Source: Desulfovibrionales bacterium (GTDB lineage: Bacteria; Desulfobacterota; Desulfovibrionia; Desulfovibrionales; Desulfomicrobiaceae). Taken from it: a stretch of 41,420 bases of DNA. The stretch covers positions 1 to 41,420 of the forward strand of contig JAAYCS010000098.1 in NCBI GenBank assembly GCA_012729655.1, written 5' to 3'. A program made the position numbers and the translations under genes. Positions 1-41,420 of the stretch are shown here, piece after piece. The notes under the pieces are model-generated. The model saw only the letters and a program-made list of their open reading frames with translations, was not told the origin of the DNA and ran no database searches. Within the stretch, counting starts at the first letter, position 1; each line of letters begins with the position of its first letter.

Positions 1-80
1 AGAAGCGCCAATACGCCCCAATTTGATCCCAGAAGGGCCTCCTGAACGATTTCAGGAAAAATACACATCGTCAGAAAAAA

Positions 81-113
81 CAAACCCTCGCCGGACAGTG
101 TGACGAGGGTTTG
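81..113 (-). terminator. Rho-independent terminator of the nitroreductase gene
   Basis: A perfect 10-bp inverted repeat (81-90 with 104-113) has a 13-nt loop. Read on the minus strand it is followed by a run of T (the A-run at 75-80), so it acts for minus-strand transcription. It lies about 40 bp past the nitroreductase stop codon. Confidence 0.8.
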
Positions 114-124
114 TCAGTGGTCTG

Positions 125-150
125 AGGGGCACTCTGGGTGCCCCTTTGTT
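125..150 (+). terminator. Hairpin plus T-run, plus-strand terminator
   Basis: GGGGCAC at 126-132 pairs with GTGCCCC at 138-144 around a 5-nt loop, followed by TTTGTTTT on the plus strand. It would end a plus-strand transcript entering from left of the window. The first 80 bases hold no convincing gene end, so what it terminates is unknown. Confidence 0.6.
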
Positions 151-151
151 T

Positions 152-733
152 TCAGCCCCGTTGCTGCAGGATCAGTTCATCCAGGCTGCGCTTGGGCACG
201 TAATGCACGCCACTCTCGTCCCGGAAATATCTGATGGATCCTTCGGCCGGAAGATCCACGACGCGGACATCTTCCACGGGTTTGCCCAGGGCCAAAACAA
301 GGCAGATTTCCAGCCCGTCGTTTTCAAGTCCCAGGACTGACCTCAGTTTTTCCCGGTCGATGGCGCCAAGTATGCACCCGCCGTACCCTTTTTCCACGGC
401 CCCCAGCATCATGGTCTGGGCCACGATGCCCTGGTCGATTTTGGCCAGTTCCCAGGATTTGTCGGTGTTGAGCAGGACAATATAGGCGCCGGGCTGCTCC
501 CCTTCTTTGGGGCCGCCCCAATCGCTCAGGTACGCGGCCCATTTCAGGCAGGCGAAGATCCGCGCATTGTCTGCCGGGTCGTTGCACAGGACAAAGCGCA
601 GGGGCTGTTTGTTGCCTGCCGAGGGACACAGCCGGGCCAGGCCGACGAGGTCCAGGAGGTCGGTCATGGAAATGGGTGTTTTTTGGTCAAAGCGCCGGTA
701 GCTGCGGCTGGCATGGACAAGATTGCTGAGCAT
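152..733 (-). CDS. Nitroreductase family protein (FMN-dependent)
   Basis: This is a 193-residue protein of the nitroreductase superfamily: cytoplasmic, FMN-binding enzymes that use NAD(P)H to reduce nitro compounds, quinones or related substrates. The N-terminal SRSYRRF segment, PSAGNKQP (about residue 37) and GYGGCILGAI (about residue 115) match the family's FMN-binding regions. The start at 733 is chosen because GGAGG sits 5 nt upstream. An in-frame GTG at 760 has no ribosome site. It is monocistronic, followed by a clear terminator at 81-113, with its promoter in the 170-bp gap before tgt. The physiological substrate cannot be read from the sequence. Confidence 0.85.
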   Translation of the reverse strand: MLSNLVHASRSYRRFDQKTPISMTDLLDLVGLARLCPSAGNKQPLRFVLCNDPADNARIFACLKWAAYLSDWGGPKEGEQPGAYIVLLNTDKSWELAKIDQGIVAQTMMLGAVEKGYGGCILGAIDREKLRSVLGLENDGLEICLVLALGKPVEDVRVVDLPAEGSIRYFRDESGVHYVPKRSLDELILQQRG

Positions 734-905
734 GGAGACCTCCGTGGCAGATTGTTTCACACGTACATTTGGGCGGGGCCGGATTTAGGATCGGTCGTAA
801 CCCGTTTCCGCGCAGTCCGGAACCCATGGTTTTCGCATCCTGACAGGCCGGCCACCGGATGCTGTCCGACCCGGGTGTCCGGACAACGCGGAATTTGAAA
901 TGTCT

Positions 906-2030
<1,125 letters not shown>

Positions 2031-2693
2031 TCAGATTGTCGTTGACGTGGATGGGGTGACTCCGTTCCGGGGACACAGGTCGTTCAGCTCGCAGGATCCG
2101 CAGGCCGGTTTGCGGGCCGTGCAGACCTGGCGGCCGAAAAGGACCAGGAAGTGATTGATCTCTCCCCAGTGCTGTTGCGGAAAGAAAGGCAGGAGATCCT
2201 GCTCGATCTTGTCCGGGTTTGTCTGCGCCGTCAGTCCCAGGCGGAAACTGATCCGCTTCACATGGGTGTCCACCGCAATGCCCGCCTGCACCCCGTAGGC
2301 GTTGGACAGCACCACGTTGGCCGTCTTGCGGGCCACGCCCGGCAGGGTCAGCATTTCAGCCATGGTTCTGGGCACCTGGCCGTTGAAATCAGCCACGATT
2401 TTGCGGGCGGACGCCTGCAGGCTCTTGGCCTTGTTGCGGAAAAAGCCCGTGGAGCGGATGACGTTTTCGATTTCCGAGACGTCGGCGTTTGACATTTGCT
2501 GCACATTTTTCCACTTGTGGAAAAGATGGGGCGTGACCTGGTTGACGCGGGCATCCGTGCACTGTGCCGACAAAATGGTGGAGGCCAGAAGCTCCCACGG
2601 CGTTGTCCAGGAAAGCTCGGTTCTGGGGGCAGGGTAGCGCCGAGCCAGGCGTTCCCTGATGAGTACTGCGCGCCTGGCAGCGGGCATCTTCAT
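2031..2693 (-). CDS. nth: Endonuclease III
   Basis: This is a DNA glycosylase/AP lyase of base excision repair that removes oxidised pyrimidines. Visible are the helix-hairpin-helix LPGVARKTANVV (117-128) with catalytic Lys123, the catalytic Asp142 in VDTHVKR, and the C-terminal [4Fe-4S] loop C-x6-C-x2-C-x5-C (Cys191, 198, 201, 207). The start at 2693 is chosen for the GGAG 6 nt upstream. It gives 220 residues, close to the E. coli enzyme (211), whereas the upstream in-frame start lacks a ribosome site. It is the first gene of an nth-tgt pair and is divergent from cutA. Confidence 0.95.
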   Translation of the reverse strand: MKMPAARRAVLIRERLARRYPAPRTELSWTTPWELLASTILSAQCTDARVNQVTPHLFHKWKNVQQMSNADVSEIENVIRSTGFFRNKAKSLQASARKIVADFNGQVPRTMAEMLTLPGVARKTANVVLSNAYGVQAGIAVDTHVKRISFRLGLTAQTNPDKIEQDLLPFFPQQHWGEINHFLVLFGRQVCTARKPACGSCELNDLCPRNGVTPSTSTTI

Positions 2694-2785
2694 GGCTGTC
2701 TCCGAAACGGTCATTGTGGCGGACGCGGCAGTGCCCTGCCTGACAGGTTTTTTTTGCAACCTCAAGTTTTTTGGCGGGAGGAGGC

Positions 2786-3121
2786 ATGGAACATGTCCTG
2801 GTCTACATGACTGTCCCGGACCTCGAGACGGCCCGGAGAATCGGCCGCGCCGTGGTGGAAGAGCGGCTGGCCGCCTGTGTGAACATCCTTGGCGCCATGG
2901 AATCGCTCTACTGGTGGGAGGGGACAGTGCACAACGATCTGGAGGTGGTTCTTGTGGCCAAGACCAGGGCCCGGCTCTTCGAGGAGCTGCGGTCCCGGGT
3001 GGTCGGGCTGCACCCCTACGAAGTGCCCTGCATAGTGGCTGTGGACATGTGTGCCGGGCATGGTCCGTTTCTGCACTGGATCACGGCCCAGACCCTGGGC
3101 CCAGGGTCGGAAAAGTGTTGA
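2786..3121 (+). CDS. cutA: CutA1 family divalent-cation tolerance protein
   Basis: This is a 111-residue CutA1-type protein, a small, very stable cytoplasmic trimer. E. coli mutants are copper sensitive, but the molecular role is unsettled. The core VYMTVPDLETARRIGRAVVE (residues 6-25), LAACVNI, the YWWEG segment and the C-terminal HPYEVPCI are typical. The ATG at 2786 is preceded by an excellent GGGAGGAGG; an in-frame TTG at 2771 is unlikely. It is the first gene of the long plus-strand series leading to miaB and tol-pal, 61 bp before miaB. Confidence 0.93.
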   Translation: MEHVLVYMTVPDLETARRIGRAVVEERLAACVNILGAMESLYWWEGTVHNDLEVVLVAKTRARLFEELRSRVVGLHPYEVPCIVAVDMCAGHGPFLHWITAQTLGPGSEKC

Positions 3122-3182
3122 CGGCGCAGGGAATTCAGTCAAAGCAATGCGCAACGCGTGATCGTGGAGGGTGGACGTTTTC

Positions 3183-4517
3183 GTGAGGTTCCATATCTTG
3201 ACCTTCGGGTGCCAGATGAACGTGGCCGACGCGGACTGGCTGACGCAGGCCCTGGTTTCCCGGGGATGGGCCGCGGTGTCCGAAGGGGAGGCCCAGGTTT
3301 TTGTGGTCACGACCTGCAGCGTGCGGGAAAAGCCGGAGCAGAAGGTCTATTCCCTGCTGGGGCGGCTGAAGTCCCATGTGGACCGCAATCCCGATGTTTT
3401 CGTGGCCGTGGGGGGCTGCGTTGCCCAGCAGGTCGGCGAGGGATTCTGGGAACGGTTCCCCTTTGTGCGCCTGGTTTTCGGCACCGACGGCATGGCCATG
3501 GTGCCTCAGACCCTGGAGCGGCTGGCCATCCATCCGGACCAGCGGATCAGTCTTCTGGACTTCCTGGACCATTACCCGGAACGCGAGCTGACTCAGGATG
3601 GAGCGGTCGGGGCCCAGGCGTTTGTGAACATCATGCAGGGCTGTGATAATTTTTGCGCGTATTGCATTGTGCCGTACACCCGGGGCCGGCAGAAGTCCCG
3701 GGCTTCGGACGCGGTCCTGACAGAGTGCGGGTCCCTGGTCCGCCGCGGCACACGGGAGCTGACCCTGCTGGGGCAGAATGTGAACAGCTACGGCCAGGAC
3801 AGGCATGGGGATGGCACTTCCTTTGCCGCCCTGCTGCAGAGAGTAGCATCCATCCCCGGGCTGCTGCGGCTCAAATTCACCACCTCCCATCCCAAGGACA
3901 TCGCTCCGGAGGTGGTTGAGGCCTTCGGACAGGTGCCGAACCTGTGCCCACAACTGCACCTGCCGGTGCAGGCCGGGTCCGATGCGGTGCTCAAGGCCAT
4001 GGGCCGCAAGTACACCAGAGCGCATTACCTGGACATTGTTCGCAGCTTGCGCGCGGCCTGTCCGCATATCGCACTGACCACGGACATCATTGTCGGATTT
4101 CCGGGGGAGACGGCGCAGGATTTCGAGGAGACACTTTCGCTGGTGAAGCAGGTGCGCTTCTTGTCGAGCTTCTCGTTCAAGTATTCCGACCGGCCGGGGG
4201 TGCGGGCCGAGAAGATGGGATTGAAGGTTCCGGAAGAGGAAAAATCCCGACGTCTGGCGATCCTGCAGGATCTGCAGAACTGCATCACTGCGGAGGAACT
4301 GGCCCGCACCGTCGGGACGGAGGCCGAGGTGCTGGTGGAGGGGAGAAGCAAGATGCAGGACAGCGACGTCCACTGCTGGAAGGGGCGCGATGAGGCCGGC
4401 CGCATCGTCAACTTCCCTGCACAGGGAGACGATCTGACCGGGAAGATGGCTCGGGTGCGTATCCTGGCGGCAAAGAAACACTCGCTCCTGGGCGAGATTC
4501 GAGGTGACGTGTGGTAG
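3183..4517 (+). CDS. miaB: tRNA-2-methylthio-N6-dimethylallyladenosine synthase
   Basis: This radical-SAM methylthiotransferase converts i6A37 to ms2i6A37 in tRNA. Domains in order: the N-terminal UPF0004 domain with cluster cysteines Cys10 (TFGCQMN), Cys45 and Cys79; the radical SAM core with the CxxxCxxC motif CDNFCAYC (Cys154, 158, 161); and a C-terminal TRAM RNA-binding domain from about residue 375. A GTG at 3183 is taken as start because the protein then begins RFHILTFGCQMN like other MiaB proteins, with GGAGG 12 nt upstream. A GTG at 3171 abuts the ribosome site and is less likely. Its 3' end overlaps the next gene by 7 bp. Confidence 0.95.
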   Translation: MRFHILTFGCQMNVADADWLTQALVSRGWAAVSEGEAQVFVVTTCSVREKPEQKVYSLLGRLKSHVDRNPDVFVAVGGCVAQQVGEGFWERFPFVRLVFGTDGMAMVPQTLERLAIHPDQRISLLDFLDHYPERELTQDGAVGAQAFVNIMQGCDNFCAYCIVPYTRGRQKSRASDAVLTECGSLVRRGTRELTLLGQNVNSYGQDRHGDGTSFAALLQRVASIPGLLRLKFTTSHPKDIAPEVVEAFGQVPNLCPQLHLPVQAGSDAVLKAMGRKYTRAHYLDIVRSLRAACPHIALTTDIIVGFPGETAQDFEETLSLVKQVRFLSSFSFKYSDRPGVRAEKMGLKVPEEEKSRRLAILQDLQNCITAEELARTVGTEAEVLVEGRSKMQDSDVHCWKGRDEAGRIVNFPAQGDDLTGKMARVRILAAKKHSLLGEIRGDVW

Positions 4518-5005
4518 ACATGATTGTTTTCGGGCTGGCCTTGGATGAAGACTCCCAGATGCCCATTCTCATCCTCAAGGATAAATCGGAGGATATCATT
4601 TTCCCCATCTGGATCGGCGCCATGGAAGCCATGGCCATTTCCATGGCCTTGAACAAGGTGGCCGTGCCCAGGCCCATGACCCATGACCTGATCCTGCTCA
4701 TTCTGGAAAAAATGTCCGCCAGGCTGGAGGCCGTGGAGATCGTCTCGATTCACGAAGGCACCTATTATGCCGAACTTGTGCTGCGGGCCGAGGGTGGGGA
4801 GCGCAGGATCGACTGCCGGCCATCGGACTCCATCGCCCTGGCTTTGCGGGCTGAGGTGCCCATCCGTGTCTCCGAAGAGGTCATCGCCCTGAACAAGACC
4901 CTGCAGAAAGGGGATTTCCAGGAAGTGGTCAAAGGGGAGGACAGCGAGAAATGGACGGAAATCCTGTCCAAGTACAGCCTTGACGAAATCAAGTACAAGA
5001 TGTGA
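4511..5005 (+). CDS. Bifunctional nuclease family protein (DUF151)
   Basis: This 164-residue protein is of the BFN/DUF151 family, whose plant and bacterial members include proteins with DNase/RNase activity. Characteristic are MPILILKDKSEDIIFPIWIG (17-36), followed by AMEAMAISMAL, and the IDCRPSDSIALALR segment (about 99-112). The GTG start overlaps the miaB stop codon and GAGGTGA lies just upstream; an ATG three codons later is an alternative. The overlap implies translational coupling with miaB, a common neighbour in related bacteria. Whether this member is a nuclease is not shown by the sequence. Confidence 0.85.
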   Translation: MVDMIVFGLALDEDSQMPILILKDKSEDIIFPIWIGAMEAMAISMALNKVAVPRPMTHDLILLILEKMSARLEAVEIVSIHEGTYYAELVLRAEGGERRIDCRPSDSIALALRAEVPIRVSEEVIALNKTLQKGDFQEVVKGEDSEKWTEILSKYSLDEIKYKM

Positions 5006-5008
5006 CCC

Positions 5009-5662
5009 GTGATTGACCTGCACACCCATACGGTCTTCAGTGACGGGGAGCTCATTCCCGCAGAACTGGCTAGACGGGCCAAAGTGGCTGGATACAGGGC
5101 CATCGCCATCACCGATCATGCGGATGCCTCCAACCTGGACCTGATCGTGCCCCACCTGCTGGCCGTGGCCAGGGAGTATTCCATATTTATGGATATGCAC
5201 ATCGTGGCGGGGGTGGAACTGACCCATGTGCCGCCGGGGCTCATCGCCCGGGAGGCAGAACGGGCCAGAAGCCTGGGGGCGGACATTGTGCTGGTCCATG
5301 GCGAAACCATTGTTGAACCGGTGGAGCGGGGTACGAACCTGGCGGCCATGGAGGCCGGAGTTGATGTGCTGGCCCACCCTGGCCTCATCACGGACCAGGA
5401 CGCCATGCTGGCCGCGGAGAAGAACGTCGCCCTCGAGATCACGACCCGGGCAGGGCACAGCTACACCAATAACCACGTTCTGGCCATGGCCCGCCGGCAT
5501 GGAGCAAGGCTGGTCATCAATAACGATGCGCACGGGCCGCGAGATCTGGTCGGAGCTGAACTGCGCCGCAAGATCGTCCTCGGTGCAGGCATGACGGAAG
5601 ACGAGTACCTGCTCGCTGATATGCATGCCTGGGCTCTTGTGTCCCGGAGTCTTTCGCAGTAG
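5009..5662 (+). CDS. PHP-domain phosphoesterase, histidinol-phosphatase-like
   Basis: This is a single-domain PHP superfamily metal-dependent hydrolase of 217 residues. The four conserved PHP motifs are present: HTHTVFSDGE (5-14), ITDHAD (about 34-39), a glutamate and histidine in GVELTH and LVHGE, then AHPGL and INNDAHG near the C-terminus. Together these form a multinuclear metal site. The GTG start lies 3 bp after the preceding stop codon. Substrate is not identifiable; family members hydrolyse histidinol phosphate, nucleotides or DNA 3' ends. Its position in the miaB-tol series suggests co-transcription rather than a known pathway link. Confidence 0.85.
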   Translation: MIDLHTHTVFSDGELIPAELARRAKVAGYRAIAITDHADASNLDLIVPHLLAVAREYSIFMDMHIVAGVELTHVPPGLIAREAERARSLGADIVLVHGETIVEPVERGTNLAAMEAGVDVLAHPGLITDQDAMLAAEKNVALEITTRAGHSYTNNHVLAMARRHGARLVINNDAHGPRDLVGAELRRKIVLGAGMTEDEYLLADMHAWALVSRSLSQ

Positions 5663-5717
5663 GGAAGCCGAAATTTCATTGTAGTTGTCTAATCTGGTAG
5701 TGAAAAAGGTGGAAAAT

Positions 5718-6509
5718 ATGGATGCAGTGCCTCAGATGGGCGTTGTCCAACAGATGAATGTTACACAGCCGATCGATGCGATGCCGCAGCTGGGAGCCGC
5801 CACACAACTGGGTGGGATGCCACAGCTGGGATTCTGGGACATGATCGCCAATGCGACGGTAGTCGTGCAGGGGGTCATGATAATGCTGGCCCTGATGTCC
5901 CTCGTCAGCTGGTCGATCATCTTTTACAAAATAATTCAAATCCATCTCGGGCGGCGCAAGGCCATCCATGAGCGGGCGCTTTTCCAGAACGCGACCAATC
6001 TGGCCGATGGGGTGCAGATTCTGCGCGAGCAGGGGAATTCCGCCCTGTATCCCATCGCCAAGAAAGGACTGGTGGAATTCCGTCGGCTGGAGCAGTCCGT
6101 CATCCATCCCAACCTGAAGTTCCGCGTGGCCGGCGACAACCTGCGCCGGGTGCTGGAACAGGGGGTGAGCGAGAGCCTGGGCGACATGTCCAGGTCCTTG
6201 GCTTTTCTGGCCACATGCGCCAACTCGGCCCCGTTTATCGGTCTTTTTGGCACGGTCTGGGGCATCATGAATTCCTTCCACTCCATCGGACAGATGAAGA
6301 CCGCGGCCCTGGCCGCCGTTGCGCCGGGCATCTCCGAGGCTCTGGTGGCCACGGCCATCGGTCTGGCCGTGGCCATCCCGGCGACCATCGCCTACAATAC
6401 CTTTCTGGGCATGATCAACACCGTGCAAACGGAGATGGAGTGTTTTGCCAGTGAATTTTTGAACCGCGCCCAGCTCGAATTGCCCTGGATGAACAAGCGG
6501 GGTGAATAG
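5718..6509 (+). CDS. tolQ: TolQ, proton-channel subunit of the Tol-Pal system
   Basis: This is a MotA/TolQ/ExbB-family inner-membrane protein that, with TolR, uses the proton gradient to power Tol-Pal constriction of the outer membrane. It has a first transmembrane helix (about 48-70), a long cytoplasmic loop, then two helices around residues 165-190 and 205-235 with the family motif [14 protein letters not shown]. The start at 5718 is chosen because AAGGTGG sits 5 nt upstream. Before the first helix there is an unusual Met/Gln-rich stretch of about 38 residues with repeated PQMG/PQLG units, which most TolQ proteins lack. Four bases separate it from tolR. Confidence 0.93.
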
Positions 6510-6512
6510 GCC

Positions 6513-6923
6513 ATGCAGGTACATTCAGGAAAAGGATTTCTGGCCGAGATCAACGTCACGCCTTTCGTGGACGTCATGCTCGTGCTGCTCATCATCTTCA
6601 TGGTCACCGCACCCATGCTGACCCAGGGCGTAGAGGTCGATCTGCCCGAAACCAAGGCTGTGGAGACCCTCCCCGAGGACAGCGAGACCGTGGTGCTGCA
6701 TGTCATGAAGAACGGCGTCATCAAGCTCGACAAATACGAGGTGAAGGTTGAAGATCTTGGCAATCATCTGAAGCGCATGGATTTCCAGAAAGGGAAGCTG
6801 CTCTATCTGCAGGCTGACAAGGAAGTGGCCTATGGCGTGGTGGTCAAGGTCATGGCGGAGGTGCGGGCTGCTGGCGTACAAAAGCTGGGAGTAGTTGCGG
6901 AACCAGAGGAAGAAAAACCCTAG
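6513..6923 (+). CDS. tolR: TolR, ExbD/TolR family channel subunit
   Basis: This 136-residue protein has one transmembrane helix and a periplasmic domain that anchors to peptidoglycan and completes the TolQ-TolR proton channel. The family signature [18 protein letters not shown] (13-30) carries the essential membrane aspartate Asp20. The periplasmic part ends in the usual [17 protein letters not shown] segment. It starts 4 bp after tolQ and is followed after 14 bp by tolA. Confidence 0.95.
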
Positions 6924-6937
6924 GATAAGGCGTTGCC

Positions 6938-7915
6938 GTGTTCAATTCGCTGCGTCATTTGAGTTGGGTTTTCTCCATTGCCTTGCATGTTCTGGTGCTG
7001 GCCGGCGGGGCGTATGTATCCACCGGGACCCATGTCAAAATTGATCTGAACAAGAAGATGTATGAGGTCAATCTGGTCGGCACTCCGCATAAAGGAAAGC
7101 CTGGAGCCAGAAGTGCACCCAAGCTGGCGGCCGCCCAGGAGACCCCGAAAAAAGCCGCTCCCAAGGAGGCGCCACCAGTAAAGGCCGCCGAGGAGCAGAA
7201 AAAACCTGAAAAGAAGACCGTGCCGGCGGATACAGCCAAGGCCATTCCCAAAGAAACGGTCAATGCAACCAAGGTGGCTGAGGCCGAGGAACCCAAGAAA
7301 GAAGAGCCGAAAAAGGAAGAGCCCAAGAAGGACACCAAGGATATTGCGGCCAAGGCCGATGCCAAGAACGCGACCAAGGTCGATTCCAAGAATGCGACCA
7401 AGACGGAGAAAAAGCCAAGCAAGGAAGAGATTCTGGCCGCGGCCCTGGGAGAGGCGAGCAAGACAGCAAAAACCACCACCAAGGGGGGTGCCGAGGGGGC
7501 TGCCAAGGGTGACGCCAAGGGGTCGTCCAAAAATGCACTGGCTGATGCCCTGGCGGACATCGGCAGAGAAGTGTCCGGACGAGGGACCAGCGGGGACGGC
7601 ACAGCCGAGGATGGTCCGGGCGAGGGCGAATCCGCAGGTACTTTGGATGAGTACTATGCGTCGCAAGTGGTCAAGGCTATTCGGGAGAATTGGAGATTTC
7701 CCAGACTTTCCAATGTGGTCCTGGCGGCCACGGTGGAATTGCGCCTGAGCAGATCCGGAGAAATCCTCGGTTCACGGGTGTTGAACGGCTCGGGCCGGCC
7801 TGATTTTGACGCGTCGGTCAAACGTGCCGTTGAAGATACCAAACGATTGCCCCAGGTACCGGAAAGTCTGGATACGACTATTGTCATAACGTTTTACAAT
7901 ACCGAAAATCAGTAG
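6938..7915 (+). CDS. tolA: TolA-like periplasm-spanning protein with TonB C-domain
   Basis: This 325-residue protein links TolQR in the inner membrane to TolB and Pal. It has an N-terminal membrane anchor (about 9-27), a long Lys/Ala/Glu-rich linker (about 50-220) and a C-terminal TonB/TolA-type domain (about 228-320, YYASQVVKAIRENWRFP onward). The linker contains near-exact EEPKKE repeats and NATK units, consistent with an extended helix. A GTG start with AAGG 7 nt upstream is used. The call rests on position between tolR and tolB plus architecture, since TolA linkers diverge strongly. Confidence 0.9.
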   Translation: MFNSLRHLSWVFSIALHVLVLAGGAYVSTGTHVKIDLNKKMYEVNLVGTPHKGKPGARSAPKLAAAQETPKKAAPKEAPPVKAAEEQKKPEKKTVPADTAKAIPKETVNATKVAEAEEPKKEEPKKEEPKKDTKDIAAKADAKNATKVDSKNATKTEKKPSKEEILAAALGEASKTAKTTTKGGAEGAAKGDAKGSSKNALADALADIGREVSGRGTSGDGTAEDGPGEGESAGTLDEYYASQVVKAIRENWRFPRLSNVVLAATVELRLSRSGEILGSRVLNGSGRPDFDASVKRAVEDTKRLPQVPESLDTTIVITFYNTENQ

Positions 7916-7924
7916 GAGAATGAC

Positions 7925-9241
7925 TTGATTAGATCCATTCTCATCGTTGTGGCCCTGCTAGTTTCGTTCACCTCGGTGCAGGCGGCCGGCGTACTCAATA
8001 TCGATATCTACGGCCCGGGCCAGTCCCGGGTCAATCTCTTCGTGGCGGATCCTCTTTCCAAGGAAAGCGCTGGCCCCCTGGGGGCCATCCCCGGCAACGC
8101 GCCTGCCGACCTTCAGCAGCGCATTCACGCCAACTGCGCTTTTCTGCCGTTTTTCAACATGCTTTCGGCCAGGGACATCATCGGAGGGCCCTCCCCAGGG
8201 GGGTATGTGGCCCAGAACATCGATTTCAACAAGTTCCAGCTGTCCAGGGCCGACGTGCTCGTCACGGCTGCATGGACTCCGCAGCCCGGCGGGGTCGGAG
8301 AGGTCGAACTGCGGGCCTACGAGGTGTACACGGGGCGTCTCATTGTGGGGAAGGGATATAATGTCGCTTCCCAACAGCAGGTTCCGGAAGTGGCTGCCCG
8401 CTTTTGCGCCGATCTGATGGAGGCCCTGACGGGCCAGGGGGATTTTTTCCGTTCCAACCTGGCCATGATCAAGAAGGAGGGCCGTCGCAAACAGGTCTAT
8501 ATGTCCACGGCCCAGGGCCTGGGGGTGCAGAAGATCACCAATCTGGACGGCATTTGTGTCAGCCCGGCCTGGTCCCACGATGGCCAGAAGCTGGTTTTTG
8601 TCTTTCTGGACGCCAGGTTCCACAACCTCTGCATCTGGGACCGCTCAACCAGATCGCTGCAGACGAAACGCCTGCCCGGCAATACGCTCATTGCCCCGGC
8701 ATTCACCAAGCACGGATCGGTGGCCATCAGTCTGGACATGAGGGGCAACCCCGACATCTACGAGCTGAAGCCGGATCTTTCTGTGGGAAGGGCCTTGGAG
8801 GAGAATTGGGGCATTGACATCGGACCTGATTTCGACCGTACAGGGCAGAGGATGGTCTTTGTCTCCAACCGGCTTGGCAACCCACATGTCTTTCTCAAGG
8901 ATTTCGGATCAGGGGAGGTGCGTCGGATTTCCCTGACCGGAAAATACAATACGGGTCCGAGCATCAGTCCTGACGGATCACAGGTCGTGTTTGCACAGAT
9001 GGTAGATGGCCGCCACAAATTATTTCTGGTCGATTTGGCTTCCGGGCGCGAACGACAGTTGACATTTGGTCCGGGTAGTGATGAGGATCCCACCTGGTCC
9101 CCGGATGGGTACTTCATCGCATTTGCCTCAAATCGTTCAGGTCCGAGCCAGATCTATTTGACCACGAAGCATGGGGACGAACCAATATTGATTCCAACCG
9201 GACCGGGAGAAACGACCTCGCCGGCCTGGGGGAAATTATAG
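7925..9241 (+). CDS. tolB: TolB periplasmic beta-propeller protein
   Basis: TolB is a periplasmic protein that binds Pal and TolA. There is a cleavable signal peptide (residues 1-20, ending VQAA), an N-terminal TolB domain, and a C-terminal propeller with repeated SxDGxxxxF-type WD40-like units, for example SPAWSHDGQKLVFV, SISPDGSQVVFA and TWSPDGYFIAFASN. It has 438 residues, the normal size. The start codon is TTG with AGGAG 6 nt upstream; no better start is visible. It lies 9 bp after tolA and 40 bp before pal. Confidence 0.95.
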   Translation: MIRSILIVVALLVSFTSVQAAGVLNIDIYGPGQSRVNLFVADPLSKESAGPLGAIPGNAPADLQQRIHANCAFLPFFNMLSARDIIGGPSPGGYVAQNIDFNKFQLSRADVLVTAAWTPQPGGVGEVELRAYEVYTGRLIVGKGYNVASQQQVPEVAARFCADLMEALTGQGDFFRSNLAMIKKEGRRKQVYMSTAQGLGVQKITNLDGICVSPAWSHDGQKLVFVFLDARFHNLCIWDRSTRSLQTKRLPGNTLIAPAFTKHGSVAISLDMRGNPDIYELKPDLSVGRALEENWGIDIGPDFDRTGQRMVFVSNRLGNPHVFLKDFGSGEVRRISLTGKYNTGPSISPDGSQVVFAQMVDGRHKLFLVDLASGRERQLTFGPGSDEDPTWSPDGYFIAFASNRSGPSQIYLTTKHGDEPILIPTGPGETTSPAWGKL

Positions 9242-9281
9242 TGGCAAAGGTTTTGTATTTTTTTCGTTAACGGAGGAAGTT

Positions 9282-9824
9282 ATGAGGAAGTTTGGTGTTT
9301 TTGGATTGATTGTGCTGGTGTTCTGTCTGGCCATGGCTGGCGGCTGCTCCAAGAAAGTGAGCTCTACCCCCGCTGGTGCGACTGCCGCAGGTTCCGGTTC
9401 CGGAGCTTATGGAAGTCAGGGTGGTCTCACTGCCGAGCAGCTTGAGGCGCAGCGTCTTGCCGAGCTGCAGCGTCAGGCCATCGAAAAGATCGGCGCTGAC
9501 AAGATCTATTTTGCTTTCGACTCCAACGAGCTGTCCCAGGAATCCCGTGCGGTCCTGACCGAAAAGGCTGAGCTGCTGAAGGCCAACGCCGGTCTGGTCC
9601 TGCTGATTGAAGGCCATTGCGACGAGCGCGGCACCAACGAGTACAACATGGCTCTTGGCGAACGTCGTGCCCGCGCTGCGTATGACTTCCTGGTCCTGAT
9701 GGGAATTGATTCCTCCAAGTTATCCATCATCAGCTACGGCGAAGAATATCCTGCTGTCCAGGGCTCCAACGAAGCTGCCTGGTCCAAGAACCGTCGCGAC
9801 GAGTTCAAGGCCAGCGCCAAGTAG
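9282..9824 (+). CDS. pal: Pal, peptidoglycan-associated lipoprotein
   Basis: Pal is an outer-membrane lipoprotein that binds peptidoglycan and, under Tol control, holds the outer membrane to the wall at division sites. It has a lipoprotein signal peptide with Cys22 as the acylated residue (MAGGC), a low-complexity Ser/Gly linker, a short coiled segment (49-68) and an OmpA-like domain with IEGHCDERGTNEYNMALGER and the final WSKNRRDEF. A Shine-Dalgarno GGAGG lies 7 nt upstream. It is the last gene of the tol operon; two hairpins and a T-run follow at 9840-9887. Confidence 0.96.
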   Translation: MRKFGVFGLIVLVFCLAMAGGCSKKVSSTPAGATAAGSGSGAYGSQGGLTAEQLEAQRLAELQRQAIEKIGADKIYFAFDSNELSQESRAVLTEKAELLKANAGLVLLIEGHCDERGTNEYNMALGERRARAAYDFLVLMGIDSSKLSIISYGEEYPAVQGSNEAAWSKNRRDEFKASAK

Positions 9825-9839
9825 TTCTGCCTTTGATAG

Positions 9840-9887
9840 CGAGGGAACATTCCCTCGACGAAGCCCCGCATCTGCGGGGCTTTTTTT
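9840..9887 (+). terminator. Double-hairpin terminator after pal
   Basis: A 7-bp hairpin (9840-9846 with 9851-9857) is followed by a second 8-bp perfect stem GCCCCGCA/TGCGGGGC (9863-9870 with 9873-9880) and seven T residues. This is a textbook intrinsic terminator that closes the cutA-to-pal direction of transcription. Confidence 0.92.
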
Positions 9888-10050
9888 GTCTGTGCGCCCG
9901 GCAGGGCGTTAGGCCTCTGTGCACACCACGATCAGTTGCGGCGCTTTGTCGGTGATCTGCTGGGGATGCGGGTCCTCCCCATCCCTGTCAGGGAAATTGT
10001 GGGCCGTGGACGGCAAGGGTGTCTGACCTGGGAGGAATGGGATGGCCCTG

Positions 10051-10074
10051 GAAAACGGCGATGGTGCCGTTTTC
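10051..10074 (-). terminator. Possible terminator downstream of opgH
   Basis: GAAAACGGC (10051-10059) and GCCGTTTTC (10066-10074) form a perfect 9-bp stem with a 6-nt loop, about 87 bp past the opgH stop. The only T-rich stretch lies inside the stem, so termination efficiency is doubtful. The remaining sequence from 9888 to 10160 shows no gene. Confidence 0.4.
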
Positions 10075-10160
10075 AGCGGACTTCAGAGACGGTTGATCCC
10101 CACCAAAGTCAGCCGCCGCGGTGGAGGATGTGTTTCTGGACTGGGGCGGACACGAGTGAT

Positions 10161-12275
10161 TCAGCCCAAGCGGACACTCCAGCGTTCGGCCATGGTCTCC
10201 TCTGGCAGGGTCCAGATGTGCTCGTGCAGGCGTGACATCCGCTCGCTGTCATACAGCAGTTCCTTTTTTTCCTTCTTGCTCAGTGCGGCAGGCCCGTTTT
10301 CCATCGCCTTGGCCATGAGCTCGTCGCGTCGAGCATGAACCTCGGGAGCGAGACAGCGGGAACCGCGCAGCAAAGCGCGGTGCAGCATGTTGACACCAGG
10401 ATCGACGGCGGCCCTGATGAAGCCATCATCGGCGGCAATGCCCAGCCGTTGGCCCTGCTGGGTGTTCTCAGCCAGGTACTTCTCGATGTCCTGGTATTCC
10501 CGCGGGAGACGAACTTCCTCCGGGGTGACAAAGAGGCGGAGCTTGCGGAAAAATCGTCCGACCTCAGCCCGGCTGGTGATCATGGACACAGGGATGGAGA
10601 GGAGCAGGGATATGATCAGGGGTGAACTCCACCAGAAAAACACCCGGTTGATATGAAAGAGGACTGCGCCCCAGATCAGGGCCAGGAGGGTGCCCCCCCC
10701 ATGGAAACGCAGGGCGTCCCAGAGGGGTGTGCCCTCATCGTCGCGCTGCTGGGTGCCCCAGCCAATGCCTACACCCAGGAGGGTCAGGAATACGTATTTG
10801 CTGTGGAAGAGCATGCGAACCGGAGCGAGAAGGGTGGAGAGGATGACTTCCGAGAGGATGCTTCCAAGCAGGGCGAAAAAGCCGCCGAACAGTTTGCGGC
10901 GGCCTTTGATCACCGCCAGGATGAGGGCGCACACCTTGGGCAGGAAAAGAACCAGGGCAGTTCCGCCGAGCAGGGCCAGTGCGGGCATGGGATTCCATAC
11001 GGGCCAGACCGGGAACAGGCTTTTGGTCGGCGCAAAATAGTCAGGCTGGACCAAGGCTTCCAGAATGGCTTCAGTGGTGGACAGGGCCAGGAAGAGGAAC
11101 CAGAGCAGGGCCGAGCCGTAGCTCATGACGCCGTTGAGGAAAAGGGCTCGATGTCCGGGAAATATGCCCCGGGTGAAGACCAGGCGCAGGTGCTGCAGGT
11201 TTCCCTGGCACCAGCGCCGGTCGCGTTTGAGCTCGTTGAGCAGGTTCGGAGGTACTTCCTCGTAGCTGCCTTCCAGGTCGTAGGCCAGCCAGACCGAATA
11301 TCCCGCCCTACGCATGAGGGCGGATTCCACGAAGTCATGGGACAGGATGTCCCCGCCCAGGGGCGGTTTGCCCGGAAGGCGGGACAGAGCGCAGTGGTGT
11401 ATGAAAGGCTTGACCCGGATAATGGCATTGTGGCCCCAGAACTGGGCGTCGCCCAGGAACCAGTGGTGCAGGCCGGCCGCGTACATGGGTCCGTAGGCCC
11501 TGTTGGCGAATTGCTGGGCCCGGGCGATCAGGGTCTCCCTGCCGGTGCAGGCCGGGGCGGTTTGCAGAATGCCCACGTTGCGCCTGCGCTCCATGATGCG
11601 GACCATGCGCACCAGGGTCTCTCCGGACATGACTGAATCGGCATCAAAGACGATCATGTAGGTGTAGTGGCTGCCGTAGCGGCGGCAGAAATCGGCGACA
11701 TTGCCGCTTTTCCTCTTCAAGTTGATCCGCCGTCGGCGGTAGAAGATACGGCCATGGGCCGAGAGGCTTGTGCACAGGGCGTTCCAGGCGGCTTCTTCCT
11801 GCACCCAGCGGTCTGGGTCGTTGGAATCACTCAGAATATGGATGTCGAATTTGTCGGCAGCCCCCAGTCTGCTCAATGATCGCCACACGGCATGAATCCC
11901 GGCCATGATGCGCTCCGGATCTTCATTGCAGATCGGAAAGAGGATGGCTGTTCTCACATGGGGACGGATGGGCGCGTCCAGATCACCGCGTGACCTGCTC
12001 ACGGCAAAGCGGTCGTTACGCTTCAGGAGGGTCCAGAATCCGGCCAGTGCGGTCCAGAACCCCAAGGTGATCCAGATGAAAAGGATGCAATAGACGACGG
12101 TGATGGATCCCTCCAGGAAGGTGCTGCCCCTGTGGGGCAGCAGGGATCGCATGATGGTGGCCGAGACGATGGCCGGAACGAGGACCAGAATCAGGAGTAT
12201 GAGCCTGCGGCGGGCGGCGACTCTACGCCAGGGTTCGTTCAGGAATTCGCGGTTCACGGTTTCCCTCTGTGACAT
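10161..12275 (-). CDS. opgH: OpgH, membrane glucan glucosyltransferase
   Basis: This family-2 glycosyltransferase polymerises beta-glucan at the inner membrane for osmoregulated periplasmic glucans. It has two N-terminal helices (about 24-43 and 60-83) and a cytoplasmic GT domain with FPICNED (113-119), the DADS motif (211-214), HDFVESAL (313-320) and the RDRRWCQGN motif (351-359). Several C-terminal helices (about 375-580) and a C-terminal cytoplasmic tail follow. It is 704 residues, against about 847 in E. coli, because the N-terminal cytoplasmic domain is missing. An in-frame stop just upstream of the ATG confirms the short N-terminus. No clear ribosome site precedes the start. Confidence 0.93.
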   Translation of the reverse strand: MSQRETVNREFLNEPWRRVAARRRLILLILVLVPAIVSATIMRSLLPHRGSTFLEGSITVVYCILFIWITLGFWTALAGFWTLLKRNDRFAVSRSRGDLDAPIRPHVRTAILFPICNEDPERIMAGIHAVWRSLSRLGAADKFDIHILSDSNDPDRWVQEEAAWNALCTSLSAHGRIFYRRRRINLKRKSGNVADFCRRYGSHYTYMIVFDADSVMSGETLVRMVRIMERRRNVGILQTAPACTGRETLIARAQQFANRAYGPMYAAGLHHWFLGDAQFWGHNAIIRVKPFIHHCALSRLPGKPPLGGDILSHDFVESALMRRAGYSVWLAYDLEGSYEEVPPNLLNELKRDRRWCQGNLQHLRLVFTRGIFPGHRALFLNGVMSYGSALLWFLFLALSTTEAILEALVQPDYFAPTKSLFPVWPVWNPMPALALLGGTALVLFLPKVCALILAVIKGRRKLFGGFFALLGSILSEVILSTLLAPVRMLFHSKYVFLTLLGVGIGWGTQQRDDEGTPLWDALRFHGGGTLLALIWGAVLFHINRVFFWWSSPLIISLLLSIPVSMITSRAEVGRFFRKLRLFVTPEEVRLPREYQDIEKYLAENTQQGQRLGIAADDGFIRAAVDPGVNMLHRALLRGSRCLAPEVHARRDELMAKAMENGPAALSKKEKKELLYDSERMSRLHEHIWTLPEETMAERWSVRLG

Positions 12276-12373
12276 ATGCTATTCGGGCTATGAGTTGGCC
12301 TGCGCGAGGAGGAAACGGGCAGATCCCGGACCGGGGCCATGATCATGAACATGGGGACGCCTGCGCATCCGGG

Positions 12374-12859
12374 TCAGTGTGACGACGTGGTGAGTGCATA
12401 AAGTCCAGCCAGGAGCAGCGCGTAGAGGACAATGTCAATGAACGACGTGTTGAGGATGGCCGCCGCCGTGTTCCACAACGGCCGCCATAGGCGCAGAAAG
12501 ACGTGAACCCAGGGGCGTCGGTCCATCACTTCCGGCTTCATGTGCGAACGTTTCAGCGGTGGACCAGGAACAGCATAGACAGGGATGCGCTGTTCCGCCA
12601 GCAAGCTGCGCACGAGTATAATGGCCTTGGCCTCGGCCTGGGCAGCATTCTCGCCCGGGTCTCTGGCCAGGAGATCCAGCGCGGTGAGCGTCAAGCTGTG
12701 TCTGCTCCTTTCGGGAATGGCCATGTGCCGCAGATAGGTGGATACCCTGCGGCCGGCTGCCTCGAGGCGGGCCTCAAGAATTGCGGCGGGAGTTTCCACC
12801 GGGGCCTGTAATCCCGCTGCGACGGGATCAATGCGTTGCTCCATCCGGTCCTTTTTCAT
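12374..12859 (-). CDS. Uncharacterised single-span membrane protein between opgG and opgH
   Basis: This 161-residue protein is not recognised. The first 115 residues are soluble, with a helical Ala/Glu/Arg-rich stretch (25-90), followed by a basic-aromatic WVHVFLRLWRPLW segment and one hydrophobic helix (about 133-156) at the extreme C-terminus. Its ATG shares a base with the opgG stop (TGATG), so it is translationally coupled to opgG, and opgH begins 98 bp later. The layout (cytoplasmic helical part followed by a membrane helix) resembles the N-terminal region that this OpgH lacks, but no sequence match to that region is evident. A role in glucan synthesis is inferred from position only. Confidence 0.8.
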   Translation of the reverse strand: MKKDRMEQRIDPVAAGLQAPVETPAAILEARLEAAGRRVSTYLRHMAIPERSRHSLTLTALDLLARDPGENAAQAEAKAIILVRSLLAEQRIPVYAVPGPPLKRSHMKPEVMDRRPWVHVFLRLWRPLWNTAAAILNTSFIDIVLYALLLAGLYALTTSSH

Positions 12860-14409
12860 CAGAATTTGATGGCGTAGGTCCAGGTTTCAGTCAATGGGGT
12901 GAGCCCGTGCTGCAGGTTGGCCCGCATTTCAATGAAGGGACGCTTGTCCGGAAGGACCATGGCCAGGGGCGACGTGCCGTCCGGTTCGACTTCGAAGACA
13001 AGGCGCCAATTGCCATTGACCGTATTTTTATAGACCCGCTTTTCCAGGAGCTTGCCGCCAGTGCCAATCCACACATTGGAGTCCAGGGCCGCGTCGTCGG
13101 GGAGGTCTTCCAGCTTGCCTCCCTGGAATTCAAGTACGAACAGGCGGGAATTGTCGAGTTTACCCTTGGATGTGCGGGTGAATACGACCTGTCCATCAGG
13201 GAGCGCGACTCGCTGGGGGCTGCACCACCGGATCCGATAGGCATAGGAAACAGGCTTTCCCGGGGAGGGTATCGTGTCCGGGGACCAGAAGCTGACAATA
13301 TTGTCGTGAATTTCCTCGGGCGAGGGTATCTGGACCAGGTGCAGGCGGCCCGGTCCCCAGTCTTCCTTGGGCTCTATCCACGCACTCGGTCGCTGTTCGT
13401 ACCGTGCCTCCAGATCCAGATAGTTATTGAAGTCCGTATCCCGCTGCATCAGGCCCATGCCCCGGATGTTCGGGGCGCTGAACGCATTGACGGCCAGCGT
13501 TTTGGGGTTGTGGAGGGGCCGCCATACCCACTCCTCGTTTTCGAATCTGGCCATGAGGCCGTCGGAATCGTGCACTTCCGGGCGGAAATCGTCGTTCAGA
13601 CGGGGATTAGAGTTCTCTCCGAAAATGAACATGCTGGTCAGGGGGGCGATACCGAGCCGTGCCACGGGCTCGCGCAGGAAGAGGACGGATTCGACGTCAA
13701 TGGCGGTTTCCCCTCCGGGCGTGGCCTCGAATTTGTACGCGCCTGTGACCCGTCGCGAGTCAAGCAGGGCATAGATGGTCACGCTCTTGTCCTTTTTTCC
13801 GGGCTTGACGATCCAGAATTCCTTGAAAAAGGGGAATTCTTCACCCGTGGGCTCGGCCGTGTCGATGGCCAGACCCCTGGCAGACAGGCCGTAATGATGC
13901 CCCTTGCCCACGGCCCGGAAATAGCTGGCGCCGAGGAAGACAAGGAATTCGTCCAGGTAGCTTTTTTTGTTGATGGCGGAATGGATGCGGAATCCTGCAT
14001 ATCCCATGTCTGCCGACAGCTGTTCTGCGAACTTGTTGCGGCCGTAGTTGAATGCGCTTGTGTCGAAGGCCAGGCGTTTGGGTACGCCCTGATCCACCAC
14101 GTTGATGGCCACAGTGCGATCGTAGAACAGGCCGGGGTGGAAGAATTGCAACTCAAAGGGGAGCTTGTCCTCGCGCCAGAGGCTTTTCTCCTGGGCAAAG
14201 CGGATATCCCGCCAGTCATCGTAGGAAATGGTCTTGAGAATATCCGGCACCTGGCCGATGTTGTCCACAAACGGTTTGGCCGCCAGTTCCCGGGCCATAT
14301 TCTCGACATCTCCCAGGCCGAATGTGGAATTCTGGGCCTGAACCATGCCGGTCTGGATGAAAAGGAAAAGCCCGGCCATGAGGCCGCACAATCCACAGCG
14401 TTTCATCAT
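12859..14409 (-). CDS. opgG: OpgG, periplasmic glucan biosynthesis protein
   Basis: This 516-residue periplasmic protein is required for building the beta-1,6-branched backbone of osmoregulated periplasmic glucans made by OpgH. It has a Sec signal peptide (1-25, ending VQAQ), followed by the OpgG beta-sandwich domain with RDIRFAQEKSLW, the PEVHDSDGLMA segment and RPLHNPKTLAVN, all typical of OpgG/OpgD. No twin-arginine motif is present, favouring OpgG over OpgD. Two adjacent ATG codons follow an AGGGAG ribosome site. It is the first gene of opgG-(small membrane protein)-opgH. Confidence 0.94.
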   Translation of the reverse strand: MMKRCGLCGLMAGLFLFIQTGMVQAQNSTFGLGDVENMARELAAKPFVDNIGQVPDILKTISYDDWRDIRFAQEKSLWREDKLPFELQFFHPGLFYDRTVAINVVDQGVPKRLAFDTSAFNYGRNKFAEQLSADMGYAGFRIHSAINKKSYLDEFLVFLGASYFRAVGKGHHYGLSARGLAIDTAEPTGEEFPFFKEFWIVKPGKKDKSVTIYALLDSRRVTGAYKFEATPGGETAIDVESVLFLREPVARLGIAPLTSMFIFGENSNPRLNDDFRPEVHDSDGLMARFENEEWVWRPLHNPKTLAVNAFSAPNIRGMGLMQRDTDFNNYLDLEARYEQRPSAWIEPKEDWGPGRLHLVQIPSPEEIHDNIVSFWSPDTIPSPGKPVSYAYRIRWCSPQRVALPDGQVVFTRTSKGKLDNSRLFVLEFQGGKLEDLPDDAALDSNVWIGTGGKLLEKRVYKNTVNGNWRLVFEVEPDGTSPLAMVLPDKRPFIEMRANLQHGLTPLTETWTYAIKF

Positions 14410-14648
14410 CTATGCACTCCCTGCAATGAAATCTCTGTCTTCGAGTAATCCCGGCGATTTCCGGTATTTCCCCTTGTGCTTTTCACTGCCTCTCGTCAAG
14501 GGCTAAACAGTTGTTTCGAGGGATTTGCCGGACACTGAAAGCTGGCCGGATTGCATTTCATGAAACCTCTGTACGCTCTTCGGCGTGAAAACACAAAAAC
14601 AGGGAAGGGAATATCCTGGAGGGCTGCCCTGTGCAGGCCTCAGCGGGA

Positions 14649-15980
14649 CTAGAGCTCCAGGACGAGACGACTGGCCGGTGAGCGGTCTATGGTCGCCAGC
14701 AGGTCATCCAGCCAGGCAGGGCCGGGCTGAAGGTGCCCAGGGCCGGGGGGCAGCAGGTCATTGGTTCCCACGTTCTCTACCGCCGCCATGACCTGGGCTA
14801 TGGTCAGGCTGCTGATGTCCCGGGCTGGCTGCAGGAGTTGCTCCTTGCCGTCGTCGTCATCCACGCGGGAAAGTATGCCGCCCCGGACCAGGAGGTCTGC
14901 CAGAAAGCGGATGAGGCCAGGGGCAAGAGCAAGATCGCGCGCAATGCCGATACAGGAGCGCGCGGGTTCACCCCGGTGGAAAAGGCGGACCACGTGCGTG
15001 CACAGGGCCAGGGCAAAGAGACGGGTCTGTCGCATGCTCATTCTCTGGCCGCTCTGGGTGTGGTCCGCCATGTCGGCATGCTGGAATGCATGGGCGATTT
15101 CGGCTCCAAACAGCACGATGTGCCAGCTCAGGTTGAGCCAAACCAGAAACAACGGCAGCGCGGCGAAACTGCCATAGATCGCGTTGTAGCTGGTGACGTT
15201 GATCTGAAACCGGACATACCCGATCTGCACGAGCTGGTAGACCGACCCGGCCATGATGGCGGCCAGAATGGCGCCGGATGCCTTGACCCGGGTGTTGGGC
15301 ATGATCAGGTAGATGAGGGTGAACAGGATCCAGAGCAGCATGTAGGGGGCCAGGGCCAGAACCCCGGAGATGGCCGGGTTGAGCACGTCTTGCAAGCCGA
15401 TGTGGGAGGAAAGGGCTGCAACCTGGGCGGCAATCAGCACCGTCACGCTTCCGGAGGTGATCAGCAGCACAGGGCCGATGATCATGATGGTCAGGTAATC
15501 ACTCAGTTTGCGCAGGATGGGACGGGATGCCACCCCCCAGATGTGATTGAAGCTGTCCTCGATGTTCCCCAGCACTTTGACCACGGACCAGAACAGGGCA
15601 ATGACGCCTATCCCGGCTATGAGGCCGCCCTGGGTGTTGTCCAGCATGTTGCGGGCAAAGACGATGACCTGCTGCACCACGGCCTGCTGGGCCGAGAATT
15701 GTTCGAGCAGTTCTTTCTCCAGCAACCGTTCGAATCCGAAGCCCTTGGCGATGCCAAAAGCCATGGCGGCCAGGGGAACCAGGGACAGGAGGGTATAGAA
15801 TGTCAGGGCCGATGCGCGCAAGGGACCGTGGTGGTCCCGAAATCCTCGGGCCGCGAGAAGAATGGTACGCGCCAAGCGGGTGACAATCCAACCCATGGAA
15901 GGTCTGTCCGGCCGCAGATGCCAGATTTCCGATGTGCAGAAGGTTTTGCAGCGGGTCAGGAAGGATTTGATCGTGTTCAT
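14649..15980 (-). CDS. YihY/BrkB family inner-membrane protein
   Basis: This 443-residue protein has six predicted membrane segments between about residues 50 and 300. It carries the family motifs ASALTFYTLLSLVPL near the first helix and YNAIYGSFAALPLFLVWLNL near the last. The C-terminal 130 residues are soluble, with a helical part resembling the winged-helix-like tail seen in some BrkB proteins. The family was once named ribonuclease BN, but that activity belongs to another gene; the function is unknown. The start at 15980 has a GGA-containing ribosome site; an ATG at 16010 has none. The 239 bp between opgG and this stop hold no recognisable gene. Confidence 0.88.
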   Translation of the reverse strand: MNTIKSFLTRCKTFCTSEIWHLRPDRPSMGWIVTRLARTILLAARGFRDHHGPLRASALTFYTLLSLVPLAAMAFGIAKGFGFERLLEKELLEQFSAQQAVVQQVIVFARNMLDNTQGGLIAGIGVIALFWSVVKVLGNIEDSFNHIWGVASRPILRKLSDYLTIMIIGPVLLITSGSVTVLIAAQVAALSSHIGLQDVLNPAISGVLALAPYMLLWILFTLIYLIMPNTRVKASGAILAAIMAGSVYQLVQIGYVRFQINVTSYNAIYGSFAALPLFLVWLNLSWHIVLFGAEIAHAFQHADMADHTQSGQRMSMRQTRLFALALCTHVVRLFHRGEPARSCIGIARDLALAPGLIRFLADLLVRGGILSRVDDDDGKEQLLQPARDISSLTIAQVMAAVENVGTNDLLPPGPGHLQPGPAWLDDLLATIDRSPASRLVLEL

Positions 15981-16092
15981 GGCCGGTTCCGGTGACGTTG
16001 TACCATGCATGCACGAGCAAACTGGTCATGTTCGGGCCTTGCTGTCAACAGGATGTGCAGGGAAGAAGGATGTGGCGCGCCCGGCAGAAGAG

Positions 16093-16130
16093 TGTGGGAA
16101 GGCCCGGCAGCCTATGCGGGCCTTCCCACA
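16093..16130 (-). terminator. Long hairpin downstream of hcp
   Basis: A perfect 14-bp stem (16093-16106 with 16117-16130) has a 10-nt loop, starting 15 bp after the hcp stop codon. On the minus strand it is followed by CTCTTCT rather than a pure T-run. Its stability and position make it the likely hcp terminator. Confidence 0.75.
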
Positions 16131-16144
16131 GGGGTGGATGAATC

Positions 16145-17752
16145 CTAGCCCAGAATGGCTTTCAGATCCTCATCCGGCGTGGTGATGGGCTTGATGTCGA
16201 AGTTCTCGACCAGCACGTTCAGCACGTTCGGGGTGATGAAGGCCGGCAGACTGGGCCCGAGGCGGATGCCCTTGATGCCCAGGCTCAGGAGCGTCAGCAG
16301 GATGGCCACGGCCTTCTGCTCGTACCAGGACAGGACCATGGACAGGGGCAGGTCGTTCACGCCGCAGCCGAAGGCGCCGGCCAGGGCCACCGCGATCTGG
16401 ATGGCCGAGTAGGCGTCGTTGCACTGGCCCACGTCCAGCAGGCGCGGGATGCCCCCGATGTCGCCCAGCTTCTTGTCGAAGAAGCGGAACTTGCCGCAGG
16501 CCAGGGTCAGGACCACGCAGTCACCCGGGACCTTTTCCACGAACTCTGTGTAGTAGTTGCGGCCGGGCTTGGCGCCGTCGCAGCCGGCCACCAGGAAGAA
16601 GTGGCGGATATCTCCACCCTTGACCGCGGCGATGACCTTGTCGGCCACGCCCAGGACCGCGTTGCGGGCAAAGCCCGTCAGCACGCTGCCCTTGTCCTCC
16701 TCGGCCGTGAAGCCGGGCATTTCCAAGGCCTTGGCAATGACCTGGGAGAAATCCTTGCCGACGTGGGCCACGCCGGGCCAGCCGACCAGACCGGTGGTGA
16801 AGATGTTGCCCTTGTAGGATTCGACCGGCTTCTGGATGCAGTTGGTGGTCATCAGGATGGCCCCGGGGAACTCGGCGAACTCCTTCTGCTGGTTCTGCCA
16901 GGCTGTGCCATAGTGGCCGTGGAAGTGCGCGTGCTTTTTCAGTTCCGGGTAGCCGTGGCAGGGCAGCATCTCGCCGTGGGTGTAGATGTTGATGCCCTTG
17001 CCGGCGGTCTGCTCCAGGAGCATGGCCAGGTCCTTCAGGTCATGGCCGGAGACGAGGATGGCCTTGCCCTTCTTGGGCCCCAGGGGGACTTCCGTCGGGA
17101 CCGGATGGCCGTAGGTGCCGGTGTTGCCGCCGTCCAGGAGTTCCATGGCCTTGAGGTTCACCTGGCCGCACTCCATGCACAGGCCGATGAGCTCTTCCAG
17201 TCCCAGCTGGTCCAGGCTCTTGGCCAGGGCGCGCTGCACGAACTCGTACACGCTCTCGTCCTCGCGGCCCAGGATGGCGGCGTGGTCGGCGTAGGCGGCC
17301 ACGCCCTTCAGTCCATAGATGAGGATCTGCTTCAGGGACCTGAGGTCCTCGTGGCTTTCCAGGGCTTCGGCAATGCCGTGCTGTTCGCCCTGGGCGATCA
17401 TGTCTTCCAGGGTGGCGGCCGGAACAAAGGTGGCAGCGGGGGAATCGACATTGACGGAGGCCCTGGCCTTGAGGGCCTCGCGCCGGGCCACGGCGTCCCT
17501 GATCAGGACTTGGAAGCGGGCCGGGTCGAAGTCGACGTTGGTCAGGGTCGAGAAGACGCCTTCGTTGACGAAACGGTTCGTTTCCGGGTCGGACACGGAT
17601 TTGGCCCGGGCCTGCACGGCCACCTGGGACAGCCCCTGCAGGGCGTAGATGAGCAGGTCCTGGAGCGCGGCCACTTCGGGCTGCTTGCCGCATACGCCGA
17701 TCTTGGTGCATCCTGTTCCTTTGGCCGTCTGTTCACATTGATTGCAAAACAT
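16145..17752 (-). CDS. hcp: Hybrid cluster protein (hydroxylamine / NO reductase)
   Basis: This cytoplasmic class I Hcp of 535 residues is known to reduce hydroxylamine in vitro and implicated in NO detoxification. The N-terminal cluster ligands are Cys3, Cys6, Cys15 and Cys21 (C-x2-C-x8-C-x5-C), the spacing seen in Desulfovibrio. The hybrid Fe-S-O cluster region shows SGHDLKD, TNCIQKP, VAGCDGAKPGRNY, TLACGKFRF and DVGQCNDAYSA. The ribosome site GGAG is 10 nt upstream. It is transcribed away from an FAD oxidoreductase/ferredoxin pair, and an FNR-type palindrome lies 75-88 bp upstream of its start codon. A strong hairpin follows. Confidence 0.96.
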   Translation of the reverse strand: MFCNQCEQTAKGTGCTKIGVCGKQPEVAALQDLLIYALQGLSQVAVQARAKSVSDPETNRFVNEGVFSTLTNVDFDPARFQVLIRDAVARREALKARASVNVDSPAATFVPAATLEDMIAQGEQHGIAEALESHEDLRSLKQILIYGLKGVAAYADHAAILGREDESVYEFVQRALAKSLDQLGLEELIGLCMECGQVNLKAMELLDGGNTGTYGHPVPTEVPLGPKKGKAILVSGHDLKDLAMLLEQTAGKGINIYTHGEMLPCHGYPELKKHAHFHGHYGTAWQNQQKEFAEFPGAILMTTNCIQKPVESYKGNIFTTGLVGWPGVAHVGKDFSQVIAKALEMPGFTAEEDKGSVLTGFARNAVLGVADKVIAAVKGGDIRHFFLVAGCDGAKPGRNYYTEFVEKVPGDCVVLTLACGKFRFFDKKLGDIGGIPRLLDVGQCNDAYSAIQIAVALAGAFGCGVNDLPLSMVLSWYEQKAVAILLTLLSLGIKGIRLGPSLPAFITPNVLNVLVENFDIKPITTPDEDLKAILG

Positions 17753-17798
17753 GGTGCATGTTCTCCATGGTTGAGGTGATATGACTGTGTTGAAACGA

Positions 17799-17840
17799 CG
17801 TATAGGCTGCGCCAGGCTTTTGTGCTTTGATGTAGATCAA
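17799..17840 (-). promoter_or_regulatory. hcp promoter with FNR/HcpR-type operator
   Basis: TTGATGTAGATCAA (17827-17840) is a perfect TTGAT-N4-ATCAA palindrome, the consensus site of FNR-type CRP-family regulators. On the minus strand a -10-like TATACG occupies 17804-17799. A transcription start at about 17792 would place the palindrome centre at -41.5, the classical class II activator position. No good -35 box is present, as expected for an activated promoter. In sulfate reducers HcpR, a CRP/FNR-family protein, controls hcp; assigning this site to HcpR rather than FNR is inference. The site is also 128 bp upstream of the divergent oxidoreductase. Confidence 0.8.
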
Positions 17841-17968
17841 AAAACATGACGCAGGTGTCCAGTCCGGACCTGGCTCGCCTTGACCAGCGCCATGACCTGG
17901 CATTGCTTGACAAAGAGAAAGGCCCGGCACAGACAAAGGAATCAATGTGCAAGGAGCCAGGGGGGAAC

Positions 17969-19051
17969 ATGGACCCGATCAATTTCAATTTTCTCTGTTC
18001 CGAACCGGCCATGCCCAATGGTCGCAGTGTCGGCATCATCGGCGCCGGACCATCGGGCCTGGCCGCAACGGGCTACTTGTCCTGTCTTGGGTATCAGGTC
18101 GATGTGTACGACAAGCTGCCTAAGCCCGGGGGATTGATGCTCTTCGGCATCCCGGGCTATCGCATCCCCAAGGAGCGCATCGATCTCGGCGTGCGTCGGT
18201 TGGAGCGCGAGGCCGGAGTCGTTTTCCACACCCACACCAAGATCTGCTGCAGCGGCCCCCTGCATGATGAAGAGGGTGATCATTTCTGCCGCGAGATCCT
18301 CGGTTTCGGGGATATGGTCAAAAAGCATGACGCCATCATCATCTGCACGGGATCCTGGCGTTCCAGGCGCTTGGGGATTCCCGGTGAAAATCTGTCCGGG
18401 GTCTTCTCCGGCCTGGAATTCCTTTTTCCCATCAGAGCCGTGAAATACAGCGCGCCCAACGTCAAGCTGCCCGACGTGCAGGGCAGGGCCGTGGCCGTCA
18501 TCGGCGCAGGCCACTCGGCCATCGACGTGGCCCACAGTGCCGTCCACCTCGGCGCTTCCAAGATCTTCCACATCTACCGGCGCACCAGCCGGGAGGCCCC
18601 CTGCGGCTCCTTCGAGATCGAACAGCTCAGGGGCATGGGCGTGGAATGGCTCGAGCGCAGCACCCCCCTGCGGATACTGGGCGAGGACAGGGTGCAGGGC
18701 ATGGAGATTTCCCGCCCCGGCAAGGATGGGCCCGAAACCCTGGTCCTGCCTGTGGATCTGGTGGTGGCGGCCATCGGCGAGACGGCCACGCCGCCCTTCG
18801 CCAAGGAGCTGGGACTGGAAAACGTGCGCAAGGGCGAGGTCCGCTGGCTGCACATGACAGCCATTGAGAATGTCTTCGTGGCCGGCGACGCCTTGAGCGG
18901 GCCGAGCAAGATCGGCAAGGCGGTTTACAGCGGCCTGCGTTCGGCCCGGTCCCTGGCCAACTGGCTGGACCTCAAGGCCCAGGACCGCCTCGACGCCTAC
19001 GATTACAACGACCTGGTGACCAACGAGGCCGGATTCGGGAGGCAGGCATGA
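17969..19051 (+). CDS. GltD-like FAD/NAD(P)-binding oxidoreductase
   Basis: This 360-residue flavoprotein is of the glutamate-synthase small-subunit type. It has an FAD site GIIGAGPSGLAATGYL (about residues 22-37), GGLMLFGIPGYRIPK, a second Rossmann motif for NAD(P)H, VAVIGAGHSAIDVA (about 177-190), and the FAD-contacting FVAGDAL near the C-terminus. It lacks the N-terminal Fe-S domain of true GltD; the next gene, which overlaps it by 4 bp, supplies Fe-S clusters instead. The ATG at 17969 follows GGGGGG, as at fadD; an ATG at 17945 with AAGGA 4 nt upstream is an equally serious alternative. It probably passes electrons from NAD(P)H to the ferredoxin and perhaps to Hcp. Confidence 0.88.
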   Translation: MDPINFNFLCSEPAMPNGRSVGIIGAGPSGLAATGYLSCLGYQVDVYDKLPKPGGLMLFGIPGYRIPKERIDLGVRRLEREAGVVFHTHTKICCSGPLHDEEGDHFCREILGFGDMVKKHDAIIICTGSWRSRRLGIPGENLSGVFSGLEFLFPIRAVKYSAPNVKLPDVQGRAVAVIGAGHSAIDVAHSAVHLGASKIFHIYRRTSREAPCGSFEIEQLRGMGVEWLERSTPLRILGEDRVQGMEISRPGKDGPETLVLPVDLVVAAIGETATPPFAKELGLENVRKGEVRWLHMTAIENVFVAGDALSGPSKIGKAVYSGLRSARSLANWLDLKAQDRLDAYDYNDLVTNEAGFGRQA

Positions 19052-19545
19052 GCTGCAGCAAGACCCTGTACATCGACTACAGCCTGTGCATCGGCTGCGA
19101 GACCTGCGAATACGTGTGCCGCTTCACCAACGACACCTCGCGTATCCACATGACCCGCACCGTGGACGGCGTCATGGTGCCCCTGTACTGCCTGCACTGT
19201 GAGAACCCCAAGTGCGCCAACGCCTGCCCGCGCGGGGCCCTGAAGAAAGACAAGGACGGGGCCGTCATCCTGCAGCCCATGCTCTGCCGCGGCTGCCAAA
19301 CCAAGAACTGCATCCTGGCCTGTCCCCACAGCGCCATGTTCGAGACGGACCGCGGGGTCATGGTGGCCAAGTGCGACATGTGCGCCCAGCGCCGCCAGGT
19401 GGGCATGGGTCCGGCCTGTGTGGAGATGTGCCCCTGCGCGGCCATCCGCTACGTGGACCGGGAAGAGATTCCCAATCTGGAAACGGAAAAGTCACGGCAG
19501 GCGCACCAGAAGGTCCTGGAGCACCTGAAGATGCCTGGAAAATGA
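19048..19545 (+). CDS. Four-cluster 4Fe-4S ferredoxin-type protein
   Basis: This 165-residue cytoplasmic electron carrier is of the HycB/DmsB/NrfC type. Four cysteine sets are visible: Cys14-17-20-24, Cys48-51-56-60, Cys80-83-88-92, and Cys109-112 with Cys124-128. Together they would hold four [4Fe-4S] clusters. There is no signal peptide or membrane anchor. The ATG overlaps the stop of the oxidoreductase gene (ATGA), so the two are translated together and probably form one complex. Being divergent from hcp suggests it mediates electron flow to Hcp; that is inferred from context. Nothing resembling a gene lies in the 194 bp that follow. Confidence 0.9.
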   Translation: MSCSKTLYIDYSLCIGCETCEYVCRFTNDTSRIHMTRTVDGVMVPLYCLHCENPKCANACPRGALKKDKDGAVILQPMLCRGCQTKNCILACPHSAMFETDRGVMVAKCDMCAQRRQVGMGPACVEMCPCAAIRYVDREEIPNLETEKSRQAHQKVLEHLKMPGK

Positions 19546-19739
19546 GGCGGTCCTCCCGAGGGAGATCCTGGCCCCTGCCCATGTTGCAGCGGATACGAGT
19601 CAGGGGAGGGGGTGCCACTTGACGACCCGGGCAGGCAGGTGCCGGGTGGCAATGGTTTGTGAGCCGGCCGCCCAGGGTCCTGAAGTGGGCCGCCGGCGTG
19701 CGGAGCCATCACGCAAATCCTGATGATCCTGGGGTTGTC

Positions 19740-21275
19740 ATGCAGATTGTTGATCTGATCGTAGATCCGGACCACATGGGCGACGCCCAGATGATCCGGT
19801 CTCTGGCCCTGGCCAGGGCCGGTTTGCGGGACGACGGGCAGCTCCGGGTGCGCGTGACCAGGCGGTCCATAGACGCCCGGTCCAAGATGCCCAGATTCCT
19901 GCTCCGCGTGGCCGTGGGGGGGGAGGATCCGGTGCGGACGTGCTTCCGGCCCAGGCCTCTTGGGGGGAAGAGGGTGGTTGTGGTCGGGGCCGGACCGGGC
20001 GGATACTTCGCGGCCCTGACCCTGCTGGAGGCGGGGGTCAAGCCGGTGGTTCTGGAGCGTGGCCGGGACGTGCTCGGCCGGCTCAAAGACGTGAAGAAGA
20101 TCTACTCCCAGGGGCTCATTCATCCCCACTCCAACTACTGTTTCGGGGAGGGCGGGGCCGGGACATATTCCGATGGCAAGCTCTATACCCGGTCCACAAA
20201 GCGCGGGAACGTGGATCGCATTCTGGATCTTTTCGTGGCACACGGTGCATCCCCGGACATTGGCGTGGACGCCCATCCCCACCTGGGTTCCAATGTCCTG
20301 CCCCGCCTGGTGCGCTCCATGCGCGCGTCCGTCGAAGGCGCCGGAGGGGAGATTCATTTCGGCGCCCATGTCGCGGATCTTGTGGTGGATGCCGGAGTGT
20401 TGCGCGGGGTGCGCCTGGACAATGGCCAGCAGGTGGACGCGGACGCCGTCATCCTGGCCACCGGGCATTCGGCCCGGGATATCTACGCCCTGCTGCACCG
20501 GCGGGGGATTCTGCTGGAAGCCAAACCCTTTGCCCTGGGTGTGCGCATCGAACACCCGCAGACCCTGGTGGACAGGATGTTCTACCACCATTCTCCCCGG
20601 CATCCCTCCCTGCCCGCAGCCAGTTACCGCATCGCATGCCAGACCGGGGAAAGGGGTGTTTTCTCCTTTTGCATGTGCCCGGGGGGGTTTGTGGTTCCCG
20701 CTTCCACGGCTCCGGGAGAACTGGTTCTGAACGGAATGAGCCTGGCCAGCCGCAAGGCGCCCTTGGCCAATGCCGGATTGGTCACCGAGATCCGCCTGTC
20801 CGACGTGCAGGGAGACGACACCCTGGCCTTGCTGCGCTTCCAGGCCGGGGTCGAAAAGGCCATGTTCGAAGCCGGAGACCAGGTCACCCAGCAGGCGCCG
20901 GCCCAGAGCGCGGCTGATTTCATGCAAGGCCGGCTGACCAAAGTGCTGCCCAGGTCCTCGTATATCCCGGGCATCCATTCGGCCCCGCTGCACGCACTCC
21001 TGCCGGACTTTGTGGTCCGGGCCTTACGCCAGGGGCTGACGATTTTCGGCCGCAGGCATAAAGGTTTCGACAGCTCCGAGGCCACGCTGTTGGCTGTGGA
21101 GTCGCGGACCAGCTCGCCGGTGCGCATTCCTCGCGACAGCATTACCTGCATGCACCCTGGCCTGGACGGCCTTTTTCCTTGCGGCGAAGGGGCGGGGCAT
21201 GCCGGAGGAATCATGTCCGCGGCCATGGATGGAGTCGCCGTGGCGTCTGCAGCTGCCCGGTATGTGGGAGGGTAG
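19740..21275 (+). CDS. COG2509-type FAD-dependent dehydrogenase
   Basis: This flavoprotein of 511 residues has a small N-terminal domain (1-75), an FAD Rossmann fold VVVVGAGPGGYFAALTL (about 80-96), the conserved FGEGGAGTYSDGKLYTR (about 140-156), the VILATGHSARDIY segment and a C-terminal GLFPCGEGAGHAGGI FAD contact. These are hallmarks of the uncharacterised dehydrogenases of COG2509. The ATG at 19740 is preferred by alignment and follows a GGGG stretch; an upstream GTG at 19659 has no ribosome site. Substrate is unknown. It stands alone, converging on the next gene. Confidence 0.85.
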   Translation: MQIVDLIVDPDHMGDAQMIRSLALARAGLRDDGQLRVRVTRRSIDARSKMPRFLLRVAVGGEDPVRTCFRPRPLGGKRVVVVGAGPGGYFAALTLLEAGVKPVVLERGRDVLGRLKDVKKIYSQGLIHPHSNYCFGEGGAGTYSDGKLYTRSTKRGNVDRILDLFVAHGASPDIGVDAHPHLGSNVLPRLVRSMRASVEGAGGEIHFGAHVADLVVDAGVLRGVRLDNGQQVDADAVILATGHSARDIYALLHRRGILLEAKPFALGVRIEHPQTLVDRMFYHHSPRHPSLPAASYRIACQTGERGVFSFCMCPGGFVVPASTAPGELVLNGMSLASRKAPLANAGLVTEIRLSDVQGDDTLALLRFQAGVEKAMFEAGDQVTQQAPAQSAADFMQGRLTKVLPRSSYIPGIHSAPLHALLPDFVVRALRQGLTIFGRRHKGFDSSEATLLAVESRTSSPVRIPRDSITCMHPGLDGLFPCGEGAGHAGGIMSAAMDGVAVASAAARYVGG

Positions 21276-21292
21276 GGCCGCTCCGCGGCCCT
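21274..21292. terminator. GC hairpin between convergent genes
   Basis: AGGGCCGC (21274-21281) and GCGGCCCT (21285-21292) form a perfect 8-bp stem with a 3-nt loop exactly at the stop of the COG2509 gene and 9 bp from the end of the convergent gene. No strong T-run follows on either strand, so it is a weak, possibly bidirectional terminator. Confidence 0.45.
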
Positions 21293-21300
21293 GGATGGGA

Positions 21301-21852
21301 TTATTTTCCGAACGATTTGGCAAAAAGCTCGGCAATGGCTATGCGGCCATTGTCTTCAAGGAAGCGCGTCCCGGTGCCGGCGAAATGGAGGCTTGTGATG
21401 ACGGGGGTGTCGCAGCGCTCCCAGATTTCGCCGGTCCACTTGTGCCAGCAATTACGGACCTGTCCAAAGGCGTACAGGGGTTTGTTGCAGATTTTTGCGA
21501 ATTCTGTTCCCCAGCCAGTTCCGCCCTTGACCGTTCCGTCCTCCATGATGGTGCCGACGACAAAGACCTCGTGCCCGGCGTCGATTTGGTACATGATGGT
21601 TTGCAGGATCTTGCGCATGGTGGGCGCGTTGGTGAATGTCCTGTTCAGGAGCTTGGAGACATAGCTCAGGCTCACATCCTTGCGCATCAGTTCCTCGGGG
21701 GTCAGCACGCGCATCCCTCTGGTCCGTTCGACCTTGTGCCCCTCAAAGGTAAAGGTCACTTCCTGGACCCCGTATTGTTCGGCCAGACGGCCAAATTCCG
21801 CTTCCGTGCCCTGGGCGCCGCCGCTGAAAAGCGTGTATTCCGATGTGGCCAT
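21301..21852 (-). CDS. Conserved hypothetical protein, SLOG/DprA-like Rossmann fold
   Basis: This 183-residue cytoplasmic protein has no signal or membrane segment. Glycine-rich signatures LFSGGAQGTEAEF (8-20), GGTGWGTEFAK (about 110-120) and FAGTGTRFL (about 158-166), with alternating beta strands such as HEVFVVGTI, suggest a nucleotide-binding Rossmann fold of the SMF/DprA-LOG (SLOG) kind. This fold call is from motif appearance only. Similar proteins occur as conserved hypotheticals in several bacteria, from memory. The ATG is preceded by AGGAG with a 5-nt spacer. Function unknown. Confidence 0.75.
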   Translation of the reverse strand: MATSEYTLFSGGAQGTEAEFGRLAEQYGVQEVTFTFEGHKVERTRGMRVLTPEELMRKDVSLSYVSKLLNRTFTNAPTMRKILQTIMYQIDAGHEVFVVGTIMEDGTVKGGTGWGTEFAKICNKPLYAFGQVRNCWHKWTGEIWERCDTPVITSLHFAGTGTRFLEDNGRIAIAELFAKSFGK

Positions 21853-21862
21853 GGGTTCTCCT

Positions 21863-22078
21863 GTGAGATTTGAAGTTGAATATGATCAATGGTGGTTGTT
21901 CGCGCAGACCATGGCACTATGCCTGCAATACATTCCTGAATCAAGTTCCGGTCCGCATGCCTGTTGGGATCGGTATTGGCAGGGCGCGCCGCACTTCCTG
22001 ACGTCCCAGGGCAGGGAAGTCAAGCGGTTCCTGCTCGACAGGGCCATGCGGGCCGCCACGCAAAATCGTGGATCGTGA
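21863..22078 (+). CDS. Possible small hypothetical protein
   Basis: An open frame of 71 codons has protein-like composition and, in its second half, the G/C-rich third positions of neighbouring genes. The C-terminal part HACWDRYWQGAPHFLTSQ is aromatic-rich and is followed by a basic helix REVKRFLLDRAMRA. No start has a good ribosome site: GTG 21863, TTG 21896 and ATG 21911 are candidates. The GTG start would leave only 10 bp to the divergent gene. I do not recognise it; it could be a genuine small gene or a remnant. Confidence 0.4.
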   Translation: MRFEVEYDQWWLFAQTMALCLQYIPESSSGPHACWDRYWQGAPHFLTSQGREVKRFLLDRAMRAATQNRGS

Positions 22079-22103
22079 ACCCCGGTTCCAGAGAGGTGCA
22101 GGA

Positions 22104-22526
22104 ATGTTGTCCGCAGGCCAGGAACATCCACATGTCCCATGTCAGCGGTCTTTTTTTCCGCGGGGCCTTCCTGCCTGTCCCTCGGCAGGGAGCCAAGCGG
22201 GCTGCATCTGGCTTCTGGTCAACGAGGATGGCTGTCTGGAGCAGATGATTCGGCAGATGCGCACGGTGCAGGATGTGCATGACGGGCGGCTGCGTCCAGC
22301 GGTTGTGGACGTCTTTGCCCAACTTGGCCATGTCATGCCGGCATCGGAGCAGGGTCGGAGTTTCCGCCCCTGGGCAGGCAGCGGGATTGTATGGGGCCTT
22401 GACCCGAAGTCCGGGATGAACTACCAGGGATATCGGATCGCATCTGAGGTTACAGTTATGGCTTTGCTCCCCACGGGCCCTGGTGAGCAAAGCATCTTTT
22501 TTTTCCGGGCCCTGGACCCTGTGTGA
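22104..22526 (+). CDS. Possible hypothetical protein upstream of greA
   Basis: This is an open frame of 140 codons beginning with ATG, with AGAGG 7 nt upstream. Residues 1-30 look poorly protein-like, but from about residue 33 (CIWLLVNEDGCLEQMIRQMR) codon use resembles real genes of this window. It ends 15 bp before greA. A strong intrinsic terminator (22461-22504) lies inside its last 22 codons, which is odd for a functional gene and argues for a decayed gene, an untranslated leader or a non-coding transcript. No family recognised. Confidence 0.35.
   Translation: MLSAGQEHPHVPCQRSFFPRGLPACPSAGSQAGCIWLLVNEDGCLEQMIRQMRTVQDVHDGRLRPAVVDVFAQLGHVMPASEQGRSFRPWAGSGIVWGLDPKSGMNYQGYRIASEVTVMALLPTGPGEQSIFFFRALDPV
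22461..22504 (+). terminator. Strong intrinsic terminator before greA
   Basis: GCTTTGCTC (22461-22469) and GAGCAAAGC (22485-22493) form a perfect 9-bp stem, followed within 2 nt by a run of eight or more T. It sits 38 bp upstream of the greA start, so it either ends an upstream transcript or works as an attenuator in a greA leader. Confidence 0.85.
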
Positions 22527-22541
22527 CGGTGAAAGACGACG

Positions 22542-23033
22542 ATGAACAGAATTCCCATTTCATTGGCAGGCTACAGACGTTTGGAAAAGGAGCTGGAAGG
22601 TCTGAAACGAGAACGGCCAGCCGTCATCCAGGCCATCAAGGAAGCCCGGGAGGAAGGCGACCTGCGTGAGAACGCCGGCTACGACGCAGCCCGGGAGCGC
22701 CAGGGACTTCTGGAGGCCCGCATCAGCCATATTGAATCGCGCATGGCCCGTTTCGACATCATCGACATCGATACCCTGCAGTCCGACCGGGTTGTCTTCG
22801 GGGCCACCGTGACCCTGGAGGACATGGACAGCGGGGAGAACAGGACCTATACCCTTTTGGGACCGGACGAGGCTGACCACACCAGAGGGAGCATTTCCAT
22901 CGAGTCGCCCGTGGGACGGGCCATTCTCGGCAAGCAGGAAGGAGACGAGGTTTCGGTGCAGGTGCCGCGTGGGCGGGTAGAGTACGAGATCATGTCCGTC
23001 AACTTTCTGGGTTCAGCCGGTCTCAGCAGATAG
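22542..23033 (+). CDS. greA: Transcription elongation factor GreA
   Basis: This 163-residue protein stimulates the intrinsic RNA-cleavage activity of backtracked RNA polymerase. It has an N-terminal coiled coil (about 10-75) with the acidic tip EEGDLRENAGYDAARE (37-52) that enters the secondary channel, and a C-terminal FKBP-like domain with TYTLLGPDEAD and SPVGRAILGKQEGDEV. The ribosome site before the ATG is weak. An intrinsic terminator precedes the gene and another follows it, so it is probably transcribed alone or by read-through. Confidence 0.95.
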   Translation: MNRIPISLAGYRRLEKELEGLKRERPAVIQAIKEAREEGDLRENAGYDAARERQGLLEARISHIESRMARFDIIDIDTLQSDRVVFGATVTLEDMDSGENRTYTLLGPDEADHTRGSISIESPVGRAILGKQEGDEVSVQVPRGRVEYEIMSVNFLGSAGLSR

Positions 23034-23057
23034 GTGATGCTGGGATGTGCCTGCAGG

Positions 23058-23089
23058 CCCCCGCTGGGTTTCCGGCGGGGGTTTTTTTT
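23058..23089 (+). terminator. greA terminator
   Basis: CCCCCGC (23058-23064) pairs with GCGGGGG (23075-23081), with extra inner pairs, followed by eight T residues. It lies 24 bp after the greA stop codon and is a standard intrinsic terminator. Confidence 0.9.
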
Positions 23090-23174
23090 GGCATCAACGG
23101 GGTGCAATCCGGGGAACGGTGCCGGGTCCGGGCCAGGTCTCGTCACGGCGTTTCCCGATCCCGGCCAAAAGACA

Positions 23175-23513
23175 TCAGCTGCCGGATTTCTTGGCCGCGA
23201 TGCCCAGGGCCGCCAGTTCCGCCACCAGGGCGTCGCGGTGTTCGCCCTGGAATTCAAGCACCTCCCCGCGCAGGGTCCCGCCACAGCCCAAACGTTTTTT
23301 GCAGGCGGAGAGCAGTTGTTTCATTTCCGCCTCCGGCAGACCCAGGCCCGTGACTACGGTCACCCCGGCACCTTTGCGGCCCTTGGTCTCCCGGCCAACC
23401 CGCACAGGACCCCTGGCCGGGGGTCGGGTTGCCCGGCAGACGCAGGAGGCCTGTCCGCATTTGCGGCAGATGCGCTGTTCCGTGGAATAGACTGTATTGC
23501 AGGAGTCGGCCAT
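23175..23513 (-). CDS. YciH/SUI1 family translation-initiation-factor-like protein
   Basis: This 112-residue protein is of the bacterial SUI1 (eIF1-like) family. Residues about 15-27 carry CRKCGQASCVC, a possible small zinc-binding knuckle. The C-terminal domain, TVVTGLGLPEAEMKQLLSAC then GCGGTLRGEVLEFQGEHRD, matches the eIF1 fold, which inspects start codons in eukaryotes; the bacterial role is not settled. The start at 23513 follows GAGGACGGGA and lies 10 bp after the preceding gene's stop, making it the last member of the minus-strand feo series. Confidence 0.9.
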   Translation of the reverse strand: MADSCNTVYSTEQRICRKCGQASCVCRATRPPARGPVRVGRETKGRKGAGVTVVTGLGLPEAEMKQLLSACKKRLGCGGTLRGEVLEFQGEHRDALVAELAALGIAAKKSGS

Positions 23514-23523
23514 GTTCCCGTCC

Positions 23524-24186
23524 TCAAGAGCTGATGCCAAAGTTCTGAACCAGATTGTGCTCCCGGATGTAGACCATGGTGTGGGCGGAGCTGTCCTGGT
23601 TGCGGCGGGCGTAGTCCAGCAGATCCATATGCGTGTCCACGTCGGGCCATGAGGGCAACAACCTTGGCCCTATGCCCAGGGCGCTGAAGTTGCCGAGGGA
23701 GCGGGCCAGCACGTCAGGTGCCCCCCATCGCACCCCGGCAAAGACCTCCTGCGGGAGGGGACGGCGCAGTCCCAGCAGATGGAATCCGCCGTCCGGAGTC
23801 GGGCCGAGGCAGACAGACGCATGGTCCAGCATCTCCCATGCCTCGGCAATGCTCGTCCGGGGCAGGTCGGGAAGGTCGCTGCCGATGAGGAGGGCCGGCC
23901 CGTCTTCCAGGGCTGCGTTCATGGTGCAGATCATCCTCTGGCCCAGATCCGCCCCGCATTGTTCGGTGTAGCAGAATCCGCGGCCCAGGAGGTCCATGTA
24001 CTCGCGCAGGGGAACAACGGGGTCGCAGCACAGGGTCACGGCCGCGTTCAGCCCTGCGAGCATGTCCAGTTCGTCGCGGAGAAAGGCGGCCTGCAGGGCC
24101 GCGGCGTGATCGAAACCGATGCTTCGGGCCAGCCGGGTCTTGACCAGCCCGGGCCGGGGGAATTTCGTGAACACGATGACCCGCAT
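23524..24186 (-). CDS. rSAM/selenodomain-associated transferase 1 (DUF2064)
   Basis: This 220-residue protein has a nucleotide-sugar-transferase fold of the DUF2064/TIGR04282 type. The start MRVIVFTKFPRPGLVKTRLA (1-20) is the family signature, followed by ALLIGSDLPDLP, an aspartate-containing metal/nucleotide site, and GPTPDGGFHLLGL. GGAG is 7 nt upstream of the ATG. It follows the GT2-type partner by 1 bp; the two families are commonly paired in genomes. Known members are annotated in arsenosugar or selenium-domain contexts, but no radical-SAM partner is present here, so the pathway is open. Confidence 0.85.
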   Translation of the reverse strand: MRVIVFTKFPRPGLVKTRLARSIGFDHAAALQAAFLRDELDMLAGLNAAVTLCCDPVVPLREYMDLLGRGFCYTEQCGADLGQRMICTMNAALEDGPALLIGSDLPDLPRTSIAEAWEMLDHASVCLGPTPDGGFHLLGLRRPLPQEVFAGVRWGAPDVLARSLGNFSALGIGPRLLPSWPDVDTHMDLLDYARRNQDSSAHTMVYIREHNLVQNFGISS

Positions 24187-24187
24187 T

Positions 24188-24877
24188 TCAGTCTCCGTGC
24201 CTGCGGTACAGGCTTGCCAGGGTCCGGGGAGGAGCGCCCAGGTGATAGAGGAGGCGGAGCAGCAGGTTGCGCAACGTGCACCACGCGATGCCTTCACGCT
24301 GCTGTCGGCGGGCCGAGGTGCGCACGGCCGTATGTAGGATGCGGACAGGATGTCCGGCCTTGCGCAGCCTGGTCATGAAGTCCACATCCTCCATGATGGG
24401 TATGCCCTCGAACCCTCCCAAGGCCTCGAAAATGTCCCGGCGCACAAAAATAGCCTGGTCCCCGTAAGGGACCCGGGTCAATCGGGAACGCAGGTTGGCC
24501 GCCGCCGCGATGAAATCGAGCCCGGGGGAGGAGGGCGCGTAGCCCAGGCGGAAGGCCCCTCCGGCCAGATGGCTGTCCTGCAGCGTGTTGCGGATGGCGG
24601 CAAAGGCACGGTGGGGAAGCCGTGTGTCGGCGTGCAGGAACAGCAGGACATCTCCTGCGGCCGCCGCCGCGCCACGGTTCTGCTGCAGACCGCGCCCCGG
24701 GGGGGAGGACAGGCAGGTCACGCCCAGGCCGGCCATGCCGTCCAGGGCCGTCTGTCCGGCATCGCCGCGCACCACCAGGACTTCGGTGTCTTCCAGGTCC
24801 GGCCGGTCCAGGAGGTCCGCCAGCAGCCCTGGGAGATTTTCCTCACGGTAGACCGGGATGATGACGGAGATCTTCAT
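24188..24877 (-). CDS. rSAM/selenodomain-associated transferase 2 (GT2 family)
   Basis: This 229-residue family-2 glycosyltransferase is of the TIGR04283 type. It has ISVIIPVYREE (3-13), the nucleotide-binding region, GRGLQQNRGA then LLFLHADTRLP with the DxD-like HADT, and MEDVDFMTRLRKAGHP before a basic C-terminus. Its ATG overlaps the stop of the upstream FeoA-like gene by 4 bp, and the partner transferase 1 begins 1 bp after its stop. The overlaps place it in the feo transcription unit. The sugar donor and acceptor are unknown. Confidence 0.87.
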   Translation of the reverse strand: MKISVIIPVYREENLPGLLADLLDRPDLEDTEVLVVRGDAGQTALDGMAGLGVTCLSSPPGRGLQQNRGAAAAAGDVLLFLHADTRLPHRAFAAIRNTLQDSHLAGGAFRLGYAPSSPGLDFIAAAANLRSRLTRVPYGDQAIFVRRDIFEALGGFEGIPIMEDVDFMTRLRKAGHPVRILHTAVRTSARRQQREGIAWCTLRNLLLRLLYHLGAPPRTLASLYRRHGD

Positions 24878-25128
24878 TCCACCAGGACGGCCTGGGCGAG
24901 ATTGCGGCACAGGCACAGCCGCCCGGAGCGGACCAGGATCAGCAGGGGACCACTGGAGTTGGAGATCATCTCCACTTCGGTGCCTGGGGTGAGCCCCATG
25001 GCCGCAAGCTTGCCCACATGACAATCCTGGGTCCTGGCCAGACAGCGCACCACGGCCTTTTCCCCTTCCTTGAGGTCGCACAGGGTGCGGGCCCCGGTCT
25101 GCCCTTCTTTGTGTTTGCAGAAAAACAT
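24874..25128 (-). CDS. Second FeoA-domain protein
   Basis: This protein of about 84 residues has an SH3-like FeoA domain: LCDLKEGEKAVV, GKLAAMGLTPGTEVEMI and LLILVRSGRLCLCRNLA. It probably binds FeoB or modulates its GTPase, as FeoA proteins do. The N-terminus carries an extra CKHKEGQ stretch not seen in the first FeoA. The start at 25128 shares a base with the feoB stop (TGATG); an ATG at 25134 is an alternative. It overlaps the next gene by 4 bp, so feoB, this gene and the transferase are translationally coupled. Confidence 0.85.
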   Translation of the reverse strand: MFFCKHKEGQTGARTLCDLKEGEKAVVRCLARTQDCHVGKLAAMGLTPGTEVEMISNSSGPLLILVRSGRLCLCRNLAQAVLVE

Positions 25129-27299
25129 CACCATCCCAGACGTATGCCAAGTTGATAGATGGCCGTTGACAGGCCAAAGGCAAAACCGGTGTTGAAGAGC
25201 ACGCTGAACACGGCCCAGCCCCACGAAGCCTCCCGGGAAATGGCCACCACGGTGACGAAGCACGGCGAGTACAGGAGCACGAAGAGCATCAGGCTGACGG
25301 CGACGCTGGTGTTCCAACCCTCAGCCTGGGCAATGCGCCTGGAAAATCCGAGGTCTCCCTCGTCGTTCATGGCGTAGGCGGTGGACAGGGTGGAAACGAT
25401 GACTTCCTTGGCCGCGATGCCGCCCAGCAGGGCGATATTGGTCCGCCAGTCAAATCCGGCCCAGGAGGTCACGGGTTCGATGGCCTGTCCGATGCGGCCT
25501 GCCAGGGAATGGGTCAGTCCCTGCTCCTTGCGGCGCAGTTCCATCAGATCGATGGAGGCCTGGAGTTCTTGGCGGGTCCCGTCGTCCACTGCGACAGCCA
25601 GTTGCTGTTCCAGCTTTGCGATTTCCGTCTTGAACAGGGCAGATTGTTCCTGGGGCAGACGGGGGAAGACCATCATGGCCCAGATCAGCACGGAGATGGC
25701 CAGGATCACGGTGCCGGCCTTTTTGATGTACTGCCACCCGCGTTCCCAGGTATGCAGCACGAGACCCATGGACGTGGGCATGCGGTAAGGAGGCAGCTCC
25801 ATGACAAAGGGGGTGGAGGGCCCGCGGATGAGGGATGAGCGCAGAACCCTGGCCACCACCAGGGCTGCGGCCCAGCCGGCCAGGGTGATGCAGAACATGA
25901 CAGTGGCCCCGTGAGCGGGGAAAAAAGCCGCGGCCAGGAGAATGAAAACCGGAACCTTGGCGCCACAGGCCATGAACGGGGCGGTGAGCAGGGTGGCCAG
26001 TTTTTCTTTGGGACTGCGCAACGTCCTGGCGGCCATCACTCCAGGCACTGCGCAGCCGCCAGGGATGCCTCCGGAGATGATGAAGGGGACCACGGAGCTG
26101 CCGTGCAGGCCGAACGCGCGGAAAACCCGGTCCAGCATGTAGGCCATGCGGGCCATGTAGCCCGAATCCTCCAGAAAGGTGATGCCCAGAAACATGATCA
26201 GGATCAAGGGCACGAAGCCGAGCACCCCGCCCACTCCGGCAATGATGCCATCCACCACCATGGACCGGAACAGGCCCGCGGGCAGCAGCGTCTCGGCCAG
26301 ACCGGAGAGCCAGCCGAAAAAGGCTTCCACCCAGCCCATGGGTACCTGCCCCAGGGCGAAGGTCAGGCTGAACAGACCGTAAAGGACGGCAAGCATGATG
26401 ACCGGCCCGGCCACCTGATGAGTCAGCACGGAGTCAATCTTGTCCGAAAGATCGGCCCGGTTGTACAGGTCTGGCAGGATAGTCAGCACGCCCTGGCGGA
26501 GCAGGGATGCAATGTACCCGTAGCGGTAGTCGGCGACCAGGAATTCGGGCTGGGAGTTCAGGGTCTTGGCGCAGTGCGCGGTTACGGTCGCGTCCAGATC
26601 CCGCATGCTGCGGTGCAGGTCGTGGTCCGCCTCGAACAGCTGCCGCACGACAGCGTCGTTCTCCAGGAATTTGAGGGCCAGCCAGCGTGGGGGATATACC
26701 GCGGTCAGAAAATGTCTCTCCTCGATCAGGGAGGTCATCTCCTGCAGCACGGGATCCAGGTCTGGACCGTAGGAGATGTGCAGCGGTTCCCAGGTTTTCT
26801 GCGGATTGGCCAGGGCTGCGTCCAGGGCCTCGCGCACCCCTTTGCCCGACCTGGCCACGGTCTGCACCACGGGCAGGCGCATGAGCTCCGACAATCGGCG
26901 GGCATCGATGCGGATCCCCTTGGACTCCAGGGCATCGACCATGTTCAGGGCCAGGGTGACAGGGATCCCCAGTTCGAGGAACTGCACGGTCAGGTAGAGG
27001 TTGCGCTCCAGGCTGGTGGCATCCAGGACGTTGATCACGCCATGGGGCCGCTGGTGGATCAGGAAATCGCGGGCCACCAGCTCTTCCTGGGAGTAGGCGG
27101 TCAGGGAATACGTGCCGGGCAGGTCCACGACCCGCACCATGCCGGCAGGGGTGTCCACAAACCCCTCCTTCTTTTCCACCGTGATGCCGGGATAATTGCC
27201 GACATGCTGGCGGGAACCGGTCAGGGCGTTGAACAGGGTGGTCTTCCCGGCGTTGGGGTTGCCGGCCAGGGCGATGGTGATGGCTGTGGGTTCAGACAA
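25128..27299 (-). CDS. feoB: FeoB ferrous iron transporter
   Basis: This 723-residue inner-membrane Fe(II) transporter has an N-terminal G domain: G1 GNPNAGKT (13-20), G3 DLPG (59-62), G4 NMVD (119-122). It then has a helical GDI-like region and a membrane part with two Gate motifs, including PFIISGGIPGGCAVPGVMAA and, later, LLTAPFMACGAKVPVF. A soluble insertion with KLEQQLAVAVDDG splits the later helices, as in many FeoB proteins. Translation appears to start at a TTG that overlaps the end of feoA by 8 bp; no ATG is nearby. It is the main anaerobic iron uptake system, matching an anaerobe. Confidence 0.96.
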   Translation of the reverse strand: MSEPTAITIALAGNPNAGKTTLFNALTGSRQHVGNYPGITVEKKEGFVDTPAGMVRVVDLPGTYSLTAYSQEELVARDFLIHQRPHGVINVLDATSLERNLYLTVQFLELGIPVTLALNMVDALESKGIRIDARRLSELMRLPVVQTVARSGKGVREALDAALANPQKTWEPLHISYGPDLDPVLQEMTSLIEERHFLTAVYPPRWLALKFLENDAVVRQLFEADHDLHRSMRDLDATVTAHCAKTLNSQPEFLVADYRYGYIASLLRQGVLTILPDLYNRADLSDKIDSVLTHQVAGPVIMLAVLYGLFSLTFALGQVPMGWVEAFFGWLSGLAETLLPAGLFRSMVVDGIIAGVGGVLGFVPLILIMFLGITFLEDSGYMARMAYMLDRVFRAFGLHGSSVVPFIISGGIPGGCAVPGVMAARTLRSPKEKLATLLTAPFMACGAKVPVFILLAAAFFPAHGATVMFCITLAGWAAALVVARVLRSSLIRGPSTPFVMELPPYRMPTSMGLVLHTWERGWQYIKKAGTVILAISVLIWAMMVFPRLPQEQSALFKTEIAKLEQQLAVAVDDGTRQELQASIDLMELRRKEQGLTHSLAGRIGQAIEPVTSWAGFDWRTNIALLGGIAAKEVIVSTLSTAYAMNDEGDLGFSRRIAQAEGWNTSVAVSLMLFVLLYSPCFVTVVAISREASWGWAVFSVLFNTGFAFGLSTAIYQLGIRLGW

Positions 27300-27543
27300 G
27301 ATCGGAATCCGCGAGTTCGACAGTGATGTAGTCCGCTTCGCTGTTGCGCAGGGTCAGGGTGAACCCTTTCAGGCGCAGGGCCACGGGGTCTTTCAGGGGG
27401 GCGCGTCCGATGACGGTGATCTCCGTCCCCGGCACCAGGCCCATGTCCCGGATCCTGCGGCCAAGTTCGCCTTGGGCGGAAATGGCCCTGATGACCCCGC
27501 TCTGGTCCAGGCGCATCCTGCGCAGATTGACGATGGTGCCCAC
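27292..27543 (-). CDS. feoA: FeoA, ferrous iron transport accessory protein
   Basis: This 83-residue cytoplasmic SH3-like protein is required with FeoB for Fe(II) uptake. It contains VNLRRMRLDQSG, ELGRRIRDMGLVPGTEITVI (26-45) and the final LTLRNSEADYITVE. The GTG start has AGGAGA 6-7 nt upstream. It is the first gene of feoA-feoB-feoA2 and has its own AT-rich promoter region at 27600-27661, 139 bp downstream of the DtxR-type regulator gene. Confidence 0.93.
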   Translation of the reverse strand: MGTIVNLRRMRLDQSGVIRAISAQGELGRRIRDMGLVPGTEITVIGRAPLKDPVALRLKGFTLTLRNSEADYITVELADSDLV

Positions 27544-27633
27544 GAATGCTCTCCTTGATCGGCGGTTTCTGCTGTGAATCCCCTCGGAAGCGGAAACCGG
27601 ATTTTTTTGCTCGGATTGAGGGGGTGGCCAGAG

Positions 27634-27661
27634 AAAATATTTAATACATCTAATTTGTCAA
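27634..27661 (-). promoter_or_regulatory. Candidate feoA promoter with possible operator
   Basis: On the minus strand a consensus -35 TTGACA (27661-27656) and a -10 TATTTT (27639-27634) are 16 bp apart, in the most AT-rich stretch of the area. The spacer holds TTTAATACATCTAAT (27640-27654), whose TCTAAT half-site recurs upstream of the DtxR-type gene, so a repressor binding there would block the promoter. This is a pattern-based prediction. Confidence 0.6.
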
Positions 27662-27682
27662 GCCGCATCCCGCTGTCGTGAT

Positions 27683-28192
27683 TCACGGAGATTTGGATTG
27701 GGCCTTGTCCAGACGGTCCAGGCAGGACTGGATGCATTCCGTGCAGTTGGAGCAACCCCCGCGCTCCCTGCAGGTCCTGGTGAAGGCCTCCAGCCAGTCT
27801 TTGCCCGTGCGGGGGCAGGTCATGATGAACCGTGCGAATTTGGTCAAGGTTTCCAGGCTTTCGTCGTCGATGTCGTGTTCGAGTTTGCAGGCGGTCTCTG
27901 CGGCCACTTCGGGACGGATCTGCAGGAACGTGCGCAGGAAATCGTACAGGACCTTGTGGCGATGGACGATGCGGGTGGCCGTGCGGAAGCCCTCGGGAGT
28001 AAGGGTCACCGAACTGTACGGCTGGTAGTTGATCAGCCCCCGCTGGGAGAGTTTCTGCAGTGCGTTGGTCACGGATGCCCGCTGCACGCCCATGGCGTCG
28101 GCGATGTCCTTGGCTCTGGCCTCGGAATGCTGGGATTCGAGGGAGAAAATGACCTCAAGGTAGTCTTCGAGGTTGGAGGACATGTGTTCCAT
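27683..28192 (-). CDS. DtxR-family iron-dependent regulator with C-terminal cysteine cluster
   Basis: This protein of about 169 residues has a winged-helix DNA-binding domain (NLEDYLEVIF, ARAKDIADAMGVQRASVTN), then a dimerisation/metal domain. The CKLEHDI segment (Cys, Glu, His) resembles the Cys-Glu-His triad of the DtxR iron site rather than the manganese-type site of MntR. The C-terminus is unusual: Cys-x5-Cys-x2-Cys-x2-Cys-x3-Cys within the last 26 residues, which may bind a metal or Fe-S cluster. ATGs at 28201, 28192 and 28183 are all possible starts. Lying just upstream of feoA, it very probably represses the feo genes under iron repletion. Confidence 0.88.
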   Translation of the reverse strand: MEHMSSNLEDYLEVIFSLESQHSEARAKDIADAMGVQRASVTNALQKLSQRGLINYQPYSSVTLTPEGFRTATRIVHRHKVLYDFLRTFLQIRPEVAAETACKLEHDIDDESLETLTKFARFIMTCPRTGKDWLEAFTRTCRERGGCSNCTECIQSCLDRLDKAQSKSP

Positions 28193-28221
28193 GGTCAACA
28201 TCCTGTTGCGGTGCCGTTCGG

Positions 28222-28236
28222 ATTAGACACGTCTAC
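28222..28236. promoter_or_regulatory. Palindrome upstream of the DtxR-type gene
   Basis: TAGACACGTCTA (28224-28235) has 5-bp inverted arms and sits 30-45 bp upstream of the regulator's start. Read on the minus strand the block ends in TCTAAT, as does the block in the feoA promoter. It could be an autoregulatory operator. Confidence 0.35.
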
Positions 28237-28373
28237 AAAGAAGCTCCGGGACAGGCAAGGGGAAGATACGGGAATGCATCCCGGGGATCGGTAAGGAGGC
28301 CCTTCTGCCAGCGGATTAGCCCGCCAAAAGGCCGTTGGTCCTGGTTTTGGCCCGGCGCGTCAGCAGGGGCGGG

Positions 28374-29621
28374 TCATCTGTGTCCTGGCGCCCCCGGCCC
28401 CCGGTGCGGGGTGGCCGGATCAGGCAGGGTGAACATTCCGTCGGCGTAGATGACCTCTGATGTGCCGTCGCGCAGGACGGCGGTCACTTTTTTGGGTTCC
28501 GTGTTGACCAGATCCCAGTGCAGAGCGGAGTCGTTGAACCCCAGTTCCTTTTTCCTCTCCTCGGTCAGTTCGGCAGGATCGCCCGCGTAGGTGTCCGCGT
28601 AGGACGCCCCGACGGCCACATGGCAGTTGCCGTGCTCCCCCCCGAAGTTTTCGTCGAAAAGGGTGTGGGCCATGAACGCGCTGATGCGCGAGAACCGCCT
28701 GTCCGTGAGGGAGAATTCCCCCAGCCGGGAGGCTCCGGGGTCCATGTCCAGCTGCGCGCGCACGAAGTCCTGACCCTGCTCGGCACCCGTCACCCGGGCC
28801 TTCCCGTTGCGGAACTCGAGGGTCACCCCGCGGACCAGGTTGCCGCTGCGGTAGGACGGCTGGTCCGCGTGGTAGACCCCTTCGGTCAGGCGGTGATCCG
28901 GGGAGAGGAAGAGTTCGAAGCTCGGGATATTGTGCCCGGACACGCCAATCCAGCGTCTGTGCTGCCCGGGGTGGATCTGCAGGTCCGTGGAAGCGGACTG
29001 CACGTGGTAGTGGTCCACGTCCATGGCGTTGAGCCAGTTCTTGACCCCCTGGGCCTGGAGGAAGACCCGTTCCCAGGCCGCCACGGGATCCTGGTCGTCC
29101 AGGTAGGCCGCGCGGACGATCTGGGCCGCGTAGTCCGGTTCGCTCAGGCCCGAATTTTCGGCCAGGGCCGAGGTCGGCATCAGACAAAGGGTCCAGCCGA
29201 ATTGTCGGACCGCCTCGCGCCTGTCCAGAATGTCGCGCAGATATTTGCGGGCCACGGAGAAGGTGGCGATCCTGGTCGGGGGGACATCCTTGAGGTGGGT
29301 GATGGAGTCCGGGGCCAGCAGCGAGACGAGGCCGTCCAGGCGTTCGTACAGTTCCCGGTCCCCGGGGACGATGAACGAAAGCTGGGTTTCCCCGGCCAGG
29401 GTGAAATAGCCTTTCTCCAGGGCGCTCGGGGGATTGAAGCGCAGCACCGGGTTCAGCCCCCGTTCCAGGAGCAGGGCCTGGACTTTTTCAGCCAGGGGCA
29501 TGGCGGCAATGTCCGTGCGCACCAGGACGATGTCCCCCGGGGCAAGGGGGGTGACCCGGGCCTTTTGCATGCCCCAGAACAGGACCTCGGCGTATTTTTC
29601 AAGCTGAATGTCGGTGAGCAT
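28374..29621 (-). CDS. M29-family aminopeptidase
   Basis: This 415-residue protein is of the thermophilic-aminopeptidase (M29) family, dinuclear-metal cytoplasmic enzymes that remove N-terminal residues from peptides. Metal-ligand and catalytic regions are visible: GVTLEFRNGKA, LGEFSLTDRRF, AHTLFDENFGGEHGNCHVAVG and SALHWDLVNTEPKKV. The ATG at 29621 is chosen over that at 29627 because GGAG is 6 nt upstream. It overlaps the CYTH gene by 23 bp and is the last gene of a uppP-CYTH-aminopeptidase series. The 180 bp after it hold only a weak hairpin around 28323-28351. Confidence 0.9.
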   Translation of the reverse strand: MLTDIQLEKYAEVLFWGMQKARVTPLAPGDIVLVRTDIAAMPLAEKVQALLLERGLNPVLRFNPPSALEKGYFTLAGETQLSFIVPGDRELYERLDGLVSLLAPDSITHLKDVPPTRIATFSVARKYLRDILDRREAVRQFGWTLCLMPTSALAENSGLSEPDYAAQIVRAAYLDDQDPVAAWERVFLQAQGVKNWLNAMDVDHYHVQSASTDLQIHPGQHRRWIGVSGHNIPSFELFLSPDHRLTEGVYHADQPSYRSGNLVRGVTLEFRNGKARVTGAEQGQDFVRAQLDMDPGASRLGEFSLTDRRFSRISAFMAHTLFDENFGGEHGNCHVAVGASYADTYAGDPAELTEERKKELGFNDSALHWDLVNTEPKKVTAVLRDGTSEVIYADGMFTLPDPATPHRGPGAPGHR

Positions 29622-30225
29622 TGGCATCTCCGCAGGGTGGGCAGTTCAGCATCAGCTGCAGCCGCTCTTTTTCGGTGGGGGTGAAGACAAAGTCGGCGCA
29701 GGGTTCGAGATGGCGGACCTGAAGCCAGACCAGGTGCAGATCGTGATAGCTTTGGCTCAGGGCGGCCCGGGGATCGAGGCCCAGTTCCAGGGCCAGTCCG
29801 CGGATCCGTGCGGGACTGGCCTCGATTTCGAGAAAATGGCCGAAAGGCAGGATGTCCAGAAAAACCCGGGCTTGGGTCAGGGTCCATACGGACCGGAATT
29901 TCTCGTAGCACAGCCGGGGGAGATAGCCCAACCCGCGCAGGATGAGGTCCATGTCACCGGGGCGGGACAGGGGACATTCGATTTCCAGCCGGCGTTTCAC
30001 TCCGGGCTCGGACGGATCCGGGGCCGGGGCCTTGTAGGTCAGGGTCGCCCCGTCCGCCCGGCGCAGCCGGAGCAGGCGATCCGTGGCGACGAGCTCCCCC
30101 TCGCGATCATAGAGGGTGTTGGACTCCAGGTGCCACGGGGTTTCCAGCATGGCGCGCGGCCGCAGGAGACGCTCCAGGTCCAGGCAGTTCTCCAGGGCGA
30201 ACTTGGCTTCGCATTCGATGGTCAT
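29599..30225 (-). CDS. CYTH-domain protein
   Basis: This 208-residue protein is of the CYTH (CyaB/thiamine triphosphatase) superfamily, which act on triphosphate-containing substrates using a metal-lined beta tunnel. The N-terminal ExExK motif is Glu4-Cys-Glu6-Ala-Lys8. Other tunnel residues are in RLLRLRRAD, LTYKAP, RRLEIECPL, YEKFRSVW and FLDILPFGHFLEIEAS. Substrate unknown: adenylate cyclase, thiamine triphosphatase or tripolyphosphatase are family possibilities. It lies 4 bp after uppP and overlaps the aminopeptidase gene. Confidence 0.88.
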   Translation of the reverse strand: MTIECEAKFALENCLDLERLLRPRAMLETPWHLESNTLYDREGELVATDRLLRLRRADGATLTYKAPAPDPSEPGVKRRLEIECPLSRPGDMDLILRGLGYLPRLCYEKFRSVWTLTQARVFLDILPFGHFLEIEASPARIRGLALELGLDPRAALSQSYHDLHLVWLQVRHLEPCADFVFTPTEKERLQLMLNCPPCGDANAHRHSA

Positions 30226-30229
30226 GCCG

Positions 30230-31021
30230 TCACCAGAACATCCACAGCACCAGCGGGGCCAGGGCCAGACGGTACCATGCGAAAGGGCGCAGGGTCGTCC
30301 GGCCCAGGAGGGAGATGAAGCCTTTCACCGCGAGCCACGCCGACACAAAGGAGACGGCAAAGCCCACGGCCAGGACCAGGAGGTCGTCGGGGCTGAACAG
30401 GCTCCAGCTCTTGAGCATGTCGTAGCCCGTGGCCGCGAACATGATGGGTACGGCGGCGATGAATGAGTACTCCGCGGCCATGCGGCGGTCAGCGCCGAGA
30501 ATCATGCCGCCCATGATGGTGGCGGCGGAGCGGGAAAAGCCGGGCCAAAGGGACAGGCACTGGAAACAGCCGATGCCCAGGGCCAGGCCGGGACTGAGTT
30601 GGTCCAAGGTGAACACGGTCTTGGTGCGCGGGAGCTTTTCCACAGCCAGGATGGCCAGCGCGCCCACAGCCAGGGCAAAGGCCACGGTGACGGGAGAGAA
30701 GAGGTGTTCCTTGATGGCGGAGTGGGCAAAGAGGCCCAGGAGCGCGGCGGGGAGGGAGGTCAGAAAAAGGAGGAGCAGACCGCGCAGGCCGCTGAAGCGC
30801 CGCTGCGAGGGGCGCAGCAAACCCAGGAAGGTCGGCCAGTACAGGGCCACCACTGCCAGGATGGCCCCCAGCTGGATGACGATCTCGAAGGTCTCGGCCT
30901 TGGGTCCGGTGAAGTCCAGGAGATGACCGGCGATGATCAGGTGTCCGGTGGAGGATACGGGCAGGAATTCGGTCAGGCCTTCGACGATGCCCAGGATGAC
31001 GGCGTTGGGATAGGAGGTCAT
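30230..31021 (-). CDS. uppP: Undecaprenyl-diphosphatase
   Basis: This integral membrane phosphatase of about 263 residues recycles undecaprenyl pyrophosphate for peptidoglycan and other envelope polymers (BacA/UppP). Conserved active-site motifs EGLTEFLPVSSTGHL (about 14-28) and PGFSRSAATIMGG (about 160-172) are intact, with about eight hydrophobic helices. The start at 31021 aligns with the family N-terminus; no strong ribosome site is visible, and an in-frame upstream start at 31078 seems unlikely. It is the first gene of a three-gene minus-strand group. Confidence 0.94.
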   Translation of the reverse strand: MTSYPNAVILGIVEGLTEFLPVSSTGHLIIAGHLLDFTGPKAETFEIVIQLGAILAVVALYWPTFLGLLRPSQRRFSGLRGLLLLFLTSLPAALLGLFAHSAIKEHLFSPVTVAFALAVGALAILAVEKLPRTKTVFTLDQLSPGLALGIGCFQCLSLWPGFSRSAATIMGGMILGADRRMAAEYSFIAAVPIMFAATGYDMLKSWSLFSPDDLLVLAVGFAVSFVSAWLAVKGFISLLGRTTLRPFAWYRLALAPLVLWMFW

Positions 31022-31141
31022 GGTGATCGCTGCTGCATGTGAAAAGGCCGTCCTACCCGCGGGGACGGTCACGGTCAATACTGCCTTGCACAGGGTTTTA
31101 TCTTGGAATAGTTTCTTTTTTTACGCATTCCAGGAGATGAC

Positions 31142-31957
31142 ATGCGCACGCTGCGATTCTACAAGGTTTTTCCGGGCGGAAACCCGACCATCCTCGTTCT
31201 TGACCCCGTGGACCCCCTGGAGCGGTCTGCGGTGGCGCAAGCATTCATGGCCGGGGGCCATCTCCAGGCAGAGCAGGTCGGGTTTCTGGACCTTGGGGCC
31301 CATCCAGTCAGGCTGGATATGATGGGCGGGGAGTTCTGCGGCAATGCCTGCCGGTCCGCCGCGGCGGTCATGGCCACGGAGGGCGCGGGGCTTTTCCGTG
31401 AAGGCGCAGGGTGGGCCGGCGAGTTGAGCGCCTCCGGGGCCCGCCGCCCACTGAGGGTCAGGGCCGTGCCCGCAGGGGAAACCTGGGAATGCTGGGCCGA
31501 GATGCCCCTGCTCGACGCGGATGACCCTGTCTCCGACCTGGGCCCGGGCCTGGGGCTCATCCGCCTGCCGGGCATCGTCCATCTCTGCCTGGACGAGACC
31601 AGGCATCCCTTTCCTGCGGACGTGGTCAGGGAGACGGCGCAGCTCCGGCGCAGATTCGGCCTGGACGGAGAGGCCGTGGGCTGCATCTGGTACGCCCCCC
31701 ATGCGGCGGGCTGCGCCATCAAGCCCGTGGTGTGGGTGCGCTCCACCGCCTCCACATGCTTCGAGACGGGATGCGGCTCCGGCAGCCTGGCCGTGGCGCT
31801 GTGGCTGGGGCGTGGGCAAAATTTGCCCATGCCCGCCCACGTGGTGCAGCCCAGCGGAAGGGAGATAGGTGTGCAGATCGATCGGCGCGCCCAGGGGGTC
31901 CAGGCCTGGATTTTCGGACCCGTGGCCCTGGTGGCCCGGGGCGAGGCCTGGGTCTGA
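31142..31957 (+). CDS. DapF-fold amino-acid racemase, CntK-like
   Basis: This 271-residue PLP-independent racemase/epimerase has the diaminopimelate-epimerase fold. Two catalytic cysteines are visible: Cys66 in GGEFCGNAC and Cys211 in ETGCGSGS. The pattern FPGGNPTILV (10-19), AEQVGFLD (43-50), the Cys66 motif and VVQPSGREI (234-242) resembles CntK, the histidine racemase of staphylopine synthesis, more than DapF, which starts with a GNDF-type motif. No opine synthase or nicotianamine-synthase-like gene is adjacent, so the amino acid acted on is unknown. AGGAGATGAC precedes the ATG. Its stop abuts the stop of flgE on the other strand. Confidence 0.8.
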   Translation: MRTLRFYKVFPGGNPTILVLDPVDPLERSAVAQAFMAGGHLQAEQVGFLDLGAHPVRLDMMGGEFCGNACRSAAAVMATEGAGLFREGAGWAGELSASGARRPLRVRAVPAGETWECWAEMPLLDADDPVSDLGPGLGLIRLPGIVHLCLDETRHPFPADVVRETAQLRRRFGLDGEAVGCIWYAPHAAGCAIKPVVWVRSTASTCFETGCGSGSLAVALWLGRGQNLPMPAHVVQPSGREIGVQIDRRAQGVQAWIFGPVALVARGEAWV

Positions 31958-33487
31958 CTACCTCTTCATGCCCAGGGCCGTCTGCACGACCTGATCGGCC
32001 GTGGTGATGACCTTGCTGTTGGCGTCAAAGGCCTTCTGGGTGGAGATCATGTTCACGAATTCCGTGGTCAGATCGACATTGGAATTCTCCAGGGTGCTGC
32101 CCGCAATGGTCCCCAGCCGCCCTGTGCCCGCCAGGCCAAGGATGGCTGCCCCGGAATCCCGGGTGGCTGAAAAAAGGTTTCCGCCCTCGCGCAGCAATCC
32201 CTGGGCATTGATGAAGTCCGCCAGGGGGATGGTGAACAGACCCAGGTCCTGGCCATTGGAGAACGTGCCGACGATGGTCCCGTCACTGGCCACGGAGACG
32301 GATTCGAGGTATCCTGCGGTGTATCCGTTCTGGGACTGGAAAATCGTGCTCGCCGTCGCGTTGTAGCTGGTGGTGGCCAGGGCATCAACGGTGGGGGATG
32401 CCAGCCCGGGAAGACCGCCCAGAGTCGTGCCCAGATTGTCCATGGAAGTGAACTCCTCCGGCAGAATCCAGTCCGTGTTCCCTGCCCCGGAACTCCCGTT
32501 CCGCAGCCCAAAATCCACGGTGGCCGTAAACGCCCCTGCATTGGAGGTGGCCGCGCGCATGACGGGCAGCCCATCCCCGGAAAAACTGGCCGGAACCCAG
32601 GAACTTTTATCGTCGGTCGTGCCTTGGAAGGCACTCATGTCGATGAGTGCGCCGACGGCGTCAAAGGTCAGAGTGCCGGCCATGAGCACGCCTTTTTTGG
32701 TGCTCAGGGCGGACCCGTCCTCTGCGGGTGGGGTGGTCAGCAGGAACTCCCAGACCCTCCTGCCGTCGGCGCCGGTCGATTCCACCCCCGCGGGATCGAA
32801 ATATGCGGTCAGACTGTGTGCCTGTCCCGCTGAGTCGTAAACACGCAGGGACGACGTGTAGGCATAGCTGTCCCGTGCAAGGGGCGGGTCCTGCGCGGCG
32901 TCCCATTCGTCGAAAAGGGCTGTCAGGGGGCTCGTCGAGCCGGAATGTGTCTCCGGCGCGGAGGAGTCGAGGTTGAACATCATGCGGATTGCCGATGTGG
33001 CCCTGGGGTCGGACATGAACGTGTTCCCGTCCGGGGCGTCCAGGCGGATGTCCTCCAGGGTGGAACCGGCGGCTCCCGAGTCCGTGAGGCGGTACCCCTG
33101 GACGATATTGCCGGCAGGATCGCGGTAATAGCCCTGCGCGTCGAAGGTGAAGTTCCCGGCCCTGGTGTAGAACAGCGCGTCCGAGTTTTGCGGGGAGACA
33201 ATGAAGAATCCGTTGCCGCCGACGGCGATGTCGGTGGCGAGGGCGGTCTTTTCCATGGCCCCGGAGGCCATGTCGGTGAAGACCGAACTGACACCCACGC
33301 CCTGCCCGACCTGATGGCCCACGTCGGCCCCTGCCAGCTGCTCGCTGAGAAGGCTGTTGAAGAGTAGCCGCGAGGACTTGAACCCCACGGTATTCATATT
33401 GGCGATATTGTCGGAGATGACCGACATGTTTTCCTGCTGGGCGGTGACCCCGGTGGTGCCGATGAAGATGGACGAGGAAATGCTCAT
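31958..33487 (-). CDS. flgE: Flagellar hook protein FlgE-type
   Basis: This 509-residue axial flagellar protein is exported to form the hook. The N-terminal Flg rod/hook motif SVISDNIANMNTVGFKSSR (about 22-40), the inner GNGFFIV and FYTRAGNFTFDAQGYY regions, the variable surface domain (about 150-400) and the C-terminal STQKAFDANSKVITTADQVVQTAL are all present. GGAGG lies 5 nt upstream of the ATG. No other flagellar genes are in the window, so this is either a lone hook gene or a paralogue. A sigma-54-like promoter lies about 70 bp upstream. Confidence 0.92.
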   Translation of the reverse strand: MSISSSIFIGTTGVTAQQENMSVISDNIANMNTVGFKSSRLLFNSLLSEQLAGADVGHQVGQGVGVSSVFTDMASGAMEKTALATDIAVGGNGFFIVSPQNSDALFYTRAGNFTFDAQGYYRDPAGNIVQGYRLTDSGAAGSTLEDIRLDAPDGNTFMSDPRATSAIRMMFNLDSSAPETHSGSTSPLTALFDEWDAAQDPPLARDSYAYTSSLRVYDSAGQAHSLTAYFDPAGVESTGADGRRVWEFLLTTPPAEDGSALSTKKGVLMAGTLTFDAVGALIDMSAFQGTTDDKSSWVPASFSGDGLPVMRAATSNAGAFTATVDFGLRNGSSGAGNTDWILPEEFTSMDNLGTTLGGLPGLASPTVDALATTSYNATASTIFQSQNGYTAGYLESVSVASDGTIVGTFSNGQDLGLFTIPLADFINAQGLLREGGNLFSATRDSGAAILGLAGTGRLGTIAGSTLENSNVDLTTEFVNMISTQKAFDANSKVITTADQVVQTALGMKR

Positions 33488-33556
33488 GAATGCCTCCGCT
33501 GCGGGAAAAGGGTTCCATGACCTGGGCGGAAGGTTTTTCCGACCCCGGAGGTTATC

Positions 33557-33572
33557 TGCAGGAAAAGGGCCA
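33557..33572 (-). promoter_or_regulatory. Sigma-54-type promoter for flgE
   Basis: Read on the minus strand, TGGCCCTTTTCCTGCA keeps the invariant GG and GC dinucleotides exactly 10 bp apart and matches the -24/-12 consensus TGGCAC-N5-TTGCA at all but two positions. It is about 70 bp before the flgE start, which fits a class of flagellar genes often driven by sigma-54. Confidence 0.55.
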
Positions 33573-33735
33573 GCAGGAAGCGTCCTGCCGGCGCAGATCC
33601 CCGCGCGCGCTCCCTGGGGCGGTGCAACCATGACGGGGATGGACAATGCTGGGCGAAAAGAGCGGGGCTGGGAGGCAGATCATGATTTGTCGGGGTGACG
33701 GCAGATCCCAACGGAGGGGCCAGCGGGGTGCGCGT

Positions 33736-34422
33736 TTACCAGAGATGCCAACTCCCGGTCGCACGGACATAGCAGGCCAGGGCGATGTTGGTCGTCGCAT
33801 GGGCCGCGATGCAGGAAAGGAGATCCTTGCGGTACACCCACAGCAAGGACATGAGCAGCCCGTAGGCGATGGAAGCCGGCCATTCCGGGACATTGTGGCC
33901 GGCGGTGAAGACCAGAGTGGAGATGGCGACGGCTGCCCAGGACCACTCCCCAGGCCGCACCGCGTTCATGGACCGCTCGTCCAGGGCGGTCTGCAGCGCT
34001 GACCCGTCCCCTTTCTGGCGCTCCTGGTTCCACTGCAGGGCGACCCGGAAGACGTAGCCCCGCATGAGAAGTTCTTCAAAAACGGGAACAAGCAGTCCCG
34101 CGGCGGCGAGGCGCAGCCAGAAGGAAAGGCTGGACCAGGGGGATGCATCCTGTGCGGAGACGAATGGGCTGAGCAGGGCGATCCACACCCACGCGCCGGC
34201 CAGCCCCGCGCCGATGCCCCAGAGGGTGGAGACAAGAGGCGACCCCGGGCCCGTCAGGGGGCAGTACCACCGTCTGGCCCAGAGCAGGAGGCCGCTGACG
34301 ACGACCAGCCGCAGGGCGTAGTTGACTTCGCTGGGGAGGATGCCCGCCGGCAGGGAGGCCAGGGCAACGTACGCCACGTACGGGAGGATGTAGGGAAGGA
34401 CGAGCTGTCGGTTGGTCAGCAT
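33736..34422 (-). CDS. CPBP-family intramembrane metalloprotease
   Basis: This 228-residue membrane protein is of the CAAX protease/bacteriocin-processing (CPBP, Abi) family. It has several hydrophobic helices and the three active-site motifs: EELLMRGYVFR with Glu116-Glu117 and Arg121, FTAGHN with its histidine (about 175), and the C-terminal HATTN. Family members cleave within membranes; substrates range from prenylated proteins to bacteriocin precursors, and none can be assigned here. It lies 23 bp after a small membrane-protein gene, so the two may form an operon. Confidence 0.88.
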   Translation of the reverse strand: MLTNRQLVLPYILPYVAYVALASLPAGILPSEVNYALRLVVVSGLLLWARRWYCPLTGPGSPLVSTLWGIGAGLAGAWVWIALLSPFVSAQDASPWSSLSFWLRLAAAGLLVPVFEELLMRGYVFRVALQWNQERQKGDGSALQTALDERSMNAVRPGEWSWAAVAISTLVFTAGHNVPEWPASIAYGLLMSLLWVYRKDLLSCIAAHATTNIALACYVRATGSWHLW

Positions 34423-34445
34423 CTTGGTGTGCGTCTCGCCGGGGG

Positions 34446-34700
34446 TCAGGAGCCTGCCGTCTCGCCCTCGGCCTGCTGGCGCGCCTTGCGTTCCCTTTCG
34501 CTCCGCCTGGTGCGCAGGAAATCAAACACGGCCCAGACCGTGAAGATGACGCTTCCGACCCTGTTGAACAGGAGATGCTTCTGCATTTCCACGTCGGTCG
34601 TGATCCAGCCGTCATAAAAGAACCACACGGCAAAACATGCCAGGCCGAACGGGAAGAGGTACGGGCTGATCTGGGGCGGGGGCGTTTGCTTGTCTGGCAT
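34446..34700 (-). CDS. Small membrane protein of unknown function
   Basis: This 84-residue protein has two hydrophobic segments (about 12-29 and 47-61) and a strongly charged Arg/Glu C-terminal tail. The first segment ends in AVWFFYDGW, and between the segments is QKHLLFNRVG. The ATG has GAGGA about 5 nt upstream, so translation is credible. I do not recognise a family. Proximity to the CPBP protease gene hints at a shared operon but not at a function. Confidence 0.75.
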   Translation of the reverse strand: MPDKQTPPPQISPYLFPFGLACFAVWFFYDGWITTDVEMQKHLLFNRVGSVIFTVWAVFDFLRTRRSERERKARQQAEGETAGS

Positions 34701-34856
34701 AGATCCTCACACTGTGTTGATGAAAGAAGGGGTTGGACAGGCCGCATCCGTTGGGCTTCGCCCCTGGGCAAGGAAAACCGGGTGACCTTGCCATACAAGA
34801 AGCGCGCCAATGTGTGCCGAAAAGATGTCCCCCTCTTGCCTTGCCGTCACACCGGT

Positions 34857-34911
34857 CCGGTTTTCACCGCCCTCGGCGTCCCTCAGACCCTGCCACACGG
34901 GTGAACACCGG
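34857..34911. repeat. Imperfect inverted repeat in the htpX downstream region
   Basis: CCGGTTTTCACC (34857-34868) pairs with GGTGAACACCGG (34900-34911) in 11 of 12 positions, around a 31-nt loop. It lies in the 265-bp gap (34701-34965) downstream of htpX, which otherwise shows no gene. No T-run is present, so it is not an obvious terminator. Confidence 0.35.
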
Positions 34912-34965
34912 GGCCGGTTCGGGGCCGAGGTGTCCGCCCAGGGTGCCGCAGGTCTGGCCCCAGCG

Positions 34966-35817
34966 TCACACGGCCATGGCCATGAGACGGGCGACGCGCT
35001 CTTCGGTCGGCGGATGCGTGGAGAAGAGGCTGGCCAGGCGCGAGGCCGTGAGGGGGTTGACAATGAACATGTGGGACGTGGCCGGAGTGGCCTCCTGCAT
35101 GGGGGCCATGGTTGCAGCCTGCTGCAGTTTCTGCAGCGCGCTGGCCAGGGATCTGGGCTTGCCGCTTATCCTGGCCCCGCTTTCGTCGGCCATGAACTCC
35201 CGGGAGCGGGACACGGCCATCTGGATGAGCATGGCCGCGATGGGCGCGATGATGGCCATGGCCAGGCCGCCGAGCATGCTGCCGCCCCCTTCCTCATTCT
35301 CGCTGCGACCCAGGCCACCGAACATGGCGGCCCATTGCAGCATGTTGCCGAGCATGGAAATGGCCCCGGCAAAGGTGGCGGCAATGGTCGAGATGAGCGT
35401 GTCCCGGTTCTTGACGTGGGACAACTCGTGGGCCATGACCCCTTCCAGTTCGTCCCTGGACAGGATGCGCATGATGCCTTGGGTGGCGGCCACGGCGGCA
35501 TTCTGAGGGTTGCGGCCCGTGGCGAAGGCATTGGGGCTGTCCGAGGGAATGACGTAGACCTTGGGCATGGGCAGGTTTGCCTTGCGGGCCAGGTCTTCCA
35601 CGAGGCCATAGAAGTCCGGACTGTCGGGCCTGGTCACCTCGCGGGCCCCGTACATCCTGAGCACGATCTTGTCCGAGTACCAGTAGGTGAAAAAGTTCAT
35701 CCCCGCGGCCATGACAAAAGCGACCATCATGCCCGATTTCCCGCCCATGGCATTGCCCATGGCGATCAGGAGCAGGGTCAGGAGGGTCAGCAGAAACGTG
35801 GTCTTGAGTTGATTCAT
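34966..35817 (-). CDS. htpX: HtpX membrane metalloprotease
   Basis: This 283-residue zinc protease (M48B) degrades misfolded inner-membrane proteins. It has N-terminal membrane segments (about 6-20 and 29-46), the zinc motif HELSH (His130, Glu131, His134), a further glutamate ligand in [11 protein letters not shown], additional helices around 145-165 and 180-200, and the conserved C-terminal [18 protein letters not shown] lies 5 nt upstream of the ATG. The intrinsic terminator of fadD lies only 27-67 bp upstream of the start codon, so its promoter must lie very close to the gene or read through that hairpin. Confidence 0.94.
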
Positions 35818-35843
35818 GAGTTCCTCCGTGAAGCGCGTGGGGT

Positions 35844-35884
35844 AAGAAAAAGACCTTTATCCCGCAAAATGCGGATAAAGGTCT
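35844..35884 (-). terminator. fadD terminator within the htpX leader
   Basis: A 15-bp stem with one bulged base (35851-35866 with 35870-35884) and a 3-nt loop is followed on the minus strand by CTTTTTCTT. It lies 137 bp after the fadD stop and directly before htpX. Confidence 0.88.
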
Positions 35885-36021
35885 GGCTGATCTCGACTCG
35901 TGTCGGATTCCCGGGTCCGGGCAACGCGCCGTACTGTCGAACCTCGGGGCGGTCCGGTCCTGCCGGTGCCGCTGGCTACTCCCCTTGTGAACTGTTGAAT
36001 TAAGTACCCGCCGGGGGGGTG

Positions 36022-37827
36022 TCAAGCCTTGTTGCCGGCACGTTCGCGTTTCTTTTTCTTGTCGTGCTTGCCGCTTTTGGGCGGCGCGTCCGTCCCGTCC
36101 CCGTTCATGTCCGCGTCGTCGACCGGCTCGAAGGGGTCGTGACCCTTGCGCTCCTCCTCCTCGCGGATGACGCGGCGCAGGACCTTGCCGACGATGCTCT
36201 TGGGCAGGTCGTCGCGGAACTCGACCTGCTTCGGCACCTTGTAGTTGGCCAGCTTCTCGCGGCAGAAGGCCAGCACGTCGGTCTTGGTCAGGCTGTGGCC
36301 CTCCCGCAGCACGATGTAGGCCTTGATGATCTCGCCGCGGGTGGGGTGCTTGATGCCCACGCTGACGGCCTCCTTGATGGCCGGGTGCTCGTGCAGGACC
36401 TCGTCGATCTCGCGGGGGTAGACATTGTAGCCGCCGGTGATGATCAGGTCTTTCTTGCGGTCGACGATGAAGAAATACCCCTCCTCGTCCATGTAGGCGA
36501 TGTCGCCGGTGTAGAGCCAGCCGTTGCGGAGCACCGAGGCCGTCTCGTCGGGGCGGTTCCAGTAGCCCTGCATGACCTGGGGGCCGCGCACGACCAGTTC
36601 GCCGATCTTGCCGGGGGGCAGGGGGAGGGAGCCGACCTCCATGTCCACGATGGCCGCGTCCGTGTCCGGAAAGGGCAGGCCAATGGAGCCGTTCTTGCTG
36701 TTCCCGCGCAGGGGGTTCAGGTGCGTGATGGGCGAGGCCTCGGTCAGACCGAAGCCCTCCACGATGTTGGCGCCGCTGCTCAGGCTGTTGAACTTCTCCA
36801 TGACCGGCACGGGCATGGGCGCGGAGCCCGACACGCAATAGCGCACCGAGGACAGGTCGTACTTTTCGAGGTTTTTCTGCTGCAGCAGGGCGATGAAGAT
36901 GGACGGCGCGCAGGGGAAGATGGTCGGCCGCCGCTTGTCGATGGTCTTCAGGACGTCCAGGGGCACGAACTTGGCCATGGGCACGAGGGTGGCGCCGATC
37001 ATGGTCCCGAAATTGACGCAGACCGTCAGCCCGTAGATGTGGAAGAAGGGCAGGAGGCCCAGCATGACCTCGCCCGAATCCTTGATGGTATGCAGGATGG
37101 CCCGCGCCTGCTGGGCGTTGTAGCCAAGGTTGGCGTGGGTCAGCATGACGCCCTTGGACACGCCGGTGGTCCCGCCGGTGTACTGCAGGGCGGCCAGGTC
37201 CTTGGCTGGGTCCACTGGGTGTGCGTCCTCGATGGCCGTCCGCGGCAGGAGACTCTTCCAGGGCAGGACGGTGGTCCCGTCGTAGGGGATGGGTTCCAGC
37301 TTGTATTCGCGCCGGGATTTGATGCCGTAGAGGAAATTCAGGGGGAAACCCAGGCAGTCGGCGATGGAGGTCACGAAGATGCGCTTCAGGCGCAGCTTGT
37401 CACGCAGGCCGTTGATGCGCTTCCAGAGCAGGTTCAGGGTGATGAGGGTTTTCGCCTCGGAGTCGTTGAAGTGGTGGACCAGCTCCTTTTCCATGTACAG
37501 GGGGTTGGTCATGACCACCACGGCCCCGAGTTTGAGGCAGGCCCAGTAGCTGATGACGGTCTGGGGGCAGTTGGGCAGCATGATGGCCACCCGGTCCCCG
37601 GCCCTGACCCCGGACTTCTTCAGGTTTGCGCTGGCCAGGTCCACCAGGAGCTTGAGCCTCTTGTAGTTCACGGTCCAGTTGTTGAAGACGACGGCCGGGC
37701 GGTCCGGGAATCTGGCCGCCGAGCGTTCGAGGATTTCGTAAAGCGGGATGGTCTCGTAGTCCAGGTTCGGACTGACTTCCTGGTCGTAGTGCTTGAGCCA
37801 GATTCTGTTGATCCCCTCTGCAATCAT
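36022..37827 (-). CDS. fadD: Long-chain fatty-acid CoA ligase (AMP-binding)
   Basis: This 601-residue acyl-adenylate-forming enzyme activates fatty acids with ATP and CoA. The P-loop-like YTGGTTGVSKGVMLTHANL (about 216-234), the EGFGLTEASP motif, TGDIAYMDEEGYFFIVDRKKDLI with hinge, and the C-terminal catalytic lysine in LPKSIVGKVLRR are all visible. The C-terminus continues for about 40 residues past the domain as a Lys/Arg/Asp-rich tail. The ATG follows GGGGGGAAC. The symbol follows general similarity; substrate chain length is not demonstrated. A strong terminator follows at 35844-35884. Confidence 0.9.
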   Translation of the reverse strand: MIAEGINRIWLKHYDQEVSPNLDYETIPLYEILERSAARFPDRPAVVFNNWTVNYKRLKLLVDLASANLKKSGVRAGDRVAIMLPNCPQTVISYWACLKLGAVVVMTNPLYMEKELVHHFNDSEAKTLITLNLLWKRINGLRDKLRLKRIFVTSIADCLGFPLNFLYGIKSRREYKLEPIPYDGTTVLPWKSLLPRTAIEDAHPVDPAKDLAALQYTGGTTGVSKGVMLTHANLGYNAQQARAILHTIKDSGEVMLGLLPFFHIYGLTVCVNFGTMIGATLVPMAKFVPLDVLKTIDKRRPTIFPCAPSIFIALLQQKNLEKYDLSSVRYCVSGSAPMPVPVMEKFNSLSSGANIVEGFGLTEASPITHLNPLRGNSKNGSIGLPFPDTDAAIVDMEVGSLPLPPGKIGELVVRGPQVMQGYWNRPDETASVLRNGWLYTGDIAYMDEEGYFFIVDRKKDLIITGGYNVYPREIDEVLHEHPAIKEAVSVGIKHPTRGEIIKAYIVLREGHSLTKTDVLAFCREKLANYKVPKQVEFRDDLPKSIVGKVLRRVIREEEERKGHDPFEPVDDADMNGDGTDAPPKSGKHDKKKKRERAGNKA

Positions 37828-38172
37828 GTTCCCCCCGTCAGGTGTAGAAGTGCATCGAAATTCCTACAGTCCCTCGCGTTCAGGCGCAACCCTCAGACTT
37901 CCCGGCCGGCCTACGGGTTTACCCCAGGATTTTCGGATGCGGCTCAACGTGCATTCACCAAACGACGGTTGCGCTGCGGACTCGGGTCAAGGGGCGTCTT
38001 CCGGCTCAAACTGCAAGTTTGTCTGACTGGAAAATATCACAGGGGTCCAGGGTGTTCAGAAATGGTGAAATGCGAGGAACAAAGAAAATCCAGGCCCGAA
38101 GCATATGGAAACATGCGTGAGGGTCTGGATTCTCCGCAGTGACGGAGCAGATCGCCGTTTACGGGCAGCCTG
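37828..38172. other. 345-bp intergenic region before fadD
   Basis: No gene is seen. It contains the terminator of the methyltransferase gene at its right end (38081-38131) and a short perfect palindrome CAAACTGCAAGTTTG (38007-38021), which could be an operator. The fadD promoter should lie in the left part, but no convincing -35/-10 pair stands out. Confidence 0.5.
38081..38131 (-). terminator. Terminator of the argS-SPOR-speB-methyltransferase series
   Basis: AATCCAGGCCC (38087-38097) pairs with GGGTCTGGATT (38121-38131) with one G-T wobble, and on the minus strand TTTTCTTTG follows. It lies about 40 bp after the methyltransferase stop. Confidence 0.8.
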
Positions 38173-39333
38173 TCACGGCCGGTCCAGGATCAGCAGCACC
38201 TCCATGTGCCAGGTGCCCGGGAACATGTCGAACAGGGCCATGTCGGACACGCGCCACCCCGCGTCGAGCAGGGGACGGGCATCGCGGAGGGTATTGACCA
38301 CGTCGCAGGACACCCAGGCCAGGCGACGCAGGGACCTCATGCCCAGCAGGGTCTGGCCGATGCCTTTGGCCCCGGTGCGCGGCGGGTCCAGGACCGCTGC
38401 GTCAGGGGAGAATTCTCCGACCTGCCGCCAGGCCGCGGGTCTGGACAGGTCCCCTCCCTGGAAGCGGACCGAGGTCAGGCCGAGCCGCCTGGCGTTATCC
38501 GCGCCCGTGTTTACGGCCGAAGCCGAGCCCTCCACGGCCAGGACCTTCGCCCCGGTGCTGGCCAGGGGCAGGGCGAAGTTGCCGGCCCCGGAGAAGAGGT
38601 CGGCAATGCGGCCGTACCCGGAGACCGCCCCGACGACCACGCGGACCAGGACCTGATTGAGGACCCAGTTGGCCTGGAAGAAGGTGCTTGGAGGGAGGTG
38701 CAGGGTCAGGCCGAAGTCGGGCAGGGAAAAGGGGAGCAGGCCCTGGTCCAGCTCACTCAGGGCCTGGCCGCTGTCCGGGCTGGCCGCGATGGTGAAGCGG
38801 CCGTCGGGCAGGCCGGCGGCCAGGGCCGGCATGGCCTGGGCCAGGGGTTGGGCCAGGAGCAGGCAGTCCGTCAGGGGGACGAGGTCGTTGGAGGCGTGGG
38901 CCATGGCGTGGGGCCGGCCGTCTTGGACATGGATCTGTCCCCGCCAGCGGTAGCGCCAGTCCTCGGGACTGGGCAGGATCCGCGGCTCGGGCAGGCGGGA
39001 GGCGTGGTCGCGGCCCAGGGCGCGTGGCAGGGCGTCGCGGAGCATGTCGGCCTTGAGCCGGATGCCGTCCAGTGGTGAGACCATGCCGAAGCGCGAGCCG
39101 CCGCACTCGGGGGAGTGGGGGCAGGGGTGGGCTGTGCGCAGGGGGGAGGGGGCCAGGATGTCCACGGCCTCGGCCTGCAGGTAGTCCCTGGCCTGTTTGG
39201 AGACCCGGGCGGTCACCTCTTCCCCGGGGAGTACGCCGGGCCCGACCATGACCACCTGCCCGGAGTCCAGGCGGGCCAGCCCCCGGCCGCGCCAGAGCAG
39301 TTTCTCGATGCGGACCGCCAGCAGCCCGCTCAT
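38173..39333 (-). CDS. RlmD/TrmA-family 23S rRNA or tRNA uracil-C5 methyltransferase
   Basis: This 386-residue SAM-dependent RNA m5U methyltransferase has an N-terminal TRAM domain (about 4-60), an Fe-S cysteine region (Cys71, Cys77, Cys157), Gln220 in FFQANWVLN, the SAM motif ADLFSGAGNFALPLA (244-258), AVLDPPRTG (313-321) and catalytic Cys343 in WVSCDVV. The third cluster cysteine expected in CxxxxxCGGC is Ser80 here, so the [4Fe-4S] set is incomplete. The target base cannot be chosen between RlmD- and TrmA-like sites from sequence alone. Its ATG overlaps the speB stop by 4 bp. An intrinsic terminator follows. Confidence 0.88.
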   Translation of the reverse strand: MSGLLAVRIEKLLWRGRGLARLDSGQVVMVGPGVLPGEEVTARVSKQARDYLQAEAVDILAPSPLRTAHPCPHSPECGGSRFGMVSPLDGIRLKADMLRDALPRALGRDHASRLPEPRILPSPEDWRYRWRGQIHVQDGRPHAMAHASNDLVPLTDCLLLAQPLAQAMPALAAGLPDGRFTIAASPDSGQALSELDQGLLPFSLPDFGLTLHLPPSTFFQANWVLNQVLVRVVVGAVSGYGRIADLFSGAGNFALPLASTGAKVLAVEGSASAVNTGADNARRLGLTSVRFQGGDLSRPAAWRQVGEFSPDAAVLDPPRTGAKGIGQTLLGMRSLRRLAWVSCDVVNTLRDARPLLDAGWRVSDMALFDMFPGTWHMEVLLILDRP

Positions 39334-40211
39334 GCCGGGCTGGATCCGAGCCAGGCGACAAGGATGCGCTGCAGGAGCTTGACCGCCGCGGTTTCGGATA
39401 CCTGGGAGCCGTGCACGGGGGCCAGTTCGCACAGGTCCATGCCGAGGAGTTCCGGTCCGTCGCCGCGGGCCCACAGCTCTGCCCAGAAGCGGGCCATCCA
39501 GGCAAAGGGGATGCCGCCCGGCTCCGGGGTGCCCGTGCCGGGGATGACGCCCGGGTCCATGCCGTCCACGTCGAAGGAGATGTACAGGGGCCGCCGGCCC
39601 AGGAACGCCCGGACCTGTGCGGCCGCCTCGGCGGGGACGGGCAGGTTCCAGGCGAAGAGGGTCAGCAGTTCCGCAGGGCTCTGGGCGAGCATGAACTGGC
39701 GCTGCTCCCGGCACAGGGAGCGGATGCCGACCTGGGCCAGGGGGATGCCCATCTGGCGGGCCTGGGCCATGATGCAGGCATGGGAATAGGGGCTGTCCTC
39801 GTAGGAGGGGCGCATGTCCGCGTGGGCGTCGATGTGCAGGATCGCCATGTCCGGATGCGCGGCCTGGTAGAACTCGAACAGGGGCAGGGGCACGGAGTGG
39901 TCACCCCCAAGGGTCAGCACGAAATCCCGGGCGGGGTCGAGGTCCTGCAGACTCTCTCTGACCGCCCGGTGCACCCCTTCCGGGCCGCTAACCGGCAGGT
40001 GCAGGGGGGGAAGGGAGGTGAAGTGGGCCAGATCGGCCAGGTCCAGGTCCAGTTCCGCATCGTAGGACTCGATCTGCACGCTGGCCCGGTACAGGGCCTC
40101 GGGCCCGAGGCGGGTGCCGGTGCCGAAGCTGACCGTTCCCTCGTAGGGCACGGACAGGACCAGGATGTTTCTGCCCTGGGCCGGGCCGAGGTCAAAGAAT
40201 TCGCGCTGCAT
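39330..40211 (-). CDS. speB: Agmatinase / ureohydrolase
   Basis: This 293-residue arginase-superfamily enzyme, with a dinuclear Mn site, most likely hydrolyses agmatine to putrescine and urea. The metal ligands are visible: His105 in GGDHS, Asp128-His130-Asp132 in IDAHADM, and Asp214-Asp216 in SFDVDGMDP. The GTGTRLGPEALYRAS segment and GGIPFAWM are typical of agmatinases. GGAG lies 8 nt upstream. Agmatinase is favoured over arginase or guanidinobutyrase by general similarity. It lies in a row with argS and a SPOR-domain gene, and its stop overlaps the methyltransferase start. Confidence 0.9.
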   Translation of the reverse strand: MQREFFDLGPAQGRNILVLSVPYEGTVSFGTGTRLGPEALYRASVQIESYDAELDLDLADLAHFTSLPPLHLPVSGPEGVHRAVRESLQDLDPARDFVLTLGGDHSVPLPLFEFYQAAHPDMAILHIDAHADMRPSYEDSPYSHACIMAQARQMGIPLAQVGIRSLCREQRQFMLAQSPAELLTLFAWNLPVPAEAAAQVRAFLGRRPLYISFDVDGMDPGVIPGTGTPEPGGIPFAWMARFWAELWARGDGPELLGMDLCELAPVHGSQVSETAAVKLLQRILVAWLGSSPA

Positions 40212-40243
40212 GGGCGGTCTCCGTCAAGGGGCTGGCCCCAGGC

Positions 40244-40930
40244 TTAGAGGGGGGTGCGGGAGCGCAGCAGGACATTGTTGATCCCGCTCCCTTTGAGTTT
40301 TTCCTTGAGGGCGGTGGCCGATTCCACCGTACCCTGATGGTGGACGTAGATCCGGTACCAGGTCTTGCCCTCGTGGGAGGCGGTGACCACCGAGGTCTTG
40401 AACCCGCCGGGTTCGAGCTTCTTCAGGAAGGTCTGGGCCTGGTCCATGGAGGCCAGGGCCGCCACCTGATAATTGAAGACGAAAACCTCGTCCTTGGCAG
40501 TGGCCAGCGGGGCAGGCGCGGGGGCGGGCGGGGCGGCTGCCGGCGCCGCAGCCTGGGCCGCGACGGGCTTGGCCGCGGGCGGGGCGGCCTGGGGCTTGGG
40601 CGGCTGTGCCGGCCTGGCCGGGGCGGGCGGGGCCGCCGCCACGGAGCTGGGGCCCTGCTTCAGCTTGTCGAAGAATTCCAGTTCCTCGGCCTTGAGCACC
40701 TCCTCGTTCTTCTCGGTCAGGAGGGGAATGTTCTCGGGCAGGACCTTCTGGGCCATCTCCAGGGCCATCTTTTCAGGCTGGTGCCCCCGGCCCACGATGA
40801 CACCGAGGATGAAGGACCAGGCCATGCCGATGACGACCAGCACGGCCAGCGACAAAAAGCCGGACAGCCCGAGGTGGAAGCTGAATCTGCTCTTCTCGTT
40901 CTTGGTGGTGTGCGACTTGCGGGTGACCAT
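40244..40930 (-). CDS. SPOR-domain membrane protein
   Basis: This 228-residue inner-membrane protein has a cytoplasmic N-terminus, one transmembrane helix (about 18-48), a Pro/Ala-rich periplasmic linker (about 98-145) and a C-terminal SPOR domain (about 150-225, FNYQVAALASMDQAQTFLKK onward). SPOR domains bind peptidoglycan stripped of stem peptides and locate proteins to the septum. The start at 40930 has only a weak ribosome site. It lies 26 bp downstream of argS, an arrangement seen in other proteobacteria. Confidence 0.88.
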   Translation of the reverse strand: MVTRKSHTTKNEKSRFSFHLGLSGFLSLAVLVVIGMAWSFILGVIVGRGHQPEKMALEMAQKVLPENIPLLTEKNEEVLKAEELEFFDKLKQGPSSVAAAPPAPARPAQPPKPQAAPPAAKPVAAQAAAPAAAPPAPAPAPLATAKDEVFVFNYQVAALASMDQAQTFLKKLEPGGFKTSVVTASHEGKTWYRIYVHHQGTVESATALKEKLKGSGINNVLLRSRTPL

Positions 40931-40956
40931 GGCTTCACGCGTCCCGTACGAAGGGG

Positions 40957-41420
40957 TTACATGCGCTCGGGGGCGGCGACTCCCAGGAGGTCGAGGCCCG
41001 TTCTGAGCACCCCGGCCACGGCCGAGAAGAGCAGGATGCGGGCCAGCAGCAGGTCCTGGTTTTCCCCGGACAGGATGTGGTGCACCGTGTAGTAGCGGTG
41101 CAGGAGGCCGGCCAGTTCCTGCAGGTAGTAGCTGACATGGTGCGGCGAAAGGGTCCGCGTGGCCAGCTCCACCGTGTCGGCGAATGCGTCCAGGCACGTG
41201 CACAGGGCCTTGTCCTCGGGCGTGTTCAGGAGGGCCATGAGGCCCATGCCCGGGGCGGGCAGGCTGACGCCCTGCTCCCGGGCCTTGCGCATCAGGGAGC
41301 AGATGCGGGCGTGGGCGTACTGCACGTAGTAGACAGGGTTTTCCATGGACTGCTGCTTGACCGCGTCCAGGTCGAAATCCAGGTGGGCGTCGCTCTTGCG
41401 GGACAGGAAGATGAAGCGGG
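40957..41420 (-). CDS. argS: Arginyl-tRNA synthetase, C-terminal part
   Basis: Only the last 153 codons are inside the window; the reading frame runs off the right edge. The segment SDAHLDFDLDAVKQQSMENP, then YYVQYAHARICS, is the conserved end of the ArgS catalytic core. The remaining 110 residues form the DALR anticodon-binding domain and end in GLDLLGVAAPERM. It charges tRNA-Arg. It is the first visible gene of the minus-strand series with the SPOR gene, speB and the methyltransferase gene. Confidence 0.95.
   Translation of the reverse strand, partial: RFIFLSRKSDAHLDFDLDAVKQQSMENPVYYVQYAHARICSLMRKAREQGVSLPAPGMGLMALLNTPEDKALCTCLDAFADTVELATRTLSPHHVSYYLQELAGLLHRYYTVHHILSGENQDLLLARILLFSAVAGVLRTGLDLLGVAAPERM

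Follow-up and report, generated by a model that had tools for sequence, protein, structure and literature searches.

We consider it likely that X, our name for the 161-aa protein encoded at 12374–12859 on the minus strand of a Desulfovibrionales contig (the window, 41,420 nucleotides), is the N-terminal cytoplasmic domain of OpgH carried on its own gene and is a required partner in trans of the short OpgH encoded next to it. Homology to that domain, co-occurrence with OpgH, gene order, and repeated fission and fusion across relatives are the observations behind this reading, and from them we infer contact with OpgH and a requirement for synthesis, while the cytoplasmic placement comes from predicted topology. 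The splitting of a known protein that X represents is well supported and has a precedent for its gene order in opgGIH, and the conserved loop overlaps in alignment with the E. coli peptide linked to FtsZ. Literature searches listed no earlier account of the OpgH N-domain as a detached protein in Desulfobacterota.

The three genes lie on the minus strand in the order opgG, X, opgH (Table 1), with the ATG of X sitting in the stop codon of opgG as a TGATG stop/start overlap. This exact pentamer was present in 11 of the 37 aligned detached loci of the order. A search of the minus strand from 12276 to 12859 revealed no site resembling a promoter or terminator. The window OpgH has 704 aa in the list of open reading frames, compared with 847 in E. 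coli, and starts about 20 residues ahead of its first membrane helix. Translation from a GTG at 12257, which is preceded by AGAGG, would give a protein of 698 aa, and this codon, rather than the ATG at 12275, is probably the true start of opgH, because most loci of the same genus have an aligned ATG at that position that also gives 698 aa. The preliminary description of a 161-residue protein between opgG and an N-terminally short OpgH therefore stands, with a likely small revision of the OpgH length. A second opgG-type gene, perhaps opgD, was seen in the same genome outside the window (G000:C131:2255-3688).

Table 1. Features of the opgG–X–opgH locus, with positions in the window
Feature	Position	Strand	Evidence
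X, detached OpgH N-terminal domain protein	12374..12859	-	ORF; 16/16 genus genomes; hhalign to N-domains of fused OpgH, prob 99.6
opgG (MdoG family), upstream of X	12859..14409	-	Pfam MdoG, E 7.5e-188; TGATG overlap
opgH, short form	10161..12275	-	Pfam MdoH, E 7.2e-276; 704 aa from ATG
Gap between X and opgH, 98 bp	12276..12373	-	Promoter/terminator-like sites searched, none found
X residues 24-90, predicted three-helix bundle with conserved R38, Y42	12590..12790	-	AlphaFold2, ten-residue means 94-97 over most; invariant columns
X residues 99-117, loop with the conserved motif (GPPLKRSHMKPEVMDRRPW), aligned to the 83-101 region of E. coli OpgH	12509..12565	-	Invariant columns; HMM alignment
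X residues 132-150, single predicted membrane helix	12410..12466	-	Kyte-Doolittle 1.94; helix 116-159 in model

The predicted architecture of X is a bundle of three helices in the cytoplasm, followed by the motif loop and a single membrane helix. The AlphaFold2 model (mean pLDDT 87.6, pTM 0.52) has helices at residues 24–44, 50–66, and 72–90, then a long helix at 116–159, and the sole hydrophobic segment of the protein is C-terminal (132–150). A cytoplasmic location of the helical part would agree with the hydrophobicity and with a natural fusion, described below, of a relative of X to a periplasmic OpgG domain. Three residues (P100, R104, and M107) were invariant in all 22 alignment rows, and the conserved motif of the domain reads PPLKRSHMKPE. 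A Foldseek search of the model against the PDB gave no match with E ≤ 0.001, and PDB sequence searches returned no OpgH relative at the limit used. Two weak PDB matches to the N-domain profile were seemingly unrelated, and a structural likeness of X in VIA-align (Z up to 8.2) was discounted as usual for helical bundles.

No Pfam or NCBIfam model matched X above its curated cut-off, as would be expected if X were an unrelated small membrane protein that came to lie in the operon by chance. We regard this explanation as extremely improbable, since X strictly co-occurs with OpgH and since BLAST and two sets of profile comparisons already contradict it. BLAST of X matched the N-termini of fused OpgH proteins (E 2.5e-14 for L103 and 3.5e-14 for L120), and a profile of 12 detached proteins of the same genus matched a profile of 13 fused N-domains in hhalign with a probability of 99.6 (E 1.4e-23); the second comparison, with gamma- and betaproteobacterial N-domains, is given below. 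All 16 genomes of the genus, its own among them, have X, as do two of three genomes of a sister genus; in the third (G021), opgG is cut and nothing matched OpgH. Estimates of dN/dS were 0.12–0.28 for X and 0.04–0.14 for OpgH in eight usable pairs of nine tried; the pair L111–L102 was unusable, the L102 locus being detached by profile HMM. These ratios indicate that X is under purifying selection, and together with the presence of the gene in 16/16 genus genomes they show that it is more than a chance reading frame.

The same domain occurs in two forms across the order, where we sampled 297 genomes and read the neighborhoods of 91 opgG-type matches. In many loci of family f5, the reading frame of OpgH stays open through the stretch from opgG to the OpgH core, and the encoded proteins have about 800–860 aa. 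We looked for close relatives with a short OpgH that lack the domain, and found instead that it accompanies each of the 62 full-length OpgH sampled from the order, as a detached protein in 38 and fused in 24. A membrane helix was present in 31 of the 38 detached proteins and absent from seven. The description of X as a detached piece of OpgH is well supported, both by these fused relatives and by the homology to gamma- and betaproteobacterial N-domains. The domain adjoins the opgH core in 61 of the 62 genomes, and the HMM divided these adjacent loci into 30 detached with a membrane helix, seven detached without one, and 24 fused. A further sample of 395 genomes from the phylum added 16 adjacent loci, 10 detached and six fused.

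Over all 77 opgG–opgH loci that were read, the N-domain HMM found a match in every one (47 detached, 30 fused), with 76 scoring at least 25 bits and L167 scoring 8.0, compared with 6.4 for the best of 1575 shuffled ORFs; these counts are partly circular, as the HMM was built from an alignment (A3) that holds X and some of the counted loci. The BLAST matches, the detached-versus-fused profile, the order-versus-gamma/beta profile, and the HMM matches in gamma/beta proteins are independent of that circularity. Profiles were used because a regular expression for the motif overlooked variants with different spacing and also matched elsewhere; counts with this expression (P..R..[MVLPF]) were rejected, the fused loci being no better than the shuffle maximum (17/30). 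The count of 62 is exclusive of a 63rd OpgH match (G061), a fragment at a contig end. Three cut opgG fragments (those of G021 and G270 and one of the two in G010) were left out, as were opgG-type loci with no adjacent opgH and three loci with no upstream opgG (L190, L198, and L210). Two loci labelled as fused by script (L180 and L199) showed no sign of the domain in their extensions by eye and were kept out of the profiles.

On the OpgH tree, a quick tree made with no mixture model and with some long rows, five changes between the fused and detached states were needed, and starred branches force at least three. The family of the window has a fused group as its nearest sister on this tree, with modest support (81). 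A structure prediction for one natural fused OpgH (L179) reached a pTM of 0.89, with the N-domain helices mostly above a pLDDT of 90 and the motif region lower, and the OpgH model resembles cellulose and hyaluronan synthases.

Two detached loci had unusual arrangements. In G009 (L255/L086), the single genome in which the domain does not adjoin opgH, an insertion places opgH about 9.8 kb away from X, and both genes are still open; the insertion carries a 378-aa ORF that, by reading of the sequence, resembles a phage-type integrase. In G077 (L253:1501-2295, also L104), the membrane helix of the detached protein is followed by the C-terminal domain of an OpgG (Pfam MdoG 344-477, E 3.5e-17), a periplasmic module 57% identical to the neighboring OpgG.

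The G077 protein and the location of the X gene between opgG and opgH would both fit a role for X as a bridge between inner-membrane OpgH and periplasmic OpgG, coupling synthesis with trimming or branching. We consider such a role improbable, however, because the fusion to an OpgG domain was found in one of two searched genomes of that genus, X in the window has only a few residues past its helix, and seven of the 38 detached loci in the order have no membrane helix.

Homology extends beyond the phylum to OpgH of the E. coli type. A scan of named genomes yielded OpgH with N-terminal extensions from Pseudomonas, Enterobacterales, Cupriavidus, other Burkholderiales, and Verrucomicrobia. The hhalign probability against gamma/beta N-domains was 92.1, and pooling the order sequences raised it to 96.9 (E 1.8e-10, against 48 gamma/beta/Verrucomicrobia N-domains; reversed control 0.4). 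For the A3 HMM, which contains none of these 48, the best match lay at the N-terminus in every one of them; at a search size chosen as 4000, 39 had E < 0.01 and 46 had E < 0.05. E. coli OpgH alone matched weakly (13.0 bits, E 0.015 at the chosen search size), in an alignment that spans its residues 47–107 and leaves its first helix unaligned. Alphaproteobacterial OpgH from Azospirillum and Caulobacter had no evident N-domain. On these profile matches, the domain of X is homologous to the N-terminal domain of gamma- and betaproteobacterial OpgH.

This homology raises the question of cell division, as one study reports that E. coli OpgH 1–138 (OpgH-N) binds and inhibits FtsZ and that residues 83–101 are sufficient for division inhibition and midcell localization (PMC3723540). 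The E. coli segment aligned with the conserved loop of X (PEAKRSSMFPDPW) falls within residues 83–101, and detachment would permit independent action, so the main role of X could lie in regulating cell division, as an inhibitor of FtsZ that is anchored in the membrane and has parted from the synthase, leaving division control independent of OpgH itself. We think this unlikely. According to the same study, OpgH-N still inhibited when residues 83–101 were removed, with no significant effect of removal, or alanine-scanned (PMC3723540), and Caulobacter OpgH, which has no extension, is reportedly not believed to act on FtsZ in the E. coli manner. Moreover, the domain adjoins opgH in 61 of 62 genomes of the order, and among the opgG-type loci read that have no adjacent opgH, a BLAST match to X was found only in G009; this distribution points to the synthase. 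Some role for X in restraining FtsZ, by analogy with E. coli OpgH 1–138, is possible. Further literature was drawn on (PMC11389396, PMC4726272).

Action of X in trans on OpgH is the most likely reading, because the domain accompanies OpgH across the order, repeatedly fuses and splits, and stays intact where opgH has moved. Under the proposed mechanism, its own helix would hold X at the inner membrane, the helical bundle and PPLxRxxMxPE loop would bind in trans to the cytoplasmic side of OpgH, in the way expected of the fused domain in cis, and X so docked would permit or tune the synthesis of beta-glucan. More speculatively, and with considerable doubt on our part, the OpgH N-domain could be an ancient separable subunit whose loop docks on the core. 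FtsZ inhibition in E. coli might then have grown from the docking loop, with UDP-glucose binding freeing the loop for FtsZ, and the Desulfomicrobium loop, on its own membrane-anchored protein, might leave the control of synthesis and of division separately adjustable.

The FtsZ-linked domain of OpgH has been separated from the synthase naturally and repeatedly. Organisms in which the two are already split make it possible to ask if the domain works in glucan synthesis, in division, or in both processes. The analysis also proposes a function for a small gene outside Pfam and NCBIfam families and suggests what OpgI may be.

One of the closest known systems is the opgGIH operon of Rhodobacter sphaeroides (Cogez et al. 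2002), in which a small gene, like that of X, reportedly lies on the same strand as opgG and a short opgH and separates the two. Inactivation of this opgI is reported to lead to loss of glucans, with OpgI described as needed for synthesis of the glucan backbone. A separate source reports complementation of an E. coli opgH mutant by the R. sphaeroides opgI and opgH pair (PMC10514313). A subunit role for X is supported by this complementation and by the positional precedent of opgGIH. The middle genes of Sulfitobacter and Qingshengfaniella, which we used as stand-ins for R. sphaeroides OpgI, gave a best probability of 4.2 against the N-domain, which is not significant. Sulfitobacter plasmids carry the row opgG, a 56-aa hypothetical gene, mdoH, and opgC; this stand-in is much shorter than the 161-aa X, with no significant similarity. 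The APLxMPxQ motif of the 56-aa gene (L256:3666-3836) recalls the MPAQYL of some detached proteins. Leptospira plasmids (L172:1989-2378, L265:2480-2848) also carry, flanked by an opgG-type gene and mdoH, a hypothetical gene whose product has a hydrophobic segment at its C-terminus, and the similarity of this middle gene (two sequences) to the X domain was not significant.

The same domain as in X is found in fused OpgH from the Desulfovibrionaceae and from other members of the Desulfobacterota (L103, L107, L120, and L179), where in L179 it is 38% identical to X, but there the domain is joined in frame to OpgH and has no extra membrane helix. With OpgH-N of E. coli, X shares profile homology, a place before the OpgH core, and an R..M motif aligned to residues 83–101; it differs in being a separate polypeptide with its own membrane helix and a shorter middle region.

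What the first reader, a model, noticed from the sequence alone, without database searches (positions are those of the whole stretch)
31142..31957. Orphan CntK-like, DapF-fold racemase
Both catalytic cysteines are present, but the N-terminal and central motifs resemble the histidine racemase CntK of staphylopine synthesis rather than DapF. No metallophore genes are adjacent, so it may make a D-amino acid for an unknown product or supply a distant opine cluster.
Basis: partly seen in the sequence, partly recalled or inferred. Interest (0 to 1): 0.6.

Follow-up and report, generated by a model that had tools for sequence, protein, structure and literature searches.

The report
Stand-alone histidine racemase-like enzyme
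A Desulfomicrobium-like sulfate reducer and nearly all of its genus carry a solitary gene for an enzyme that very probably interconverts L- and D-histidine, a known but rare activity, with none of the metallophore genes that usually explain it, so what D-histidine is for here remains open.

Summary
The ORF at 31142-31957 (+) encodes a 271-aa DapF-fold protein with both catalytic cysteines (C66, C211). It is not DapF: the genome has a separate true dapF, and the two fall on opposite sides of a 100%-supported branch. Sequence, profile and structure searches all rank the Fusobacterium nucleatum histidine racemase HisR first and staphylococcal CntK second, with DapF far behind. Residues proposed to hold histidine in HisR and CntK (N14, E44, E64, N68, E208, S213 here) are present and conserved in 86-87 of 87 homologues. 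No CntM or CntL homologue was found in the genome or in 15 genus-mates, and no HutH. In the genus the gene stands alone between divergent uppP and convergent flgE, and 14 of 15 genus-mates keep it under purifying selection. It is therefore a new, divergent member of the known cofactor-independent histidine racemase family. The nearest characterised member is the equally orphan HisR (2024), and the gene is not part of a distant opine pathway. Elsewhere in the family, neighbours include a hut operon, amino-acid ABC transporters and a D-aminoacylase-like gene, which favours D-histidine salvage over metallophore synthesis. That role is inferred; substrate and direction need an assay.

The parts
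31142..31957 (+). hisR-like gene, 271 aa, DapF-fold cofactor-independent racemase, probably acting on histidine
31132..31136 (+). AGGAG, likely Shine-Dalgarno sequence, 5 bases before the ATG
   Evidence: read from the sequence
31271..31276 (+). codons for E44-Q45 of AEQVGF; E44 matches CntK Glu46 / HisR Glu49 (proposed imidazole contact); DapF has D-G here
31331..31339 (+). codons for E64-F65-C66: first catalytic cysteine and the Glu proposed to bind imidazole (HisR Glu65/Cys67)
31763..31774 (+). codons for E208...C211: substrate-binding Glu (HisR Glu206, CntK Glu208) and second catalytic cysteine (HisR Cys209)
30230..31078 (-). uppP/bacA (undecaprenyl-diphosphatase), divergent neighbour kept across the genus; synteny, not shown to be functional linkage
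31958..33646 (-). flgE (flagellar hook protein), convergent neighbour whose stop codon abuts that of the hisR-like gene; kept in the genus and in a sister genus

Best explanation
The gene encodes a cofactor-independent amino-acid racemase of the HisR/CntK family whose substrate is most probably histidine. Two cysteines at the N-termini of the two central helices (C66, C211) act as an acid/base pair: one takes the alpha proton from one face and the other returns a proton to the opposite face, interconverting L- and D-histidine. Shown by sequence and model: fold, both cysteines, substrate-contact residues, separation from DapF, no detectable cntL/cntM/hutH, and a solitary transcription unit. Inferred: catalysis, histidine specificity and direction. 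The leading hypothesis for the role is salvage or detoxification of D-histidine (D to L). The alternative is supply of D-histidine to an unknown product.
For: HisR is the best profile hit and the best PDB hit by sequence (3e-18); with the family profile HisR scores 8.7e-62, CntK 4.8e-50, O-ureidoserine racemase and DapF about 1e-5. Structure: HisR Z 29.2, CntK 28.4, O-ureidoserine racemase 25.4, DapF 25.3; Foldseek 7.6e-22 vs 2e-13 for the best DapF. Contact residues proposed in PMC11602996 are conserved in 86-87 of 87 homologues. Separate dapF. Tree: DapF apart at 100%. No PF10100, PF03059 or HutH in own genome or genus-mates. Salvage hints from relatives: hutU-(hutI)-hutG followed by the racemase gene in two Cetobacterium plasmids; amino-acid ABC transporter next to it in five Clostridia loci; sodium/solute symporter plus a PRK09061-type amidohydrolase overlapping it by 4 bp in Treponema L034.
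Against: Identity to HisR is 28% and to CntK 25%; scores (89.8 and 64 bits) lie far below NCBIfam's equivalog cut-offs (400 and 300). The tree places it in a Desulfovibrionales clade outside the clade holding both characterised enzymes. E64 is also present in Desulfovibrionales DapF, so it does not discriminate alone. Salvage evidence comes from other branches: the genome lacks HutH and carries hisD, so it probably makes its own histidine, and no transporter sits beside the gene. DapF-fold Z-scores differ only modestly between subfamilies.
Confidence: 0.78

Rival explanations
1. It is a racemase of the same fold but for another amino acid (for example a basic, polar or sulfur amino acid), with histidine a poor substrate.
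For: Sequence identity to both characterised histidine racemases is under 30%; the HisR authors warn that other network clusters may differ in function (PMC11602996); the amino-acid ABC substrate-binding protein near a Lachnospiraceae relative scores best as a Lys/Arg/Orn or cystine binder, not HisJ.
Against: All proposed histidine contacts are kept and the family profile puts HisR and CntK far above any other solved racemase; Cetobacterium relatives sit in a histidine-utilisation operon.
Confidence: 0.15
2. It supplies D-histidine to an opine metallophore encoded elsewhere in the genome.
For: Similarity to CntK; the related Priestia gene lies in a cntKLM cluster; feoB and a DtxR-type regulator lie about 3-6 kb upstream in the window.
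Against: No PF10100 over cut-off in own genome or 60 relatives; no PF03059 in own genome or genus-mates; a CntL query finds only a chance-level match with an internal stop. FeoB carries free ferrous iron, not metallophores (established knowledge).
Confidence: 0.03
3. It is a second diaminopimelate epimerase (DapF paralogue).
For: Same fold; annotated 'diaminopimelate epimerase' in several relatives.
Against: DapF model E 0.01 on the C-terminal part only; separate dapF at C147 with 244.5 bits; DapF-invariant N (column of R141) and ERG (columns 199-201) are absent while V199 and P195 are invariant in the family; DapF apart at 100%.
Confidence: 0.02

Closest known systems
HisR, cofactor-independent histidine racemase of Fusobacterium nucleatum (FN1732; PDB 9CR1, 9CR6; PMC11602996; NCBIfam NF052224)
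   Same: DapF fold, both cysteines, all proposed histidine-contact residues, EQVGF and MMGGEFC motifs, orphan gene without cntL/cntM, role unknown
   Different: 28% identity (to the F. vincentii orthologue); far below the equivalog cut-off; different neighbours; host here has a true dapF whereas F. nucleatum lacks the DAP pathway
CntK, histidine racemase of staphylopine synthesis (PDB 6JIS, 6JIW, 6L4L; NCBIfam NF033599)
   Same: Fold, cysteines, EQVGF and EFCGNA motifs, Glu46 and Glu208 equivalents
   Different: 25% identity (to the S. epidermidis protein); GG instead of GN before EFC; no cntL or cntM homologue beside it or found in the genome
DapF, diaminopimelate epimerase (TIGR00652)
   Same: Fold and two-cysteine mechanism
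   Different: Substrate-recognition motifs, phylogenetic position; the genome has its own DapF
O-ureidoserine racemase (PDB 7VDY)
   Same: Fold
   Different: 18% identity in the structural alignment, weak profile match (1.1e-05)
PhzF
   Same: Fold only
   Different: 12% identity over the structural alignment; no PhzF Pfam hit

Membership tests
Cofactor-independent histidine racemases (HisR/CntK) | DapF-like fold, closest to HisR/CntK structures | tested here: met
   Model pLDDT 96; top hits 9cr6/9cr1 (Z 29), then CntK (Z 26-28)
Cofactor-independent histidine racemases (HisR/CntK) | Two catalytic cysteines at the N-termini of the central helices | tested here: met
   C66 before helix 67-80 and C211 before helix 212-222; invariant in 87 of 87 homologues
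Cofactor-independent histidine racemases (HisR/CntK) | Proposed histidine contacts: HisR Asn18, Glu49, Glu65, Asn69, Glu206, Ser211 | tested here: met
   N14, E44, E64, N68, E208, S213 in the alignment against residues named in PMC11602996
NCBIfam equivalogs NF052224 (HisR) and NF033599 (CntK) | Score over the curated equivalog cut-off | tested here: not met
   89.8 of 400 and 64.2 of 300 bits; so not filed as HisR-Fuso or CntK orthologue, only as member of the wider family
Cofactor-independent histidine racemases (HisR/CntK) | Racemises histidine without PLP | not testable with these tools
   Needs enzyme assay
CntK of an opine metallophore cluster | cntL and cntM (NAS-like synthase, opine dehydrogenase) next to it or in the genome | tested here: not met
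   genome 88.6% complete, genus-mates up to 100%
DapF | TIGR00652 over cut-off and grouping with DapF | tested here: not met
   15.2 of 114.65 bits; tree; separate dapF

The most novel reading that the evidence does not exclude
Desulfomicrobium and allied Desulfovibrionales have a conserved, metallophore-free D-histidine metabolism (production of D-histidine for a wall, exported or peptide product, or a dedicated salvage route), run by a solitary racemase of a subfamily that has not been characterised.
Probability: 0.3. Interest if true: 0.5.

Novelty: new member of a known kind. Interest (0 to 1): 0.3.

Why it matters
As far as I know, D-histidine has one established bacterial use, staphylopine-type metallophores. 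HisR showed in 2024 that some bacteria have the racemase without that pathway, and its purpose is unknown (PMC11602996). A genus-core, single-gene version in sulfate reducers, together with the hut and amino-acid-uptake contexts of other relatives, gives concrete ways to test whether these enzymes salvage D-histidine.

Tried and rejected
DapF paralogue: rejected. Distant opine cluster: no CntM or CntL homologue. Histidine degradation in this organism: HutH not found in own genome or genus-mates. Companion D-aminoacylase (PRK09061 type) in own genome: none at the limit used. Apparent fusions of the racemase to long N-terminal regions (L042 1283 aa, L130 903 aa, L122 611 aa): for L042 and L130 no Pfam domain was found, and all three look like upstream open-frame read-through rather than fusions. 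A neighbour in Megasphaera and L011 that I suspected to be D-aminoacyl-tRNA deacylase turned out to be FUR. UppP and FlgE neighbours: genus or family synteny, absent from other lineages, so no functional claim. Promoter and terminator scans gave nothing. The literature search found no work on D-histidine metabolism in Desulfovibrio. PhzF was not placed in the tree; it was only compared by fold and Pfam.

Full report
What is there. The ORF 31142-31957 (+) encodes 271 aa with an ATG start and AGGAG five bases upstream. It has no Pfam hit, but NCBIfam finds the Fusobacterium histidine racemase model at 2.2e-25 over the full length and CntK at 1.3e-17. DapF reaches only 0.01 over the last 79 residues. 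Against PDB sequences the best hits are F. nucleatum HisR (9cr6/9cr1, 3e-18, full length), then S. aureus CntK entries. With a 42-sequence family profile HisR scores 8.7e-62, CntK 4.8e-50 and all other racemases or epimerases 1e-5 or worse.

Structure. AlphaFold2 on the family alignment gives mean pLDDT 96.1 and pTM 0.93. Foldseek ranks HisR and CntK chains in the first nine places (7.6e-22 to 5.4e-17), then DapF at 2e-13. VIA-align gives HisR Z 29.2 (2.8 A over 251 residues), CntK 28.4, O-ureidoserine racemase 25.4, DapF 25.3 and PhzF 24.7. The fold is shared by the whole superfamily; the order, not the presence, of hits is informative. Cys66 and Cys211 lie directly before helices 67-80 and 212-222, as in HisR.

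Active site. Lamer et al. 2024 (PMC11602996) propose for HisR: Asn18 and Glu206 for the amino group, Gly68/Asn69/Ala210/Ser211 for the carboxylate, Glu65 and Glu206 for the imidazole; Luo et al., as cited there, proposed Glu46 of CntK (HisR Glu49). In a 108-sequence alignment the window protein has N14, E44, E64, N68, E208, S213 and both cysteines, each conserved in 86 or 87 of 87 non-DapF, non-CntK homologues and in both CntK sequences. Q45, M60, G62 and P195 are invariant in the family and in CntK and replaced in DapF; G63 is N in CntK and A in DapF, and V199 is I in CntK and E in DapF. The DapF-invariant N (column of R141) and ERG (columns 199-201) are absent. E64 is shared with Desulfovibrionales DapF and is not diagnostic alone.

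Phylogeny. In a maximum-likelihood tree of 108 proteins DapF is one side of a 100% branch. The window protein sits with genus-mates (98) in a 40-member, mainly Desulfovibrionales clade (92). Its sister clade (90) holds CntK, fusobacterial HisR and Bacillota homologues. It is thus neither DapF nor specifically CntK. Supports are SH-aLRT from a quick search. Two very long-branch rows from candidate phyla and a group of short order-level homologues are placed insecurely; the window's place among its genus-mates does not depend on them.

Genome. The window is contig C79 of a 2.84-Mb, 226-contig assembly (88.6% complete), a Desulfomicrobium relative by its closest loci. It has one true dapF (C147:8554-9339, 244.5 bits). 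Searches for CntM (PF10100), CntL (PF03059 and a Priestia CntL) and HutH (PF00221, TIGR01225) found nothing credible in it; PF10100, PF03059 and TIGR01225 also found nothing in 15 genus-mates, many of them 99-100% complete. hisD is present, so the cell probably makes L-histidine itself. 14 of 15 genus-mates have an orthologue; dN/dS is about 0.2-0.4.

Neighbourhood. In the genus the gene is alone: uppP runs divergently upstream (in L122 the gene caller shows the next gene beyond it) and flgE convergently downstream, in every member with enough flank. The flgE link extends to a sister genus; neither extends further. Elsewhere the neighbours vary: hutU-(hutI)-hutG then the racemase in two Cetobacterium plasmids; SBP_bac_3-type amino-acid ABC transporters in L037, L051, L064, L067, L079 (in L067 the ATPase gene was not seen next to them); sodium/solute symporter and a PRK09061-type amidohydrolase (a family I recall as D-glutamate/D-aminoacyl deacylases) overlapping by 4 bp in L034; hisS-aspS upstream in Megasphaera L039, L048, L074; LysE exporter in L027 and SNF symporter in L017; polyA polymerase, SelB, MetK and other housekeeping genes in others. 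cntLM was seen only with Priestia and Staphylococcus. These contexts were picked by inspection and not tested statistically.

Mechanism. Two-base, cofactor-free racemisation is inferred from the fold and cysteines (established for DapF, CntK, HisR). Histidine as substrate is inferred from conserved contacts and nearest characterised relatives (about 0.78). For the physiological role I rank D-histidine salvage or detoxification (roughly 0.45) somewhat above supply of D-histidine to an unknown product (roughly 0.35). This rests on other lineages' gene neighbours and is weak for this organism, which has no HutH.

Verdict. A correct and well-phrased observation. The enzyme belongs to a known family; 'orphan' is itself known since HisR. 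What is added is the genus-wide conservation without any opine genes, a Desulfovibrionales-centred subfamily, and salvage-like contexts elsewhere.

Noticed in passing
L084:3729-8783; L180:3951-7783 (Cetobacterium somerae plasmids): A HisR homologue annotated 'diaminopimelate epimerase' follows hutU/hutI/hutG (L084) or hutU/hutG (L180) with 23-47 bp gaps, suggesting a D-histidine utilisation operon on a plasmid.
   Followed up: partly
L034:7205-10813 (Treponema MAG): Sodium/solute symporter, PRK09061-type amidohydrolase and HisR homologue overlap in one operon, a candidate N-acyl-D-amino-acid salvage unit.
   Followed up: partly
window 25128-28201: FeoB (25128-27299), a small 83-aa ORF (27292-27543) in the place of FeoA, and a DtxR/MntR-type metal regulator (27683-28201): ordinary ferrous-iron uptake cluster 3-6 kb upstream of the racemase.
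   Followed up: no
window 33736-34422 (-): CAAX-protease-like (Rce1) protein close to TIGR03008, a CAAX prenyl protease-related family, just below its cut-off.
   Followed up: no
L058:7467-8921 and L077 upstream gene (candidate-phylum MAGs): Two candidate-phylum genomes share a Pfam-less gene directly upstream of their HisR-like gene; in L058 a D-Ala-D-Ala dipeptidase-like gene follows.
   Followed up: no
L173 (G028:C55) and L174 (G022:C15): Nicotianamine-synthase-family (PF03059) genes in two other Desulfovibrionales genera in which no HisR homologue was found.
   Followed up: no
L112-L116, L135, L136, L139-L142 (order-level relatives): Shortened (226-248 aa; one 293-aa ORF) HisR-like proteins; in several, the gene lies 8-14 bp behind a polyA-polymerase/CCA-type gene.
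   Followed up: no
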